Origin: Gemmatimonas groenlandica
GTDB taxonomy: Bacteria > Gemmatimonadota > Gemmatimonadetes > Gemmatimonadales > Gemmatimonadaceae
Direction of reading: 5' to 3'
Length of the DNA stretch: 64,000 nucleotides
NCBI RefSeq assembly: GCF_013004105.1
Contig: NZ_CP053085.1
Coordinates: 2,232,001-2,296,000 of the forward strand
Below are positions 1-64,000 of the stretch, one piece after another (position 1 is the stretch's first letter; every line of letters starts with the position of its first letter). Position numbers and translations under genes: made by a program. Under the pieces are notes generated by a model. The model was not told the DNA's origin. It ran no database searches and worked only from the letters and a program-made list of their open reading frames with translations.

Positions 1-1649
1 GTACGTGACTTCGTGATCAGCGTGTCACCGATCTCGAGCTCGTCGAACGTCTTGCGGAACGGATGCACGGCGTCGGTGTGCTCCTCGGCGCCCTTCGTCC
101 ATTCGCGCGTGATCGCCGTGATCATGCTCGGGCTGCCCTGCAACGCCACACGCTGCATGTAGTGCGTCACGCCACGCGCGCCGCCCATTTCTTCGCCGCC
201 GCCCGCGCGGCCAGGCCCGCCGTGGACCAGCTGCGGCAGTGGCGATCCATGGCCCGTGCTCTCCTTCGCACTCGTGCGATCGAGCACGAGCATGCGGCCG
301 TGAAAGGCCGCCGTTCCGAGAATGACATCGCGCGCCACCTTCGGATCGGCCGTGACCAGCGAGCCGACCAGCGAGCCCTTGCCCAGCCGCGCCAACTGCA
401 CCGCCTCTTCGATCGAGTGATACGGCATGACCGTGTTCACTGGACCGAACGCTTCGATATCGTGCGCTTCGAGGCGCGTGAGTGGATTGTCGCACACCAT
501 CAGCATCGGCGCGAAGAACGCGCCTTTCTCGCGATCGGCACCGACTACGTCGAAGTCGCCACCACCGAACACCAGTTCCGCGCCGTGGCGGATCATCTCG
601 GCGGCTGATCGCACCGCGTTCACCTGCGCGCGACTGGCCAGCGGTCCCATGCGAACGCCTTCCGCCGTCGGGGCGCCGATGGTCGTGGAGGCGAGGCGCT
701 TCGAGAGCGCCTTGATCACGTCTTCTTCGAGACCGGCGGGCACGATCGAGCGACGGATGGCGGTGCACTTCTGCCCCGCCTTCGTGGTCATCTCGCGCGT
801 GACTTCCTTGATGAACAGATCGAACTCTTCGGTACCCGGCACGGCATCAGGGCCGAGAATGGAGCAGTTGAGCGAGTCGGCTTCCATGTTGAAGCGCACG
901 GAATTCTTCACCACCGCCGCGCCACTCTTGAGCTTTTGGCCAGTAGCCGCCGACCCGGTAAACGCCACGACGTCCTGCTCTTCGAGATGATCGAGCATGT
1001 CGCCGGCACTGCCGCACACCAGCTGAATCGCGCCATCGGGAAGAATGCCCGTGTCGACGATCGTGCGGAACACCGCCTCGGCGAGATGACTGCCGGCCGT
1101 GGCCGGCTTCACGATGCACGGCACACCAGCCAACAGCGCAGGGGCGAGCTTCTCGAGCATGCCCCACACCGGGAAGTTGAACGCGTTGATGTGCACGGCC
1201 ACGCCCTCGATGGGCACCAGAATGTGCCGGCCCACGAACGTGCCGTTCTTCGACAGCGGCTCGGTGGGGCCTTCCACGTGGAAGCACTCGTTGGGAAACT
1301 CGCGACGTCCGCGGCTGGAATACGCGAAGAAGGTGCCAATGCCACCCTCGATGTCCACCCACGAATCGGTCTTCGTGGCGCCGGTGAGATACGACAGCGC
1401 GTAGAAGTCATCCTTGCGCTCCATCAGCACCTTGGCGATCGCCTTCAGCATCGCCGCGCGCTGATGGAACGTGAGCGCACGCATCTTCGGGCCGCCCACC
1501 GAGCGGGCATAGTGCATCATCGCCTTGAAGTCGAGGCCGTCGCTGGACGTCTCACCGATCTTCTCACCGGTCACCGCGTCGAAGAGGTCGGCCTTGCGGC
1601 CGGTGCCTTCGACCCACTGACCCATCGCATAGTTCTTGAGCATGTACAT
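1..1649 (-). CDS. paaZ: PaaZ, oxepin-CoA hydrolase / semialdehyde dehydrogenase (partial, 3' end off window)
   Basis: Bifunctional cytoplasmic enzyme of phenylacetyl-CoA degradation: a MaoC-like hydratase opens the oxepin-CoA ring and an aldehyde dehydrogenase oxidises the product semialdehyde. About 549 residues are visible. Residues 1-520 form the aldehyde dehydrogenase, with the active-site Cys at residue 295 (GQKCTA) and the general-base Glu at 256 (FNMEAD), the same numbers I recall for E. coli PaaZ. From about 530 the sequence ([13 protein letters not shown]) is the start of the MaoC domain, cut by the window edge. The ATG at 1649 shares a base with the paaY stop (TGATG), so the gene is translationally coupled as the last visible gene of paaGHIJYZ. 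The ring-hydrolase half cannot be judged here. Confidence 0.93.
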
Positions 1650-2254
1650 CACGTGGTTCCTCCCTCGCGGGTGTCCTTCCAGTTCTTCAACACGCTCGAT
1701 TGCGTGGGGCGATCAACGGGGATTTCGCGCAGCGGCTCGACTTCGCGCCAAGTCGCGCGCATGGCCGCCGGCAACTGCTGATACAATTGCGTGCCTGACG
1801 TTTTCCAGTCCAGCATATCATCGGTCACGTCCTTCACGATCTTGGCGGGATTCCCCACCACGACTTTGCGCGGCGGAATCTCCATACCGGTGGGAACGAA
1901 GCAGAGCGCACCGACCACGCACCCCGCGCCGACCACCGCGTTGTCCATAATGACGGCGTTCATGCCGATGAGCGCGTTGGCCCCGATGCGCGCGCCGTGC
2001 ACGATGGCACCATGGCCGATGTGCGCACTGGCTTCGAGACGCACCACGACACCGGGGAACATGTGAATCGTGCAATTCTCCTGCACGTTGCAGCCATCTT
2101 CGATCACAATGCCGCCCCAGTCACCGCGAATGGCGGCGCCAGGCCCAACGTATACGTCGGCGCCGATGATCACGTTGCCCGTGACCGATGCCTGCGGATG
2201 CACGAACGCCGACTCATGCACCACGGGAATGAAACCGTCGAACGCGTAGATCAC
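1649..2254 (-). CDS. paaY: PaaY-type hexapeptide-repeat protein (thioesterase / gamma-carbonic-anhydrase fold)
   Basis: Left-handed beta-helix protein of 201 residues. The hexapeptide repeats are obvious (NVIIGADVYVG, AHIGHGAIVHGARIGANALIG), with the His positions typical of the gamma-carbonic-anhydrase superfamily (TIHM, HIGHGAIVHG). PaaY proteins are reported to hydrolyse the toxic CoA adduct formed when the PaaZ aldehyde cyclises, which fits the position next to paaZ. I chose the GTG at 2254, five bases after the thiolase stop, because the residues after it (IYAFDGFIPVV) are where family homology begins. An ATG further upstream would overlap paaJ. The stop overlaps the paaZ start. Confidence 0.82.
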   Translation of the reverse strand: MIYAFDGFIPVVHESAFVHPQASVTGNVIIGADVYVGPGAAIRGDWGGIVIEDGCNVQENCTIHMFPGVVVRLEASAHIGHGAIVHGARIGANALIGMNAVIMDNAVVGAGCVVGALCFVPTGMEIPPRKVVVGNPAKIVKDVTDDMLDWKTSGTQLYQQLPAAMRATWREVEPLREIPVDRPTQSSVLKNWKDTREGGTT

Positions 2255-2259
2255 GGTGG

Positions 2260-3483
2260 TCAGACCCGCTCGATGATCATGGCGAAACCCTGGCCCACGC
2301 CGATGCACATCGTGCAGAGCGCGTAGCGTGCGTTGCGACGATGCAGCTCACGGGCCGCGGACAGCGCGAGCCGCGCGCCGCTCATGCCCAGCGGGTGCCC
2401 GAGCGCGATGGCGCCACCGTTGGGGTTCACCCGTGCGTCGTCATCGGCCACGCCAAGCTCACGAAGACAGGCCAGCCCCTGCGCAGCGAAGGCCTCGTTC
2501 AGCTCGATCACGTCCATCTGATCCAGCCGAAGCCCGGCCCGTGACAGCGCCAACCGCGTGGAGGGCACCGGGCCCATGCCCATGATACGCGGCTCAACAC
2601 CGGCCGCTGCGCTCGACACTATCCGCGCTATCGGTGTGAGACCAAACTGCGACGCCGCACCGCCCGAGGCGATCAGCAACGCGGCGGCGCCGTCATTCAG
2701 GCCACTGGCGTTGCCCGCCGTGACCGAGCCCATGCCGTCATGCCGAAACGCCGGCTTGAGCTTGGCGAGCGTCTGCATGGAGGTGTCGGGGCGCAGGAAC
2801 TCGTCCTGAGACACCACGACCGGATCACCCTTCCGCTGCGGGATCGACACCGGCACGATCTCCTCGGCCAGCCGGCCCTCGCGCTGCGCGGCAGCGGCCT
2901 TTTGCTGCGATCGCACGGCGAAGGCATCCTGATCGTCGCGTGACACGCCGTACTGCGCCGCCACGTTCTCGGCCGTCTCGCCCATGGAGTCGGTGCCGTG
3001 CAGCTGTTTCATCTTCGGATTCACGAAGCGCCAGCCGAGGCTGGTATCGAAGAGCTGTACGTCGCGGGCGAAGGGCGTCGCGCCCTTGGACATCACGTAC
3101 GGCGCACGCGTCATGCTCTCCACGCCACCGGCGACATACAGCTCGCCTTCGCCGGCCTTGATGGCGCGGGCCGCACTGGCCACCGCGTTCAGCCCTGAGG
3201 CACACAATCGGTTCACCGTTTCACCGGGTACCGTGACCGGTAATCCGGCCAGCAGCGACGCCATGCGGGCCACGTTGCGGTTGTCTTCACCGGCCTGATT
3301 GGCACAGCCGAGAATCACGTCGGCAATTTGCGCCGGGTCGAAACTCGCCGACGTCGCCATCACGCGCGCGAGCAGGGCGGCGATCGCATGCGCCGCCAGA
3401 TCGTCAGCGCGTACATGACTGAGCGCGCCGCCGATGTTGCCGATGGGCGTACGAACGCCATCGATGATGTATGCGTCGTTCAT
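2260..3483 (-). CDS. paaJ: 3-oxoadipyl-CoA / 3-oxo-5,6-dehydrosuberyl-CoA thiolase
   Basis: Degradative thiolase of 407 residues that releases acetyl-CoA in the beta-oxidation steps of phenylacetate breakdown (PaaJ; PcaF performs the same reaction in the beta-ketoadipate pathway). The nucleophilic Cys is at residue 94 (RLCASG). The C-terminal catalytic His ([10 protein letters not shown]) and second Cys ([10 protein letters not shown]) are both intact. The start [13 protein letters not shown] at 3483 is the standard thiolase N-terminus; an upstream ATG (3687) would run deep into paaI. It lies 10 bases after the paaI stop and 5 bases before paaY, so it belongs to the same transcript. The assignment as PaaJ rather than a general acetyl-CoA acetyltransferase rests on context. 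Confidence 0.9.
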
Positions 3484-3493
3484 GAGGTCCGGG

Positions 3494-3913
3494 TCACAGC
3501 TGATGAGGAGTCGCCGTACGATACACCGTGCCGCGAAAATGTCCGACCACTTCGTCGGCCTGATTGCGAACGCTGACATCGCAGAACGCCAAACGCTTCG
3601 TGGTGCTCTGTTCGACGGCGGTAGCGGTGAGCACATCGCCCGGCCGCACGGCGACGGGAAAGCTGATCGAACAGTCGACGGCGACACTCAGCAAGCCGCA
3701 GGCGTTCGTGGCAAACGCGAGCGCGCTGTCGGCCAGCGAAAACATGATGCCACCGTGCGACGTGCCGAAACCGTTCACCATCTCGTCGCGAATGGTCATG
3801 CGCAGCACCGACTTGCCCACGGCGGCCTCGAGCACTTCGATGCCGAGCCACTGCGAATAGAGGTCACGCGCCATCAAGGTGTTGACGACGTCTACCGCCG
3901 AAGGCGTGGTCAT
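3494..3913 (-). CDS. paaI: PaaI hotdog-fold phenylacetyl-CoA-type thioesterase
   Basis: Hotdog thioesterase of 139 residues, close to the 140 of E. coli PaaI. The family signature HGGIMFSLADSA is at residues 53-64; Asp62 matches the catalytic Asp of PaaI. The enzyme hydrolyses ring-hydroxylated phenylacetyl-CoA dead-end thioesters and frees CoA when the pathway stalls. The ATG at 3913 overlaps the paaH stop (TGATG), so the two are coupled. All expected motifs are present and nothing is truncated. Confidence 0.9.
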   Translation of the reverse strand: MTTPSAVDVVNTLMARDLYSQWLGIEVLEAAVGKSVLRMTIRDEMVNGFGTSHGGIMFSLADSALAFATNACGLLSVAVDCSISFPVAVRPGDVLTATAVEQSTTKRLAFCDVSVRNQADEVVGHFRGTVYRTATPHQL

Positions 3914-5127
3914 CAGTACCGCCGAGGATCGAGCAGGGAGGCGCCGGCCTGCACAGCCCGGCGCAAGCGGATGCTGGGGCGATAGCGATCGTCACCGGTT
4001 TCCGACTGCAGCACCTGCATCTGGGCCAGCACGTTCGGCGCACCGATCTCGTCGCCCCACTGCAACAAGCCACGCGGATAGTTCACGCCCGTGGTCATGG
4101 CGAGTTCGATGTCCTGCACCGACGCGAGCCGCAGATGCACCGCATCCACGGCTTCGTTCACAAGCATCGCCAGGACGCGATCCACAATACGTTGCCCGAG
4201 CGCCGGATCGTCGTGCGGCACCGGTGCGACCGCGCCTTCTCGATAATCGTAGAATCCGCGCTGGGTTTTCCGTCCGAGCCAGCCGGCTTCGACCAGCCGC
4301 TGTTGGGCGTGCGACGGCCGGTAGCGCGGATCGAGGAACATGCCCTCGAAGACCGATCGCGTGACGGCGAAGTTCACGTCGAGTCCGATGAAGTCCATGA
4401 GTTCGAACGGTCCCATGCGAAACCCCCCGATCGTGCGCAGTGCCCAGTCGATCGTGGCGCAGTCGGCGATGCCTTCCTCGCGAATCCGCAGCGATTCGCC
4501 ATAAAAGGAACGCGCCACCCGATTGACCAGGAACCCGGGCGTGTCGGCGGCGAGCACTGTGGTCTTTCCCCATGCGATCGCCAGCGCGCGCGCGTCGGCG
4601 ATCACCGTCTCGGCGGTGGTGATCGCCGGAATGATCTCGACCAGCGGCATGATCGGCGCCGGATTGAAAAAGTGGACACCCACGACGCGCTCCGTGTGGG
4701 TACACGAACCGGCCAGCGCCGCGATGGACAGCGATGACGTGTTCGACGCGAGAATGGCCGCGGGGGCCACGATCGCTTCGAGCGCGCGCAACAGTTGCTG
4801 CTTGGCCGCGAGCTGCTCGATGATGGCCTCGATCACGAACCCGCAGGGGGCGAAGGCCAAGAGCTGCTCCGGACTCACGCCGTCCACGTACGTGATGCGC
4901 GCCAACACGGCGTCGGCTTGCTCGCGCGTGAGGCGTCCTTTCTCCACGTCGCGGCTCAATGCCTTTTCATGCCCCGACCGCGCACGCGCGATCGACGCGG
5001 CCTGCGCGTCGGCCAGCACCACCGTGTGTCCGTGCACCGCCGCGACCTGCGCGATTCCAGCGCCCATGGCACCGGCACCGATCACGCCGACGATAGTCTT
5101 CTCCGCGCCTGCTGTCATGTCATTCAT
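3913..5127 (-). CDS. paaH: 3-hydroxyadipyl-CoA dehydrogenase PaaH
   Basis: NAD-dependent 3-hydroxyacyl-CoA dehydrogenase of 404 residues. The Rossmann motif GAGAMG is at residues 17-22; the N-S loop (SNTSSLSI) and catalytic His segment (HFFNPAPIMPLVE) follow. A second 3HCDH C-terminal repeat is present in reduced form, making it longer than single-domain enzymes (about 282 residues) but shorter than E. coli PaaH (about 475). It oxidises 3-hydroxyadipyl-CoA before the PaaJ thiolase. The ATG at 5127 overlaps the paaG stop (ATGA), which decides this start over an in-frame ATG at 5118. A much longer upstream reading frame is antisense-like noise inside paaG. Confidence 0.9.
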   Translation of the reverse strand: MNDMTAGAEKTIVGVIGAGAMGAGIAQVAAVHGHTVVLADAQAASIARARSGHEKALSRDVEKGRLTREQADAVLARITYVDGVSPEQLLAFAPCGFVIEAIIEQLAAKQQLLRALEAIVAPAAILASNTSSLSIAALAGSCTHTERVVGVHFFNPAPIMPLVEIIPAITTAETVIADARALAIAWGKTTVLAADTPGFLVNRVARSFYGESLRIREEGIADCATIDWALRTIGGFRMGPFELMDFIGLDVNFAVTRSVFEGMFLDPRYRPSHAQQRLVEAGWLGRKTQRGFYDYREGAVAPVPHDDPALGQRIVDRVLAMLVNEAVDAVHLRLASVQDIELAMTTGVNYPRGLLQWGDEIGAPNVLAQMQVLQSETGDDRYRPSIRLRRAVQAGASLLDPRRY

Positions 5128-5921
5128 GCGCCGCGATAGATGGGCGCCCGCTTGTCGAGGAAGGCGCGCACCCCTTCTTCGTAGTCGGCCGTACGTCCGG
5201 CTTCGTGCATGGCCTGCGCCTCGACCTCGAGCTGTTCGTCGAGCGTGTTCGAGAAGCTGGTCAGCATCGCGCGCTTGGTGAGACCAAAGCCGCGCGTGGC
5301 CTGCGTGGCCATCGATGCGGCCATCGCCTGCACCGTCGCCATCAGCTCCGCCTTCGGCGCCACGTCCCAGATCAATCCCCACTCCTTTGCCTTCAGCGCG
5401 GGAAGCTTTTCGGCCAGAAAGAACATGCCCGTCGCGCGCTGCGTGCCTACCAGCCGCGGCACGAAGAAGGTGCCACTGGTATCGGGGATGAGTCCGAGTT
5501 TCGCGAAGCTCTCCACGAAGCTGACGTCGTCGGCGGCAATCGTGAGATCGCAGGCGAAGGCCAGATTCGCGCCGGCGCCAGCGGCGATGCCGTTCACGGC
5601 GCACAACACCGGTTTCTCGATGGTGCGAATGGCGCGGATGATCGGGTTGTAGCAGCTCCGCACGATCTCGCCGATGTCCGGCATTGGTCCGTCGTCCTGC
5701 GGTAGCGCCTCAGCGAGATCCTGCCCGGCGCAGAAGCCACGACCGGCACCAGTCAGCACGATGGCGCGCACGGCGCTGTCGCTCGCCGCGTCGGCGAGCG
5801 CCGCATGCAGCGCGGCCGCCATCTCGCGATTGAAGCTATTGAGGACGTCGGGGCGATTCAGCGTCAGGGTGAGGACACCTTCACGCTGGTCGATCAGGAG
5901 GGAGGGAGTGGGTGAGGACAT
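5124..5921 (-). CDS. paaG: Ring-1,2-epoxyphenylacetyl-CoA isomerase PaaG (crotonase family)
   Basis: Crotonase-fold protein of 265 residues, near the 262 of E. coli PaaG. The oxyanion-hole segments (GFCAGQDLAE, NGIAAGAGANLA) and the PaaG-like segment FAKLGLIPDTSGTF, with its catalytic Asp, are clear. It converts the phenylacetyl-CoA epoxide into oxepin-CoA, the substrate of PaaZ. First visible gene of paaGHIJYZ. I place the start at the ATG at 5921 (MSSPTPSLL); an in-frame ATG at 5936 adds five residues, and neither has a well-spaced Shine-Dalgarno sequence. Confidence 0.88.
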   Translation of the reverse strand: MSSPTPSLLIDQREGVLTLTLNRPDVLNSFNREMAAALHAALADAASDSAVRAIVLTGAGRGFCAGQDLAEALPQDDGPMPDIGEIVRSCYNPIIRAIRTIEKPVLCAVNGIAAGAGANLAFACDLTIAADDVSFVESFAKLGLIPDTSGTFFVPRLVGTQRATGMFFLAEKLPALKAKEWGLIWDVAPKAELMATVQAMAASMATQATRGFGLTKRAMLTSFSNTLDEQLEVEAQAMHEAGRTADYEEGVRAFLDKRAPIYRGA

Positions 5922-6078
5922 CTCTAAAAATACCATTCTCCCCGCCCGCGGGGGCCTCGAACGCGATTCGCGGCTTCGTCCTCGAAATTGAACGTCCTGC
6001 ACTCGCCAAGTGAGCTGCGTCGCGGTAGGATAGCCGTCAGCGACACGTTCGGGACCAACATCGGCCTGGAGTTTACGC

Positions 6079-6354
6079 ATGGACGTCACCGTTTTGAGCT
6101 GGCTACGGAGCATCGGCTGGAGCGCGTTCACTTGGGCGCTCGGCGGCGTGCTGCTGGTGAACGGCGTGGCCTTGTTCGCGTTCATCTGGAAGCGCGAGCG
6201 ATCGGTGGTGAACGCCTGGACCGGCCCGGTGCTCGCCATCAACATCGTGCTCGTCGCGATCGGCATCGGCGTACCGATGGTCACGTCTGTGGCGCGGCTG
6301 GCAATTATCGGTATGCGCGGCGTGATCCCCGGCATCTCGATCTCTTCGCAATGA
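6079..6354 (+). CDS. Small two-helix membrane protein, function unknown
   Basis: A 91-residue protein that I do not recognise. Two hydrophobic segments, about residues 17-37 (LGGVLLVNGVALFAFIW) and 48-68 (VLAINIVLVAIGIGVPMV), are separated by a charged loop (KRERS), so it is probably an inner-membrane hairpin. It is divergent from paaG across about 150 bases and lies about 50 bases before the E1 gene, with which it could be co-transcribed. Membrane-like composition and an ATG start are the only support for it being real. Confidence 0.6.
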   Translation: MDVTVLSWLRSIGWSAFTWALGGVLLVNGVALFAFIWKRERSVVNAWTGPVLAINIVLVAIGIGVPMVTSVARLAIIGMRGVIPGISISSQ

Positions 6355-6403
6355 TGGCTGCTCCGCTCCCGATCTGCGGGCCCATTCGGCAGATTAATAG
6401 GTT

Positions 6404-8542
6404 ATGTCTGCCAAGCCCGCTGTCCGGCCAATCACCCGCGCCTCGTCTGCTTCGCTGACGACTCCCCGCGCCGGGTTCGACTGGCGTCGCATCGCCTACA
6501 ACACGCTCGTCTCGCGCTCGCTCGACGAGGTCGAAGAGTCGACGAACAAGCTGCGCAATTCTGTGCCGCGTGAGCATCTGGTGCTCTACCAATTCTCGGC
6601 GCGTGGCCACGATATGGCCCAGGTGATTCTGGGATCGCTGATCGGCGGCGTGCATGACGGCGCCGGGGCATATTACCGATCGCGTCCGTTCTTGCTGTCA
6701 GTCGGCCTGTCGATTCCGGATGCGTTCGGCAGTCCACTCGGGCGCGCTGGCGGCTTCAGTGACGGTCGCGATATCGGGGTCGTGTGCAACCTGCCGAATC
6801 GCGCGGGGTGCACGGTACTCCCGATGTCGGGCGACGTGGGCTCGCAGTACACGCCGGCGGCCGGTTGGGCGCAGTCGATCACGTATCATCGCGACAGTCT
6901 GGGAGATGCGAGCTACGCGGGCTGCATCAGCGTCGCACTGGGCGGAGACGCGTCGGTGGCGACGAGCGGTTTCTGGGCGTCGCTCACGATGGCGACCACG
7001 CTCAAGCTTCCGATGTTGTTCTACATCGAAGACAACGACCTCGGCATCAGTGTGCGTGGCGACATGCAGACACCTGGTGGCGATATCGCGCGCAATCTTG
7101 CGTCGTTTACGAATCTGTTTATCCGCAACGGCAGCGGCACCGACCCGCACGAAGCGGCCGGTCTCCTGCAGGAAGCGGTCGCGCACGTGCGCAGCGGCGA
7201 CGGGCCGGCTCTGGTACGTCTCACGGTACCGCGCCTCAGCAGTCACTCCGGGCCCGACAATCAGAAGGGCTATCGCACCGACGCCGAGATCGCGGCCGAT
7301 CACGCGCGTGACCCGCTGCCTAAGCTGCACGACTACCTCGTCCCGGCGTTTATGTCGGCGGCCGAATGGGCGGAGCTCGAGGCAGAAGTGACGCGTGACA
7401 TCGCCGCCGGTCTCGAGGAAGCGCGTGCGCGAGCCATCCCGAATCCGGCCACGATCGCGCAGCATGTGATGGCCGACGAGTCGCCCGATGTGGCGGAGGC
7501 GATGGGGGGATTGTCGCGCGCCGAGCGTGCTGCGCTGCCCAGCACTGAGACACAGAGCGACGACGGCGAACTGCTGCGCTACGCGGAAGCGATCCGTCGC
7601 ACGTTGCGCCACGAGCTTGCCGTAAACCCGAAGGTCGTCGTGTTCGGCGAGGATGTGGGTCGCAAGGGTGGCGTGCACCTCGTGACCGAAGGGCTGCAGA
7701 AGCAGTTCGGCAACGCGCGCGTGTTCGACACGAGCCTCTCCGAAGAGGGCATCATTGGCCGCGCGGTGGCGTTGGCGATCAGCGGGTTGATGCCGGTGGC
7801 CGAGATCCAGTTCCGCAAGTACGCTGACCCGGCTACGGAACAGCTGAACAATACCGGCACGATGCGCTGGCGTACGGCCAACCGCTTTGCGGCGCCGATG
7901 GTGGTGCGCATGCCGGGAGGTTTCGGCAAGGATGTCGGCGATCCGTGGCACAGCCTCAGCGACGAAGTGCGATTTGCGCATGCGTACGGCTGGCAGGTGG
8001 CGATGCCGTCGAATGCGGCTGATGCAGTGGGCTTGCTACGGGCGGCCATGCGGAGCCCCAACCCGACCATTTTCTTCGAACATCGCTCGTTGCTGATGAC
8101 CGGCGACGGCAGTGCCCGCTATCCCGGCGACGACTACGTGGTGCCGTTCGGCAAGGCGCGCGTGGTGCGGGAAGGTACCGACCTCACGGTGGTGTCGTGG
8201 AGCGCCATGGTGCACCGCTGCGATGAGGCGGCAGAATCTTTCGGCGATCGGGTGGAGTTGATCGACCTTCGTACGATCTCGCCGTGGGACCGGGAGGCGG
8301 TGCTGGCGTCGGTGCGCAAGACCGGCCGCTGTCTGATCGTGCACGAGGACAACATGACGGCCGGCTTTGGCGCCGAGATCGCCGGCGTGTTGGCGCAGGA
8401 GGCGTTCTGGCATCTCGACGCTCCGGTGCGACGCGTCGCCCCGATGGACATCCCCGTCCCGTACCACACCGTGCTACTGGACGCCGTCGTCCCTGGCGTG
8501 GAGTCGATCCGGGCCGAGATCGAAGCGCTGCTGGCCGTGTAG
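6404..8542 (+). CDS. Fused alpha-beta 2-oxoacid dehydrogenase E1 component
   Basis: Thiamine-diphosphate enzyme of 712 residues carrying both E1 halves in one chain. Residues 1-380 are the E1-alpha-like part with the ThDP/Mg motif, starting GGDASVATSGFW and ending in EDNDLGIS. Residues 390-712 are the transketolase-like pyrimidine-binding and C-terminal beta part (VVVFGEDVGRKGG, EEGIIGRAVALA, LIVHEDNMTAGFGAEI). Such enzymes decarboxylate pyruvate or branched-chain 2-oxoacids and pass the acyl group to an E2. No E2 or E3 gene lies in the window, so the substrate is open; it most resembles branched-chain (2-oxoisovalerate) E1. The sequence before the ATG (TTAATAGGTT) leaves only two bases between AGG and the start. 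Confidence 0.85.
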   Translation: MSAKPAVRPITRASSASLTTPRAGFDWRRIAYNTLVSRSLDEVEESTNKLRNSVPREHLVLYQFSARGHDMAQVILGSLIGGVHDGAGAYYRSRPFLLSVGLSIPDAFGSPLGRAGGFSDGRDIGVVCNLPNRAGCTVLPMSGDVGSQYTPAAGWAQSITYHRDSLGDASYAGCISVALGGDASVATSGFWASLTMATTLKLPMLFYIEDNDLGISVRGDMQTPGGDIARNLASFTNLFIRNGSGTDPHEAAGLLQEAVAHVRSGDGPALVRLTVPRLSSHSGPDNQKGYRTDAEIAADHARDPLPKLHDYLVPAFMSAAEWAELEAEVTRDIAAGLEEARARAIPNPATIAQHVMADESPDVAEAMGGLSRAERAALPSTETQSDDGELLRYAEAIRRTLRHELAVNPKVVVFGEDVGRKGGVHLVTEGLQKQFGNARVFDTSLSEEGIIGRAVALAISGLMPVAEIQFRKYADPATEQLNNTGTMRWRTANRFAAPMVVRMPGGFGKDVGDPWHSLSDEVRFAHAYGWQVAMPSNAADAVGLLRAAMRSPNPTIFFEHRSLLMTGDGSARYPGDDYVVPFGKARVVREGTDLTVVSWSAMVHRCDEAAESFGDRVELIDLRTISPWDREAVLASVRKTGRCLIVHEDNMTAGFGAEIAGVLAQEAFWHLDAPVRRVAPMDIPVPYHTVLLDAVVPGVESIRAEIEALLAV

Positions 8543-8550
8543 TGGCCCTT

Positions 8551-8612
8551 GGGGTCGCCTGCCGACCCCAGCCATATCACCTCTGGTCCCGGTCGAGATC
8601 ACGGCCGGGACC
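8551..8612 (+). terminator. Two tandem GC-rich hairpins after the E1 gene
   Basis: Just after the E1 stop, GGGGTCG (8551-8557) pairs with CGACCCC (8563-8569) around a 5-base loop. A second hairpin follows, with GGTCCCGG at 8585-8592 pairing with CCGGGACC at 8605-8612. Neither has a run of T after it, so intrinsic termination is probable but not certain. Confidence 0.5.
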
Positions 8613-8734
8613 AACTGTGACGTATCGCACCGCCGCCAAACGCCTTACGATTCTACCGCCCTGCCCGGACAATTCCTGGGCGGGCGTCCGGGCCATTGCT
8701 GTGCCCGTTCCTTGGCACTTACGCACAGGATTCT

Positions 8735-10315
8735 ATGACAAAACGACTGATCGGTCTCTCGCTGCTGACGGCGATGGCGGCGGTCCCCACGGCCCAGGCT
8801 CAGAGCCTCGGCGAACGCATCGAAGTGGGTGTGTTCGGGCAGTACACCAAGATCGACGACAAGCTGCGCATCGATAACGTGGCCGGTATCGGCGCGCGCG
8901 CGGGTCTCTCCGTCTATAAGTGGTTGGGTGTCGAAGGTGACATTCAGGTCGGCAGCACGAAGGCCAACCGGGCCCCGAACGAAGACATCACCTATCGCCC
9001 GTTCCGCGGTCTGGCCACGCTGACCGTTCCGTTCGTCCCGTCCAAGAAGGCCGCGCTGGTGCTCGGTGCCGGTTACGTGAACTCGGTGTACTCCGGGCGC
9101 AGCACGGCCAACGAATACGAAGAGGGCTTCTCGGCGCTCGTCGGCTTGAAGCTGTGCGGCAGCGGCAAATGGGGCGCTCGCTTGGACGGCATCATGGACA
9201 ACAACCCGTCGCCGAACGAGCAGAACCTCGAAGGCACGTCGCGCAACTTCGGCGTCCGCGCCGGTGTGACGTATGCGCTGCGCGGTGGCTGCGCGTCCGT
9301 CGAGCAGTTCGACTGGGCACTCAAGATCGATCCGGCCACGGCCACGATCAATCGCGGCAGCAATCGTCAGTTCGCGCTGTCGGCCGCCGACATGAAGTCG
9401 CGTCCGATCGAAATGCGGAAGGTGATGAACCTGACGTGCTCGTCGAGCGACGCGTCCGTCGCAACCGTAGACAACACCGCGAAGGTGACGGCCGTGAAGA
9501 ACGGCACCGCCACCATCACGTGCAAGGGCATCGTGAAGAAGATCGAGCGCTCGGCCTCGAGCACGGTCACGGTTCCCGCGCCGGCGTGGACGTTGACGCT
9601 GACGCCGACGAGCGGTTCGGCCGATGTGGGCAAGACGCTCTCCTTCTCGTCGAAGGCCACCGACGCGGATAACGTCGATCTTGGCACGATCACGTGGAGC
9701 TCGGCCAACGCGTCGATCGCGTCGGTCAGCAACGGCACGGTGACGTGTAACGCGGCCGGCAGCACGACCATCACGGTCACGAAGACCGCCTACGGGACCA
9801 CGCAGACGCAGTCGGCGATGGTGACATGCAAGGCGCTTCCGGCAGCGCGTGTCGCGCTCGACGAGACGCTGTTCAACTTCGACAAGGCCGTCGTGCTGAA
9901 GTCGGGTATGGACACGCTGAAGGTCGTGCTCGACGCCATGAAGCGCATTCCGAGCCTGCGTATCTCGGTGGAAGGACACACCGACTGGTACGGCGACGAA
10001 GGGTACAACAACAACCTCGCCAAGACCCGCGCCGCCGCCGTGATGGCGACGCTGCTCAAGATGGCTGGCCCGGATGCCGCCTCCATCAAGGATCGCATTG
10101 TTTCCTCGAGCTTCGGCGAACAGTGCATCATCGCGCCGAACGGTGATGCCGATCCCGGCCCGCCGCGTCCGCGCGTCTCGGCGGCCAACAAGGCCGCGCA
10201 GGCGCCAAACCGTCGCGTGGAAATCTGGCAGCTGCTGGACGGCAAGGGTGCGCCGACGGCGTGTCGCTCAGCCGACGAACGTGCGGGTCACGTGCCGTTT
10301 GGTGATCTCAAGTAA
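8735..10315 (+). CDS. Outer-membrane protein: beta-barrel, two Ig-like domains, OmpA domain
   Basis: Secreted protein of 526 residues. A signal peptide (cleavage near AQA-QS, residue 22) is followed by about 170 residues of OmpA-like barrel, two BIG2-type Ig-like repeats (about 192-280 and 283-375) and a C-terminal peptidoglycan-binding OmpA domain (about 377-526; LFNFDKAVV, VEGHTD, NLAKTRAAAV, PNRRVEIW). It probably ties the outer membrane to the cell wall, with the Ig domains as spacers. ATG at 8735 is chosen because AGGA sits four bases upstream and the signal peptide begins there. A cysteine-bearing stretch near the end lies inside the OmpA domain. Convergent with paaD across a long hairpin. 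Confidence 0.88.
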   Translation: MTKRLIGLSLLTAMAAVPTAQAQSLGERIEVGVFGQYTKIDDKLRIDNVAGIGARAGLSVYKWLGVEGDIQVGSTKANRAPNEDITYRPFRGLATLTVPFVPSKKAALVLGAGYVNSVYSGRSTANEYEEGFSALVGLKLCGSGKWGARLDGIMDNNPSPNEQNLEGTSRNFGVRAGVTYALRGGCASVEQFDWALKIDPATATINRGSNRQFALSAADMKSRPIEMRKVMNLTCSSSDASVATVDNTAKVTAVKNGTATITCKGIVKKIERSASSTVTVPAPAWTLTLTPTSGSADVGKTLSFSSKATDADNVDLGTITWSSANASIASVSNGTVTCNAAGSTTITVTKTAYGTTQTQSAMVTCKALPAARVALDETLFNFDKAVVLKSGMDTLKVVLDAMKRIPSLRISVEGHTDWYGDEGYNNNLAKTRAAAVMATLLKMAGPDAASIKDRIVSSSFGEQCIIAPNGDADPGPPRPRVSAANKAAQAPNRRVEIWQLLDGKGAPTACRSADERAGHVPFGDLK

Positions 10316-10335
10316 GGCTTGGAACTGAAGTTCTG

Positions 10336-10462
10336 AAACTGCCAACGGCTTAGGAGGCAGGGCGGAGATGAAAAGGGAGGAGGATGCAGTGGACCGCGCG
10401 AGCGGTTGCTGCCTCCTCCTCCCTGACACCCTCCTCCCTGCCTCCTAAGCCGTTGGCAGTTT
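10336..10462. repeat. Long inverted repeat between convergent genes (27-bp perfect arms)
   Basis: The left arm 10336-10362 (AAACTGCCAACGGCTTAGGA and seven more bases) is the exact reverse complement of 10436-10462. Inside it, AGGGAGGAGGATGCAG pairs imperfectly with CTGCCTCCTCCTCCCT, so nearly the whole 127 bases can fold into one hairpin. The right arm contains the paaD stop codon. It can act as a bidirectional terminator, or it is a MITE-like palindromic element. The purine-rich then pyrimidine-rich loop is unlike neighbouring DNA. Confidence 0.85.
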
Positions 10463-10949
10463 ACAGTGCCTTGAACTCGTCGAACGGCTGCCGACACGAA
10501 TTACACACGTGAATCGCCTTGCACGCCGTGCTGCCGAACTCACTCTGCAAGCGCGTATCGTTCGATCCGCAGAACGGACATTGGACCGCCACGCGCGAGC
10601 GCGTGAGCGTGATCAGCCCCTGCGGTTCGGCGCGACCTGGCGGGGCGATGCCGTAGGCGCGCAGCTTTTCGCGCGCGTCCGGGCCGATCCAGTCGGTCGT
10701 CCATGCTGGTGAGAGCACGAGCTTCACGTTCACGTCGTGCACACCACGGGCGACCAAGGCCGTGCGGATGTCGGCTTCGATCTCGCGCATGGCCGGGCAC
10801 CCGGAGTACGTCGGCGTGATCGTGATCGTGACCGCGTCGTTCTGGATCGCGACGTCACGCACGATGCCCAGTTCGACGACGCTGATGACCGGCACCTCGG
10901 GGTCCATCACCGTGTTGAGGACCCCGTACACCTCGTCTGGACTCAGCAT
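10461..10949 (-). CDS. paaD: PaaD, maturation protein of the phenylacetyl-CoA epoxidase
   Basis: Protein of 162 residues. The N-terminal half is a DUF59/MIP18-like domain (DPEVPVISVVELGIV, PTYSGCPAM). The C-terminus holds a zinc-ribbon-like Cys set (CPFCGS, TACKAIHVCNSC). PaaD is needed for assembly of the PaaABC(E) epoxidase, probably as an iron-sulfur or metal insertion factor. Start at 10949 (MLSPDEV), 10 bases after the paaC stop; longer readings overlap paaC. Last gene of paaABCD, followed by the inverted repeat. Confidence 0.92.
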   Translation of the reverse strand: MLSPDEVYGVLNTVMDPEVPVISVVELGIVRDVAIQNDAVTITITPTYSGCPAMREIEADIRTALVARGVHDVNVKLVLSPAWTTDWIGPDAREKLRAYGIAPPGRAEPQGLITLTRSRVAVQCPFCGSNDTRLQSEFGSTACKAIHVCNSCRQPFDEFKAL

Positions 10950-10959
10950 GAGTGGCGGC

Positions 10960-11760
10960 CTACCAAGAGGCGCCAGGATGCGAGCGCGCCACGATCTGCA
11001 TGGTCGCCAGCATATGTCCCAGAGATTCGGTGTGAAAGCCGCGACGGCCACCGCGGCGCATGGCGGGATCGGTGGGGAGCGTCAGCGTCGCGCGATGCAC
11101 CACGTCCTTTACCATCGTGAGCCACAACGAATGCAGCGCGTCGTGATCGATCGCGATGAACGCTTCAGCCGCCACCGCATCATCGACGGCGTCGTGATCG
11201 AACAGCTCGCCGGTGTAACGCCACAGCGAATCGAGCGCCTTCTGGGCGCGCTCGTGACTCTCCGCCGTGCCATCGCCCAACCGCACCACCCACTCGCTGC
11301 TGTGGCGGAGGTGGTACTTGTCTTCCTTGAGCGACTTGGCGGCGACGGCGGCGAGTCCTTCGTGTTCGCAGCGTGACAGCGCATCGAGCAGCAGCACGCT
11401 GTAGGCGTCGAACAGGAACTGCCGCACCATGGTGACGGCAAAGTCGCCATTCGGCACTTCCACCAGCAGCGCGTTGCGAAACGCCACGGCGTCACGGAAG
11501 TACGCGAGCTTGTCGGCATCGCGCCCCTGCCCTTCCACTTCACCGGCGAGCGCCAACAACGAGCTGGCGTGTCCGATCAGGTCGAGCGCGATATTGGAGA
11601 GCGCGATGTCCTCTTCGAGGATCGGCCCGTGACCGCACCATTCCGACAGCCGATGCCCGAGCACGAGGCGATCGTCGCCCATGCGCAACAGGTACTCGAA
11701 CAGCGGATTCGCCACCGGCGTACTGCGCGGCGCGGCTACCTGGAACGACGGTTCGGTCAT
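10960..11760 (-). CDS. paaC: PaaC, structural subunit of phenylacetyl-CoA epoxidase
   Basis: Ferritin-like helical protein of 266 residues. Typical PaaC segments are visible: YLLRMGDDRLVLGHRLSEWC near the N-terminus, LEEDIALSNIALDLIGHA and SLKEDKYHLRH. PaaC resembles PaaA but serves as the structural partner of the heterodimer that carries the epoxidase. Start MTEPSFQ at 11760, seven bases after the paaB stop; the upstream in-frame extension overlaps paaB. Confidence 0.93.
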   Translation of the reverse strand: MTEPSFQVAAPRSTPVANPLFEYLLRMGDDRLVLGHRLSEWCGHGPILEEDIALSNIALDLIGHASSLLALAGEVEGQGRDADKLAYFRDAVAFRNALLVEVPNGDFAVTMVRQFLFDAYSVLLLDALSRCEHEGLAAVAAKSLKEDKYHLRHSSEWVVRLGDGTAESHERAQKALDSLWRYTGELFDHDAVDDAVAAEAFIAIDHDALHSLWLTMVKDVVHRATLTLPTDPAMRRGGRRGFHTESLGHMLATMQIVARSHPGASW

Positions 11761-11767
11761 CAGCGAC

Positions 11768-12055
11768 TCAGAAGATGCGCACGCCACGCGGCGCGATATA
11801 GAACTGCGGATGACGATACGGCTTGTCATTCCCCGGGTCGAAAAACGGACCCGCATCCGATGGCGCCGAAGCCACGATCGCGGCGCTCGGCACCACCCAC
11901 AGATTCACCGCTTCGCCGCGACGCGCGTACACGTCGCGGGCATTCTGCAGCGCGAGCTCGCCATCGGGCGCGTGCACACTACCGGCGTGTTCGAACGGTT
12001 CACCCTTGTTGGGCTGCGTGAAGACTTCCCAGAGCGGCCACTGACTGTCTGACAT
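11768..12055 (-). CDS. paaB: PaaB, small subunit of phenylacetyl-CoA epoxidase
   Basis: Complete PaaB of 95 residues, as in E. coli (95). It begins MSDSQWPLWEVF, contains the family stretch AGSVHAPDGELALQNARDVYARR in slightly varied form, and ends PQFYIAPRGVRIF. PaaB bridges two PaaAC heterodimers in the oxygenase complex. It lies 17 bases after paaA and 7 bases before paaC. Confidence 0.93.
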   Translation of the reverse strand: MSDSQWPLWEVFTQPNKGEPFEHAGSVHAPDGELALQNARDVYARRGEAVNLWVVPSAAIVASAPSDAGPFFDPGNDKPYRHPQFYIAPRGVRIF

Positions 12056-12072
12056 GTTCGGGATCCTTGGGG

Positions 12073-13044
12073 TCAGGCCGCAGCCGTGGACGAACGCGCC
12101 TTCTGCTTCTCGGCATGCGCCGTCGCCGCCGCGCGCACCCATTCGCCGTCTGCATGCGCCTTGCGGCGCGCGTCGAGACGTTCGCGATTGCAGGGACCGT
12201 TGCCCTTCAGCACTTCAAAGAATTCACTCCAGTCGATCTCGCCGAACTCCCAGTTGCCGGTGTCGGCATCGAATGCCATGTCGGGATCGGGCACGGTGAT
12301 GCCGATCGCGATGGCCTGCGGCACGGTGAGATTCACGAAGCGCTGACGCAACTCGTCATTCGTCTTCCGCTTCACACGCCACTTGAGCAGCTCGGCGCTG
12401 TTCGGCGAGTCGGTGTCGCTCGGACCGAACATCATCAGCGACGGCCACCAGAAGCGGTTGAACGCTTCCTGCACCATGGCCTTCTGTTCCGGCGTGCCGT
12501 TGGCCAGCACCGAGCAGATCTCGTAGCCCTGACGCTTGTGGAAGTTTTCTTCCTTGCAGATGCGGACCATCGCGCGGGCGTATGGCCCGTAAGAGGCCTT
12601 AGCGAGCACGGTCTGGTTCACGATCGCGGCACCGTCGACCAGCCACCCGATTACGCCCATGTCCGCCCACGAGAGCGTGGGATAGTTGAAAATGCTGGAG
12701 TACTTCGCGCGACCATCGAGCAGTGCTTCGACGAGTTCGTGGCGATCGACGCCCAGCGTTTCCGTGCCGCAGTAGATGTACAACCCATGCCCGGCCTCAT
12801 CCTGCACCTTGGCGATGAGCGACATCTTGCGACGCAGCGACGGCGCGCGCGTGATCCAGTTGCCTTCGGGCAACATGCCGACGATTTCGGAGTGCGCGTG
12901 TTGCGACATCATCCGTGTCAGCTGCTTGCGATAGCGCTCCGGCATCCAGTCCTTCGGCTCGATGCTTTCGCCAGCGGCGATGCGAGCTTCGAAGGCAGCC
13001 AGGAGGGCCGGATCCTCGGTGGGGACGGGCGGGTTCTGGTCCAT
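12073..13044 (-). CDS. paaA: PaaA, catalytic subunit of phenylacetyl-CoA 1,2-epoxidase
   Basis: Catalytic di-iron subunit of 323 residues that epoxidises the aromatic ring of phenylacetyl-CoA with O2. Both metal-binding E-x-x-H elements are visible: [14 protein letters not shown] and [13 protein letters not shown]. Family blocks [20 protein letters not shown] and [16 protein letters not shown]-like sequence (here [15 protein letters not shown]) follow. The C-terminal 20 residues are Ala-rich. First gene of paaABCD. paaE, the reductase that normally feeds it electrons, does not follow. The start at 13044 lies 62 bases from the divergent crotonase gene, so both promoters must fit there. Confidence 0.95.
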
Positions 13045-13106
13045 GCCTGCAATCTACCCACCGGAAACAGGGTTCGACAATCGGAGCGCGACGCTATTTT
13101 CCCTGC

Positions 13107-13892
13107 ATGACGACAGACGCTCCCCGCCCCGCCAACAGTCCGGACGGCTACGTCCGCACCGACATCGCCGATGGTATCGGCCGTATCGAATTCTTTCACC
13201 CCAAAAGCAACGCGCTGCCGAGTGCCATTCTGCGCGATCTCGCGGCCGCGGTCACGGCGGTCGGCGCCGATCCATCGGTACGCGTGATCGTGCTGCAGAG
13301 TGGCGGTACGGGTCCGTTCTGCGCCGGCGCATCGTTCGACGAGCTCACGGCGATTGCCAGTCCGGAACAGGGTCAGGAGTTCTTCAGCGGGTTCGCCCGT
13401 GTGATCCTCGCCATGATCCGTGCGCCCAAGTTCGTGATCAGCCGTGTGCACGGGAAAGCGGCGGGCGGCGCCGTCGGCCTCATCGCCGCCTCCGACTTCA
13501 GCATGGCGGTCACCAAAGCGTCGGCCAAACTCAGCGAGCTCGCGGTCGGCATCGGGCCGTTCGTGGTCGGTCCCGTGATCGAAAAGAAGATCGGACTGGC
13601 CGCTTTCGGCGCGATGTCGGTTGACGCCGACTGGCGCGACGCGGCGTGGGGCGAACGGCACGGTCTTTACGCCAAGCTGTTCGACGACGTGGCCGCCATG
13701 GATGACGCCGTCACCGCGCTGGCCACCACGCTCGCCGCCTCGAATCCCGAAGCGATGGCGATGCTCAAGCGCGTGTTCTGGGCAGGGACCGAGCAGTGGG
13801 AGACGCTGCTGGCCGAACGCGCGGGCATGAGCGGGACGCTGGTGCTCTCGGAGTTCACGCGGAACGCGATCGGCGCCTTCAAGACCCGTTGA
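13107..13892 (+). CDS. Enoyl-CoA hydratase/isomerase family protein (possible PaaF)
   Basis: Crotonase-fold protein of 261 residues, divergent from paaA. The oxyanion-hole segments are present (PFCAGASFDEL and GKAAGGAVGLIAASD), and a Glu lies in the expected first acid position (LSELAVGIGP). The second acid of classical hydratases is less obvious. A 2,3-dehydroadipyl-CoA hydratase (PaaF) is required by the pathway and not otherwise seen here, so this is the best candidate; a methylglutaconyl-CoA-type hydratase is an alternative. ATG at 13107 is chosen because the longer frame enters the paaA start region. Confidence 0.75.
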   Translation: MTTDAPRPANSPDGYVRTDIADGIGRIEFFHPKSNALPSAILRDLAAAVTAVGADPSVRVIVLQSGGTGPFCAGASFDELTAIASPEQGQEFFSGFARVILAMIRAPKFVISRVHGKAAGGAVGLIAASDFSMAVTKASAKLSELAVGIGPFVVGPVIEKKIGLAAFGAMSVDADWRDAAWGERHGLYAKLFDDVAAMDDAVTALATTLAASNPEAMAMLKRVFWAGTEQWETLLAERAGMSGTLVLSEFTRNAIGAFKTR

Positions 13893-13896
13893 CCCG

Positions 13897-14610
13897 GTGA
13901 CGAAACCAGCGATTGTCGTCGTGCATGGCGCGCTGGGAAGCGCCGCGCAGATGCAGCCAGTCGCCGATGCGTTGTCGGCACTGGGCGAGGTGCACACGAT
14001 CGAATTCCCGGGCCACGGTGAGACACCGCCGGGCGAAGTAGTTCCGTTCGCGATGTACAGCTTGATCGATGCGCTGCGTGCTGGAATCGCGTCGCGCAGA
14101 TTGCGCCAGCCATTGGTGTTCGGCTACTCGATGGGCGGCTATGTCGCGCTGTTGCTGGAGTCGCTGTCGCCCGGAACGCTTGGCGGCATCGTGACGCTTG
14201 GCACAAAAATCGAGTGGACGCCCGAAGTGGCGGCCGGCGCGATCGCACGTCTCGATGCGTCGGTGTTGCGGACCAAGGTGCCCGTGTTCGCCGAACAGCT
14301 GCGGGTGCGACATGCGAACGCGGGTGGTTGGGAGCAGGTACTGACCTCCACCGCGGCGCTACTGGGCGCGCTCGGCCAACGACCGCGGCTCACGGCGCAG
14401 ACGTTGGCCGCGGTGACGATCCCAGTCCGCGTGGCCGCCGGCTCGCGCGACGACACGCTCGCGGACGGTGAAGCCGCGCGCTTGGGGGCGCTGTTGCCCA
14501 ACGCCACGTATACGTCGCTGCCGGACGTGCCGCATCCGATCGAACGCGTCCCGACGGCCCTCGTCGTGGAGCTCGTTGGTGGTCTCCTGCGCGACTTTCC
14601 CCGGAGCTGA
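13897..14610 (+). CDS. Alpha/beta hydrolase
   Basis: Cytoplasmic alpha/beta hydrolase of 237 residues. The nucleophile elbow FGYSMGGYVAL puts Ser at about residue 78; an Asp lies in AGSRDDTLAD and the His in VPHPIERVP, so the triad looks complete. It starts with GTG four bases after the crotonase stop, so it is in the same operon and may hydrolyse an ester or thioester intermediate. The next gene overlaps its stop (TGATG). The substrate is unknown. Confidence 0.82.
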   Translation: MTKPAIVVVHGALGSAAQMQPVADALSALGEVHTIEFPGHGETPPGEVVPFAMYSLIDALRAGIASRRLRQPLVFGYSMGGYVALLLESLSPGTLGGIVTLGTKIEWTPEVAAGAIARLDASVLRTKVPVFAEQLRVRHANAGGWEQVLTSTAALLGALGQRPRLTAQTLAAVTIPVRVAAGSRDDTLADGEAARLGALLPNATYTSLPDVPHPIERVPTALVVELVGGLLRDFPRS

Positions 14611-15695
14611 TGATGTTCCGTTCCTTTCGCGTTCCCGAGAAGCTGTTCGCACTCGCGATGTGGACCGTCTCGATCACGTTCGCCGGCTTTCTGATCGGAT
14701 TGGGTGGCAAGATCGTCGGGGAACTGCCCGGCGTCGATCAGCAGATCTCGCTGTCGGAGTTCGTCGATCCGCTCAAGCGCGTGCCGCTGATCAGCGCGCG
14801 CGATTCGCTCGTCGCGCTGCAGCGCACCACGCAGGACGAGCGCGAGCGCGCCTCGCAGAGTCACTTGGTGGCGCGCAATGCGTACTCGTCGCAGCGCGAG
14901 ACGTTCGATACGTGGATCGCGACGCGTACCGCGACCACAGATCCATCGCAGGATCCCGAGGTGGTGTCACGCACCCGTCTGCTCGACTCGCTCAAGCGCA
15001 GCGAGCGGGATGCCGAGTCGGCAGTCGAACAACTCGACGAGCGACTGCTCGCCATCTCGCAGACGATCGAGAACAACCGAGAGCGCGAGATCGAACTCGA
15101 ACTCGCGGCGCGCGGACAGTTCGAGAAAGCGCGCTTCTCGCAGGAATTACGCGTGTTCGGCGTGCGGCTGGCGCTCACGTTGCCGCTGCTGCTCGTCGCC
15201 GGTTGGCTGGTGGCCCGCAAGCGGCGCAGCGAGTACTGGCCGCTCTTGCGTGGCTTTGTGCTGTTCGCCGTGTTCGCCTTCTTCGTCGAGCTCGTGCCGT
15301 ACCTGCCGAGTTACGGCGGCTATGTGCGCTATGGCGTGGGCATCATCGCCAGTGCCGTGGCCGGCGTGTACGTGATTCGCGCCATGCGACGCTATCTGGC
15401 GCAGCGTCAGCACGTGGAACAGCAAAGCGAAGGCGAGCGCCGTCGGGCGCTGCCGTACGAAGAGGCGCTGCGTCGTATCGGTGCGGGCGTCTGCCCGGGA
15501 TGCGAGCGAGCCATCGCCGGCGGACCCGCGAATCCCAGCAACTTCTGCGTGCATTGCGGTCTGCGCCTGTACGACACCTGCGAGAGCTGTCACACGCGAA
15601 AGAATGCGTTCTACCCGTATTGCCCCACCTGCGGTGTTCCCGCGACCGATGCCGACTCATCGACACCGGTCGACACCGCCTCCATTACCCGCTGA
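14610..15695 (+). CDS. Membrane protein with coiled coil and C-terminal zinc ribbons
   Basis: A 361-residue protein that I do not assign. It has an N-terminal membrane helix (about 13-33), a long charged coiled-coil region (about 55-180, rich in Glu/Arg/Gln), three further hydrophobic segments (about 187-260) and a C-terminal region with paired Cys motifs (CPGC, CVHC, CESC, CPTC) as in double zinc ribbons. The topology suggests an extracytoplasmic coiled coil and a cytoplasmic zinc-ribbon tail. It overlaps the alpha/beta hydrolase stop by one base and so closes the three-gene operon. GGAG sits five bases before the ATG. Confidence 0.75.
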
Positions 15696-15699
15696 CACG

Positions 15700-18600
15700 A
15701 TGCCCTCTCGCCCCGCTCTGACACAATCGTCGCCGCGCGCCTCCCTCACGCTCGCACTGCTGGCGTGCGCGCTTCCGATGTGGTCATCGCCGCTGGTCGC
15801 CCAGCGTAGCGCCAAGCGACCGGCGGCGAACGCCGCGCCGGCGGCACCCGCCCTGACAGCCGAAGCGCTGCAGGGGATTCAACTCCGCTCGATCGGACCC
15901 GGCCTGGTCACCGGTCGCATCGCCGACATCAAGATCGATCCGAAGAATCCGAGCACGTGGTATATCGCCACCGCGTTCGGCGGCATCTGGAAGACCACGA
16001 ATCGCGGCGCCTCATTCACGCCGATCTTCGACAACGGCGGCACGCACAACTCGTGCTGCATCGTGATCGACCCAAAGAACAGCGACGTGCTCTGGCTTGG
16101 CACCGGTGAGAATCACAGTCAGCGCAGCGCGCACTTCGGAGACGGCCTGTACAAGTCGACCGACGCCGGCAAAACCTGGGCACGCAGCGGGTTGGCGCAG
16201 TCGGAGCATCTCGGCCAGATCGTCGTCGACCCGCGCAACTCCGACGTGGTGTATGTCGCGTCGCAGGGTCCGCTGTTTTCTGCGGGCGGCGAGCGTGGCC
16301 TGTACAAGACCACCGACGGTGGCGCGACGTGGACGCGTAGTCTGTTCATCAGCGAGAACACCGGCGTCACCGATGTCGTACTCGACCCGAAGAATCCGGA
16401 TGTAGTGTACGCCGCGGCCTATCCACGTCGACGGCACGTCGGCCAGGCGATCGGTGGCAGCCCGGAAGGCGGGCTGCACAAGTCGACCGATGGCGGCAAG
16501 ACGTGGACGAAGCTGGCGAACGGCTTGCCCACGGGCGACGTGGGGCGCGCGGCGCTGGCGGTAGAAGGCCGCACGTCACCGACGCAGCTGTTCGCGTTCG
16601 TCGAGGCCTCGGGCACGCAATCGGGACTGTATCGCTCGACCGATGAAGGCGCGACCTGGACACGCTTCGGCAAGAATGCGGCGGCGGCCGGTGGCCGTGG
16701 TCCAGCGGCGGGCGCGGGCGGTGGAGCGGGTGCGGCCGGCGGTCGTCCGGGCGCCCCGGTAGACAGTGCGCGGGCGGCGGCAGTGCGCGAGAACTGGTTC
16801 ACGAGCGGCCTTGGACAGTACTACAGCGAACTGTTCATCGATCCGCATCGCGTGGGGCACATTTACGAAGTGGCGACGAATCTGGCGCGCAGCACCGACG
16901 GCGGCGCCACGTGGGCCAACACGAATTGGGAGAACAAGGGCGTGCATGTGGATCACCACGCGCTCGAGTTCGATCCGCTCGACAAGAACCACATGCTGCT
17001 CGGCAACGATGGCGGTCTGTACGAAACGTACGACGCGGGCGAGACGTGGAAGTTCCACGCCACGTTGCCGATCACGCAGTACTATCGCGTGGGTATCAAC
17101 AACGCGAAGCCCTTCTACTTCGTGTGCGGCGGCACGCAGGACAACTTTTCGCAGTGCGGTCCGTCGCGCACCACGAACAGCTGGGGCATCCGCAACAGCG
17201 ATTGGTTCAACATCGTGGGTGGCGACGGCTTCCAGGCGCGCGGCGACATGGAAGACCAGAACATCTTCTACGGTGAGTCGCAGAATGGCGGCCTGTCGCG
17301 CTTCGACATGCGCACGGGCCGCGGGCAGGCCATCCGCCCCACGACGGCATCGGCCGGTGGTGACGATGCCGGCGCGGCCGCCACGCCCGATAGCACACGC
17401 GCCGCGCCGACGGCGCGTGTGCGTGACCGCACCAACTGGGATGCGCCGTTCGTGATGAGCCCGCACAATCCGTCCCGCATCTACTTCGCGAGCCAGTTCG
17501 TGTACCGCAGCGACGATCGTGGCGACACGTGGACGCGCATCAGCCCAGACCTGTCGCGCAATCTGAATCGCGACTCCTTGCCGATCATGGGCAAGGTGTG
17601 GCCGCGTGGATCCGTCGCACTGAACGTCTCGACCACGGAGCTCAGCAACGCCGTCGCGGTGGATGAATCGCCGGTGATGGAAGGGCTGTTGTGGGTTGGC
17701 ACCGACGATGGCCTGGTGCAGGTCAGCGAAGACGGTGGCAAGAACTGGCGCCGTATCGAGGCGTTCCCGGGCGTGCCGAGGTTCACGTACGTGAGCGATG
17801 TGCATGCCTCGCCGCGCGATGCCAACACGGTGTTCGTCACGCTCAACAACTGGCAGCGCGGTGACTACGCGCCGTACATCGTGAAGAGCAGCGATCGAGG
17901 TCGCACGTGGACCAACATCACGGCCAACTTGCCCGTGCGTCACGACGTCTGGACGATCGCGCAGGACCACGTGAACGGCGATCTGCTGTTCGTGGGCACC
18001 GAGTTCGGGTTGTTCACGAGCGTGGACGGTGGCAAGAGCTACGTGCAACTCAAGGGTGGTCTGCCGATCACGCAGGTGCGCGATCTCACGCTACAGAAGC
18101 GCGAGAACGACGTCGTGCTGGCCACCTTCGGCCGCGGCTTCTATGTGCTCGACGACTACTCGTCGCTGCGCGAAATCACGCCGGCCTCGATGACCGAGGA
18201 GGCGCGACTGTATCCCATGCGGCACGCGTACGCGTTTACGCCCGGTGGACTGGCACCGGCCGGTGCGGCGGGCGTATTGGCGATCAGCGGCAACTACAGC
18301 ACGCCGAATCCGCCGGTGGGTGCCTGGGTGACCTACCACGTGAAGGACGCGCTCCCCGCCGACGCGAAGCTCGTGCTCTCGATCAGCGACAACGCTGGCA
18401 AGGTGTGGCGCCGGTGTGAGCTCGATAGGACGGCTGGACTGCGGCGCTTTACCTGGAATCTGAATGGCGATCCAGCCGCGCCTGCCCCGACCGCGACAGC
18501 GCCAGCGACTGCGCCAGCGACAGCGACCGTCGCCACGCCGTCAGCGACGGATAGCACGGCCGCCCGTGCGCCGCGACCGCCGCAGAATACGCTGCAGCTG

Positions 18601-18798
18601 TGCGTCCCCCCTGCCCCGCTCGGCCCTGGGGGATTCGCGGGTGGATTCGCTGGCGGCGGTGGCTTCGGCGGGCGCGGTGGGCAAGTCCAGCGCGTGCCAA
18701 TGGGCGTATATAAAGCGACCATCTCCAAGCTGGTGGGTACGACCAGTACGCCGGTTGGACCAAGCCAGTCGTTCGCGGTACTCTCGTTGCTTCAGTAA
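15700..18798 (+). CDS. Secreted Asp-box (sortilin/VPS10-like) beta-propeller protein
   Basis: Exported protein of 1032 residues (signal peptide about 1-35, ending VAQ). At least nine Asp-box motifs (S/T-x-D-x-G-x-T-W, e.g. [32 protein letters not shown]) are spread over residues 140-790, giving two large propellers as in sortilin and xyloglucanase-type (GH74-like) proteins. A Gly/Ala-rich linker (about 325-355) separates propeller segments. The C-terminal 200 residues have a Pro/Ala/Thr repeat and a Gly-rich stretch ([15 protein letters not shown]) before a short beta-rich end. No GH74 acid pair is obvious, so the activity is unknown; glycan or protein binding is likely. Start ATG at 15700, four bases after the previous stop. 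Confidence 0.82.
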
Positions 18799-18803
18799 CC
18801 ACG

Positions 18804-19781
18804 TTGATCACATCACTCACCGCACGGCTCACTCTCGCGACCGGGTTTGGTTCGACGGCGTTGCTCGCGCTCGGGCTCCTGCTGCCCGGGCCTGAGTCGT
18901 CTGCTGCGCGAGCCAGACGTGCTCCGGGAGAGCGCCGCGTGGTGGTCGCACCGGCCGAGACGCTCAGTGTGAACGGTGGCGCGGTGGGCATGTCACGCGG
19001 GGACGTGGTGGTCCTGCTCCTTCCAGGCCCCGTGGGCTCGGCGTTCTCCATGCGCAGTGTGGTGCGGGAGCTGCAAGCCCGGGGCATCCAACCGTTCGTG
19101 GTTGATCCACTCGGCATGGGTGCCTCAACTCGTTCCAAGGGCGCCGACTATACGCTGAGCGCGCAGGCCGTTCGCATCGCGAAAGTGCTCGAGTCGGAGC
19201 TACCGGCCGGCGTGTCCGTCATCGTAGCGGCGCAGGGCACGAGTGCCACGATCGCCTTCCATCTGGCCGCGACCGATACCGCGCGTGTGCGCGGCGTGGT
19301 CTCGATCGCGGGCGGTCCGATCGACAAGCAGGGCACGTCGGGCGTGCGCACGGCGCTCACCTTTGCGGCGTTGCTCGACAACCCCATCGGGCGCGGCTTC
19401 GCCAAGCGGCGATTCGTGTCGGCACTGCGCGATCAGAGCGCCGACGATCGTTGGCTCACCAACGAGGTCGTCAAACAGTACGTCGCGCCCATCGAGAACG
19501 ACCTGCGCGGACTGTTGCGCACACTCGGCGCGATGCAGGCGTCGGTCGAACAGTTCCCGATTGAGTCCCGCCTGACTCGCATTACGGTGCCGGTACGTCT
19601 GTTAGTGGGCGACAAGCCATCCGCCAGCGCCCCGAGTGCAGCGCAGGTGACACTGCTGCAAGCGCACGTGAAACGGTTCGCCGTCGACACGCTGCGACCG
19701 GGCGGCACGATGCTCCACGAGGAGCGCGCGGCCGACGTGGCCCGCGCGATCGACGAGATGGTGCGCGGCGCACGGAAGTAG
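18804..19781 (+). CDS. Exported alpha/beta-hydrolase-fold protein lacking the serine nucleophile
   Basis: Protein of 325 residues with an N-terminal membrane anchor or signal (about 7-34). The fold is readable: VVLLLPGP (oxyanion strand), VVDPLGMGAST, then VIVAAQGTSATIAFHLA where G-x-S-x-G should be. Aligned to canonical members, the nucleophile position is Gly, not Ser. The acid region reads LLVGDKPSAS, and a His follows near the end (MLHEE). It may be a non-catalytic binding protein. The likely start is TTG at 18804, five bases after the preceding stop, since no ATG gives the signal sequence. Confidence 0.7.
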   Translation: MITSLTARLTLATGFGSTALLALGLLLPGPESSAARARRAPGERRVVVAPAETLSVNGGAVGMSRGDVVVLLLPGPVGSAFSMRSVVRELQARGIQPFVVDPLGMGASTRSKGADYTLSAQAVRIAKVLESELPAGVSVIVAAQGTSATIAFHLAATDTARVRGVVSIAGGPIDKQGTSGVRTALTFAALLDNPIGRGFAKRRFVSALRDQSADDRWLTNEVVKQYVAPIENDLRGLLRTLGAMQASVEQFPIESRLTRITVPVRLLVGDKPSASAPSAAQVTLLQAHVKRFAVDTLRPGGTMLHEERAADVARAIDEMVRGARK

Positions 19782-19810
19782 CGCGCGGAAGCAGCGCGCC
19801 GCCTTCGTAT

Positions 19811-20197
19811 TTATTTCTTGCGCGTGCCGCTGAACGTGGCGCCGCCTTGTCCGCCGAAATCGAGATCACCCTTGATGTGATCGGCGTCGACGATCGCGCC
19901 GCTGAACGTGAAGGTGGCCCCGCCTGAGGTATTGGCGGCGAAGGTAAACGTCTGCCCCTTCACCAGCCCCTTGAACGGCAGCGTGCCCATGCGGCCCGAC
20001 GTGTAGGTGCCGGTGAGCGAATCTCCCTTCTGCGTCATCGCGACGGCGGATACCCCGGTTCCGTTCTCGGTGACCACTTCAAAGGTCCAGTTGCCGGTGA
20101 GATCAACGGCGATGCGCTGCGCTGCCGCAGCGACGGACGTGGATACGGCGATCAGAGAGGCCGACGCAACGGCGAGAATACGTGACGAAAAATGCAT
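19811..20197 (-). CDS. Small secreted beta-rich protein, function unknown
   Basis: Protein of 128 residues with a clear signal peptide (MHFSSRILAVASASLIAV, cleavage near AAA-AQ). The mature part reads like a beta-sandwich (LTGNWTFEVV, GDSLTGTYTSGRMG, FSGAIVDADHIKGDLDFGG, ending SGTRKK). This is the pattern of small secreted proteins in which a W/F-containing strand is followed by repeated G-x-x strands. ATG at 20197 fits the signal peptide; the longer frame is unlikely. It lies 40 bases downstream of the GH3 gene and may be its operon partner. Confidence 0.65.
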   Translation of the reverse strand: MHFSSRILAVASASLIAVSTSVAAAAQRIAVDLTGNWTFEVVTENGTGVSAVAMTQKGDSLTGTYTSGRMGTLPFKGLVKGQTFTFAANTSGGATFTFSGAIVDADHIKGDLDFGGQGGATFSGTRKK

Positions 20198-20237
20198 GAC
20201 GGGATCCGTGTGTGATGGAAAGCGGAGCGTGGGACGA

Positions 20238-22151
20238 TCAGCGACGCAGGCCGGCGCCGAAGGGCGCCACGCCGGGAATCGTGATCGGCAGCTGGCCGGT
20301 GATCGGCGCTTTGCCCAGGAGCGCACGCGCCGCCGCCCGCTGCGACAGCGTCCACGGGCTCCACGCGATCAGATGCGCTTCGGTGAGCGGCAGGCCGAGC
20401 TGCAGATACGGATTGTTGAAGGAGACCAACACGACCTTGGTGTTGGCCGCACGCAAGCCGTTCAGCAGCTCGGGCAAACCACGTGTGGGTACCATCGACG
20501 CGGTGTTGGTGCTGGCCCCGATGTAGCTCGACACGATCACCAGATCGGCGCCGCGCGCGATGGCCAACGCGTTCTCCACCGAAGCCGGCAGCAACGCCGG
20601 TTCCGGATTGATCTTGTACGTCCCGGTGCCGCCCGCTGCGGCGCCCGCCGTGTTGTCCGCCACCGTTTCCGGGCTGAGCGTGAGCGACAACAGGTTGGCG
20701 AACGTGCCTTTCAGCTCAGCGTCGAAGATACGACCAGCACTGAGATCCACCCGCGGCGTCACCGTGATGCTGACCACGCGGCTGGCGGCCGGCATCCTGA
20801 ACGGCACCAGCGCGAGCGAGTCGCGCACCAACGTAATGGCCTTCTCGGCGGCAACGCGGGCGGGCACCGTGTTGGCCGCCACACCGACGCGGGTGCGTAC
20901 GCCTTCCACGCTCACGAAGCGCTCCCGGTCGAGCCCGAATTCGTGCTTCGCCATGAGCAGCTTCTTCACGGATGCATCGATGCGTGCTTCGGTGAACCGC
21001 CCCGACGCCACACCATCCACCACCGCTTGAATCGAGACCTTGGCATCACTGGGCATCAGCAGCACGTCGTTGCCGGCCACCACGGCACGTTGCGTCGCTT
21101 CGGCCATCGTCATGCTCCCGAGCACGCCGTTCATGTCGAGCGCGTCGGTCACCAAAAGACCGTTGAAGCCCATCTTGGTACGCAACAGATCGGTCATCAC
21201 CGCGGCGCTGAGCGTGGCCGCCGTGTGCGTGGTGTCGAGCGCCGGCAGATCGCCGTGGAACGTCATCATGCCACGCACGCCGGCGTTGATCGCCGCCTGA
21301 AACGGTCGCAGCTCCACGCTGTCGAGTCGCGCCCGCGACACGTTCACGCGCGAGAGTTCGAGGTGCGAGTTCTGCTCGGTGTCGCCATGGCCAGGGAAGT
21401 GCTTGCCGGTGGCAAGCATGCCGTGTTCTTGAATGCCGCGCACCAAGGCGGCACCCATGCGCGACACGAGCGCCGGATCCTCACCGAAGGACCGGGCAGC
21501 GATGACCGGGTTCTTCGGATTGTTGTTCACGTCGAGCACCGGCGCGAACGCCATGTGGATGCCCATCGCGCGTCCTTCGATCGCCGTGACGCGACCCATC
21601 TCGTAGGCGAGCATCGTGTCGCGCGTGGCGCCGATTCCCATCTGATACGGGAACGACGTGGCCCCCCCGAGTTCGATGGCATTGGGCAGGAACCACCCAC
21701 CGCGCGCGCGGAACGCCGCACCGGTCTCGAGATCGGCGCCCACCAACAGGGGCAATTTGGCGACCGCTTGCAGCGCGTTCACCTTGGCGGCGATATCGAG
21801 CGGCCCGCCCACGGACACGATGATGCCGCCGAGCTCTTGCTCACGCACCAGACGTTCGATGTTCGTATACGAGGACGCGTCGGTGGCGGTGTAATCGCCC
21901 AGCGTCCAGATCCAGACCATCTGCGCCGCTTTCTGGCGCAGCGTCAGGGTCTTGAGCACCGAGTCGGCCCACGCCGCGTCGGCGGCGGCATTCTTCGGCG
22001 ACGCCGCAATCTCCATGATCGGGGTGATCGGCTCCGGGCGACGCGCGGTCGGCGCGGCCACCGGACCGCGGCCGGTCTGGGCGGCGGTAGCACACGCGGC
22101 GCTCACGAGCGCCGCCGACAAGGAGAGGCGGGCGAGTTGCGAAGTCTTCAC
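20238..22151 (-). CDS. Glycoside hydrolase family 3, NagZ-like beta-N-acetylhexosaminidase, exported
   Basis: GH3 enzyme of about 637 residues with an N-terminal signal peptide (SQLARLSLSAALVSAACA; the Cys could be a lipobox). The NagZ signature KHFPGHGDT is at about residue 252 and the nucleophile region LLVTDALDMNG at about 335. A second GH3 C-terminal domain (about 400-630) follows, unlike short cytoplasmic NagZ. The enzyme probably removes GlcNAc from peptidoglycan fragments or other glycans in the envelope. The start is uncertain: GTG at 22151 gives the signal sequence, and the open frame continues upstream into the divergent gene. Confidence 0.85.
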   Translation of the reverse strand: MKTSQLARLSLSAALVSAACATAAQTGRGPVAAPTARRPEPITPIMEIAASPKNAAADAAWADSVLKTLTLRQKAAQMVWIWTLGDYTATDASSYTNIERLVREQELGGIIVSVGGPLDIAAKVNALQAVAKLPLLVGADLETGAAFRARGGWFLPNAIELGGATSFPYQMGIGATRDTMLAYEMGRVTAIEGRAMGIHMAFAPVLDVNNNPKNPVIAARSFGEDPALVSRMGAALVRGIQEHGMLATGKHFPGHGDTEQNSHLELSRVNVSRARLDSVELRPFQAAINAGVRGMMTFHGDLPALDTTHTAATLSAAVMTDLLRTKMGFNGLLVTDALDMNGVLGSMTMAEATQRAVVAGNDVLLMPSDAKVSIQAVVDGVASGRFTEARIDASVKKLLMAKHEFGLDRERFVSVEGVRTRVGVAANTVPARVAAEKAITLVRDSLALVPFRMPAASRVVSITVTPRVDLSAGRIFDAELKGTFANLLSLTLSPETVADNTAGAAAGGTGTYKINPEPALLPASVENALAIARGADLVIVSSYIGASTNTASMVPTRGLPELLNGLRAANTKVVLVSFNNPYLQLGLPLTEAHLIAWSPWTLSQRAAARALLGKAPITGQLPITIPGVAPFGAGLRR

Positions 22152-22247
22152 GATTGAGGGCAGGCGAAGTCGGGCGGGGATGGACGGTGATCTGTCGGAA
22201 ATGTACCCCGGCCGAGCCAATTCGTGGCCATCTGAGTATCGTCCCCC

Positions 22248-23633
22248 ATGGCCTGTCGAGTCCCCTTCCCCCGAACCGTCGTCGGCGCCCTGCTCGTCAC
22301 CGCGGGGGCGTTGCGTGCCCAATCGACCCCGACGGCACCCCCAACGGGAGCCCCAGTTGCGGCGCGTGACTGGAGCGATCGGCTCAAAGCGATTCCGCTT
22401 CACGAGGGGTGGCCGCTCATCCTAACGCTCTCGGGTCAGGCGCGCTGGCGCGAAGAGTTCATGCGGGCCTACAACGTGGGCACGTTGCGCGACGATTACG
22501 GATTCACGCGGCTCATGGTTGGCGCGGACGTGCAGGCCGGCCATCCCAAACGGCTGCACGGGCGAGTGCTCGCGGAACTACGTGATGCGCAGGCGCTGAG
22601 CCGCACGTTGCCGGGCGGAACGCGAACCACCGACGGCGACCGTCACGATATCCAGAATCTCTACGCCGACCTCGGCTACGGGCGCTCGTACGTGCGTTAC
22701 GGGCGTCAGGAGGTCTCGCTGAACCGCGAGCGTCTGGTGGGCGTACCCGACTGGGCCAACACGCGTCGTGGCTCGGAGGGCACACGCGCGCAGCTCGTGC
22801 GCGGCCGGCTCGTGCTGGAGGGTACCGACATCCGCCCGATGATCGTACGACTCGATCGCGGCAATCGCCCCGACAGTACCGCCCGACTGCGCACGGTGTC
22901 GCTGGGCTCCGCGCCCGGTGCCGCGCGATTCGCGCGCGGGTTGCCAACGCAGTGGAACGGCTACTGGTACGAACAGACGATCCGCACGTCGTCGTCGCTG
23001 ACGCGACGACTGACGACCGGCGCCCGCACCCTCTGGCAACGGGGCACGCCGGCGGCGTCGCGCCTCGTGACGTCGGTGGAACTCGAGGGGGCGCTACAGC
23101 GCGGACACGCCGGCGCGCGCGAGCTCCACGCGTGGTTCTGGGTGGCGGAAACGCAGCTGCAATGGCGACGCGTGCGCGGCACGCCGTCACTCGCCCTCGG
23201 TCTCGAGAAAGCCAGCAGCGACCGACCGGCCACGCCGGGGAACGAAGCGTTCGCGGTCCTGTACCCGGCCGCGCATCAACACGGGGGCTTCGCCGACGTG
23301 ATCGGTCGGCCGAATGTGACCGAAGTCCATGCCATCACCACCTGGGACCCGATGCCGTCGGTCTCGCTACGCGGGGCGTGGTACCGGTTCGACCGGCGCC
23401 GACTCGACGATGGCGTGTACAATAAACAGAACGCGCTCTTTCGCGCGGCCAGCGGCTCGACCGCCCGACATGTGGCCGACGAAGTCGATCTCACGGCTGC
23501 CTGGAAGGCGACCACCCATCTGCGTGTGCTCGTTGGCGGTGCCACCGTACTGCCCGGCGCATTTCTCACCAGCACCCCCGGAGGAGCCCACGTGGAGCAT
23601 TGGGGGTATCTCGGTACCACGTTCGCCTTCTAG
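22248..23633 (+). CDS. Alginate-export-family outer-membrane porin
   Basis: Outer-membrane beta-barrel of 461 residues, resembling AlgE/alginate-export proteins. It has a signal peptide (about 1-25), then LTLSGQARWREEFM, typical of the family's first strand, and many alternating strands. A long segment on strand geometry (YADLGYGRSYVRYGRQEVSLNRERLVG) matches the family pattern, and the protein ends in Phe (LGTTFAF), the usual barrel signature. It likely lets an anionic or sugar substrate through the outer membrane. Divergent from the GH3 gene, which could supply or use the substrate. Confidence 0.8.
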   Translation: MACRVPFPRTVVGALLVTAGALRAQSTPTAPPTGAPVAARDWSDRLKAIPLHEGWPLILTLSGQARWREEFMRAYNVGTLRDDYGFTRLMVGADVQAGHPKRLHGRVLAELRDAQALSRTLPGGTRTTDGDRHDIQNLYADLGYGRSYVRYGRQEVSLNRERLVGVPDWANTRRGSEGTRAQLVRGRLVLEGTDIRPMIVRLDRGNRPDSTARLRTVSLGSAPGAARFARGLPTQWNGYWYEQTIRTSSSLTRRLTTGARTLWQRGTPAASRLVTSVELEGALQRGHAGARELHAWFWVAETQLQWRRVRGTPSLALGLEKASSDRPATPGNEAFAVLYPAAHQHGGFADVIGRPNVTEVHAITTWDPMPSVSLRGAWYRFDRRRLDDGVYNKQNALFRAASGSTARHVADEVDLTAAWKATTHLRVLVGGATVLPGAFLTSTPGGAHVEHWGYLGTTFAF

Positions 23634-23650
23634 TTCACATCTTCCCGTCC

Positions 23651-25039
23651 ATGCCTTCGATGTTTCGATCCCTTTTCGTGTTCATCCTGACGGCACCTGC
23701 GCTGCTCGCGGCGCAGGTACGTCCGGCCACGCCGGCGCCGCAACTGATCCGCGCGCGCGTTGTCGGTACCGTGTTCGACAGCGCGGCGACGCAGTGGTTG
23801 GGCGGGGCGACCGTCCAATTGGTGGATGCGTCCAATCCGTCGAACGTGCGTACGGCCATCGCCGCGGCCAACGGACGCTTTGCGATCGATTCGGTGGCGG
23901 TGGGCACGTATCTGATCGGCTTCTTTCATCAACGGCTCGACCAGCTCGGGATTGAAGCGCCGCTGTTTCGCGTGAACATCACGACGCCGGAGGAGCTCGA
24001 AGTGCCGATGGCGATTCCGTCGGCCGAGTCGATCATCACCAAACGATGCGGTCCCGGTGACCCCGAGCAGCCGATGGGGCTCTACATGGGCTTCGTGCGC
24101 AGTGCCGCCACGAATCAACAGGTGCCGGCGGCACGCGTGCGCGCGCAGTACACCGAGGTCACGGTCGGATCGCGCGGTGTGGAGCGCCGGTATCCGTCTC
24201 GCTTCGGCAGCAGCACCGACGACGGGCTGTTCACGCTCTGCGGTGTACCGCGCAACGCGCCGGTGACGGCGCGCGCCTATGCCGGCGCCGACTCCACCGG
24301 ATTCATCGAGCTGCGCATACCGCGTAACGGCTTGCTGGTGCGGGACCTCGTGATCGGCTCGACGAACAAGGGCACGGGTGCGCTGCGTGGTACCGTCAAG
24401 AGCGCGAGCGGCAAGGAGATCGCGAGCGCGCGCGTCGTGCTGTGGGGCGCCAGCGGCAACGGCGCCAATACCGCGAACGGCCAGTACACTCTCGATGGAC
24501 TGCCAACCGGCACGCAGATGGTCGAAGCCCGCGCGATCGGCTATCAGCCCATGCGTCTCGCGGTTGATGTCCCCGCGGGCAACGCGGCGACGGCCGACAT
24601 CACGCTTGAAACGCTGGTAGCGACGGTGGACACCGTGCGCGTGCGCGGCGACCGCGTCTCCAATCAGATGGTCGAATTCGAGAAACGTCGCCGCGCCGGT
24701 TTCGGTGCGTTCATCGACGAGAATCAGTTGAACTCACGCGCACCGATCTTCATGGCCGACATCTTCCGCTCGGTGCCGGGTGTGGTGATCGCCAGCGGTC
24801 AGTCGCCGCAGGGCCGTGTGATGATGCGCAACAACGGCGGCACGTGTGCGCCGGCGGTGTTCCTGAACGGGATGAACGTGCAGGTGCCTGATGGCAATCT
24901 CGATGCGATCATGAATTCGCAGGAAGTCATGGCCGTCGAAGTGTACTCGCGCACGGCCAGCGTGCCTGCGCAGTTCGACTCTCGGAATGGCTGCGGCTCG
25001 ATCGTGGTATGGACGGGCCCGCGCAAGCAACGCCGCTGA
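23651..25039 (+). CDS. Carboxypeptidase-regulatory domains plus TonB-receptor plug, no barrel
   Basis: Secreted protein of 462 residues (signal about 1-19, LLAAQ). It has three regulatory-domain-like segments: about 30-105 (ARVVGTVFDSAATQWLGGATVQL), a middle one about 140-230, and about 250-325 (GALRGTVKSASGKEIASARVVL). A TonB-receptor plug-like segment (about 355-455; ADIFRSVPGVVI, VFLNGMN, MAVEVYS) then ends the protein where a 22-strand barrel would start. It may act in the periplasm with another receptor. The start is ATG at 23651 or 23660; no clear ribosome binding site is visible. Confidence 0.8.
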   Translation: MPSMFRSLFVFILTAPALLAAQVRPATPAPQLIRARVVGTVFDSAATQWLGGATVQLVDASNPSNVRTAIAAANGRFAIDSVAVGTYLIGFFHQRLDQLGIEAPLFRVNITTPEELEVPMAIPSAESIITKRCGPGDPEQPMGLYMGFVRSAATNQQVPAARVRAQYTEVTVGSRGVERRYPSRFGSSTDDGLFTLCGVPRNAPVTARAYAGADSTGFIELRIPRNGLLVRDLVIGSTNKGTGALRGTVKSASGKEIASARVVLWGASGNGANTANGQYTLDGLPTGTQMVEARAIGYQPMRLAVDVPAGNAATADITLETLVATVDTVRVRGDRVSNQMVEFEKRRRAGFGAFIDENQLNSRAPIFMADIFRSVPGVVIASGQSPQGRVMMRNNGGTCAPAVFLNGMNVQVPDGNLDAIMNSQEVMAVEVYSRTASVPAQFDSRNGCGSIVVWTGPRKQRR

Positions 25040-25055
25040 GTGAACCACGAAGTCG

Positions 25056-25093
25056 GTGTGCGCGCTTGAGCTTTCTGCGCCCAAGACGCACAC
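25056..25093. promoter_or_regulatory. Possible operator: inverted repeat before the TetR-type gene
   Basis: GTGTGCG at 25056-25062 is repeated inverted as CGCACAC at 25087-25093, seven bases before the regulator start. TetR-family proteins often bind such repeats near their own gene. The 24-base spacing is wide for one dimer, so this is only a candidate. Confidence 0.25.
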
Positions 25094-25099
25094 TGTGAC

Positions 25100-25771
25100 A
25101 TGGTTTATCCGTCGAAGCTCTCGCGCGAGCGCGTTGTCGGGGCGGCCCTGTCCCTGATCCAGGAACAGGGCGCCGACTCGCTCGGCATGCGAGCCGTGGC
25201 GCTGCGCCTGAGCGTTCGCCCCGCCTCGCTGTACAAGCATGTGATCGATCTGGCCGGTCTGCAGGCGTTGCTGGCTGAGCACGCGGCCGGCCAACTGCTC
25301 GCCGCGATCGACGTCGCGATCGCGCGCGCGCCTCGCGCGGCGGGCCTGGAATCACAGAAAATGCCCATGCTGTTCATGGCGAACGAGTATCTGCGCTTCG
25401 CCCGCGAGCAGCCTGCCCTGTATGCCATGCTCACCACGCCGGGCGGCCTGCTGACATCGGGGCCATCGCCGTCGGAGGCGACAGCAGCGGTCCCGCAGGC
25501 GACCGCGCCGGCCATTCCGCAGACCGCACGCGACGCGCTCTCGAAGCGACTGATGCAGGTCGTCGGCGAACTCACCGGCCCTGCCGACGACGCCGAGGCC
25601 GCCGTCGCGCTGTGGGCGTTCCTCCACGGCTTCATCACGCTCGAACGTGCCGGTATGTTCGGCCCGAACAGCCCCAAGGGTGGTTTCACGCGCGGGGTGC
25701 GGGCGATGGCCGCCGGTCTCCGCCGCCCCGCCTCGGGAGGCCATCCCGCAATCGTCGAACCCGTACCCTGA
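25100..25771 (+). CDS. TetR/AcrR-family transcriptional regulator
   Basis: Repressor-type protein of 223 residues. The N-terminal helix-turn-helix is clear (LSRERVVGAALSLIQEQGAD, then LGMRAVALRLSVRPASLYKHV, residues 6-50). The C-terminal ligand domain (about 80-210) resembles the WHG-type, with FLHGFITLERAGMF as its last conserved helix and a Ser/Pro/Ala-rich linker at about 118-140. The ligand and target are unknown; it sits alone on the plus strand between the plug protein and a lipoprotein. GC content and codon use look like the neighbours. Confidence 0.85.
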   Translation: MVYPSKLSRERVVGAALSLIQEQGADSLGMRAVALRLSVRPASLYKHVIDLAGLQALLAEHAAGQLLAAIDVAIARAPRAAGLESQKMPMLFMANEYLRFAREQPALYAMLTTPGGLLTSGPSPSEATAAVPQATAPAIPQTARDALSKRLMQVVGELTGPADDAEAAVALWAFLHGFITLERAGMFGPNSPKGGFTRGVRAMAAGLRRPASGGHPAIVEPVP

Positions 25772-25883
25772 CGAACAGCCGACCGCGCGGCGGGGTAGAA
25801 TAGCGCAGCGTTCCACAGCGATTCGTACGGGCTGCCCCGTCTCCCGGTGCGACGCCCGTCTTCCCAATTGGTCGGAGTGCCCG

Positions 25884-26336
25884 ATGTCTGCCATGCTGCC
25901 CGTACCGAACCGTCGCGCACCCGACCTCGCCCGATTGCGACGTCTGTCGATGGGGGTCGCCTCTCTCATGATCGTCGTGCTGCTCAGCGCCTGTTCGCTG
26001 ATGAAACGTGGCGGGAAAGGCGCTCCTCAGGGAACCGTGGCACTGGTCGTGGAGAACCGCGGCTACTCGGATGTCATCGTGTACGTCGTGCGTAGCGAGG
26101 GCGCCCGCGGCGCGCGGGTCGGCTCGGTGAACGGCGGCGCGACCGTGACCTTCAAAGTGCGTGAAACGGATTTGCAGGCCGGTGGTCTGCTGCAGCTGCA
26201 GGCGCGCGCCATCGGCGGCCGCACCACGTGGACCTCACCGTCCGTGTTCGTGAGCAGCGGTGGCGTGGTGAAGCTCGACCTAGTCGCCACCGGCACCACG
26301 GATCTGACCCGAAGCCAGATTTACCTGATCCAGTAG
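25884..26336 (+). CDS. Small lipoprotein, function unknown
   Basis: Protein of 150 residues with a type II signal: LMIVVLLSACSLMK gives a lipobox (LSAC) at about residue 37. The mature part is about 110 residues, beta-rich (VALVVENRGYSDVIVYVVR, VKLDLVATG), and looks like a single Ig-like sandwich. A GGAG precedes ATG 25884 by about 8 bases. Its stop is convergent with the lytic transglycosylase, two bases apart. Confidence 0.75.
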   Translation: MSAMLPVPNRRAPDLARLRRLSMGVASLMIVVLLSACSLMKRGGKGAPQGTVALVVENRGYSDVIVYVVRSEGARGARVGSVNGGATVTFKVRETDLQAGGLLQLQARAIGGRTTWTSPSVFVSSGGVVKLDLVATGTTDLTRSQIYLIQ

Positions 26337-26337
26337 G

Positions 26338-26973
26338 CTAGCGCTTCAGACCACGCGCCGTCGCGCTGGCCTTCATGATGCGGCCGCGATCATCGAGTCG
26401 GGTGATGTTCACCTCGATCTTCCGCACGTAGTCCAGCGTTTCCACGTGACGCCAGCGCGGCACCGACGGCGCGATCTTCTCGATATTGCGCCACTGTCGC
26501 GGATCGAGCTGACGCTGGCGGGCACGCCGCTGCGCGTTCAGCAACGTGCCGCGTCCGGCGTTGTAGCTCGCGAACATGAACTGTCGCCGATCATCGGCAA
26601 TGGAGTCGTTCTCCCAGCGCAGCCAGAGCCGACGATCGTAGGCAATGCCGGCTTCGATGTTCAGCTCGGGATTGTCGATCAGCGCGAGGTCGGCGTTCTC
26701 CGATGCGATCTCGCGATACGTGCTCGGCATGAGCTGCATCAGACCGCGCGCGCCGACTCGACTGCGCGCCATCGGATCGAGATTGCTCTCCGCCATGCCC
26801 TGCGCCTTGAACAGACGCCAGTCGAAGGCCGGTCCAAAGGAGCGCTTCGCGGCCTTGCGAAACGTGTCGTCGTACCGGTCGGCCGGATCGTGCGGCTGTG
26901 CCGATGCGGCCGGCACCTGCACCGCGCACGCCGCAAACAGCGCCAACACGCTCCAGCGCAGGCGCCGCGTCAA
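26338..26973 (-). CDS. Lytic transglycosylase (SLT domain)
   Basis: Exported transglycosylase of 211 residues (signal about 1-25, ASAQ). The SLT signature is present: GMAESNLDP with catalytic Glu at about residue 62, GARGLMQLMPST, and ASYNAGRGTL. It cleaves the MurNAc-GlcNAc bond in peptidoglycan to form anhydro-MurNAc ends. No LysM or other wall-binding domain is present. Its start overlaps the stop of the upstream DUF350-like gene (ATGA), so the two are translated together. Confidence 0.85.
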   Translation of the reverse strand: MTRRLRWSVLALFAACAVQVPAASAQPHDPADRYDDTFRKAAKRSFGPAFDWRLFKAQGMAESNLDPMARSRVGARGLMQLMPSTYREIASENADLALIDNPELNIEAGIAYDRRLWLRWENDSIADDRRQFMFASYNAGRGTLLNAQRRARQRQLDPRQWRNIEKIAPSVPRWRHVETLDYVRKIEVNITRLDDRGRIMKASATARGLKR

Positions 26974-27173
26974 TTCAGCGCACCGCCCACAACGATCGCC
27001 ACCGAGATGAAGATCGCCGCGACAAACAGTCCGACCGCCACATTTCCCTTCTTCAACTCCTCAGCGAAGTCGACCTGCGGCGTCAGCGCGTCGATGATGC
27101 GATACGCCGCGAACATGAGCACCACACCGAGGGTGGCGTACAGGATATTGAGCCCGACGATCGACCATTGCAT
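26970..27173 (-). CDS. DUF350-like small membrane protein
   Basis: A 67-residue protein with two membrane helices (about 5-27 and 45-66) and a loop with LKKGNVAVGLFV, the hallmark of DUF350 proteins as I remember them. Family members are single-domain or tandem integral membrane proteins of unknown function. Overlap with the lytic transglycosylase start suggests a role in envelope maintenance. It is half the length of two-repeat DUF350 proteins. Confidence 0.7.
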   Translation of the reverse strand: MQWSIVGLNILYATLGVVLMFAAYRIIDALTPQVDFAEELKKGNVAVGLFVAAIFISVAIVVGGALN

Positions 27174-27227
27174 GCAGGGACTGGCAGAGGGAGATGAACG
27201 AAGCCTCGGGTGGATAATACGCGGGAA

Positions 27228-28466
27228 TCAGCGGCGGCGCGCCGTGATCAGTACGGCGATGTCATCGGGGCGCGGATTGATGAAGTCGAGCCGCACACGA
27301 CCGTCGGGCATGGTGCTCACGGTTGCCGGAATGGCGCTGTTGGCGAGTACCCAACCCGCCGGAAGTACCACGGCATTCGCCGGACGTCCAAAGCTGCGGT
27401 CCCACACCAGCTCATTGCCGACCACACGGTAGCGGGTGCTGTCGGTGTACGTCTCCGACATGCGTAGACGTGTCGTCGCGCCGGGGGCCACCGGCGCAAA
27501 CCGGAAGACCACGATCTCCGTGGTTGGTGCGACCGGTTCACCGATGTCGAGCTTGGCCGCGGTGATGGCAGCGCCCTTGAGCACATCGAGCCGAAGCGGT
27601 TCGCCGGTATCGAGATTGCGAGCCGAGGGATTCGACACACGGCTGCCGGCGCGCACGACGTTGATGTAGTGATCCGTGCCGGGACGCGACTCGGTGTAGT
27701 CGTGATACAAGTCGAAGGCGTGCGTCTCCGGCTGCTGCAGGAAGTACACGATCTCCCGCGATTGCACCGCGCGCTCCTCGAGTCGCGCCTGCACGCTCGA
27801 TCGCACAGTGCCGGTGGACGTGGCCATCGATGCCACCGGACGGGCACGGAGTATCAACGGCGCTTCCGCGGGCGTGTTGTTCCAGAAGCTGATCGCGATG
27901 CGCCCGTCGGCCTCCTGTAGAATCTGCGACGGATAGTTGCACGACTCGAGTTCGTAGCCCTTCGGCAGCACCACCGCGTTGCGCTTGATGCCAAGCGGAC
28001 GGTTGAAGACGATGGTCGTGCCGTCGGTGAAGTAGCTCTTGGCGTCTTCGTACGTCTTGTCGATCAACACCCGCGCTTCGCCGCCATTGGGGGGCACCGG
28101 CCGCGCCAGCGTGACCCGGATGTACTGCTGCGTGCTGTCGGACACACGCACCCCACCGGCTCGCGCGACGGCCGCACCAACCACGTCGAACACCAGCGGC
28201 TTGCCGGTGGCGCGGTCGCTCACATGCTCGTCGGTGGCGATGCTGCCGGCGCGAATCGGATTGAAGTAGTACGTGGCGCCGGCTGTCGTGGCGGTCACGT
28301 CGTAGACAATGCGAAACTTGGCCGTGCCGGGCGCCAGCAGCTCGTATCGCGTATACGCGTCGGCTTCCGTTTGGCGCGGCGGTGCGGTCTGCGGTGTGGT
28401 CTGCGCCATCGCGGGATCGACGAGCGCGACGGCCAATGCCAGCGCGCATGCGCGTATGGCGTTCAT
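27228..28466 (-). CDS. Secreted protein with two internally duplicated modules, function unknown
   Basis: Exported protein of 412 residues (signal about 1-21, AMAQ). I do not recognise a family. It consists of two homologous halves: the first (about 40-220) has FNRPLGIKRNAVVLPKGYEL and RAGSIATDE, the second (about 240-412) has WDRSFGRPANAVVLPAGWVL and RAGSRVSNP at matching places. Both halves end with a D-G-R-x-x-x-x-F strand (DGRIAISF, DGRVRLDF). The composition is beta-rich and non-enzymatic. The VOC-protein gene upstream overlaps it (ATGA). Confidence 0.75.
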   Translation of the reverse strand: MNAIRACALALAVALVDPAMAQTTPQTAPPRQTEADAYTRYELLAPGTAKFRIVYDVTATTAGATYYFNPIRAGSIATDEHVSDRATGKPLVFDVVGAAVARAGGVRVSDSTQQYIRVTLARPVPPNGGEARVLIDKTYEDAKSYFTDGTTIVFNRPLGIKRNAVVLPKGYELESCNYPSQILQEADGRIAISFWNNTPAEAPLILRARPVASMATSTGTVRSSVQARLEERAVQSREIVYFLQQPETHAFDLYHDYTESRPGTDHYINVVRAGSRVSNPSARNLDTGEPLRLDVLKGAAITAAKLDIGEPVAPTTEIVVFRFAPVAPGATTRLRMSETYTDSTRYRVVGNELVWDRSFGRPANAVVLPAGWVLANSAIPATVSTMPDGRVRLDFINPRPDDIAVLITARRR

Positions 28467-28849
28467 GCGGGCTGCACGAGGTTGATGAGATTTCCGCAGG
28501 TGTCTTCGAACAGCACGACCGTGACCGAACCCATGACGGCCGGCTCTCCGCGGAACGCGACACCGGCCGCCTTCAGTCGCGCAAACTCGGCGTGGATGTC
28601 GGTGGAGATGAACGCAGTAGCCGGAACTCCGGCGTCGAACAGCGCCTTCTGAAAGACACGCGCCGGTTCGAACGCCATCGGCTCCAGCACCAACTCCACA
28701 CCCGCCATGCCATCGGGCGCCGTCACGGTGAGCCAGCGATACTCGCCAAACGGGAGGTCCGACATTTTTTCAAAACCCAGCACCTCAGTATAGAACTTGA
28801 GCGCCTTCGACTGATCGTCGACCATGACGCTGATGAACTTGAGCTGCAT
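28463..28849 (-). CDS. VOC-superfamily (glyoxalase/bleomycin-resistance-like) protein
   Basis: Complete single VOC module of 128 residues. It has the two beta-alpha-beta-beta-beta halves: MQLKFISVMVDDQSKALKFYTEVLGFE, then FISTDIHAEFARLKAAGVAFRG and VVLFEDTCGNLINLVQPA. Metal ligand positions are only partly filled (His/Glu sites are uncertain), so it could be an enzyme or a binding protein. ATG at 28849 gives the family N-terminus. Its stop overlaps the start of the duplicated secreted protein. Confidence 0.82.
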   Translation of the reverse strand: MQLKFISVMVDDQSKALKFYTEVLGFEKMSDLPFGEYRWLTVTAPDGMAGVELVLEPMAFEPARVFQKALFDAGVPATAFISTDIHAEFARLKAAGVAFRGEPAVMGSVTVVLFEDTCGNLINLVQPA

Positions 28850-29044
28850 AGCATGCCTCGCGAGGTACGGCCGTCGGGGTGACACGGTGAGCGACTGCCT
28901 AAGCTGCGGCGGGAAGCAGGGCGAGGGAAGTCGCGAGTTGCCGCTCGCCGCGAGCACGCGCAGGTTCCATTATTACCTGCTGCGCAGCCCGCTGCTCGCA
29001 CCCTGCAAACGTCCTGCTGGCCCCCTTCCCGAGCCTCTTTGCCC

Positions 29045-31078
29045 ATGAAGCGTTCCTTCACCATCGCCCCGGTCCTGCTGGCGCTGGCGACTCCGCTCGC
29101 CGCTCTGTCAGCGCAGGCAGCGCCGAAGATTGCCCGACTCGTGATCACTCCGGCCAGCCGTACGGTAGTGGCAGGCGACACTATGCGCCTGCGCACCGAA
29201 GCGCGCGACGCGCAGGGCAACGTGCTCTCCGGCGTCACGGTGCGATACCGTTTGGGCGGCTCGGCTCGCTTTGAAGGGCGGGTGGATTCGCTCGGCCTGG
29301 TGACGGCCAGCTCGACGGCCGTTCTGCCGATCACGGTCACGGCGACCATGCCGGGCGCCGCACCCACGTTTGAAGTCATCGAGATCACGGCGGTGCCGGG
29401 GCCGGCGGCTCGCATCGAGTTGTCGCCGAGTTCGCCCAAGCTCGTGGTCGGCCAACGCGTACGGGCGACCGCACGGGCGTATTCGGCCAGCGGCGATGCG
29501 CGTGGCGATCGCGTGACGTGGAAGAGCGAGAATCCGGCTGTGGCGAGTGTGACGACCACCGGGCTGATCACCGCCGCCAGGGCCGGCACGACGGCGATCG
29601 TCGCCACGTCCGGTGCGGTCACGCAGCGACTGCCCGTGGTGGTGGCGGCGTCATCGTTGTCGTCGCTCACACTCACCCCGGGGCACGTGGAAGCGCGCGC
29701 GGGCGACGTGCTGCGCTTCGCGCTGAACGCCAAGGACGCGAACGGTAAGGCCGTCACCGGGCTCACGCCCACCTGGAGCTTTTCACCCGGACAGGGACAG
29801 ATCGACGCCGATGGCGCGTTCGTGGGCTACGAGCCCGGCGACTACACGATCACCGCGTCGTTCGGCGCACGTAGCGTGGAGAGCACGATCACGCTGGCGC
29901 CGCGTGACGTACGCCGTCCGCTGTCGCTGGTGGGCCGCCTCCCGCGTACGCGATTCACCACGGAAGAAGTCTGGATCCATCCCGACGGCAAGCACGCCTA
30001 TCTGGGCTCGGGCGGCGGCGGCGATGTGCTGTACGCGCTCGACATCAGCAACCCGGCCGATCCGAAGGTGACGGACTCGATCATCTCGAACACGCGACGC
30101 GTGAACGACGTGATGACGTTCCCCGACGGCAAGTTCCTGGTGTTCACGCGCGAAGGCGCGAGCGACCGCAAGAACGGCATCGTAATCGCCTCGCTCGATG
30201 ATCCGGCGCATCCGAAGCCGATCGCCGAATTCACCGATGGCGTCACCGGCGGTGTGCACTCGGCGTTCGTGTACAAGCAGGACAAGTTCGGCACGTTCAT
30301 CTTCCTCACGAACGACGGTACCGGCGCGCTGCACGTGATCGACGTGAACGATCCGTATCACCCGAAGGAAGTGGCACGCTGGAAAACGGAAGGGCGTCCC
30401 GACGCCGGCCGCTCGTTGCACGACATCGACCTGCGCGATGGCCTGTTGTACGCGAGCTACTGGAACGACGGCCTGATCGTGCTCGACGTGGGCAACGGCA
30501 TCAAGGGCGGCTCGCCGTCGAATCCGGTGAAGGTGTCGCAGTTCAAGTACGACCTGAACGCGATGTACAAGCAGGTGGAAGTGGACGGCGGCCCGGGCTT
30601 CATTCGCGGTACGCACACCGCGTGGCGCCACAAGAACTACGTCTTCATTGCCGACGAAGTCTTCCCCGCCGCCGGGCCCAAGGGCACAAAGGACGCGGCT
30701 GCCGGTCGCGCCTACGGTCGCCTGCAGGTGGTCGACGTGTCCGACATCGCCAACCCGAAAGCGGTGGCGTTCTACGAGCCGGAGTACGGCGGCGTGCACA
30801 ACGTGTGGGTGGCTGGTGACTCGCTCTACATGGGCGCGTACAACGCCGGCTTCCGCGTGTTCGACATCTCGGGGGAATTGCGCGGCGATTTGCGCGCGCA
30901 GGGACGCGAAATCGGCCATCTCAACACCGCCGACATGGACGGTCACGTGAAGAACGCGGCGATGACATGGGGCGTCGTCGTGAACCCGAAGGACGGACTC
31001 GCCTACGTGAACGACGACAACAACGGCTTGTGGATCATCCGCATCGAACCCAAGCCGGTGAAGAAGGTCATTCCGTGA
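29045..31078 (+). CDS. Secreted protein with BIG2-like domains and an LVIVD-repeat propeller
   Basis: Exported protein of 677 residues (signal about 1-25, ALSAQA). Residues 30-290 hold three Ig-like/BIG2-like domains (GDTMRLRTEARDAQGN, VGQRVRATARAY, AGDVLRFALNAKDANG). Residues 295-670 form a propeller of LVIVD-type repeats (VLYALDISNPADPKV, LHVIDVNDPYHPKEV, LQVVDVSDIANPKAV, FRVFDISGELRG). LVIVD repeats occur in bacterial surface proteins of unknown function. ATG at 29045 lies right before the signal; an in-frame TTG at 29039 adds two residues. It is coupled to the next gene by a GTGA overlap. Confidence 0.8.
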   Translation: MKRSFTIAPVLLALATPLAALSAQAAPKIARLVITPASRTVVAGDTMRLRTEARDAQGNVLSGVTVRYRLGGSARFEGRVDSLGLVTASSTAVLPITVTATMPGAAPTFEVIEITAVPGPAARIELSPSSPKLVVGQRVRATARAYSASGDARGDRVTWKSENPAVASVTTTGLITAARAGTTAIVATSGAVTQRLPVVVAASSLSSLTLTPGHVEARAGDVLRFALNAKDANGKAVTGLTPTWSFSPGQGQIDADGAFVGYEPGDYTITASFGARSVESTITLAPRDVRRPLSLVGRLPRTRFTTEEVWIHPDGKHAYLGSGGGGDVLYALDISNPADPKVTDSIISNTRRVNDVMTFPDGKFLVFTREGASDRKNGIVIASLDDPAHPKPIAEFTDGVTGGVHSAFVYKQDKFGTFIFLTNDGTGALHVIDVNDPYHPKEVARWKTEGRPDAGRSLHDIDLRDGLLYASYWNDGLIVLDVGNGIKGGSPSNPVKVSQFKYDLNAMYKQVEVDGGPGFIRGTHTAWRHKNYVFIADEVFPAAGPKGTKDAAAGRAYGRLQVVDVSDIANPKAVAFYEPEYGGVHNVWVAGDSLYMGAYNAGFRVFDISGELRGDLRAQGREIGHLNTADMDGHVKNAAMTWGVVVNPKDGLAYVNDDNNGLWIIRIEPKPVKKVIP

Positions 31079-32253
31079 CGTCTCGCTCCATGCGCGTGGC
31101 GTTGCTGACGACGATGCTGTGCGCGAGCTCCACGCTGCGTGCACAGCCGCCGATGCGCGACTACCTCGTACTGGTCGCCAGCGAATCGGTGGACCGCGTG
31201 GCGCTGGTGCGTTTCGGTCCCGCCGGTGCACGCGTGGAGCGCGAGAAGTACGTGGGCTGGTCGAAGATGGAAGTAGCTGGTCCGCACGGCGTGGCGATCT
31301 CGCCAGACGCAAAGGAGTACTTCGTGACGATCGCCCACGGCACGCCGTTCGGAAAGTTGGTGAAGTATGACGCCGCGACCGACACGCAGTTGGGCAGCGT
31401 GATGCTGGGAAACTTTCCCGCGACAGCGCAGGTCTCGCCCGATGGTGCGCTCGTATTCGTCGTGAATTTCAATTTGCACGGCGACATGGAGACGAGCGAT
31501 GTGTCGGTGGTCGCCGCGAAGGAGATGGTGGAGATCGCGCGCATCCGCACCTGCACGATGCCACACGGGTCGCGACTCTCGAGTGACGGTACCAAGCACT
31601 ACTCGGCCTGCATGATGGATGAAACGCTGGCCGAGATCGATGCCAGCACGCTGTCGGTGAGCCGCCATTTCTTTCTCACGAAGGGGAAGGAGATGGGCAT
31701 GGTGGGCGCGCCGGCTGAGCGCGGCGCGAGTGATCATGCGGCGCACGGCGGTGCGGCCACCGACATGTCGGGTCACGGCATGGAGCCACCGAAGCCAGGT
31801 GACATCTCCTGCTCTCCCACGTGGGCGCAACCATCGCGCAACGGCTCACGCGTCTGGGTCGCGTGCAACAAGTCGAGCGACTTGTTGGAGATCGACACGA
31901 AGTCGTGGACGCTGGTCCGTCGCATTCCCGCCGGACCTGGCGTGTACAACCTGGCCACCACGCACGATGGTGCGCGGATCATCGCGACCAATAAGCGCGA
32001 CGCGTCGATGTCGGTGTTCGACGCGGTGTCGGCCAAGGAGCTCGCCCGTATTCCCACCACGCGCAAGGTCGTACACGGCATCGCCGTGTCCGACGACGAC
32101 CGTTACGCGTTCATTTCCGTGGAGGGCGTGGGCTCGGAACCCGGCACGGTGGATGTGATCGACCTCGGCACACTCAAGAAGGTGGCGTCGGTGGACGTCG
32201 GACAGCAGGCGGGAGGCATCGACTTTCTGCGGTCGGAGCCGGTAAAGCGCTAG
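31075..32253 (+). CDS. Secreted YVTN-type beta-propeller with His/Met-rich insert
   Basis: Exported propeller of about 392 residues (signal about 1-23, LRAQ). Seven-blade-type repeats are visible: HGVAISPDAKEYFVTIAHG, SPDGALVFVVNFN, LATTHDGARIIATNKRD, GIAVSDDDRYAFISVEG. An insertion at about 210-240 is rich in His, Met and Gly (DHAAHGGAATDMSGHGMEP), a composition often used to bind copper or other metals. The GTG at 31075 overlaps the stop of the LVIVD gene; ATG at 31090 is an alternative. Stop codons of this gene and the convergent kinase share CTAG. Confidence 0.78.
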   Translation: MTSRSMRVALLTTMLCASSTLRAQPPMRDYLVLVASESVDRVALVRFGPAGARVEREKYVGWSKMEVAGPHGVAISPDAKEYFVTIAHGTPFGKLVKYDAATDTQLGSVMLGNFPATAQVSPDGALVFVVNFNLHGDMETSDVSVVAAKEMVEIARIRTCTMPHGSRLSSDGTKHYSACMMDETLAEIDASTLSVSRHFFLTKGKEMGMVGAPAERGASDHAAHGGAATDMSGHGMEPPKPGDISCSPTWAQPSRNGSRVWVACNKSSDLLEIDTKSWTLVRRIPAGPGVYNLATTHDGARIIATNKRDASMSVFDAVSAKELARIPTTRKVVHGIAVSDDDRYAFISVEGVGSEPGTVDVIDLGTLKKVASVDVGQQAGGIDFLRSEPVKR

Positions 32254-33683
32254 CGCGCGAGCACGGGCACCACGATGCGCACGACGTTGTGACCGGCGCT
32301 ATGCAGGAATTCGACGCGTCCATGATGTGAAGTGGCCACCCAGCGCACGATCGAGAGGCCCAGCCCTCGGTCGTTCGCTGGCGCCATCGGACTACGCGTC
32401 GCCGCCTCGGTCAATGGCTGGCCGTCGTTGCGGACCTCGAGTATGGCCTCACCGGCGTGCGCCACCTCGCCTCGCGCCTCCTCGCCCCTCACCGCGCGAC
32501 ACGAGACGGTGATCGGCGCCGTCGGCACCCCGTGCCGGCAGGCGTTCTCGACCAGTTCGAGCAGTGCCTCCTGCAACAGCGCGGCGTTCCCCAGCACCGT
32601 GACCGGTTCCGCGTCGCCGATCGCGAGCGCGTGTCCCGTCACCGACGCTCTGGCCCGCATCAGATCCGTACACTCGAGCACGAGACTGTCGAGCTCTACG
32701 CGTTGTTCGAGACGCACCACCTCGCCGGCGCGCGCTTCAGCCAGGAGGAAGAGCTCATCGACGCGACGGCGCATCTGCTCGGCCGCTGTGCGCACGCGCG
32801 CCAGCGACGATCGAAGCCGTTCGGCGTCCGGCGCGGCCGCGGGCGTGCCCGCCACCGGGTCGAGTGCCAGCCCGGCTTCACCCAGCACGAGCGTGAGTGG
32901 CGTGCGAATCTGGTGTGCCGCCTCGCGCACGAACTGTCGATTGCGCTGCTGCGCCTCGTCGAGTCGGATCATCAGCGCATCGAACTCCGCGGCCAACGCC
33001 CCGAGCTCGTCGCCGCCATACTGCGGAAAGAGCCGACGAGAGAGATCGGTTGGTGCGATGGCCGCAATATCCTGCGATAGCTGCCGGACCGGAGCCATGG
33101 CGCGCCCGGCGAGCAGGTAGCCGACCAGCAGGCTCGCCAGAAGAATGAGCGGTACGCCAACGGCAATGACGACGAGGAGCAGCTCGGTGTCGGCCTCGAT
33201 GCCTTCGGTCGAACCAAACGTGACGACGCGGACTCGATGCGAGGTCGTCGCGGCGTCGACTGTCACGACGATCGTCGTGTCGATCAAGCGGCCGCGGAGA
33301 TCCGGACCGCCCCGATCAACATCGAAGCGCGTCGCGGGGCGGTCCCGCATTACGGCCAACACGCGTTGCCCGGCCCCGTCAGGGTCTCGGAGCGCCGCCA
33401 GCGTACCGCTGACGGCGAGCAGCAGAAAGGCGTCACCGTTGTCGGGCCACTCGGCCGCGACTTCGCCTGCCACGAACGCATACGACGAGTCGGGCGTTTC
33501 GGCGTACTCGCGCGCCACCGCGGCGATCAGTCCAGCGCCAATCCCGTCAAGATGCGTGTCAAAGCGTCGCGTCGACTCGCGCGCCATGAACGCAAGTCCG
33601 CCGGCGGCGAGCAGGCCCGTGCCGACGGCGAACGCCATCGCGAAGCCAAAGGCAAGCCGAAGCCGTAGCCGACTAATGGCCAT
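32250..33683 (-). CDS. Membrane sensor histidine kinase
   Basis: Kinase of 477 residues. N-terminal helix (about 8-28), a periplasmic sensor (about 35-155), a second helix (about 160-185, LLLVVIAVGVPLILLASLLVGYLLAG) and HAMP precede the HisKA box with the phospho-His in AAHQIRTPLT (about residue 256). The ATP domain shows N-box ENACRHG and G-box DRGLGLSIV. It overlaps the upstream response regulator by 11 bases, so the two form a two-component pair. Start ATG at 33683; GTG at 33689 is possible. It resembles EnvZ/CpxA-like kinases controlling efflux operons. Confidence 0.9.
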   Translation of the reverse strand: MAISRLRLRLAFGFAMAFAVGTGLLAAGGLAFMARESTRRFDTHLDGIGAGLIAAVAREYAETPDSSYAFVAGEVAAEWPDNGDAFLLLAVSGTLAALRDPDGAGQRVLAVMRDRPATRFDVDRGGPDLRGRLIDTTIVVTVDAATTSHRVRVVTFGSTEGIEADTELLLVVIAVGVPLILLASLLVGYLLAGRAMAPVRQLSQDIAAIAPTDLSRRLFPQYGGDELGALAAEFDALMIRLDEAQQRNRQFVREAAHQIRTPLTLVLGEAGLALDPVAGTPAAAPDAERLRSSLARVRTAAEQMRRRVDELFLLAEARAGEVVRLEQRVELDSLVLECTDLMRARASVTGHALAIGDAEPVTVLGNAALLQEALLELVENACRHGVPTAPITVSCRAVRGEEARGEVAHAGEAILEVRNDGQPLTEAATRSPMAPANDRGLGLSIVRWVATSHHGRVEFLHSAGHNVVRIVVPVLAR

Positions 33684-34365
33684 CGTCACCGCCGATGCGA
33701 TCGGTCAGGAGATAGCCGGTGCCGCGGACGGTGTGCAGGAGCGGGAGCAGTCCCTCACCATCGATCTTGCGCCTCAGTCGGCCCACCAGCACATCGACGG
33801 CGTTGGCCACGGGATCGAAGTTGTCATCCCACACGTGATCGAGAATCTGCGAACGGCTGACGACCCGTCTCGCATTGCGCAGCAGATACTCCAACAACGC
33901 GACCTCGCGCGGCGTGAGCACGATCGGCATTCCCGCCCGATTCGCCTGACGCGTGGCGCTGTCCAACGCGAGATCCGCCAATCGCAGCACGGGCTCGAGC
34001 GCGACAGCCGGGCGTCGCGCCAAGGCACGAAGCCGGGCCAGCAGCTCACTGACCGCGAACGGCTTGGCGAGATAGTCATCGGCGCCGGCGTCGAGTCCCC
34101 GCACGCGGTCGTTGACCGCGTTCCGCGCGGTCAGCACGAGCACCGGCGTGCGGTCACCGCGTGCCCGCACCGCACGACACACCGCGAAGCCATCCATGTC
34201 CGGCAGGCCGACATCCAGTACGACGAGGTCGTACGGGCCGCGCGCGAGCGCGGCGAGCGCCGCCTGACCATCCGACACACCGTCGGGCGCCCAAGCGGCC
34301 TCGCGAATGACCCGAAGCAGGAAGTCGCGAACCTCCGCATCGTCCTCGACCACCAGGACTCGCAT
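33673..34365 (-). CDS. OmpR-family response regulator
   Basis: DNA-binding response regulator of 230 residues. The receiver has the acidic pair (VVEDDAEV), phospho-Asp 51 (VLDVGLPDMDG) and Lys at about 101 (YLAKPF). A winged-helix trans_reg_C domain follows (about 130-225, LTPREVALLEYLL, HTVRGTGYLL). It is the cognate partner of the overlapping kinase. Being the sixth gene of a seven-gene array, it probably controls the efflux genes upstream. Start ATG at 34365; a TTG at 34374 adds three residues. Confidence 0.9.
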   Translation of the reverse strand: MRVLVVEDDAEVRDFLLRVIREAAWAPDGVSDGQAALAALARGPYDLVVLDVGLPDMDGFAVCRAVRARGDRTPVLVLTARNAVNDRVRGLDAGADDYLAKPFAVSELLARLRALARRPAVALEPVLRLADLALDSATRQANRAGMPIVLTPREVALLEYLLRNARRVVSRSQILDHVWDDNFDPVANAVDVLVGRLRRKIDGEGLLPLLHTVRGTGYLLTDRIGGDDGH

Positions 34366-34397
34366 ACGGATCAAGCTAGCAGGCAGACCTGAAGCGG

Positions 34398-34793
34398 CTA
34401 CGCGCCCGGCTTCTTCACCGCGGGCGGAACCTTGGCCTTTGCTGCCTTTGCCTTGTCCTCCTTCGCCTCCTTCGCCTCGTCGGCCGGTGTTTCATGCTCG
34501 ACACCGACCACGGCACCCGTCAGCGCATCGACGAGCACCTCTTCGATGCCACTCTTGCCCGCGACCTTGATGTCGAACGAGTACACGAGCTTCCCGTCTT
34601 CCTTTTCGATTTCTGCGCTCTGCACTTTGCCACCCGGCACCTTCGTCAGTGCCGTTGCCGTGGCGGTGGCGGGCGTGACCTTGGCCAGCTTTAGCAGCCC
34701 CGCCTTCTCTTCCTTTACAGTCACAGCCTGGGCTGACGCGACAGTCGCCGTCAGTGTCAGCGCGACAAGACCGCACGCAATCCGGTTACGCAT
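34398..34793 (-). CDS. PepSY-domain exported protein
   Basis: Protein of 131 residues with a signal peptide (about 1-22, SAQA). The PepSY-like middle (about 30-100) contains KVQSAEIEKEDGKLVYSFDIK and EEVLVDALTGAVVGVE, the usual two strands of the fold. The tail is low complexity (Lys/Ala/Glu/Asp). It lies 15 bases after the RND gene and 32 before the response regulator, so it is probably a periplasmic modulator or signal for the kinase. The precise role is unknown. Confidence 0.82.
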   Translation of the reverse strand: MRNRIACGLVALTLTATVASAQAVTVKEEKAGLLKLAKVTPATATATALTKVPGGKVQSAEIEKEDGKLVYSFDIKVAGKSGIEEVLVDALTGAVVGVEHETPADEAKEAKEDKAKAAKAKVPPAVKKPGA

Positions 34794-34808
34794 GGAGTAA
34801 TTCCTCGA

Positions 34809-37800
34809 TCAGAGAGTCGCCGTGGGAATGAGTCGGTAGCTCCGCCCGCGCACGGCCACGAGCAGAATGGGAACAGCGAAGAGCGTAATCGGCATGGATA
34901 ACGCCAGACCTCCGATCACGGCAATCGCCAGCGGCTTCTGCATTTCGCCACCCGCGCCGATCCCGAGGGCGAGCGGCAGCAGCCCAAACAGCGTACACAA
35001 CGTCGTCATAAGAATGGGACGCAGGCGAATGCGGGCCGCGTCGCGAATTCCCGTTTCAAGATCGACGCCATCAACGAGCATGCGATGCCGTGTGAAATCC
35101 AGCAAGATGATGCCGTTCTTTACAATCAGGCCGACCAGCAGGATCAGTCCCATGAAGCTCGACACGTTGAGCGAGACGCCGGTCGCCACGAGCAATCCGA
35201 ACGCGCCTCCGAACGACAGCGGTGCGGCCAGCAACACCACCAGCGGCTCCACCAGCGAGCGGAACTGCAACACCATCACGCACGCCACGCAGACGGCGGC
35301 GAGCGCCAGCACGAGGAGGAGCGTGGAGAAGGCGGCCTGTTGACTCGCGTACCGTCCACCCAGTTCAACGCGAACTCCGGCCGGCGCGGGATTCTGCGCG
35401 AGAATGGCCTGTACGTCGGCCATCACGGCGCTCAAGGCGCGCCCCTCGACTCCGGCCGTGACTATCACCAGCTGTTGCTGATTCTCGCGCAAGTGTTCGC
35501 TGCGTACCTCGCCAGGCATGAAGCTGGCCAACCCGCCAAGTGGTGTGGAACGGCCGGCTCGAGGGGTCCACACCGGCAGCGTGGCGAGACGTGCAACACT
35601 GAAGCGGACCGAATCGGGCGCTCGCACCCGCACGCCGATGGCCCGATCATCGAGTCTGATTTCTCCCGCGTCGACTCCCAGCAGCGCGCCACCGACGCTC
35701 GTGCTGATGTCCTGGGCCGACAGCCCGACCCGCTGCGCGGCATCGCCATCGACGTGCATGGCCAGCTCGGCGCTCGATTCGGGAATCCCCGAATAGAAAT
35801 CGGCCAGTCCAGCCACCTGTTCGACCTTCGGTCCGATCCGCACGGCATAGGCATCGAGCACGGCGAGTTCCGGGCCGAACAGCTTGATCTCCATTGGCGA
35901 GGACGCCCCAGACAGATCGTCGAGCACGTCCGACAGTATCTGGATGAACTCGACACGCACGCGCGGCACGGCACGTTCCACACGTTCCCGCACGTCGTCG
36001 ATGATCTCACTGATCGGCCGGGTGCGTTGCGCATGAGGCAGCAGTCGCACCGCAATGTCTCCCGTGTTCTGTTCAGTCGCAAACAATCCAAGCTCGGCGC
36101 CCGTCCGCCGGGACGTGCCGCTCACCTCCGGCGTCTCAGCGAGGATACGCTCGATGATGTGCAGTTGCCGATCCGTTTCCGCCAGCGCCGTTCCCCCTGG
36201 TGTCACGTAGTCGATGATGAACGAGCCCTCGTCCATATCGGGAAGAAAGCCACTCCCCGCAGCGCGATAGGCCAGCACGCCGCCGGCGACGAGCAGCAAC
36301 GCGACGACGAAGAGTGCCCCGGCACGATGGAGCACACCGCCCAGCAGGTCAGCGTAGCGCGTCGATAGTCGATCGAGCCAGGCACCGACGCGACCGGTCA
36401 CCGTCTGCGTCTTCTCGACGACGGGCACGTCCTGCTCACGGAGGAACTGAGCACTCAACAACGGTATGATGCTCAGCGCGAGCACCAGAGACACCACGAC
36501 GCTCGTCGTCAACGTGAGCGACAGCGCGGCGAAGAACTGGCCCGTGACGCCTTGCAGCAGGCCGAGTGGAAGAAACACGACGACGGTGGTGGCGGTGGAC
36601 GACGTCACGGGCCAGATCAACTCGTCGACGGCCTCGCGAATCGCCATCGAACGGTCCGTTGTGAGCGCCAGATGCCGCACGATGTTCTCCGTGATCACCA
36701 CGGCATCATCAATCACCAAACCGATGGCGATCGCCATGGCGCCGAGCGTCATCAGGTTGAAGGTCTGCCCGAACGCGGACATCAACAGCACGGTGATCGC
36801 CAGCGTGAGCGGAATGGCCATCGCGCTGATGGCGGTGATGCGCAGGTGCCGTAGGAACAGGAGGAGAATCACGATGGCGAGGAACGTGCCGATCAGCATC
36901 GCGTCGCGAACCGAGGACACCGCTTCACGGACGAGCGCCGCCTGATCATAGACCGGACTGAAGTGCACGCCCGGCGGCAGCGTCGTGGCGAGCGCCCGTA
37001 CCACCGTGGCGACACTGTCGGCCACCCCCACCGTGTTACCGCCAACCTGTCGCGTGATATTCAACAACGCGGCCGGATGGCCATTCCCGGAGATGAGGCG
37101 CACGTGGTCCTCCGTGCCCAGCAGCACCCGCGCGAGATCGCGCACGCGCATGCCGCGGCGCAGGACGACGTTCTCGACGTCCTCCACGGAGTGCGCCTCC
37201 TGACTCGAGACCACGAGGTACTCTTTGTAGTCCCGCGACACCCGCCCCACCGCGTCCACCGCGATACCCGCCCGAATGTCAGCGGCTAGGTCGTTGTACG
37301 TCATACCGGCCGCGGCGAGACGCGCGGGGTCGGCCACGACTTCGATCTCCCGCATATCCGAACCCTGCACGTCGACGCGACCCACACCCGGCACGCGCGA
37401 GAGTACCGGCTTGAGCTGGTAGCGGGCGATGTCGAAGAGCGTGGCGGCGTCACCACCTTCCAGGTTGTACGACAGGATCGGGAAGAGTGCCGGCGTCAGG
37501 CGTTCGACCTCGACTTGCACCGCCGGCGGCAGCGACGAGCGGATCTGCTCGACGCGCGTGCGCACGAGCTGCAGCGCGCTTTCCATCGACGTGCCTTCAG
37601 CGAACGTGATGTTGACCTCGCTGGCGCCTCGAATCGACCGCGATGTCACCCGCTCGACGCCGGGCACGATGCTGACCGCTTCCTCGATGGGTCGTGTCAC
37701 CGAGAACACGATCTGTCTCGCACCGAGCGAGGACCCTTGCGCGATGATCGTGACGCGCGGGAAGGTGAGTTCGGGATACACGGCGGACGGCAGCCGCATC

Positions 37801-37898
37801 GCGGACCACACGCCGGCCACGCTGAGCAAGGTTACGACGACATAGACGAAGAGACGCTGCGCGTGCAGCGCATCGAAGAGCGTGCGGCGTGACGACAT
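34809..37898 (-). CDS. RND efflux pump inner-membrane transporter (HAE/AcrB-like)
   Basis: Transporter of 1029 residues with the twelve-helix RND layout. The proton-relay Asp pair is in helix 4 (LVIDDAVVITEN), as in AcrB and unlike the heavy-metal group. The pore and docking domains show usual landmarks (TFPRVTIIAQG, LVLALSIIPLLSAQFL, MGLILLVGLIVKNGIILLDF). It exports drugs, lipids or organic compounds with the HlyD adaptor and TolC channel encoded upstream. Start ATG at 37898, ten bases after the adaptor stop, is preferred over 37928, which overlaps it. It is followed by PepSY. Confidence 0.92.
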   Translation of the reverse strand: MSSRRTLFDALHAQRLFVYVVVTLLSVAGVWSAMRLPSAVYPELTFPRVTIIAQGSSLGARQIVFSVTRPIEEAVSIVPGVERVTSRSIRGASEVNITFAEGTSMESALQLVRTRVEQIRSSLPPAVQVEVERLTPALFPILSYNLEGGDAATLFDIARYQLKPVLSRVPGVGRVDVQGSDMREIEVVADPARLAAAGMTYNDLAADIRAGIAVDAVGRVSRDYKEYLVVSSQEAHSVEDVENVVLRRGMRVRDLARVLLGTEDHVRLISGNGHPAALLNITRQVGGNTVGVADSVATVVRALATTLPPGVHFSPVYDQAALVREAVSSVRDAMLIGTFLAIVILLLFLRHLRITAISAMAIPLTLAITVLLMSAFGQTFNLMTLGAMAIAIGLVIDDAVVITENIVRHLALTTDRSMAIREAVDELIWPVTSSTATTVVVFLPLGLLQGVTGQFFAALSLTLTTSVVVSLVLALSIIPLLSAQFLREQDVPVVEKTQTVTGRVGAWLDRLSTRYADLLGGVLHRAGALFVVALLLVAGGVLAYRAAGSGFLPDMDEGSFIIDYVTPGGTALAETDRQLHIIERILAETPEVSGTSRRTGAELGLFATEQNTGDIAVRLLPHAQRTRPISEIIDDVRERVERAVPRVRVEFIQILSDVLDDLSGASSPMEIKLFGPELAVLDAYAVRIGPKVEQVAGLADFYSGIPESSAELAMHVDGDAAQRVGLSAQDISTSVGGALLGVDAGEIRLDDRAIGVRVRAPDSVRFSVARLATLPVWTPRAGRSTPLGGLASFMPGEVRSEHLRENQQQLVIVTAGVEGRALSAVMADVQAILAQNPAPAGVRVELGGRYASQQAAFSTLLLVLALAAVCVACVMVLQFRSLVEPLVVLLAAPLSFGGAFGLLVATGVSLNVSSFMGLILLVGLIVKNGIILLDFTRHRMLVDGVDLETGIRDAARIRLRPILMTTLCTLFGLLPLALGIGAGGEMQKPLAIAVIGGLALSMPITLFAVPILLVAVRGRSYRLIPTATL

Positions 37899-37908
37899 CA
37901 GCAACGAC

Positions 37909-39042
37909 TCACCGTTTCGCTCCGGCACTCACGACCGACGAGCCGTCGTCGAGACCATACGCACCAGCGGTCACGACCGTCTCGCCACGGCGCACGCCGT
38001 CGCGGATCCACACCCCTTGTGCGCTGCGGCCGCCGACCGACACGTCACGGGCGTGCGCAACGCCGGCCGAATCCACCACGAACACACGGTAGCCCTCCTC
38101 GTGCGGCACCAGGGCCTGCTCCGGAAGAACCACGGCGCCGTGGTGCGATTCGGCGACGATGGAGCCGAACACCGTTTCGCCCAAGCGCCGCTGTTCGGAC
38201 GAGGGCTGAACGGCGACTCGTACGGCGACCGCACGACTGCTGCTGTCGACCAGCGCCGCGATGTCGGCCACTCGGCCGGTGCCGATCGATGCTGCGCCGG
38301 TCGCGGCATTCAAGCGGAGCGTCACTGGCTGTCCCACGCGCACGCGATGCGCCACATCGGGAGCGAGTTGCAGCACCACGTCGACATGATCGGGATCGGC
38401 GATATCCACCAGTGACTGCTGTTCGTTCACGTTCGCGCCTCGCACGGCGGCGACACGCGTCACGACGCCGGCGATCGGTGTTCGCAGCGTGGAGAGCTGT
38501 CGTGCCCGATCCGCCGCGAGGGCGTCCGCCCGCGCCGACGCCAGCTGGGCATTCGCCTGCTCCAGCTCACGTCGGGGCATGACACCCGCCGCCACCAGAC
38601 GTTCAGCGCGTACCTGTGCCTGTTCGGCCGTCTCTCGGGCGGACTCGGTGCTCCGCCACGCGGCCTCAAAGAGCGCGGGTTCGAACTCGACGAGCGCCTG
38701 CCCTGGCGTCACGCGGTCGCCCACGGTCACCAGGATCCGTACCACGCGGGTGGGCGCCGGTGCCGACAACGACGCCTCGCCCCCCATCCGCGCCGTGACC
38801 ACACCGACGGCGTCAACTATCTCGGTGAAGGTGGCCGTGTCGACGCGCGTCGTGGTGGCGGTCACGGCCGACGCACGTGGTGCCGCATCGGCTTCGGACG
38901 TGGCCTCGGAGTCATCTCCACCGGATCGGCAGCCGATGAAGATGGCGAGCAACACGACGGCGCCGAGCGTCACGCGCGCGTGTGGGACGCGCCGCGGCGC
39001 GTGTCCAGGATCTCTCGTCGGATCAGGGTGCAGGCGTGGCAT
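37909..39042 (-). CDS. RND/HlyD-family periplasmic adaptor lipoprotein
   Basis: Membrane-fusion protein of 377 residues. A lipobox-like site (LLAIFIGCRSG, Cys near 39) follows a helix. The order is barrel-sandwich (VRILVTVGDRVTPGQALVEF), helical hairpin (about 130-185), second lipoyl half (LRTPIAGVVTRVAAVRGANV) and beta-barrel (PVTLRLNAATG). It bridges the pump and TolC. The start is ATG at 39042 sharing a base with the TolC stop (TGATG), or the GTG at 39045. Order in the array: propeller, TolC, adaptor, pump. Confidence 0.9.
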   Translation of the reverse strand: MPRLHPDPTRDPGHAPRRVPHARVTLGAVVLLAIFIGCRSGGDDSEATSEADAAPRASAVTATTTRVDTATFTEIVDAVGVVTARMGGEASLSAPAPTRVVRILVTVGDRVTPGQALVEFEPALFEAAWRSTESARETAEQAQVRAERLVAAGVMPRRELEQANAQLASARADALAADRARQLSTLRTPIAGVVTRVAAVRGANVNEQQSLVDIADPDHVDVVLQLAPDVAHRVRVGQPVTLRLNAATGAASIGTGRVADIAALVDSSSRAVAVRVAVQPSSEQRRLGETVFGSIVAESHHGAVVLPEQALVPHEEGYRVFVVDSAGVAHARDVSVGGRSAQGVWIRDGVRRGETVVTAGAYGLDDGSSVVSAGAKR

Positions 39043-40322
39043 CACGGCGTAGTGGAAAGGCGAAACGAGAGGAGTTGCTGCACGCGCTCAGCGATCTGCA
39101 CCGCCGCCAGATCCTCGAGCCATTGCGCGCGCGCCTCGCGCGCCACGCGCTGCGCCTCGATGACGCTCACGAGCGTCGTGGCGCCTTCGCGATACGCCAG
39201 GAGCGAGAGGGCACCGACGCGTTCAGCGGACGCGAGGAGGCGGAGCGATTGCTCGGCGCGCCTGCGTGCCGCCAGCGCCTCCGTCTGCGCGAGGCGCACG
39301 TCAAATTGTTGTTCGAGCTGGGCCTGACGCAGTTGCGTCCGACCGCGCACGAGATCGGCGTCCGCGCGGGCAATCGCCGCCCGATTGCGATTGAACAGCG
39401 GCAGCGGCAGACTCACACCGACGAGCGGGAGCGGCCCGCCCGGTCCACCCGGATTGACCGCTTCGACACCCAGGGTGAGTGACGGCGCCCCCGCGGACCG
39501 GCGACGTTCGAGTCTCGCCAACGCCTCCGCCGCGCGCACATCGAGATCGGCCGCAGCAACGGTCAGCGGAACGCCCGTGGTCACGTCGGGCGGCGCCACC
39601 GGCGTTGGTGCCGTAAACCCCATCGTGTCCGCGAGTACGAACTGCACCGAGTCTGTCGACACGCCCATGATGCGCTGGAGACGCAGCAGCGCCGTGGCCG
39701 TGCTGGTGAATGCCACGCTCGCGGCGTTGGCGAGCTGACCAGCGGAGAGCGTCGCGATCTCGACATCGAGATCGCTCGCGTCGCCGGCGTCGCGCCGAAC
39801 GCGGGCGAGGACCAGCAGGCTATCCGCATCGCGCGCGGTGGCGGCGAGCAAGTCGGCCTGCGCCGCGAGCGCCTGTGCCCGTGTGTAGGCGGTATCCGTA
39901 TCGAAGGCCAACAGCACATCGGCGAGCGTGAGACGCACCGTCGCGGCTCCGAGTTGCGCGCGAGCGGCGGCGATGCGTGGCGCGCGCAGTCCAGGCCAGT
40001 CGATCGGGACATCGAGGGTGACATGCGCCTGCGGCGCCGCACTACTGTACGACGTCGTCAACGCCGGATTCTCGTACTGTCGCGCGGCGGAGAGTTGCGC
40101 CGTGGCCGACGCGACATCGGATCGCGCCAGCGTGTGACGCGTGGAACTCGAGAGCGCGAGCGCGACGGCCTCGGCCCGCGAGATCGCCCGCGAGGTCGCC
40201 GGCGTGTTCCGCCGTGTGATCACAGGTGCCTGTGCCCCTGCCGTCGCGCCGGGGGCCATCGCACAGACCAGTGCCACGATCGACGACACGCCGCAGCGCA
40301 CGACAGGCGACACACGCCTCAT
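39042..40322 (-). CDS. TolC/CusC-family outer-membrane efflux channel
   Basis: Outer-membrane channel of 426 residues with a signal peptide (about 1-30). Two OEP repeats of coiled-coil helices and strands are visible: ISRAEAVALALSSS, LARSDVASATAQLSAARQYENPAL and, in the second half, ADLDVRAAEALARLERRR, RTQLRQAQLEQQFDVRL, then ARAQWLEDLAAVQIAERVQQLL. It continues the pump to the outside. It begins directly after the propeller gene, with no spacer, and overlaps the adaptor start. Confidence 0.9.
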   Translation of the reverse strand: MRRVSPVVRCGVSSIVALVCAMAPGATAGAQAPVITRRNTPATSRAISRAEAVALALSSSTRHTLARSDVASATAQLSAARQYENPALTTSYSSAAPQAHVTLDVPIDWPGLRAPRIAAARAQLGAATVRLTLADVLLAFDTDTAYTRAQALAAQADLLAATARDADSLLVLARVRRDAGDASDLDVEIATLSAGQLANAASVAFTSTATALLRLQRIMGVSTDSVQFVLADTMGFTAPTPVAPPDVTTGVPLTVAAADLDVRAAEALARLERRRSAGAPSLTLGVEAVNPGGPGGPLPLVGVSLPLPLFNRNRAAIARADADLVRGRTQLRQAQLEQQFDVRLAQTEALAARRRAEQSLRLLASAERVGALSLLAYREGATTLVSVIEAQRVAREARAQWLEDLAAVQIAERVQQLLSFRLSTTP

Positions 40323-41405
40323 CTACTTGCGGTCCAACACGAGAATCGCGAAGGAGCCAGGAATGACCGGTGCGCGCGGCCGCGGCTGCTGGGCGGTGGG
40401 TGCCGGCGTTGGGCCGTACTGCACGGTCGCCAGATAGGCACGGTGCGTCTTTGGATCGATCGTCATCGTGCGTGATCCCACCCGGGTAGTCGCGTTACCA
40501 AGCGACGTATAGCGGTCGGCACCGTCCTGCTTGATGACCGTCATCGTGCCGTCACCGCCGTTCGACGCAAACAGGAGCCCTTCGGTCTCATCGTACGACA
40601 CCGCGTCGACGCCAGGTCCGATCGGCACTGTCGTGACGACCTTGCCCGTCGTTGGATTGCTGACCATCAGGACGCGGTTCCCGCACACGGAGAAGAGGCG
40701 GTCGCGGGTGCGATCGTAGGCGAGGCCAGTGGGCGCGTCGCACCCGGTGAGCGTGAACGTCGCGGTCAGTTTGATGCTGCGGGTGTCGATAATCTGAATC
40801 TGGCCAGGGTCCGTCTCGATGTTGACGAACAGGCGCCCCTTCCCATCGGTCTGTGCGAACTCCGGCTTCCCCGCCAGCGCGACCGTCCCCAGTACCGCTC
40901 CGGTCACAGCATCGAGTGCCGTGGCGTTCGCACTGCGTCCGTTGAAGGTGAAGAGGCGACGGGTTGCCGCATCGAAGTGGATCGCGTCGGGGTTCGCCCC
41001 CGTCACCTTCACGCGCCCGAGCACCGCAAGCGTCTTCAGATCAAAGATCGTCACCGAGCTGTCACGCCCATTACTCGTAAATCCGCGACCAAGCGCGGGA
41101 GCGATCGCAATACCATGAATGCCCGGCGTGTCAGGCATCTCTCCGACCACGGTGTCGCGATCGATATCGATTACCACCATTTTGCTCGCGTGCGACACAT
41201 AGAGCCGACGGGCCGCAGCGTCGATGCTGATATAGTCCCACCCTCCTTCGGCACCGACGGGGATCGTCTTGACGATGTGATAGCCGGCAGCCGCCGCGGC
41301 CTGTGCGTGGGCGGAGAGTGCCGGGAGCATGACCAATCCGCCGGCGGCGATCGTGGTGAGCCACCGGGGGAGTGCTCGCCGTTGAGAAGCGGAGGTACGT
41401 TGCAT
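40323..41405 (-). CDS. Secreted YVTN-family beta-propeller protein heading the efflux array
   Basis: Exported propeller of 360 residues (signal about 1-36, SAHAQA). Repeats with DAAARRLYVSHASKMVVID, FDAATRRLFTFNGRSAN and YDETEGLLFASNGGDGTM show the typical blade pattern. Similar proteins are found as surface or periplasmic binding proteins. It is the first gene of the array, with its stop abutting the TolC start, so it is likely expressed with the pump. The C-terminal tail contains a Pro/Arg-rich stretch (about 335-348). Confidence 0.8.
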   Translation of the reverse strand: MQRTSASQRRALPRWLTTIAAGGLVMLPALSAHAQAAAAAGYHIVKTIPVGAEGGWDYISIDAAARRLYVSHASKMVVIDIDRDTVVGEMPDTPGIHGIAIAPALGRGFTSNGRDSSVTIFDLKTLAVLGRVKVTGANPDAIHFDAATRRLFTFNGRSANATALDAVTGAVLGTVALAGKPEFAQTDGKGRLFVNIETDPGQIQIIDTRSIKLTATFTLTGCDAPTGLAYDRTRDRLFSVCGNRVLMVSNPTTGKVVTTVPIGPGVDAVSYDETEGLLFASNGGDGTMTVIKQDGADRYTSLGNATTRVGSRTMTIDPKTHRAYLATVQYGPTPAPTAQQPRPRAPVIPGSFAILVLDRK

Positions 41406-41526
41406 CGGAGTCCGTGCCGGGATGGGGGAAATCTTACGATCTCAAGGCTATGCCCCGTGCATGTCAGAATCGTGACAGCCGGTGCCGCTATTCCCGAAAC
41501 GCACGTTGGACTCGATCTTCTCTCGC

Positions 41527-42747
41527 ATGCCTCTCCGGGACAGCATCCTCGAACGCGATCACCTCGGCGCGTTCTGCAAGCACACCCACGTGTATCGCCC
41601 CGGCGCTGGCAGCGGGCCGCTGCGCGGCCTCACGTTCGGCCTCAAGGACATCTTCGACGTGTCGGGGCATCGTACGGGGTTCGGCAGCCCGGACTGGTTC
41701 GCGTCCCACGGCGAGGCGTCCACCACGGCGACGGTGGCGAGAACGCTCCTCGACGCCGGTGCCACGCTCGCGGGAAAGACACACACCGAAGAGATGGCCT
41801 TCAGTCTCACCGGGGAGAACGCGCACTACGGAACGCCGTTGAATCCGGCGGCGCCGCAACGGGTGCCAGGCGGGTCGTCCAGCGGCTCGGCGGCGGCCGT
41901 GGCGGGCCGCTTGGTCGACTTTGCCATCGGCAGTGATACGGGTGGCTCCGTGAGGGCACCGGCGAGCTTTTGTGGCATCTACGGCATCCGGCCCACGCAC
42001 GGGCGCATCTCGCTCGACGGCGCCTGCGCGCTGGCCCCGATCTTCGACACGGTTGGATGGTTCGCCCGCGACGCGGCGCTAGTCGCGCAGGTCGGCGAGG
42101 TACTACTCGGCGGGGCTCCCGCGACAGCTGGCCGTGTGTTGCTGGCGCAGGACGCCTTTGCGCTGGCACTTCCGGGCGCGGCCGACGCGCTGGCACCGGC
42201 CGTTGCCCGTGTGACCGCGCTGCTGGGCGACGCGGAACCGGTAACGGTGAGCGCGGAAGGACTTCCCGCGTGGTTCGACGTGTTTCGCGTGCTGCAATAC
42301 GACGACATCTGGCGCACGCATCGCGCATGGATCACTCGAGTGCGTCCGAAGTTCGGCCCGCAGGTGGGGCCACGCTTCGAAGCCGTCGCGCAGGTTCAGC
42401 CGGAGGAGGTCGCGGTGATGCGTGATCGACGCGCCGAGATCATGGCGCGATTGGATGAGCTGCTCGCGGGCAATGCGGTGTTGCTGCTCCCCACCGTGCC
42501 CGATATCGCTCCGCTGCTGAAGCGGCCGCCGGCGGAAACAGTCGCGTTCCGCGAGCGCGCGTTGGCCCTGCTTTGCATCGCTGGCCTGGGCGGGCTACCA
42601 CAAGTGAACCTGCCGTTCGGCACGCTGAACAAGTGCCCCATCGGCCTATCGATGATCGCCGCGCGCGGGAACGATGAGATGCTGCTGGATATCGCGGCGC
42701 GATTTGGGGCGGTTCAGCACATCGACGTGCGAACCGCGGAGACCTAG
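41527..42747 (+). CDS. Amidase-signature family hydrolase
   Basis: Amidase of about 406 residues, close to the AtzF/allophanate-like and indole-acetamide-like members. The Ser-cis-Ser-Lys triad is present: Lys 40 (TFGLKDIFD), cis-Ser in PGGSSSGSAAAV, nucleophile Ser 141 (GSDTGGSVRAP). The C-terminus is compact, with no second domain. It hydrolyses an amide of unknown kind. Start is uncertain: ATG 41527 (MPLRDSIL) fits most homologs, GTG 41482 gives 15 more residues. It is divergent from the efflux array. Confidence 0.82.
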   Translation: MPLRDSILERDHLGAFCKHTHVYRPGAGSGPLRGLTFGLKDIFDVSGHRTGFGSPDWFASHGEASTTATVARTLLDAGATLAGKTHTEEMAFSLTGENAHYGTPLNPAAPQRVPGGSSSGSAAAVAGRLVDFAIGSDTGGSVRAPASFCGIYGIRPTHGRISLDGACALAPIFDTVGWFARDAALVAQVGEVLLGGAPATAGRVLLAQDAFALALPGAADALAPAVARVTALLGDAEPVTVSAEGLPAWFDVFRVLQYDDIWRTHRAWITRVRPKFGPQVGPRFEAVAQVQPEEVAVMRDRRAEIMARLDELLAGNAVLLLPTVPDIAPLLKRPPAETVAFRERALALLCIAGLGGLPQVNLPFGTLNKCPIGLSMIAARGNDEMLLDIAARFGAVQHIDVRTAET

Positions 42748-42752
42748 GGAAA

Positions 42753-42843
42753 GATCACGCCGAGGCGCAGAGAGCGCAGGGGGCGCAGAGAACTACGCTC
42801 AACCCCTCTGCGTGCTCTGCGCACTCTGCATCCCTGCGTGATC
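42753..42843. repeat. GCAGAG-rich imperfect palindrome between convergent genes
   Basis: The 38-base arm 42753-42790 starts with GATCACGC and contains repeated GCGCAG/GCAGAG units. It matches imperfectly the reverse complement of 42806-42843, which ends GCGTGATC; I count roughly three quarters of positions paired. The right arm reaches the stop of the minus-strand gene. Similar CTCTGCG-repeats occur between genes in many bacteria and can act as terminators or mobile palindromes. Confidence 0.7.
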
Positions 42844-43708
42844 ATTTCTTGACAAGTTCAATCCGCCACGTCGCCAGCTGATTCACCGCCTGCCCGCCCA
42901 CCATAGGCGGTGTGAATCGCAGCGAAGCCAGTATTGCTGCGACCGCATCACGTGCGCGGGCCGTGCCAGGCGCGCCGTCGGCATAGAGCAGCTTGAGCGA
43001 GCTCGTGTCCGCGCGTCCATTCGACTCAACGATGAACATCGCCACCACGATCTCCGGCCGATCGGCGCGCGCATCAGACGTCTCGTTGCGCCCGAGCGCG
43101 CGCATCGACCGTACACCTTTCGGCAGTTTCACACCGGTAGCCAGCGCCGCCGCCCGTTCCACTTGGAACTCGAAGTACGGTTGCTGACCACGTTCCCAGC
43201 TGCGCGGGATGCGCGTCGTGATCGGCAGCGTGGCCCAGTCCGCCTGACACGGCGCGCGTGAGAGCGTTACTGCCACCTGCAGCGGAGCCGCGTTGGCTAC
43301 GATGACGTCGGTGAGATACGTGGCTGTACCCGCCATGGCGTTCGGCAGCGCACGGGTAGACAGTCGAGTGCGCCACCCCTGGAGCCCCGTGAAGATCGTG
43401 AGATCGACGGAGTCGCCGCTCGCACTCCAGTAGCTTCGTGCCTCCCACATCGCGCGCTCGCGGTCGTTGAGCAGCGGCAACACGACGCGACCGCTGTCCC
43501 GCAGCACGATCGACGTGAACGGCGCGTCCCGCGGAACGGACAGTGCCCCGCCCGTCGGGCCAAGCGGTCGCGACGCCTTCCAGCATCCGGTGACCGTCGA
43601 CACACGTGTACCGGATTGTGCCCGCACCGGTGCAATCGCGCTGACGAGCATGGCCCAAATGGCCAAGAGCGGCACGGCACCTGCTCTGCACTGTACGGAG
43701 CACCTCAT
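42842..43708 (-). CDS. Secreted protein with TonB_C-like C-terminal domain
   Basis: Exported protein of 288 residues (signal about 1-31, VRAQ). The N-terminal region (about 32-180) is beta-rich and unassigned. The C-terminus (about 200-288) resembles the TonB C-terminal domain: VVAMFIVESNGRADTSSLKLL, then RDAVAAILASLRFTPPMVGGQAV. It lacks the membrane anchor and Pro-rich linker of TonB, so it is not a classical energy transducer. It shares this end with the pair at 56714 and 58231. ATG 43708 is 22 bases from the divergent stress-protein gene. Confidence 0.72.
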   Translation of the reverse strand: MRCSVQCRAGAVPLLAIWAMLVSAIAPVRAQSGTRVSTVTGCWKASRPLGPTGGALSVPRDAPFTSIVLRDSGRVVLPLLNDRERAMWEARSYWSASGDSVDLTIFTGLQGWRTRLSTRALPNAMAGTATYLTDVIVANAAPLQVAVTLSRAPCQADWATLPITTRIPRSWERGQQPYFEFQVERAAALATGVKLPKGVRSMRALGRNETSDARADRPEIVVAMFIVESNGRADTSSLKLLYADGAPGTARARDAVAAILASLRFTPPMVGGQAVNQLATWRIELVKK

Positions 43709-43730
43709 TCGAACATTTCCGGGAGTTGAC

Positions 43731-44252
43731 ATGAGCGAACAGAACGAACAGCAGAAGCGAATCGACGAACTATATGACCTGGTCGAAGGCATCGAAACCG
43801 CGATGTTCGTCACGCAGCGCGACGACGGGCAGCTGGTCTCGCGACCGATGGCCACGCAGAAGCGGAACCCGGTGGCCGACCTCTGGTTCGTGACCGATAT
43901 CGAATCGAACAAGATCGACGAGCTCGACGAGCACCCGCTGATCAACCTCAGCTATTTCAGCACGAAGTCTTACGAATGGGTCTCGGTATCGGGATCCGCC
44001 ACCATCTCCACCGACCGCGCCAAGATTCGCGAGCTCTACCAGCCCGACTGGAAAATGTGGTTCGGCGAGCTCGACGACGTGCGCAACGGTGGGCCCGATG
44101 ATCCGCGACTGGCGCTCATTCTGGTGAACGCAGAGAGCGTGATCTACATGAAGCGGGAGAAGTCGAAGCCCGAGATTCTCTTCGAACTCATCAAGGGGAG
44201 AATCACCGGTGAACGCCCTGAGCTTGGCAGCGTGAAGTCGGTTTCGCTCTAG
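43731..44252 (+). CDS. Pyridoxamine-oxidase-fold general stress protein
   Basis: Complete protein of 173 residues, similar to general stress protein 26-type flavin-binding split-barrel proteins. It has TAMFVTQRDDGQLVSRPMATQ, then LWFVTDIESNKIDEL and NLSYFSTKSYEWVSVSG, the three core strands of the fold. It probably binds FMN/FAD or a related cofactor; the reaction is unknown. GGGAG is six bases before the ATG at 43731. Transcribed alone, ending in a strong hairpin. Confidence 0.85.
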   Translation: MSEQNEQQKRIDELYDLVEGIETAMFVTQRDDGQLVSRPMATQKRNPVADLWFVTDIESNKIDELDEHPLINLSYFSTKSYEWVSVSGSATISTDRAKIRELYQPDWKMWFGELDDVRNGGPDDPRLALILVNAESVIYMKREKSKPEILFELIKGRITGERPELGSVKSVSL

Positions 44253-44264
44253 CCTGAAAACACC

Positions 44265-44296
44265 AGAGCCCCATCGCCGTGTGGCGATGGGGCTCT
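44265..44296. terminator. Strong intrinsic-type hairpin between convergent genes
   Basis: AGAGCCCCATCGCC (44265-44278) pairs perfectly with GGCGATGGGGCTCT (44283-44296) around a GTGT loop, giving a 14-bp stem. On the minus strand it is followed by GGTGTTTTC, so it can terminate transcription from the propeller-amidohydrolase side as well as from the stress-protein gene. Confidence 0.85.
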
Positions 44297-44319
44297 GTGC
44301 GATCGGTAGGTATGCGCCC

Positions 44320-47300
44320 CTACTGCCGAATGCCCGCCGCCGCCGTCGGCACGGTGTAGCTCCACGGCTGACGCACGAGCGGCTTCTTTCGCGGATACAC
44401 CTCGTCGAGCGTGTTGCCATCGAATAAGCGACCGTTGACCATCACCATCGACACGCTGTTGCTGTTGCGGATGTTCACCAGCGGATCACGATCGAGCACG
44501 ATCAGATCGGCAAACTTGCCGGCCTCGAGCGAGCCGATCTCGCTGCCGAGTCCGATCGCCTCGGCGCCCACGATCGTGGCCGCGCGGAGCGCATCGTGCG
44601 TGGAAAGTCCGCCCGACTGAATGAGCCACAGCTCCCAGTGCATGCCCAGTCCCTGCAACTGGCCGTGGCTGCCGACACCTATGCGACCGCCCGCGGCCAC
44701 CGTCTTCGCGATGTCCTCGGCGTGCTGCCACATCGCGTACTCCTCCTTCACGGCGAAGCCGGCCGGCCCGGGGGCGTTGCCGGCACCACGACGACGCACC
44801 TTGCCGTCGAAATCGACCGGATGCGTGAACCGACGAAGCTTGACGTCGTTGATCAGATCTTCCGTCTGGTAAAACCAGCCTTCACCGAACGGACCGCCGT
44901 ACTCGACGATCAGCGTCGGCGAGTTGGTCACCTGCGTCGCCTTGTACCACTCGAAGATGTCTTCGAACTTCGGCGTGATCGGCAGCGTGTGTTCGATGCC
45001 CGGATAGCCGTCGATACCGTGCGTCAGGTTGAGCTTCTGATCGAGGCCGCCTTCGGTGGTCGGCATGATGCCGAGCTCCTTCGCCGCCATGATCAACCAT
45101 TGCCGCTGCTGACGATTACCGCTCATGTACATCTTGAGCGTCTTCGTATCGTAGTACTTGGCGTAGCGCGTCATGATGTCCTTCGCATGTGCGTAGTCAC
45201 GCACCGGCTCCGCGGAAAACACGCCGGGTCCCGTTGTATAAATGCGAGGACCGATCATCTCGCCAGACTCCACGCGATCGGTATACGCCAGGAAGTCGGT
45301 GCTCGAGGTTTGCGGATCGCGCGTCGTCGTCGTGCCGTACGCCAGCGTGGCGAGATACTGCCAGGTTTGCGTATTGTGGATCTGCGGCGTGAGCCACTGG
45401 GGGTGGTAGTGCGTATCCACCATACCCGGCATGATCGTCTTGCCGCTCACGTCGAAGATCTGTGCGCCGGCGGGGATTGTCACACTGCCGCGCGCGCCGA
45501 CGGCCACGATGCGACTGTCACGCACCACGATGTCCGCGTTCTCGATGATCTCCTGGCCTTTCATCGTGATCGCCTTCGCCCCGCGGAATACCGCCACGCC
45601 GCGCGGCAGGTCCCGCGGTGCCATCACCGTGATCTTCATCTCCGCCGGCGTGTAGGCGGGCAGCGGCTTCTTCTTCGTGGTGTCGGTTTTCGCGATCGAG
45701 TCGGCGCGCATGATGCTGTCCTTCACCGACTTCGTGGTGTCGGCCCGCAGGCGCGCCTTCACGCGAGCATCGGCCTTGGCCGAATCTTCGGCCACCTTGG
45801 CGCGATCGAGGTCGTACGACCACACCGAATTGCCGAGGGCCCAGTGCACCACGCGTCCGGTGCTGTTCCACGTTGGGAACTCGCCTCCGATCGTGTTCAG
45901 CTTCTTCACCGGCACTGAGGCTGCGGCCGGCATCGACACGTTGACCGTGGGCGCCACAGCGCCCGCCTGTGCCACCGTGATGGTGTAGAGATCCATGCCT
46001 ACCATCGCCAACGCTTGATCACCACTCGGCGCCATCAGCACCAACGACGCTGGCGGCGGCTGCGGCGGCGTGGGCTCGGCCGGATCGAGATGCGTCTCCG
46101 TTCCCAACGGTCGTGCCGCGCGACCACCGATGTAGTGCCGCGATTCCTTCTCGACGAGTGCGGCGTCGAGGCCCGGCTCCCCACCAGCCCCCGGAGGCAA
46201 CGGACCCGTCACCTTCAGATGCGTCTTGATATCAGTGCCGTCCCACCGAAACGACTGCAGACCAGCGCGACCGTACGCGAAGATGCGCGTCGCGTCCTTC
46301 GTGAAGTGCGGCGTGCCCAATCCGCCGCTCGGCATGATCACCGAGAGCGTGCCGCCGGTGACTGGCAGCCACACAATGTCGGCGGCCGCGGGACCGAAGA
46401 ATGCCGCACCCGCTTCCTGCATCTCGCGCGCCGCCGCCCGCATGGCCACGATGCGATCGCCCGCCGGCGACCACGCGAGATCGGTGTACAAGCCTGCCGA
46501 CGCGGTGAGCGTCTGCGTGGTCCAGCCCTTCTTCGCGTCGAAGTTCGCACGCACGATCTGCCCGCCGGCCGCGTCGTCCCACGTGACCCATGCCAGCGAC
46601 TTGCCATCGGGCGACCACACGGGGCCGAACTCACCGGTGCCGCCCTTGCTGACGCGCGTGGGGGTTCCACCAGGCAGCGCCATCACGTGGACCTTCCCCA
46701 AGGACGAAAACGCCAACTGCTTGCCATCGGGCGACGGCTGAATGTCACGCACTTGACGCGACGTAAACGTGGCCGCCGTATCGATCTTCCACGCGAACTT
46801 CACTTCGGGACCCATCTCGAGCTTCACTTCCGCTTCAAACGGAATCTTGACCGGTGCCGACTTGTCGACGGGCACCCGCCAGATCTCGCCGCCGTACGAC
46901 ACGACCACCGACTTCGAATCGGGCATGAAGCTGAAGCCCGGATACGCATCCATCGGCGCGCGCGATTCGGTATCGTCGCGCTGCACGGGAAACGCCAGCC
47001 ATTCTTCCTGCTGCGTGTCGAGATTGCGAATGCGCAGCCCCGTCTTCGTTTCGAAGCGAGTAGCGTACACGAGATACTTGCCGTCAGGCGACAGCGTAGG
47101 CCGGAAGCCCGAGCCGAAGCGCGTCGTCGTTTGCGACACACGGCCCGTTTCCTTGTCCCACACATACAACTGGAACTGCGCGCCGATGCTGTTGTACTGC
47201 CAATCGCCGGTGCGCGCCGCAAACCACATGTAGCGCGGGTCCTTGCCGAAGGCGGCACCAAGCAGCTTCTGCGTAGCCGGTAGCGTAGGCTCGGTCGTGA

Positions 47301-47856
47301 GCGGCAGACCATTGCCGCCATTCACGTTGTACATCCACAACTTTGCCGCGCCGCCCAGTCCGCTGCTGCGCGAGCTCACCACGTACGCACCATCCGGTGT
47401 CCACTCCGGCGATACGTACATGTTGTTGTTGCCCTTCGTGACCTGCGTCGTGTCCTTGCCGTCGAGCGACTGGATCCACACGTTCTCGCCGCCGGAGCGG
47501 TCGGAAATGAACACGATTCTCTTGCCGTCGGGTGAGAATCGCGGCTGCGCGTCGAAGCCCATGCCGCTCGTCAGGCGTGTGGCTTTGCCGCCAGCGATCG
47601 GCATCGCGTACAGGTCGCCCAACAGATCGAACACGATCTGCGAGCCGTCCGGCGACACGTCGAGCGACAACCAGCTGCCCTTGGTGGTCGTGAAGGTGTG
47701 CGTTCGTGCCGTCTTGAGCGGCAGCGTCTCGGCGCCCGACGCCGGCGCCTCCTGAGAGTGCAACAACTCGCCCGGCAGCGCGCTCGACGCAACCAGCGCC
47801 AATGCCGCGAGCGGGACGAAACGTGAGGTACGGCGGTGCGGCAGGCGATGCGTCAC
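44320..47856 (-). CDS. Exported propeller-amidohydrolase protein
   Basis: Secreted protein of about 1178 residues. After a signal (about 10-33), residues 45-700 are TolB/PD40-type propeller blades (LSLDVSPDGSQIVFDLLG, RFSPDGKRIVFISDRSG, SPDGKYLVYATRF). Residues 750-1150 are an amidohydrolase: HYH metal motif (DTHYHPQW) near 817, the Lys region LKMYMSGNRQQRQW, EHTLP and GSHGQLQGLGMHWE. The fold suggests hydrolysis of a peptide-like or cyclic amide substrate bound or sorted by the propeller. GTG at 47856 is preferred: GGAG lies eight bases upstream and the longer frame overlaps the PAS gene. It is a paralog of the N-terminal two-thirds of the 51396 gene. Confidence 0.85.
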   Translation of the reverse strand: MTHRLPHRRTSRFVPLAALALVASSALPGELLHSQEAPASGAETLPLKTARTHTFTTTKGSWLSLDVSPDGSQIVFDLLGDLYAMPIAGGKATRLTSGMGFDAQPRFSPDGKRIVFISDRSGGENVWIQSLDGKDTTQVTKGNNNMYVSPEWTPDGAYVVSSRSSGLGGAAKLWMYNVNGGNGLPLTTEPTLPATQKLLGAAFGKDPRYMWFAARTGDWQYNSIGAQFQLYVWDKETGRVSQTTTRFGSGFRPTLSPDGKYLVYATRFETKTGLRIRNLDTQQEEWLAFPVQRDDTESRAPMDAYPGFSFMPDSKSVVVSYGGEIWRVPVDKSAPVKIPFEAEVKLEMGPEVKFAWKIDTAATFTSRQVRDIQPSPDGKQLAFSSLGKVHVMALPGGTPTRVSKGGTGEFGPVWSPDGKSLAWVTWDDAAGGQIVRANFDAKKGWTTQTLTASAGLYTDLAWSPAGDRIVAMRAAAREMQEAGAAFFGPAAADIVWLPVTGGTLSVIMPSGGLGTPHFTKDATRIFAYGRAGLQSFRWDGTDIKTHLKVTGPLPPGAGGEPGLDAALVEKESRHYIGGRAARPLGTETHLDPAEPTPPQPPPASLVLMAPSGDQALAMVGMDLYTITVAQAGAVAPTVNVSMPAAASVPVKKLNTIGGEFPTWNSTGRVVHWALGNSVWSYDLDRAKVAEDSAKADARVKARLRADTTKSVKDSIMRADSIAKTDTTKKKPLPAYTPAEMKITVMAPRDLPRGVAVFRGAKAITMKGQEIIENADIVVRDSRIVAVGARGSVTIPAGAQIFDVSGKTIMPGMVDTHYHPQWLTPQIHNTQTWQYLATLAYGTTTTRDPQTSSTDFLAYTDRVESGEMIGPRIYTTGPGVFSAEPVRDYAHAKDIMTRYAKYYDTKTLKMYMSGNRQQRQWLIMAAKELGIMPTTEGGLDQKLNLTHGIDGYPGIEHTLPITPKFEDIFEWYKATQVTNSPTLIVEYGGPFGEGWFYQTEDLINDVKLRRFTHPVDFDGKVRRRGAGNAPGPAGFAVKEEYAMWQHAEDIAKTVAAGGRIGVGSHGQLQGLGMHWELWLIQSGGLSTHDALRAATIVGAEAIGLGSEIGSLEAGKFADLIVLDRDPLVNIRNSNSVSMVMVNGRLFDGNTLDEVYPRKKPLVRQPWSYTVPTAAAGIRQ

Positions 47857-48018
47857 GCGAGCGTCTCCGACGAGAGGAAAAAGGGGGATCGTGAAAGATA
47901 CGCTACCGTCCGGCCCGCCGGACCGTCTCGTGTCAGGCATTCCCCTATGAAGAACGACACAGGAGGGACCGTTACCTCTACCTAACGCCCCATTCGTCCC
48001 TACCTGAGGTGCCTCCCG

Positions 48019-48549
48019 ATGCGACTCGCTCGATCCACCATTACGCCAACCGGCCGCGAACGCGTGTTCGGTGAAGACGAGATCATCGTCAGCAAAACTG
48101 ATGTCACCGGCAAGATCACGTATGCCAACCACGTGTTTCTGCGGGTGTCGGGGTACGCCGAGGAGGACTGCATTGGCGCGCCACACAGCATGATCCGCCA
48201 TCCGGACATGCCACGCGCCATCTTCAAGTTTGCGTGGGATCGCCTGCTCGGCGGGCACGAGATCTTCGCCTACGTGAACAATCTGGCCTGCAACGGCGAT
48301 AACTACTGGGTCCTGGCGCACATGACGCCGTCGCGCGGCTCTGATGGATCGATCATCGGCTTTCACTCGAGCCGCCGCGTGCCAGACCGCGACAAGATCG
48401 CGAAGGTCTTGCCGCTCTATGACGTGCTCCTCGCCGAAGAGCGCCGACAGCTGGACCGACCCGCAGGACTGGCCGCCTCTGCCGCCAAGTTGGACAACGC
48501 GCTGCGAGATCAGAGCAAGACTTACGACGAGTGGATCTGGAGCCTGTAA
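48019..48549 (+). CDS. Stand-alone PAS-domain protein (Aer-like sensor)
   Basis: Soluble protein of 176 residues. A PAS domain like the one in Aer is visible: EDEIIVSKTDVTGKITYANH, VFLRVSGYAEEDCIGAPHSM, IRHPDMPRAIFKFAWDRLL and NYWVLAHMTP. Such domains bind FAD or another cofactor and report redox or energy state. The tail (about 125-176) is helical. GAGGT lies eight bases before the ATG. It is followed two bases later by a soluble chemoreceptor gene, so sensor and signalling parts are split over two proteins. Confidence 0.88.
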   Translation: MRLARSTITPTGRERVFGEDEIIVSKTDVTGKITYANHVFLRVSGYAEEDCIGAPHSMIRHPDMPRAIFKFAWDRLLGGHEIFAYVNNLACNGDNYWVLAHMTPSRGSDGSIIGFHSSRRVPDRDKIAKVLPLYDVLLAEERRQLDRPAGLAASAAKLDNALRDQSKTYDEWIWSL

Positions 48550-48551
48550 TC

Positions 48552-49772
48552 ATGACTACCGCATACACACCGGACGTCGCCACCGACGTCGAAGCGCTCC
48601 AAGCTGAACTGGCGATCTACCGTTCAGGCATCAAGGCCATCACCCTCGTGGCCCAACAGGCCGCCACAGGCAACCTCGAGCCACGCGCCATGGGCATCGA
48701 CCCGGCGGGTCCGCTCGGCGAGCTCGCCCAGTCCGTCAATCACCTGCTCGATCTCTCGGATGCGTTTGTGCGTGAGAGCACCGCATCGTTGCAGCATGCC
48801 TCCGAAGGCAAGTTCTACCGTCGCGTGCTCTCACGCGGACTGCTCGGCACGTATCGTGACGCGGCTGTCGTGATCAACACGGCCAACGATCAGATGGCGC
48901 GCACTGCCGGACAGCTGAAGGATGCCGAGGTGGCGCGCCTGCTGCTGGCCGACACGTTCGAAGTCGCCATCAAGGGCGTCGTGAATGATCTCGCCACCGC
49001 TGCAACCGGCGCACGTTCCACTGCTCAAGGTCTCTCATACGCCGCCGACAGCGCGTCGCAACACAGCACGTCGGTGGCGGCGGCCGCCGAACAAGCGAGT
49101 CGCGGCATCGACTCGGTGGCCGCAGCCGCCGAAGAGATCACGGTGACCGTTACGGAGATCGAACGCCAGGCGCTCGAAACGCAGAAGATCTCGAAGACCG
49201 CCGTGGTCGCCTCGGAATCGACGACCGACAAAGTTCGCACCCTTGCCGAGGCGTCGGCCCAGATCACCCGGGTCGTCAAGTTGATTAACGACATCTCGAG
49301 TCAGACGCGGTTGCTGGCGCTCAATGCGGCCATCGAAGCGGCGCGCGCTGGCGAATTGGGGCGCGGATTTGCGGTAGTTGCCGGAGAGGTCAAGAATCTT
49401 GCTGGCCGCGCCGGCGAAGCGACGGGCGAGATCGAAGCGCAGGTGTTCACGATCCAATCGGCCATCGACGACGTCGTACAGTCGATCGAAGGCATCGGCA
49501 CGACGGTGCGGCGCGTCAACGATCTGTCGTCGGCGGTGTGTGGCGCGGTCGTGGAACAGCGGCAGGCGAACGACTCGGTCAGCCGGAACATTCAGGAAGC
49601 CGCGCTCGGCACGCGTGACGTGGCGCAGAGCATCACCACGGTATCAACGGCCATCCGCGAAACGAGCGATGCGGCGGGTCAGATGCTCGGCGCCGCCGAC
49701 GACCTCGCGCTCATGGCTGATCGCATGCGAGCTGAAGTCGACAAGTTCCTGAACGTGATTCGCACCGGCTGA
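48552..49772 (+). CDS. Soluble methyl-accepting chemotaxis protein
   Basis: Receptor signalling protein of 406 residues without a membrane helix. About 20-135 is a HAMP-like region (LGELAQSVNHLLDL, FYRRVLSRGLLGTYRDAAVVINTAN). The remainder (150-400) is the MCP coiled coil, with the tip INDISSQTRLLALNAAIEAARAGELGRGF binding CheA/CheW. The canonical Asn after QT is Arg here. It probably takes its input from the PAS protein two bases upstream. No CheW/A/Y gene is nearby. Confidence 0.9.
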   Translation: MTTAYTPDVATDVEALQAELAIYRSGIKAITLVAQQAATGNLEPRAMGIDPAGPLGELAQSVNHLLDLSDAFVRESTASLQHASEGKFYRRVLSRGLLGTYRDAAVVINTANDQMARTAGQLKDAEVARLLLADTFEVAIKGVVNDLATAATGARSTAQGLSYAADSASQHSTSVAAAAEQASRGIDSVAAAAEEITVTVTEIERQALETQKISKTAVVASESTTDKVRTLAEASAQITRVVKLINDISSQTRLLALNAAIEAARAGELGRGFAVVAGEVKNLAGRAGEATGEIEAQVFTIQSAIDDVVQSIEGIGTTVRRVNDLSSAVCGAVVEQRQANDSVSRNIQEAALGTRDVAQSITTVSTAIRETSDAAGQMLGAADDLALMADRMRAEVDKFLNVIRTG

Positions 49773-49782
49773 AACGGATTGG

Positions 49783-51399
49783 CTAACGCGCGGCGCGCAC
49801 CCGAGCGAGGAACGTACCCGGGAGCGCGCCGGTCATGCGCCCGTTTTCAAACACCACCGTGCCGTTCACCGCCACCAGTTGGATCCCGTCGGGCCAGTGA
49901 TGCGGCGCGGTGTACGTCGCCCGATCGGCGATCTGTCCGGCGTTGAACACCGTGATATCGGCTCGCTGGCCAACGGCGAGCGTGCCGCGATCGCGAATGC
50001 CGAGCCACTGCGCAGGCAGTGAGGTCATGCGCTGCACCGCCGCTTCGAGGGTGAGCTGTTTCCGCTCGCGCACGTTTGTCCCCAGCACGCGCGGAAAGGA
50101 CCCGTAACTCCGTGGGTGCGGAAAGCCTCGCCCAAAGGTCACGAGATCCCCGTCGGTTTCCAGCATGGTGCCCGGGTGCGTGAGAAAGCGCGCCACATCG
50201 GCGTCGTCCATACCGTGAAAGATCCCGATGAAGCCACCGCGCAATTGCAACGCGATCAATGCCTCGACGGCTGCGTCGAGCGTGACTGGCTGTCCGGCGG
50301 CCACGAGATAGTCGGCCAGCGTCTTCCCCGCGAGCGAGGCATCGAACGACACTTCACGAAACTGAATCGACGACGGCTCAGCGCCAGCCTGCTGCGGAAA
50401 GCGGACGCGCATCTCCTGCACGAGCCGAGCGCGGGTGGCCGGGTCTGCCACACGCTCGGCGAACGCCGGTGCTCCATCGGCCAACGCCCACGGCGGAAAC
50501 ATCAGGTCGGAGTAGGTGCTGTACGCAGTATACGGATACACATCGACGGCCACCTCCATCCCTGCATTTCGTGCGGAATCGAGCAGCGACAGCATGCGCG
50601 TACTCCATCCCCACTGCGCCGCACCGGTCACCTTGAGATGGTTGACCTGCACCGGGATCCGCGCACGGCGCCCCACCTCGAGCGTTTCGTGCAGCGCGTC
50701 CATCACCGCCGGTCCTTCGTCCCGCAGATGGGTCACGTAGATCCCGCCGTAGTGTGATGCCACTTCGGCAAGCGCCGCCACCTCGTCGACATTCGCATAG
50801 GTCGCCGGCACGTACTCCAGTCCAGTGGACAGCCCGAGGGCGCCCTGTGTCATGGCGGAGTCCACCAACGCGCGCATCCACGTCAATTCCGCCGCAGTGG
50901 GCGCGCGGTCGGCGAGACCCATAACGCGCTTCCGGATCCACGTGTGACCGGCGAAGAGCCCCACATTCGGCGCCATCTTCACCTGTGCCCGATACTGATC
51001 CATCGGGAATGGCTGATCCTGCGAATGCAGCGGTGCCAGCACGGTGGTGATCCCCTGCCGCACGAAATTCTCGGCGAGCGCATGATCCGCGAGCGTGACG
51101 AGATGGGCGTGATTGTCCCAGAAGCCCGGCGACACGATCTGTCCGCTCACATCTATCACGCGCGCCACGCCACGCCGCGGAAGCGATGCCCCGATGTCTA
51201 CGATGCGATCGCCGCGGATCGCCACATCCGCTACGCGGCGCGGGGCGCCGGTACCATCGACCACGGTGCCACCGGCGAGCAGCAGATCGTACGTCGGTGC
51301 CGCCGGGCCACAGGCTGTACTCATCGCGGTCAGAAGCGCAACGAGAGTCCGGCCGCGACGCCCGTGGCGCGATGTACCTGCAACGGGTGCGATGCTCAC
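49783..51399 (-). CDS. D-aminoacylase / N-acyl-D-amino-acid deacylase family amidohydrolase
   Basis: Amidohydrolase of 538 residues with a signal or lipoprotein-like start (STACGP, Cys near 30). The family start LLLAGGTVVDGTGAPRRVADV is followed by metal motif DNHAHLV (about 90-95), the GHTWIRKRVMG block, LSTGLEYVPATYA, THLRDEG and VNHLKVTG, all typical for D-aminoacylases. Such enzymes release D-amino acids from N-acyl or peptide derivatives. The GTG at 51399 overlaps the stop of the fused gene (GTGA), so the two are made together. Confidence 0.87.
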   Translation of the reverse strand: MSIAPVAGTSRHGRRGRTLVALLTAMSTACGPAAPTYDLLLAGGTVVDGTGAPRRVADVAIRGDRIVDIGASLPRRGVARVIDVSGQIVSPGFWDNHAHLVTLADHALAENFVRQGITTVLAPLHSQDQPFPMDQYRAQVKMAPNVGLFAGHTWIRKRVMGLADRAPTAAELTWMRALVDSAMTQGALGLSTGLEYVPATYANVDEVAALAEVASHYGGIYVTHLRDEGPAVMDALHETLEVGRRARIPVQVNHLKVTGAAQWGWSTRMLSLLDSARNAGMEVAVDVYPYTAYSTYSDLMFPPWALADGAPAFAERVADPATRARLVQEMRVRFPQQAGAEPSSIQFREVSFDASLAGKTLADYLVAAGQPVTLDAAVEALIALQLRGGFIGIFHGMDDADVARFLTHPGTMLETDGDLVTFGRGFPHPRSYGSFPRVLGTNVRERKQLTLEAAVQRMTSLPAQWLGIRDRGTLAVGQRADITVFNAGQIADRATYTAPHHWPDGIQLVAVNGTVVFENGRMTGALPGTFLARVRAAR

Positions 51400-54300
51400 G
51401 GCTGCTCAGGCGCAATGCGCAATCCCGTCAATTTCCCAAGCGGTCCCAAGGTGACGAGCACGCGGAAACGTTGTGTGCCGAACCAGGCGAAGTACTGTCG
51501 TTCGACATCGTCACCGACCACGCGTCGCGCCAGCAGCTCGAGGCGGGTGAGCGGGCCTTTCCCTTGCACGGTCGCGGTGAGGGCGGCGCGCATGCGCGGG
51601 AAAATGGTTTGTCGCACGACTTCGAAATCATCGAGCGCCAGCGATCCGGCGGCAACGCGCGTGAGGATGGCCTGAACGGCGGCCGTGGCCTGCGGCTCGC
51701 GATCAGGAATGGCGGCAGTGGGTGGCCGCGTGGGCACCAGCGACGAGTCGTAGAGCGCGGCGACCTGCATGGCGAGCGTGGCCGGTGCCATGGCGCGAGC
51801 ATTCGAGAGTACCATGACGGCCAGGTCCTGATCTGGGAAGCGCGTGTACTGTGACACGAATCCCTGCCACGTCCCTCCATGCTCCTGCATCGGATGTCCG
51901 CCGGCCTCGCCCAGGAACCAGCCGAGGGCGTAGGGATAGTCGCGTCCACTGGGAAGACGGCTGGCCGACAGCATCAGCGTCCAGCTTTCCGGGCGCAGCA
52001 CTCGTCGTGTGCTCACCACCTCGTTCCACGCGATGAGGTCGCGCAGCGAGACGAGCATCGATCCATCGGCCGTGGTATTCAGTCGTGGGGCGACCCATGC
52101 GGCATGTTCCCACCCCGAGGCGGTGAGCAGGTAGCCGTGCGCGCGATTCGGCACGACATCGGCTTCGGTGATCACGCGAATCGTGGGCATCCCGGCCGGC
52201 GTGAAGATCCGCTCGCGGAGAAACTCGTCATACGGACGTCCCGTCACGCGCGTCACGATAATGCCCAGCAACACGTAGCCGGTATTCGAATAATTCCAGC
52301 GGGTGCCAGCGGGGAATTCGAGCGGCAACGCCGACGCCATCGCGATCAACTCGGCGTCGCCGTAGTCCTTGCGATAATCAAAACGATCGCTGGTGTAGTC
52401 GGGAACACCGCCGCGGTGACTGAGCAGATGCCGGATGGTGATGGGCTGCCAGCTGGCCGGCACCTCGGGCAGATAACGCCGCACGGAGCTGTCGAGCGCG
52501 ATCTTGTCTTCCTCGACCAGCGACAGCACACCGGCCGCGGTGAACTGTTTGGCCAGCGAACCCGATTGAAACATCGTGGCATCGGTAACGGGCGCACGGT
52601 TCTCCAGTTCGGCCACACCGAAGCCACGGGACACCAGCAGCTCGCCGCGACGCACCACGGCGATCGCGAGTCCGGGAATGCGAGCGGTTTCCATCGTGCG
52701 TCGCACCAGCGTATCCACCGCGGCGGCCGCCGGCAGCATCTCACGGCGCAGCGACCATGGCAGCACGAGTGGTGCCGGGTTCGGCCAAACGCGCTCCAGC
52801 GTGCTGCTGCGATACAGCGTGCCGCCCTTCATGACATACGCGATGGCGCGGCTGTTGCGAATGGACTGCAGCGGGTTGGCGTCGAGTACCACCAGATCGG
52901 CGACCTTCCCGGATTCAATCGACCCCAGGTCGGCGTCGAGTCCGATCGCACGCGCGCCTTCGATGGTAGCCACGCGCAGGACCTCGTGCGGCGACATGCC
53001 GCCATCGGCGAGCAAGCCCATCTCCCAGTGATTGGAGAGCCCCTGCACTTCACCGTGCCCGCCAAGTCCGATGTGGCCACCGGCACGCAGGACAGCCACC
53101 GCACCGGCCGCCGCTTCGCGCTCGTTGAACTCTTCGGGCGGAAACCAGAGCAAGCGCGTGGAGGTTCGCTGAAACAGCGCGCCGTCTGGGAACCAGCGGT
53201 TGATGCGTGGATCCTCGTGCGGCCGTTCCTCGGCGAGCAACCTATAGATCGGCAGCGCGCCACCAAACGCCACCACGAGGGTGGGCGTGTTGGTGATGCC
53301 GGTACGCGACATCAGTTGCACGATGTCATCATGGATGGGTGCTTCCGGGATCGCATGTTCGAGCCCGCTGAAGCCGTCGATGATGTGCGTCAGGTCCTCT
53401 TTGCCGTCGGCGCCGCCTTCCGTCGTGGGCATCAGCCCCAGCTCGCGCGCGGCTTCCACTAGCCACTGTCGCTGCTGACGCGTCCCCGTTTGATACGACT
53501 TGAGGTACGCCGTGCCGTAGTCGTCGCGGTACATTCGCAACAGGCGACGGGCGTCGTCGAGCGACTGGAAGTTGGTGCCGGCGCCAATGCCGGGGCCGGT
53601 GGAGAAGACGCGTGGGCTCGGGACACCGTCGACCTCTACGAGGTTGGCGATGTCGAAGATGTCTGGCGTGACCTGCGGGTCGCGGATGGTGGTGATCCCC
53701 ATCGCGAGGTTGGCGAAGCCGTTGGTGGACTCGGGCTGCAACAGGGCGCCGGCACCGCCCCAATGCGCGTGGATGTCGATGAAGCCCGGCACGATGTACT
53801 TGCCGGTCACGTCGATCACGGTTTTGCCGGCGGGCGTGGTCGTCGCACTCCGCGCGCCCACGCTCGCGATGCGTCCGTCGGTGACGATCACGTCGGCATC
53901 ACGGAGCACTTCGGTGCCGCGCATCGTGATGACCGTCGCGCCGCGGAGCACGATGGTGCCGGTCGTGGTCGCGCGTGGCAGCGACACCTCGAAAGTGCGC
54001 GCCGAGGCGGCCGGCGTTGCCGGCACGGGGAGCGGTGCTCCGAGCGTCGGCGCCGCGGCCGATGGCCGAGGCACCGGTCCGGTGATGCGCACGGGGCCGC
54101 CGGTCGCGGGCACTTCGGCGCGTTGGGCGTCTGGGGGAAGCGCGCCGGGCGGCGCCATGAGCGTGGCGCGGAGTGGCGCGGTGCTGGCGATGATCGTGCG
54201 ACCATCCGGCGTCCACGCAGGGTCAGCCCACCACGCGGGCGCGGTCGTGAGACGCACCGGCGCCTCGCGGCCGTCGGCGCGGGCTTTCCAGAGGGCGCCG

Positions 54301-55559
54301 CCAGTTTCATCCCAGGTCACGAAGGCTACCCACCGGCTGTCGGGGGACCAGGCGGGCATGAATTCCCGGGCGCGCGCCGTGGCGGTGAGACGGCGCGGTG
54401 CGCCGGTGAGGTCGGCAATCCATATGCGCCCCAGTGACGAAAAGGCGACGTATCCGTTGGGCGCGGTGGTCTGCTGCTGCACCCGGCGTGTGCGCACCGG
54501 CCCGGTGGCCAGCCGCTGTGGGAAGTGCAGCGTTGGGGTGACCTCCAGCGCGACATCAGCGGAGAAGGGGATGGCGGTATCACTGCCGTCCTGCACCCCC
54601 AGCCGGTGGATCTTGCCGCCGAACGCCGCGTATAGCCAGCGTCCATCGGGGGAGAACGCGGCGTTGGGGAGCACGTCGCGGGAGGCGCGAGCTTCGAGCT
54701 GATTGCGATCCACCGGGTACGCCAGCCATCGCTCGGCGCCGGTGGCGAGCGTGCGCAGACGGAGGCCGGTTTTCCCTTCGCGGACGGTGCCGTACACGAG
54801 CGTGCTCCCGTCGGGGGAGAGCATGGGCTTCATGGCTGGCAGCCCTTCCACCACCATCGGTTCGGCGGCCCCGCCGCTCACGGGGACGCGCATGAGTGCA
54901 CTCGTAGCGCCGTTGCGGCTGCCATACGGGCGCGGCGTGACCGCGGTGAACAACAGGCTCGCGCCATCGGGGGTGGGCCAGGCGCTATACGGGCCCGGCG
55001 CCGGTGAGGAGACCAGCGGTTGCGCCGGGCCGTTGCCGTTGGGCACGAGTCGGGTACCCTGACCGCTGGCCACGTCGTAGCGCCACAGTTCAGCGGTACG
55101 CGTGACATGCGGATCGGTCACGGTCACGACAATCGACCGCCCATCGGTGGCCCATGCCGGCGACTGCATGCCGGCGCGGGGAAGCTGCGTCACCGCGCGC
55201 GCGTTGCGGCCGTCGGTGGAAGCGATCCAGACATTGTCGGAGCCGGTTTCGTCGCTGATGAAGACGAGCTGCGAGCCGTCGGGAGAAAGCCGTGGTTGCG
55301 ACTGGAAGGCGCGGCCGATGATCAGCGGTTGCGCGCGTCCCCCGTCCACCGACACCCGGTAGATGTCGCCCAGCAACTCGAACACGAGCGCTCGGCCATC
55401 ACGGGTGACATCGAGCGAGACCCAAGTGCCTTCAGTGGTGGTGAAGGCCACCGAACGTGTTGGCGGCGTCGAGGGTGTCTGGGCGGCGACGTTACTGACC
55501 AACAACGTGCTGGCCAGCGTAACGCCGGTGGCGGCGAAGGAGCGACGGCGATGGCTCAT
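51396..55559 (-). CDS. Three-part fusion: TolB-type propeller, amidohydrolase, class C beta-lactamase/peptidase domain
   Basis: Exported protein of about 1387 residues. After the signal (about 3-24, NVAAQ), residues 40-510 form propeller blades (LDVTRDGRALVFELLG, SPDGSQLVFISDETG). Residues 530-920 are the amidohydrolase with HAH (DIHAHWGGAG, near 596), LKSYQTGTRQQRQW, EHAIP and GHGEVQGLSNHWE. Residues 960-1387 are a serine beta-lactamase/D-Ala-D-Ala-peptidase fold: SLAK at about 1001, YSN at about 1088, HGG at about 1226. All three catalytic sets look intact. It is a paralog of the 44320 gene with a C-terminal addition and is coupled to the D-aminoacylase gene. Start ATG 55559 fits the signal; an upstream ATG 55631 is possible. 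Confidence 0.88.
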   Translation of the reverse strand: MSHRRRSFAATGVTLASTLLVSNVAAQTPSTPPTRSVAFTTTEGTWVSLDVTRDGRALVFELLGDIYRVSVDGGRAQPLIIGRAFQSQPRLSPDGSQLVFISDETGSDNVWIASTDGRNARAVTQLPRAGMQSPAWATDGRSIVVTVTDPHVTRTAELWRYDVASGQGTRLVPNGNGPAQPLVSSPAPGPYSAWPTPDGASLLFTAVTPRPYGSRNGATSALMRVPVSGGAAEPMVVEGLPAMKPMLSPDGSTLVYGTVREGKTGLRLRTLATGAERWLAYPVDRNQLEARASRDVLPNAAFSPDGRWLYAAFGGKIHRLGVQDGSDTAIPFSADVALEVTPTLHFPQRLATGPVRTRRVQQQTTAPNGYVAFSSLGRIWIADLTGAPRRLTATARAREFMPAWSPDSRWVAFVTWDETGGALWKARADGREAPVRLTTAPAWWADPAWTPDGRTIIASTAPLRATLMAPPGALPPDAQRAEVPATGGPVRITGPVPRPSAAAPTLGAPLPVPATPAASARTFEVSLPRATTTGTIVLRGATVITMRGTEVLRDADVIVTDGRIASVGARSATTTPAGKTVIDVTGKYIVPGFIDIHAHWGGAGALLQPESTNGFANLAMGITTIRDPQVTPDIFDIANLVEVDGVPSPRVFSTGPGIGAGTNFQSLDDARRLLRMYRDDYGTAYLKSYQTGTRQQRQWLVEAARELGLMPTTEGGADGKEDLTHIIDGFSGLEHAIPEAPIHDDIVQLMSRTGITNTPTLVVAFGGALPIYRLLAEERPHEDPRINRWFPDGALFQRTSTRLLWFPPEEFNEREAAAGAVAVLRAGGHIGLGGHGEVQGLSNHWEMGLLADGGMSPHEVLRVATIEGARAIGLDADLGSIESGKVADLVVLDANPLQSIRNSRAIAYVMKGGTLYRSSTLERVWPNPAPLVLPWSLRREMLPAAAAVDTLVRRTMETARIPGLAIAVVRRGELLVSRGFGVAELENRAPVTDATMFQSGSLAKQFTAAGVLSLVEEDKIALDSSVRRYLPEVPASWQPITIRHLLSHRGGVPDYTSDRFDYRKDYGDAELIAMASALPLEFPAGTRWNYSNTGYVLLGIIVTRVTGRPYDEFLRERIFTPAGMPTIRVITEADVVPNRAHGYLLTASGWEHAAWVAPRLNTTADGSMLVSLRDLIAWNEVVSTRRVLRPESWTLMLSASRLPSGRDYPYALGWFLGEAGGHPMQEHGGTWQGFVSQYTRFPDQDLAVMVLSNARAMAPATLAMQVAALYDSSLVPTRPPTAAIPDREPQATAAVQAILTRVAAGSLALDDFEVVRQTIFPRMRAALTATVQGKGPLTRLELLARRVVGDDVERQYFAWFGTQRFRVLVTLGPLGKLTGLRIAPEQP

Positions 55560-55693
55560 GCGGCGGGGTGCTGGCGTCGGACGCGAAAGAGAGCGGATGG
55601 GACCAAAGTACGGCGCCCGTGTGCGCATCACGAGTCTGTCACCAGGCCGCGAGGTCTGACGTCATGCCGCGGAGACCGTTCACGGTGTCCAGC

Positions 55694-56704
55694 CTACGGC
55701 GTGCAACTCCCGCTCGGCGCCGCGCCGGAGAATTGCTGCGCGAAGAACGGCAACACGCGCTGTTCGAACCGTTGTCGCGTGCGATCGGTGTGCCCACCGG
55801 CGAACGCATCGAGCCGATACGGAATCTTCGCGCGCGCCAGTCCGTCGGCGTAGGCGCGCGATCCCAACGGCACACTGGCGATCGCATCATCGAGCCCGTA
55901 CTCGAGGACCACGGCGCAGCTGCGGCGCAGCCCGGAGGCATCTTTCGTAAGTATGTCGACGGGCAGAAACGGCGACCACGCCCCGGCCTTGTCGTACGGC
56001 GCGCCGAACGCGGCGGTCATCGTGCGTGCGAGGCGTACGCTGCCGGCCATCGTTGGTGGCGGCGTGAGTGTGGAGTCACGCAGGTAGCGCCACACCTCAC
56101 TCGTCGGGGCGAGTTCACCCACCATGCCCGTGCAGCACGGGCTCATGGCGTACACCGAGCCGAACACGTCGCTGTGCTTCTGCGCGAGATACAGTGCGCC
56201 GAAGCCGCCCATCGATTGACCGGCCAGTCCACGCGACGCGCGATCGGTGCGCGTGCGATACCGCGCGTCGATGTACTGCACCAGTTCCTGCGACACGAAG
56301 TCGTCCCATTTGCCGAAGGCGGCCGAGTTCACGTAGAAGGTGCCGCCCATCGCGTTGTCGGCGTTCGGCATCACCACCAGGAAGTCGCCGGCGTCCACGC
56401 GCCAGAGACTGTCCATGGTCTTCTGCAGGTCGAGTCCCTGATACGATCCGTCGAGCCACTCGCGGGGATGCGAGGTGAAGCCGTGCAGCAGGTACAACAC
56501 GGGAAAGCGGCGGTTGGGCGTGCGGTCGTAGCTGGGCGGCGTGTAGACGAACACTTCGCGATTCGGCGTGTCGCCGATGGCGTTGCCGGCGATGGCCTTC
56601 GAGCGGATGGTGTCGACGAGAATACGCCCCTGCGCGGTGGCGGTCGCGGGGAGGCAGAGTGCGAGAAACAGGAGGCGTAGGGCGAACGCGAGGGATCGGC
56701 GCAT
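55694..56704 (-). CDS. Exported esterase, alpha/beta hydrolase (esterase-D / feruloyl-esterase-like)
   Basis: Secreted alpha/beta hydrolase of 336 residues (signal about 1-25, ATAQ). The oxyanion segment is LYLLHGFTSHPREW and the nucleophile Ser 164 is in LAGQSMGGFGAL. An Asp (LEYGLDDA) and a His (FAGGHTDRT) complete the triad. Similar proteins act on acyl sugars or lipid esters. It lies 134 bases from the fused amidohydrolase start, on the same strand, so possibly co-transcribed. Confidence 0.85.
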   Translation of the reverse strand: MRRSLAFALRLLFLALCLPATATAQGRILVDTIRSKAIAGNAIGDTPNREVFVYTPPSYDRTPNRRFPVLYLLHGFTSHPREWLDGSYQGLDLQKTMDSLWRVDAGDFLVVMPNADNAMGGTFYVNSAAFGKWDDFVSQELVQYIDARYRTRTDRASRGLAGQSMGGFGALYLAQKHSDVFGSVYAMSPCCTGMVGELAPTSEVWRYLRDSTLTPPPTMAGSVRLARTMTAAFGAPYDKAGAWSPFLPVDILTKDASGLRRSCAVVLEYGLDDAIASVPLGSRAYADGLARAKIPYRLDAFAGGHTDRTRQRFEQRVLPFFAQQFSGAAPSGSCTP

Positions 56705-56713
56705 GCGGCTATT

Positions 56714-57541
56714 CTAGCGCGATGGCGCTGGATTGGCCGTGATGGTCATCATCCCCGGCCCCTCGACCGCGCGCGAACACAATGCTCTAGACGAGTTCGC
56801 AAGTCCTGCGGGTGGCACGTCCGGCTTGGAGAGTCGGCGCGGCTGACGCGGGTTGTTCTCGACTTGAAACGCGACGGCCAGACAGACTTGTCGCCGCACG
56901 GGGACGTTGCCCACGTGCGAGACGCGGAATTTCCCGACCTCTAGCCACCGTTCGACCGAATGCACGAAGTCCGCGTGTGTGCCTGCAAACAGACGCAGAC
57001 TGTTCTTTTCGAGCCGGCCAATCGTGTCGACCACGAACATGGCGAACACAGAACCTCGCTCATCAATCGCTCGCCGATTGTCCGGGAACGCAGGGCCCCG
57101 AGCACCGACCGGCATAATGGCTGCCGAGTCCACATCCACATCGACGTACGGCCGCGTATCCGAGTCGCGCTGAATCGGCAACGGGAAATCCTTCGGCGCC
57201 GGCGCCACGCCCGCTTCCACTTCGACCGGTACGCGATGCACGCGCGGCGCGGTCCGCCCGAACGAGAGTACGTAGCTCCCCGCACTCGGCGCGACCACGG
57301 TGAACTGCCCTTTGGTATCGGTGGTCGACTCGTCGAGCGCTACGAGGCCGGTGTCGGACATCTGCACGAGCCGCACGACGAAGTCGACGGCCGGCTTCAT
57401 CGTGCGGTCGTCGGTCACGCGGCCGGCGACGACCTGGGCCGGGAGCGCGTGGGCGGACAGCGCGCCGAACGCGGCACCCAGGCTGGCGACGGCGAGCCGC
57501 CGCGATTCGGGACGCAATGATTGGATGCGGCGGAAGGGCAT
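56714..57541 (-). CDS. Secreted regulatory-domain protein with TonB_C-like end (paralog 1)
   Basis: Exported protein of 275 residues (signal about 14-36, LPAQ). An N-terminal carboxypeptidase-regulatory-like domain (VVAGRVTDDRTMKPAVDFVV, GQFTVVAPSAGSYVLSFG) lies at about 36-120. A TonB_C-like segment (about 160-225; VFAMFVVDTIGRLEKNSLRLF, HSVERWLEVGKFR) follows, and then an Ala/Pro-rich tail. It is nearly identical over 311 bases to the gene at 58231 and is on the same strand. The two flank a small secreted protein gene. Confidence 0.78.
   Translation of the reverse strand: MPFRRIQSLRPESRRLAVASLGAAFGALSAHALPAQVVAGRVTDDRTMKPAVDFVVRLVQMSDTGLVALDESTTDTKGQFTVVAPSAGSYVLSFGRTAPRVHRVPVEVEAGVAPAPKDFPLPIQRDSDTRPYVDVDVDSAAIMPVGARGPAFPDNRRAIDERGSVFAMFVVDTIGRLEKNSLRLFAGTHADFVHSVERWLEVGKFRVSHVGNVPVRRQVCLAVAFQVENNPRQPRRLSKPDVPPAGLANSSRALCSRAVEGPGMMTITANPAPSR
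57126..57436. repeat. 311-bp duplicated segment, copy 1
   Basis: Matches 58631-58941 without gaps, with about 17 mismatches by my count (about 95% identical). It covers the regulatory-like domain and the start of the region after it in both paralogs. Outside this block the two genes fall to clearly lower similarity. Confidence 0.85.
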
Positions 57542-57745
57542 GCGAGAACGATAGCGCGTTCGCCGGCGTGTCGCGAACGGCCACGCTGCCTTCGCGCGAA
57601 CGGCCAGCTCGTGATGGATACGGTTCGCGCGGTGATAAACGTGCCTCCGGGCACGGCGTTAATATGGATTCAAGCGCACGTCGCCCGTGAGTCCGAAGCG
57701 GCGCGTCGTCGCAGACCCCACGCCACTCACGCTCACGAAACTCCC

Positions 57746-58234
57746 ATGACCGGATTGGATCTTCGAGCGCTTGTGCTCTTTATCGGCGTGGCGGTGGCGC
57801 CGGCGGGAGCGGCCATGCACGCGACGAAAGCGCTCCTGCCCACGCGCGTCTCGCCCAGCGACCCCTGTTCCACGCACCCCCAGTTCCATGCGTCCACGCT
57901 TTCGCGGATTCAGGAGCGGTTCGATCCGACGAACACCGACACGGCAAATGTGAACTTCCTCAGCCGGTTCGGCCTGACGGGACTGCGTGCGGCGAACGTG
58001 GTCGCCGTGACCGACTCGAGCACGTGCGCGGCGGCCATTGTCGCCTACGCGAACTTGAGCGAACCGGCCGACTCGCGGAAGCGCCAGGCACTTCGCACGC
58101 AACTGCCTGGCATTGTGGTCTTTCGCCTCTCGCCGAATCGCTACCTGCTCAACGCCGGCATGAGTAATCCGTACTGGTTCTATGAGATGTTCGTGACCGA
58201 CTCGAACTTCGCGTACGTGAGCAACTACTTCTAG
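57746..58234 (+). CDS. Small secreted protein, function unknown
   Basis: Protein of 162 residues with an N-terminal signal (about 5-23, APAGAAMHA). The mature part (about 30-162) has two Cys (SDPCSTHP and SSTCAAAIVAYA) and ends YVSNYF. No family recognised. It lies between, and opposite in direction to, the two duplicated paralogs. Stop codons of this gene and the convergent paralog share CTAG. ATG at 57746 fits the signal; the longer frame is unlikely. Confidence 0.6.
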   Translation: MTGLDLRALVLFIGVAVAPAGAAMHATKALLPTRVSPSDPCSTHPQFHASTLSRIQERFDPTNTDTANVNFLSRFGLTGLRAANVVAVTDSSTCAAAIVAYANLSEPADSRKRQALRTQLPGIVVFRLSPNRYLLNAGMSNPYWFYEMFVTDSNFAYVSNYF

Positions 58235-59022
58235 CGGAGCGTAAAGACGGTCATGGTCGCGTTGCTCTCGAGGGCACGCGCACAGAGCTCTCTGGCAGAG
58301 TTGGAGAGCCCCGCCGCCGGGATGCGTGGCGGCGTACTGGCGACCACTCGCCGTCCTGCGGTGCTGGGCCGGAAGACCAGCGGGAGGCACACATGCCGGC
58401 GGACCAGCACACCGCCAATGGTGGGCGGTCGAAACCATGCCTTACTCATCCACTCGTTCACAGCATTGGTAAAGTCGGCGTGCGTCCCGGAGAAGAGACG
58501 CACTGTGTTCTTCTCAACGTGTCCCGTCGTGTCCACCACGAACATGGCGAACAACGAGCCCCCCTCCATCGCTTCCCGCTTGGCCTGCGGATACATAATG
58601 CCGGCGGAACCGCGCTGCAGCAGAAGTACGGAGTCCACATCCACATCCACGTACGGCCGCGTATCCGACTCGCGCTGAATCGGCAACGGGAAATCCTTCG
58701 GCGCCGGCGCGACTCCCGCTGCCACTTCGACCGGTACGCGATGCACGCGCGGCGCGGTCCGCCCGAACGACAGCACGTAGCTCCCCGCACTCGGCGCGAC
58801 CACGGTGAACTGCCCTTTGGTATCGGTGGTCGCTTCGTCGAGCGCCACCAGGCCGGTGTCCGCCATTTGCACGAGGCGCACGACGTAGTCGACGGCCGGC
58901 TTCATCGTGCGGTCGTCGGTCACGCGGCCGGCGATGACCTGAGCGGAGAGCCTGTCGGGGAATGCGGACGCGGCCGTAATCAACAATGCCGCCGCGAGAA
59001 CGGAATAGGGCCAATATTTCAT
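58231..59022 (-). CDS. Secreted regulatory-domain protein with TonB_C-like end (paralog 2)
   Basis: Exported protein of 263 residues (signal about 1-27, LSAQ) and a paralog of the 56714 gene. It has the same regulatory-like domain (VIAGRVTDDRTMKPAVDYVV) and a TonB_C-like part (about 155-220; LFAMFVVDTTGHVEKNTVRLF, NEWMSKAWFRPPT). The C-terminal tail differs from its twin. It is divergent from psd, 23 bases away. Function unknown; perhaps it binds a periplasmic partner of a TonB-like system. Confidence 0.78.
   Translation of the reverse strand: MKYWPYSVLAAALLITAASAFPDRLSAQVIAGRVTDDRTMKPAVDYVVRLVQMADTGLVALDEATTDTKGQFTVVAPSAGSYVLSFGRTAPRVHRVPVEVAAGVAPAPKDFPLPIQRESDTRPYVDVDVDSVLLLQRGSAGIMYPQAKREAMEGGSLFAMFVVDTTGHVEKNTVRLFSGTHADFTNAVNEWMSKAWFRPPTIGGVLVRRHVCLPLVFRPSTAGRRVVASTPPRIPAAGLSNSARELCARALESNATMTVFTLR
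58631..58941. repeat. 311-bp duplicated segment, copy 2
   Basis: Counterpart of 57126-57436, gapless, with about 17 mismatches. Both copies have the same orientation and lie within same-strand paralogous genes about 1.5 kb apart. Confidence 0.85.
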
Positions 59023-59045
59023 GACCGTACGTTACATTCTGTCCC

Positions 59046-59891
59046 GTGTCCTCGCCTCTTTTCGTCATCGCCCAGTACCTGCTGCCCAAGCAGGCCCTCA
59101 CGTCGCTGGCCGGCGCCTTCGCGCGGGCCAAGCGCGGCGAACAGACGACCTCGGTGATCCGCTGGTTCGTGGGCAAGTACGGCGTGAACATGAGCGAAGC
59201 GGCGGAACCCGACATCACCACGTACGCCACGTTCAACGACTTCTTCACGCGCGCGCTGAAGGCCGGCGCACGACCCATCGCCGAAGCCGAGTTCGTGTGC
59301 CCGGTGGACGGCGCGATCAGTCAGCTCGGCCCCATCACCGGCGATCAGATCTTTCAGGCGAAGGGGCACAGCTACTCTACCACGGCGTTGATCGGTGGCG
59401 ATGCTGCACTGGCCGCGCCCTACGCCAACGGCGACTTCGCCACGATCTATCTGAGTCCCAAGGACTACCATCGCATTCACATGCCGTGCGATGGTCGCCT
59501 GGTGCGCATGATCCACGTGCCGGGCGACTTGTTCTCGGTGAATCCCACCACCGCGCGCGGCGTACCGGGACTCTTCGCGCGCAACGAACGCGTGGTGTGC
59601 GTGTTCGAGGGCGCGCACGGGTCGTTCGTGATGGTGCTGGTGGGCGCCACGATCGTAGGCAGCATGGCCACGGTGTGGCACGGTATCGTGAACCCGCCGC
59701 GCCCGGGCACGGTGCGCGAGTGGCACTACACCGACCAGTCCATCCATCTCGCCCAGGGCGACGAGATGGGACGATTTCTGCTGGGCTCTACGGTGGTGAT
59801 GCTCTTCCCACCGAAGACCGTCGCGTTCACCGCGCAGTGGGCCGCCGAACGGCCCGTGCGCATGGGTGAACCGATGGGAAGCCGACCGTAA
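59046..59891 (+). CDS. psd: Phosphatidylserine decarboxylase
   Basis: Membrane-associated proenzyme of 281 residues that makes phosphatidylethanolamine from phosphatidylserine. The self-cleavage motif LGST is at residues 246-249 (FLLGSTVVMLF), with Ser 248 becoming the pyruvoyl group. The charge-relay Asp (PVDGAIS) and His (DYHRIHMP) are present. The start is GTG 59046. No phosphatidylserine synthase gene is nearby. It is followed convergently, with no spacer, by the YfhO-type gene. Confidence 0.93.
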   Translation: MSSPLFVIAQYLLPKQALTSLAGAFARAKRGEQTTSVIRWFVGKYGVNMSEAAEPDITTYATFNDFFTRALKAGARPIAEAEFVCPVDGAISQLGPITGDQIFQAKGHSYSTTALIGGDAALAAPYANGDFATIYLSPKDYHRIHMPCDGRLVRMIHVPGDLFSVNPTTARGVPGLFARNERVVCVFEGAHGSFVMVLVGATIVGSMATVWHGIVNPPRPGTVREWHYTDQSIHLAQGDEMGRFLLGSTVVMLFPPKTVAFTAQWAAERPVRMGEPMGSRP

Positions 59892-62285
59892 TTACGCGGC
59901 TTTCGCCGTCTTCTTCCTGCCGCCAGTCATGAACATCGGCACGAACATCATCGCCGCCGCGAGCAGCAACGAGATCACACTGATCATCTTGCCGCGCGCG
60001 TAGGTCGGCGAGTCGAACCACAACCGGACGTCCTTCGCACCCGGCGGCACATCCACGCTGATCAACGTGTGGTCGGCGCGACGCACGATGCCCGGCTTGC
60101 CATCGACTTCGGCGTGCCAATCGGGATACCAATTCTCCGACACCAGCAACTGACTGGTGGCCGCGTCGGCACCAATGAGCGCGATGCGCATCTTGCCCGC
60201 GCTCCACTCTGTCACGGTCGCCTTCACCTGTGGCGTGGGGAACGGCGGCGTGGCGTTCGGCGACGTGGCCGTGGACGTATCGGGCAGCAGCGCCACGTTG
60301 CTGATCGGGAAGCGCGGATCGATCACCGTGGCCAGCCCCTGCTCTTCGGTGAGCTTGGCAGACACGGGCAGCACACGCGCATACGCCGGCGTGACGTCGC
60401 TCTCGTACAGCGTGGCCGTCGTGCCGAACGCCGTGGGTGACGGCGGCACGACTTGATGGAAGCCGGGCACCGGCTGCGTGTCGGGGAGAATGATGTAGCG
60501 CACCGACAGCAGGTCGAACATGTTCGGCGTGAGCAGGTTGCGGAATCCTTCCTTTGCTCCCGCCAACTCGTTGTAGCGACGCAGTTGGAATCCGTGGTAC
60601 CCCATCGCGTTCGGAATGCGATACGCCATCAGGATCGACTGCCCGTAACTGTTGCCGCCGTCGATCACGCGGTACGGCGCCGGCACTTTTTTCAGATACG
60701 TCGTGACCGCATCATCCGCGAACAGCGTACTGGCACGCGGCGAGAAGGTGTAGAACTGCTTGTCGACGCTCCACAGGTCGAGCCCTACGATCGCCACCAG
60801 CGCCGCCGTGGCCACGCGCGCCCCGATGCGACCCGCCGCCACGGCCCAGAGCACCGCGCCGCCCAGTACCACGAATACCAGCAACCGCAGCGCGCCACTC
60901 TGCAGATACGGCGCGTTGGCCGCCACCGCATCGATCCGCTCAGGGATCGCCAACGATTCGGCGAGCCCCTGCAACCCACCCACCGTACCCAGCAGCGCGA
61001 ACGCCACGGCGCCACCCACCACGATCAACACCGTGCGCATCGGCACCGCCCGCGCCAGCAGTCGATCGAAGCCAACGCCCGCCAGCACACACAGCATGAA
61101 CGCCGGCAGATAGAACACCATGCCCATCGCGCGGATCTTCTTTACTAGCGGCAACAGCTCGTAGAACGGACGATAGAACGGCGTGTAACCGCCGAATGAC
61201 AGCATCAGGAAGAACAGCGCGCCAATGCCGAACGCAATCACGAACCGACGACGCGCCGTGTCACCCAGCGCCAGCGCCGCTAGCGCGAGCGGCAGGAATC
61301 CCATGTACTCGGTGTGGAACTTGATCGCATTTTGTCCCCAGTACTGGTCGAGCACGCCGTTGAACTGCGGCAAGAGCAGCGTGAAGATCTCCGACGGCGG
61401 CAGCGCGTAGCTGGTCGCGAATTCCCATCCCGTGTCCGGACCGCCTTCGGCGCGCGGCGAGAACGGGATGTACTCGAGGAACGGCATCACCTGTAATGCC
61501 GTGATCCCGCCACCGACCGCCACTGCGATCGCCGAGAAGCCGAGCGCCTTCCACGGATTCAGATCAGCTGGCCGCTCCGCGTCGAAGAAAGCGAGGTAAA
61601 TCGCCCACAAGCCAAGCGCCAACAACAGGAAATACGCCATGTGATAGTGGCCGAGCACGATGAGTGCGACCACGAACGCAAACGCACCGTAGCACCACAA
61701 CTTCGCATGACGAATGGCGTGCAGCAGCGTCCAGAAGGCCAGCGGCGTCAGTGCCGACACGAACAACTTCCCGTCATGCCCCGGACTCATCTGCGACGCC
61801 ACGATGCCCGTGAGTTCGTACGCCACACCCGCGATCACGCTCGCATTCCACGAGAGTCCGAGCGAGCGACAGAAGCGATACGTGAACCAGCCGGTCAACA
61901 CGAAGTGGATCGCCATGCCGAGCGTGATCGCCACGTCCACCGGCATGATCCATCGCAGCCAGGCGGTCGGATAGAAGATGTCGCCGTGCATGGCCGCGAT
62001 GTACGGCAGACCGCCGAACAGATACGGATTCCACTGCGGAATCGCGCCGTCTTTCAGGAACGACTCGGCGCCGAACAACCGGAACGAGTAGCCGGCGATG
62101 AACATGTCGGAGCGACCGCCGCCGAACAGCATCTGTCCGGTGAGGAGCGGCCAGAGCAACAGCATCGCCGCGCCAAGACAAAGCGCAAAGGCAAGCGTGT
62201 GGTCGAGCGTATACGAACGCGTCGGCCCGGCGCTCGGCGAAGCCGCGCTCGGCGAGGTCGAAATCGTGGAATTGGCGGAAGGCAT
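59892..62285 (-). CDS. YfhO-family polytopic membrane protein
   Basis: Integral membrane protein of about 797 residues with at least twelve hydrophobic helices. After a Ser/Pro-rich N-terminus, helix 1 is LAFALCLGAAMLLLWPLL. The family pattern follows: FLKDGAIPQWNPYLFGGLP, YPTAWLRW, GIVASQMSPGHDGKLF. A soluble C-terminal part (about 500-770) precedes a last helix and a short basic tail (GGRKKTAKAA). YfhO proteins resemble glycosyltransferase-C-type enzymes acting on lipid-linked sugars or wall polymers. The start is ambiguous: ATG 62285 leaves space for the divergent gene's promoter; ATG 62306 leaves only 13 bases. Confidence 0.85.
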   Translation of the reverse strand: MPSANSTISTSPSAASPSAGPTRSYTLDHTLAFALCLGAAMLLLWPLLTGQMLFGGGRSDMFIAGYSFRLFGAESFLKDGAIPQWNPYLFGGLPYIAAMHGDIFYPTAWLRWIMPVDVAITLGMAIHFVLTGWFTYRFCRSLGLSWNASVIAGVAYELTGIVASQMSPGHDGKLFVSALTPLAFWTLLHAIRHAKLWCYGAFAFVVALIVLGHYHMAYFLLLALGLWAIYLAFFDAERPADLNPWKALGFSAIAVAVGGGITALQVMPFLEYIPFSPRAEGGPDTGWEFATSYALPPSEIFTLLLPQFNGVLDQYWGQNAIKFHTEYMGFLPLALAALALGDTARRRFVIAFGIGALFFLMLSFGGYTPFYRPFYELLPLVKKIRAMGMVFYLPAFMLCVLAGVGFDRLLARAVPMRTVLIVVGGAVAFALLGTVGGLQGLAESLAIPERIDAVAANAPYLQSGALRLLVFVVLGGAVLWAVAAGRIGARVATAALVAIVGLDLWSVDKQFYTFSPRASTLFADDAVTTYLKKVPAPYRVIDGGNSYGQSILMAYRIPNAMGYHGFQLRRYNELAGAKEGFRNLLTPNMFDLLSVRYIILPDTQPVPGFHQVVPPSPTAFGTTATLYESDVTPAYARVLPVSAKLTEEQGLATVIDPRFPISNVALLPDTSTATSPNATPPFPTPQVKATVTEWSAGKMRIALIGADAATSQLLVSENWYPDWHAEVDGKPGIVRRADHTLISVDVPPGAKDVRLWFDSPTYARGKMISVISLLLAAAMMFVPMFMTGGRKKTAKAA

Positions 62286-62299
62286 CGGGGAAAAGTAGA

Positions 62300-62322
62300 C
62301 CGCCATATATGATTCATCTATG
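62300..62322. promoter_or_regulatory. AT-rich island between divergent starts
   Basis: The bases just before the ATG at 62320 (CATATATGATTCATCT) are unusually AT-rich for this genome and contain TATGAT, a good -10 match for rightward transcription. This supports the 62285 start for the divergent gene and suggests a very short leader for the plus gene. Confidence 0.3.
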
Positions 62323-62850
62323 CATTACCCTCCACCGGCCGCCGTTTTCGCGCTTTGGCTCATGACCGCCGCCTCGCTGGGTGGCCAAAGTCGGCCACTC
62401 GTGGGCAGCGTGGGGCCACAGGCATTCGGACCGCCCGCACCGGCGCCCAAGCCGATCGGAGGCCTGACCTCTCGTCCTCTTCCACGGGGGGAGCCGAGAA
62501 TGGGGTACCTGCCCTACCGCGTGGCCGACGCCCCGTTGGCCCGCTCCGGCGTCTCCGTCAGCCCGAGCTCCAGTGCCCCCGATCGCGCCTCCGATCGCGC
62601 CTCCGATCGCGCCTCCGATCGCGCCCCGCGTCGCCTGACTTGGACGCCGACGGCCGAGAAGCCGCGTTGGGTCATCGACTCCACGCTCTCCCCGGTGCAG
62701 TCGCAGCGCGATCTCATCGTGACCGACATGGTCTGCAACTTCGCCGGCACCTGCCACGAGCGGCGACAGCGTGTGGCAGCACGTTGGGTGGCTCGCTGCG
62801 GCTGCTATGCCTTCGCCGACGGGTGGAATCGCGTGTGGCGCGTGGAGTAA
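62320..62850 (+). CDS. Small secreted protein with Asp-Arg-Ala-Ser repeat, function unknown
   Basis: Protein of 176 residues (signal about 1-23, ASLGGQ). The middle contains three DRAS units followed by DRAP (about 88-103) in a Pro/Ser-rich stretch. The C-terminal part has Cys residues (VCNFAGTC and RCGCYAF) and Trp residues. No family recognised. It lies 13 bases before the alpha/beta hydrolase gene, so probably in its operon. Confidence 0.6.
   Translation: MHYPPPAAVFALWLMTAASLGGQSRPLVGSVGPQAFGPPAPAPKPIGGLTSRPLPRGEPRMGYLPYRVADAPLARSGVSVSPSSSAPDRASDRASDRASDRAPRRLTWTPTAEKPRWVIDSTLSPVQSQRDLIVTDMVCNFAGTCHERRQRVAARWVARCGCYAFADGWNRVWRVE
62581..62628 (+). repeat. 12-bp coding tandem repeat (about 3.7 copies)
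   Basis: GATCGCGCCTCC occurs three times in a row from 62581, then a fourth altered copy (GATCGCGCCCCG). It encodes the DRAS units of the secreted protein. The number of copies could vary by slippage; the exact 12-base unit keeps the frame. Confidence 0.9.
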
Positions 62851-62863
62851 GTTCCGCCGCACT

Positions 62864-63790
62864 ATGATACGACGCATTCTTGCAGCCGCCGTCGCCGTTG
62901 CCATCATCGCCGCCGGCGTTGCCTTGTACACCCCCGATGCCGATCAGAACACGCTGCGCGCCCGCTACCTGGCGAGCCCCGGCGACCTGCGCACGATCGA
63001 AGGTACGTCGCTGCACGTGCGCGATACCGGACCACGTGATGCGCCGGCGCTGATCCTGCTGCACGGCTTCGGCTCGAGCCTGCACACGTGGGAACCGTGG
63101 GCCCGCGCGCTCGACAGCACGTATCGTGTGATTCGCTTCGACTTGCCCGGCAGCGGCCTGAGCGCCCCTGATCCCACCGGCGACTACGCCGACATGCGCA
63201 GCATGCAGCTGCTGGCCACGCTCATGGACACGCTTGGGCTGCGGCGCGCCACCTTGATCGGCAACTCGATGGGCGGCCGCATCGCCTGGTCGTTCGCCGC
63301 CCGCTATCCCGAGCGCGTGGAGAAGCTGGTGCTGATCTCGCCCGACGGGTTCGCGAGTCCGGGCTTCGAGTATGGGAAGCCCGCCGAGGTACCGTTCGCG
63401 CTGTCGATGATGCGGTACGTGATGCCGATGCCGTTGCTGCGCATGAGTCTCGAACCGGCCTATGCCGATCGCCGCACCATGACCGACAGTCTGGCGACGC
63501 GCTATTACGACCTCATGCTCGCGCCGGGCGCCCGTGACGCGATGCTGCAGCGCATGCGTCAGACGATCCTGACCGATCCCGTGCCGCAGCTCCAAAAGAT
63601 TCAGGCACCAACGTTGCTGTTGTGGGGGCAGCAGGACGCGATGATCCCCTTCAGCAACGCCGCCGACTACACGAAGGCGCTGCCGCATGCGACGCTTGTC
63701 CCGCTGCCCAACGTGGGACATCTGCCGTTCGAGGAGTCCCCCGACGCGTCGCTGGTTCCGTTGCTCCGGTTTCTCAGGGGCGCGAACTAA
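62864..63790 (+). CDS. Membrane-anchored alpha/beta hydrolase
   Basis: Hydrolase of 308 residues with an N-terminal anchor (about 4-22). Complete landmarks: LILLHGFGSSLHTWEPW (oxyanion), LIGNSMGGRIAW with Ser 135, LLLWGQQDAMIPF with the Asp, and PNVGHLPFEE with the His. It is similar to haloalkane-dehalogenase/epoxide-hydrolase-like and meta-cleavage hydrolases, but no aromatic pathway lies nearby. It is 13 bases after the previous gene. Confidence 0.85.
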   Translation: MIRRILAAAVAVAIIAAGVALYTPDADQNTLRARYLASPGDLRTIEGTSLHVRDTGPRDAPALILLHGFGSSLHTWEPWARALDSTYRVIRFDLPGSGLSAPDPTGDYADMRSMQLLATLMDTLGLRRATLIGNSMGGRIAWSFAARYPERVEKLVLISPDGFASPGFEYGKPAEVPFALSMMRYVMPMPLLRMSLEPAYADRRTMTDSLATRYYDLMLAPGARDAMLQRMRQTILTDPVPQLQKIQAPTLLLWGQQDAMIPFSNAADYTKALPHATLVPLPNVGHLPFEESPDASLVPLLRFLRGAN

Positions 63791-63827
63791 GCGGGTGTCG
63801 CACCGCCTCTCCCACTGAGAAGATTCC

Positions 63828-64000
63828 ATGGCTCGACGCGTCGCCATCATCGGCACCGGCTGGGTAGGATCGAGCGTCGCCATTTCCACGCTGCAGCTGG
63901 GCGTGGCCGACGAGCTCCTGCTGTACGATGCGCGCACCGAGGTCGCCGAGGGGGAGGCGATGGATCTCGCGCAGGGGAGTTCGTTCTATCCGGGCGCCAC
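63828..64000 (+). CDS. L-lactate/malate dehydrogenase, N-terminal fragment (window edge)
   Basis: The first 57 residues of an NAD-dependent LDH/MDH-family enzyme: MARRVAIIGTGWVGSSVA with the Rossmann G-x-G-x-x-G, then LLLYDARTEVAEGEAMDLAQ, the usual adenine-binding acidic strand and the MDL(A)xG element. Lactate and malate dehydrogenases cannot be told apart without the substrate loop, which lies beyond the window. A spacing of 37 bases from the hydrolase stop leaves co-transcription possible. Confidence 0.82.
   Translation, partial: MARRVAIIGTGWVGSSVAISTLQLGVADELLLYDARTEVAEGEAMDLAQGSSFYPGA

Follow-up and report, generated by a model that had tools for sequence, protein, structure and literature searches.

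Peptides containing D-amino acids constitute a slowly degraded fraction of organic matter. Among the described enzymes closest to the system reported here are the amidohydrolases of COG1228 (Cc2672/3mtw, ochratoxinase, metalloBSH), which have a subtype I metal site with an HxH motif on β-strand 1, a Lys on β-4, His residues on β-5 and β-6 and an Asp on β-8. To our knowledge, this β-8 Asp is retained almost throughout the amidohydrolase superfamily. In ochratoxinase the ligands are H111, H113, K246, H287, H307 and D378, i.e. HxH, carboxylated Lys, His, His and Asp (PMC11342369), and in metalloBSH all six ligands are required, each ligand mutant being inactive (PMC13081902). The D-peptidases of MEROPS family S12, i.e. 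Pab87/CubicO, alkaline D-peptidase, D-aminopeptidase and R61, carry SxxK, YxN and HxG boxes in a common fold; Pab87 is D-stereospecific, and in Pyrococcus abyssi its gene has a D-aminoacylase gene and a dipeptide ABC transporter in its vicinity (PMC2651629). Propeller-gated peptidases (S9, tricorn) place a propeller before the catalytic domain. Subtype V D-aminoacylases and OngB show the amidohydrolase fold with HxH, two later His residues, a catalytic Asp and a Cys ligand within an NCG segment (PMC12017989).

The window, i.e. the whole stretch of 64,000 nucleotides of Gemmatimonas groenlandica DNA analysed here, encodes a chain joining features of the first three of these systems. It shares the fold, HxH, Lys and β-6 His with the COG1228 enzymes but has Glu and His in place of the β-5 His and the β-8 Asp, an N-terminal propeller and a C-terminal S12 domain. 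S9 peptidases and tricorn are both among the fold matches, whereas the catalytic domain following it here is a metal amidohydrolase barrel and not an α/β or tricorn serine fold. Unlike the S12 D-peptidases, of which it has the boxes and the fold, the putative S12 hydrolase domain resides behind a propeller-amidohydrolase and has its own C-terminal domain outside Pfam. The fused architecture combines known families in a new way, and our searches of the open-access literature turned up neither this fusion nor any propeller-amidohydrolase enzyme.

Architecture and distribution of the fused gene

The fused gene (51396..55559; this gene, its partner and the unfused paralogue are all on the minus strand) runs from 55559 to 51396 as a single unbroken ORF with an ATG start, encoding 1387 amino acids. 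The three-part secreted fusion proposed in the sequence-only reading is real, Pfam placing PD40, Amidohydro_1 and Beta-lactamase in this order in one frame, with export being predicted from a probable signal peptide at residues 1-27 (MSHRRRSF...NVAAQ; 55479..55559). The PD40/TolB-like β-propeller comprises residues 28-495 (54075..55478), as judged from Pfam PD40 (7.6e-20; 70.8 bits versus a cut-off of 20.9), the NCBIfam TolB propeller and an all-β AlphaFold model. It is followed by a COG1228-like amidohydrolase domain (residues 517-940; 52740..54011), in which Amidohydro_1 matches residues 588-914 (2e-17) and for which Foldseek returned 3mtw, 9kov and 3be7 as best matches, and by the S12 β-lactamase/D,D-peptidase domain (residues 948-1257; 51789..52718), matching positions 1-313 of 329 of PF00144 (2.8e-70) and, in Foldseek, 2qmi, 7spn, R61 and others. 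A fourth, C-terminal domain (residues 1262-1387; 51399..51776), absent from the sequence-only reading, consists of helices and four β-strands and matches no Pfam family; it also trails the S12 domain in stand-alone serine hydrolase matches from Paracoccus and Novosphingobium and is therefore regarded as part of the S12 module. The domain assignments are backed by Foldseek and the domains are confidently modelled, with a mean AlphaFold pLDDT of 82.8 for barrel plus S12 and of 77.9 for propeller plus barrel. The relative placement is fairly well defined for propeller and barrel (pTM 0.81) and uncertain for the S12 domain relative to the barrel (pTM 0.54).

The reading frame is free of stops and frameshifts between residues 920 and 980. 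A genome search for the same fusion, called for in the sequence-only reading and conducted with a junction query of 131 residues, yielded matches across the whole junction in 27 of 395 Gemmatimonadota genomes (identity 47-100%), distributed over seven genera of the family of the window and, within the same class, two genera of a second family. In most of the 27, propeller, barrel, S12 and C-terminal domain can be placed in one frame, the remaining ones being cut by a contig end. In comparison with three relatives, dN/dS is 0.11-0.23 over the gene as a whole and 0.12-0.34 over residues 920-980, showing the junction to be under purifying selection. Conservation in 27 genomes together with low dN/dS rules out a frameshift or assembly artefact, and the fused loci in other genomes exclude that the parts are always separate genes.

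In the barrel tree as well as in the S12 tree the fused sequences group together with matching main sub-branches; long-branched canonical outgroups lie just outside the fused group in the barrel tree, and the unlabelled rows inside the fused groups (L029; L093, L094, L112) represent fused genes truncated at contig ends. As the fused sequences form one clade in both domain trees, we read this as a single origin of the fusion. The fusion was not found in the close relatives G001, G004, G008 and G055 and is therefore an accessory gene. A scan of genome contigs returned close relatives only, and none of the plasmid records from other phyla reaches 80% coverage of the fused protein. As a side observation, a public contig titled Candidatus Kuenenia (L023) is apparently identical to contig 122 of a genome in the genus of the window (G010) and probably represents a mislabelled bin.

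The S12 domain and its partner gene

The S12 motifs read as intact from the sequence were borne out, with SLAK at residues 1001-1004 (catalytic Ser1001 and Lys1004; 52548..52559), YSN at 1090-1092 (catalytic Tyr1090; 52284..52292) and HGG, the HxG box, at 1227-1229 (51873..51881). Every one of the 24 complete fused domains retains SxxK, YxN and HxG/KTG boxes. Solved S12 matches by PDB sequence and fold include Pab87, alkaline D-peptidase, dHy1, D-aminopeptidase, ClbP, SurE and R61 DD-peptidase; many of these nearest relatives are D-stereospecific, and AmpC-type β-lactamases score far lower. By similarity, the domain is a putative D-stereospecific peptidase.

The next gene (49783..51399), overlapping the fused gene by GTGA at 51396..51399 as noted before, encodes a 538-residue amidohydrolase with a lipobox-like N-terminus. 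The description of this neighbour as D-aminoacylase-type holds for its overall similarity (Pfam Amidohydro_3; PDB D-aminoacylase, 3.6e-73) and not for its metal site: it shares the fold, HxH, two later His residues (His224 and His254) and the invariant catalytic Asp416 with subtype V D-aminoacylases and OngB, but the NCG segment with the Cys zinc ligand of the Cys/His/His site defining D-aminoacylases is absent, and there is an invariant His125 instead. The partner adjoins the fusion in 17/17 best-covered loci; the two genes overlap in the same direction in one branch, converge in most of another, and are co-directional but separated by a gap in G198. It is the sole neighbour common to all loci compared, any other flanking gene being common to at most two other loci, same-family members aside. 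In G148, no partner is present within the 1.7 kb visible downstream of the fusion; elsewhere in this genome a partner-like gene (52%) is in one frame with an α/β hydrolase (Abhydrolase_1; L137 8472-11360). Taken together, there is strong evidence for fusion and partner being a two-gene unit.

Several further arrangements were observed around these genes. In G019 (L086 7813-10699) a partner orthologue (54%) directly follows an ordinary COG1228 amidohydrolase that has neither a propeller nor an S12 domain. Within the window, a PAS-domain gene overlaps an MCP-type chemoreceptor gene (48019-49772), a pair kept by close relatives between partner and unfused propeller-amidohydrolase, and at positions 56714-59022 there are two secreted proteins that are related to each other (about 65% alike); both have CarboxypepD_reg-like starts, and one has a weakly TonB_C-like end.

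The modules also occur in other combinations. In G118 (L131 5772-10779) the partner sequence runs on directly from the end of a fused-type propeller-amidohydrolase without S12 domain, a case weakened by the frameshift that this assembly has within the barrel, and G252 (L138 3867-6683) encodes a secreted protein of 938 residues composed of a partner-like amidohydrolase (36%), an S12 domain (52%) and the C-terminal domain (34%). Together with the fusion, three modules are recombined pairwise, a type of evidence usually taken for a common pathway. Beyond Gemmatimonadota, two Deinococcus plasmids, one from Deinococcus sp. QL22 and one from D. ficus, have a D-aminoacylase-type gene that overlaps the gene of a serine hydrolase; an ABC transporter precedes the pair and a MurR/RpiR regulator follows it, and the QL22 locus additionally contains genes of the enolase superfamily and of the GNAT type. 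In Croceicoccus marinus, the S12 hydrolase and amidohydrolase genes stand at the end of a row that starts with a peptide transporter and continues with a TonB receptor, a DUF1611 gene and one gene lacking a Pfam match. Identities to the window are 35-36% for the partners and 25-30% for the S12 domains, and these loci are therefore analogous and not orthologous. DUF1611, of which the genome of the window has two genes, we take to be DgcN of D-glutamate catabolism. The DgcN-DgcA pathway is mentioned in PMC10845958. The genes scanned beside the fusion in the window included no recognisable peptide transporter or D-amino-acid gene.

An alternative that we regard as unlikely, though deserving consideration, is a general exported scavenger of peptides or esters lacking D-specificity, in which the S12 domain would act as an esterase or as a broad hydrolase, with the amidohydrolases cutting L-dipeptides or N-acyl-amino acids. 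The S12 family also includes esterases, the best PDB sequence match of the domain being esterase IS11, the carboxypeptidase and dipeptidase relatives of the metal domain work on L-residues, and an esterase-family gene (55694-56704) lies next door in the window. This gene is, however, not a common neighbour of the fusion and is ruled out as a component of the system, and both the many D-stereospecific S12 matches and the D-aminoacylase-like partner argue against such a scavenger.

The metal site of the amidohydrolase domain

The HAH site of the amidohydrolase had been described as intact, which is true of this motif but incomplete, the noncanonical nature of the remainder of the metal site having gone unnoticed. 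The metal ligands H597 and H599 within DIHAH (HAH 597-599; 53763..53777), K687 as counterpart of the carboxylated bridging lysine (53499..53501; invariant in 22/22 fused sequences) and the β-6 ligand H735 (LEHA; 53355..53357) fit the HxH, Lys and His of subtype I. The β-5 His and the β-8 Asp, by contrast, appear to be replaced in the alignment, where E714 (53418..53420; TTE714GG) is found at or beside the position of the β-5 His, as defined by the ligand set of PMC11342369, and H835 (53055..53057; GGHGE, i.e. GGH835G) at that of the Asp. The placement of E714 at the ligand position is possibly off by one residue, since the β-5/β-6 loop differs in length by one. Closest folds of the barrel are the Lys/Arg carboxypeptidase 3mtw, the Arg carboxypeptidase 3be7 and the Xaa-Pro dipeptidase 2qs8.

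E714, H835, H844 and E846 are invariant in all 22 fused sequences, and of the 29 other sequences 25 retain E714 together with H835, the four exceptions being outgroup amidohydrolases. The unfused propeller-amidohydrolase expected at 44320 is present (44320..47940; Pfam) and has the same remodelled site, as have members from Novosphingobium and Persicobacter; propeller-amidohydrolases of Streptomyces and of a haloarchaeon have the ordinary Asp. As judged from these alignments, the remodelled site is a trait of the entire remodelled propeller-amidohydrolase family sampled, beyond the fusion alone, and it is the least expected part of the system.

The family-wide replacement of β-8 Asp and β-5 His, together with the inactivity of every ligand mutant of a relative (PMC13081902), could indicate a catalytically dead or solely ligand-binding metal domain, with the S12 domain doing the chemistry and propeller and barrel forming a docking scaffold. 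We consider this improbable, since decay would not preserve the full polar set: HxH, Lys, Glu, the EH pair, His835, His844 and Glu846 are invariant in the 22 fused and nearly all unfused sequences, and the metal domain shows a dN/dS as low as that of the S12 domain. A tentative proposal, somewhat better placed but still short of an even chance, is that the propeller-amidohydrolases constitute a new metal-site subtype, active with a β-5 Glu and a β-8 His and distributed over several phyla, to which the fusion branch would add a serine D-peptidase in one chain.

Proposed function

What is established at sequence level, i.e. the fusion, its conservation, the intact S12 motifs, the conserved but altered amidohydrolase site and the near-constant partner, is consistent with a model according to which fusion and partner form an exported two-protein system digesting D-amino-acid peptides within the cell envelope or extracellularly, the substrates most likely being muropeptides or similar wall debris. 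We assign this reading of substrate and activity a probability of roughly 55%. It is supported by the S12 matches to D-peptidases, the peptidase-like barrel folds, the near-constant partner, the module swaps and the analogous loci outside the phylum, and it is weakened by the esterases within S12, the replaced ligands, the partner lacking the Cys, the lack of a recognised peptide transporter or D-amino-acid gene among the genes scanned beside the fusion in the window, and the G148 fusion without partner in the visible 1.7 kb. The observations of the sequence-only reading are thereby confirmed and its interpretation is partly supported: a joint attack on D-amino-acid peptides is plausible in view of the S12 relatives and the gene pairs with transporters, while peptide antibiotics as substrates found no specific support.

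In the proposed sequence of events, the propeller would admit or hold small peptides before the amidohydrolase active site, comparable to propeller-gated peptidases, and the S12 domain would cleave beside a D-residue via acylation of Ser1001. The metal domain might then trim a terminal residue from the S12 product like its carboxypeptidase and dipeptidase relatives, and the partner might free the final N-acyl-D-amino acid or D-residue. As a result of fusion and joint export, the intermediates would stay near each other.

Peptidoglycan remodelling or recycling of the own wall by a D,D-carboxypeptidase or endopeptidase, serving no nutritional purpose, would agree with export and with the R61 DD-peptidase and FmtA-like fold matches, but the patchy presence described above, with 27/395 genomes and absence from four close relatives, disfavours a housekeeping role and renders it quite improbable. 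Inactivation of antibiotics by a β-lactamase or peptide-antibiotic hydrolase, conceivable for an exported β-lactamase fold with SxxK and YxN, is highly improbable, the domain having HGG in place of KTG and reaching 84.6 bits versus a cut-off of 415 for class C (AmpC-type) β-lactamases, and partner and analogous loci indicating peptide catabolism.

For digestion of D-amino-acid peptides, the natural fusion and its near-constant partner provide a small, testable enzyme set. If the remodelled site is active, the β-8 Asp would be replaceable and many 'amidohydrolase family protein' annotations would have to be reread.
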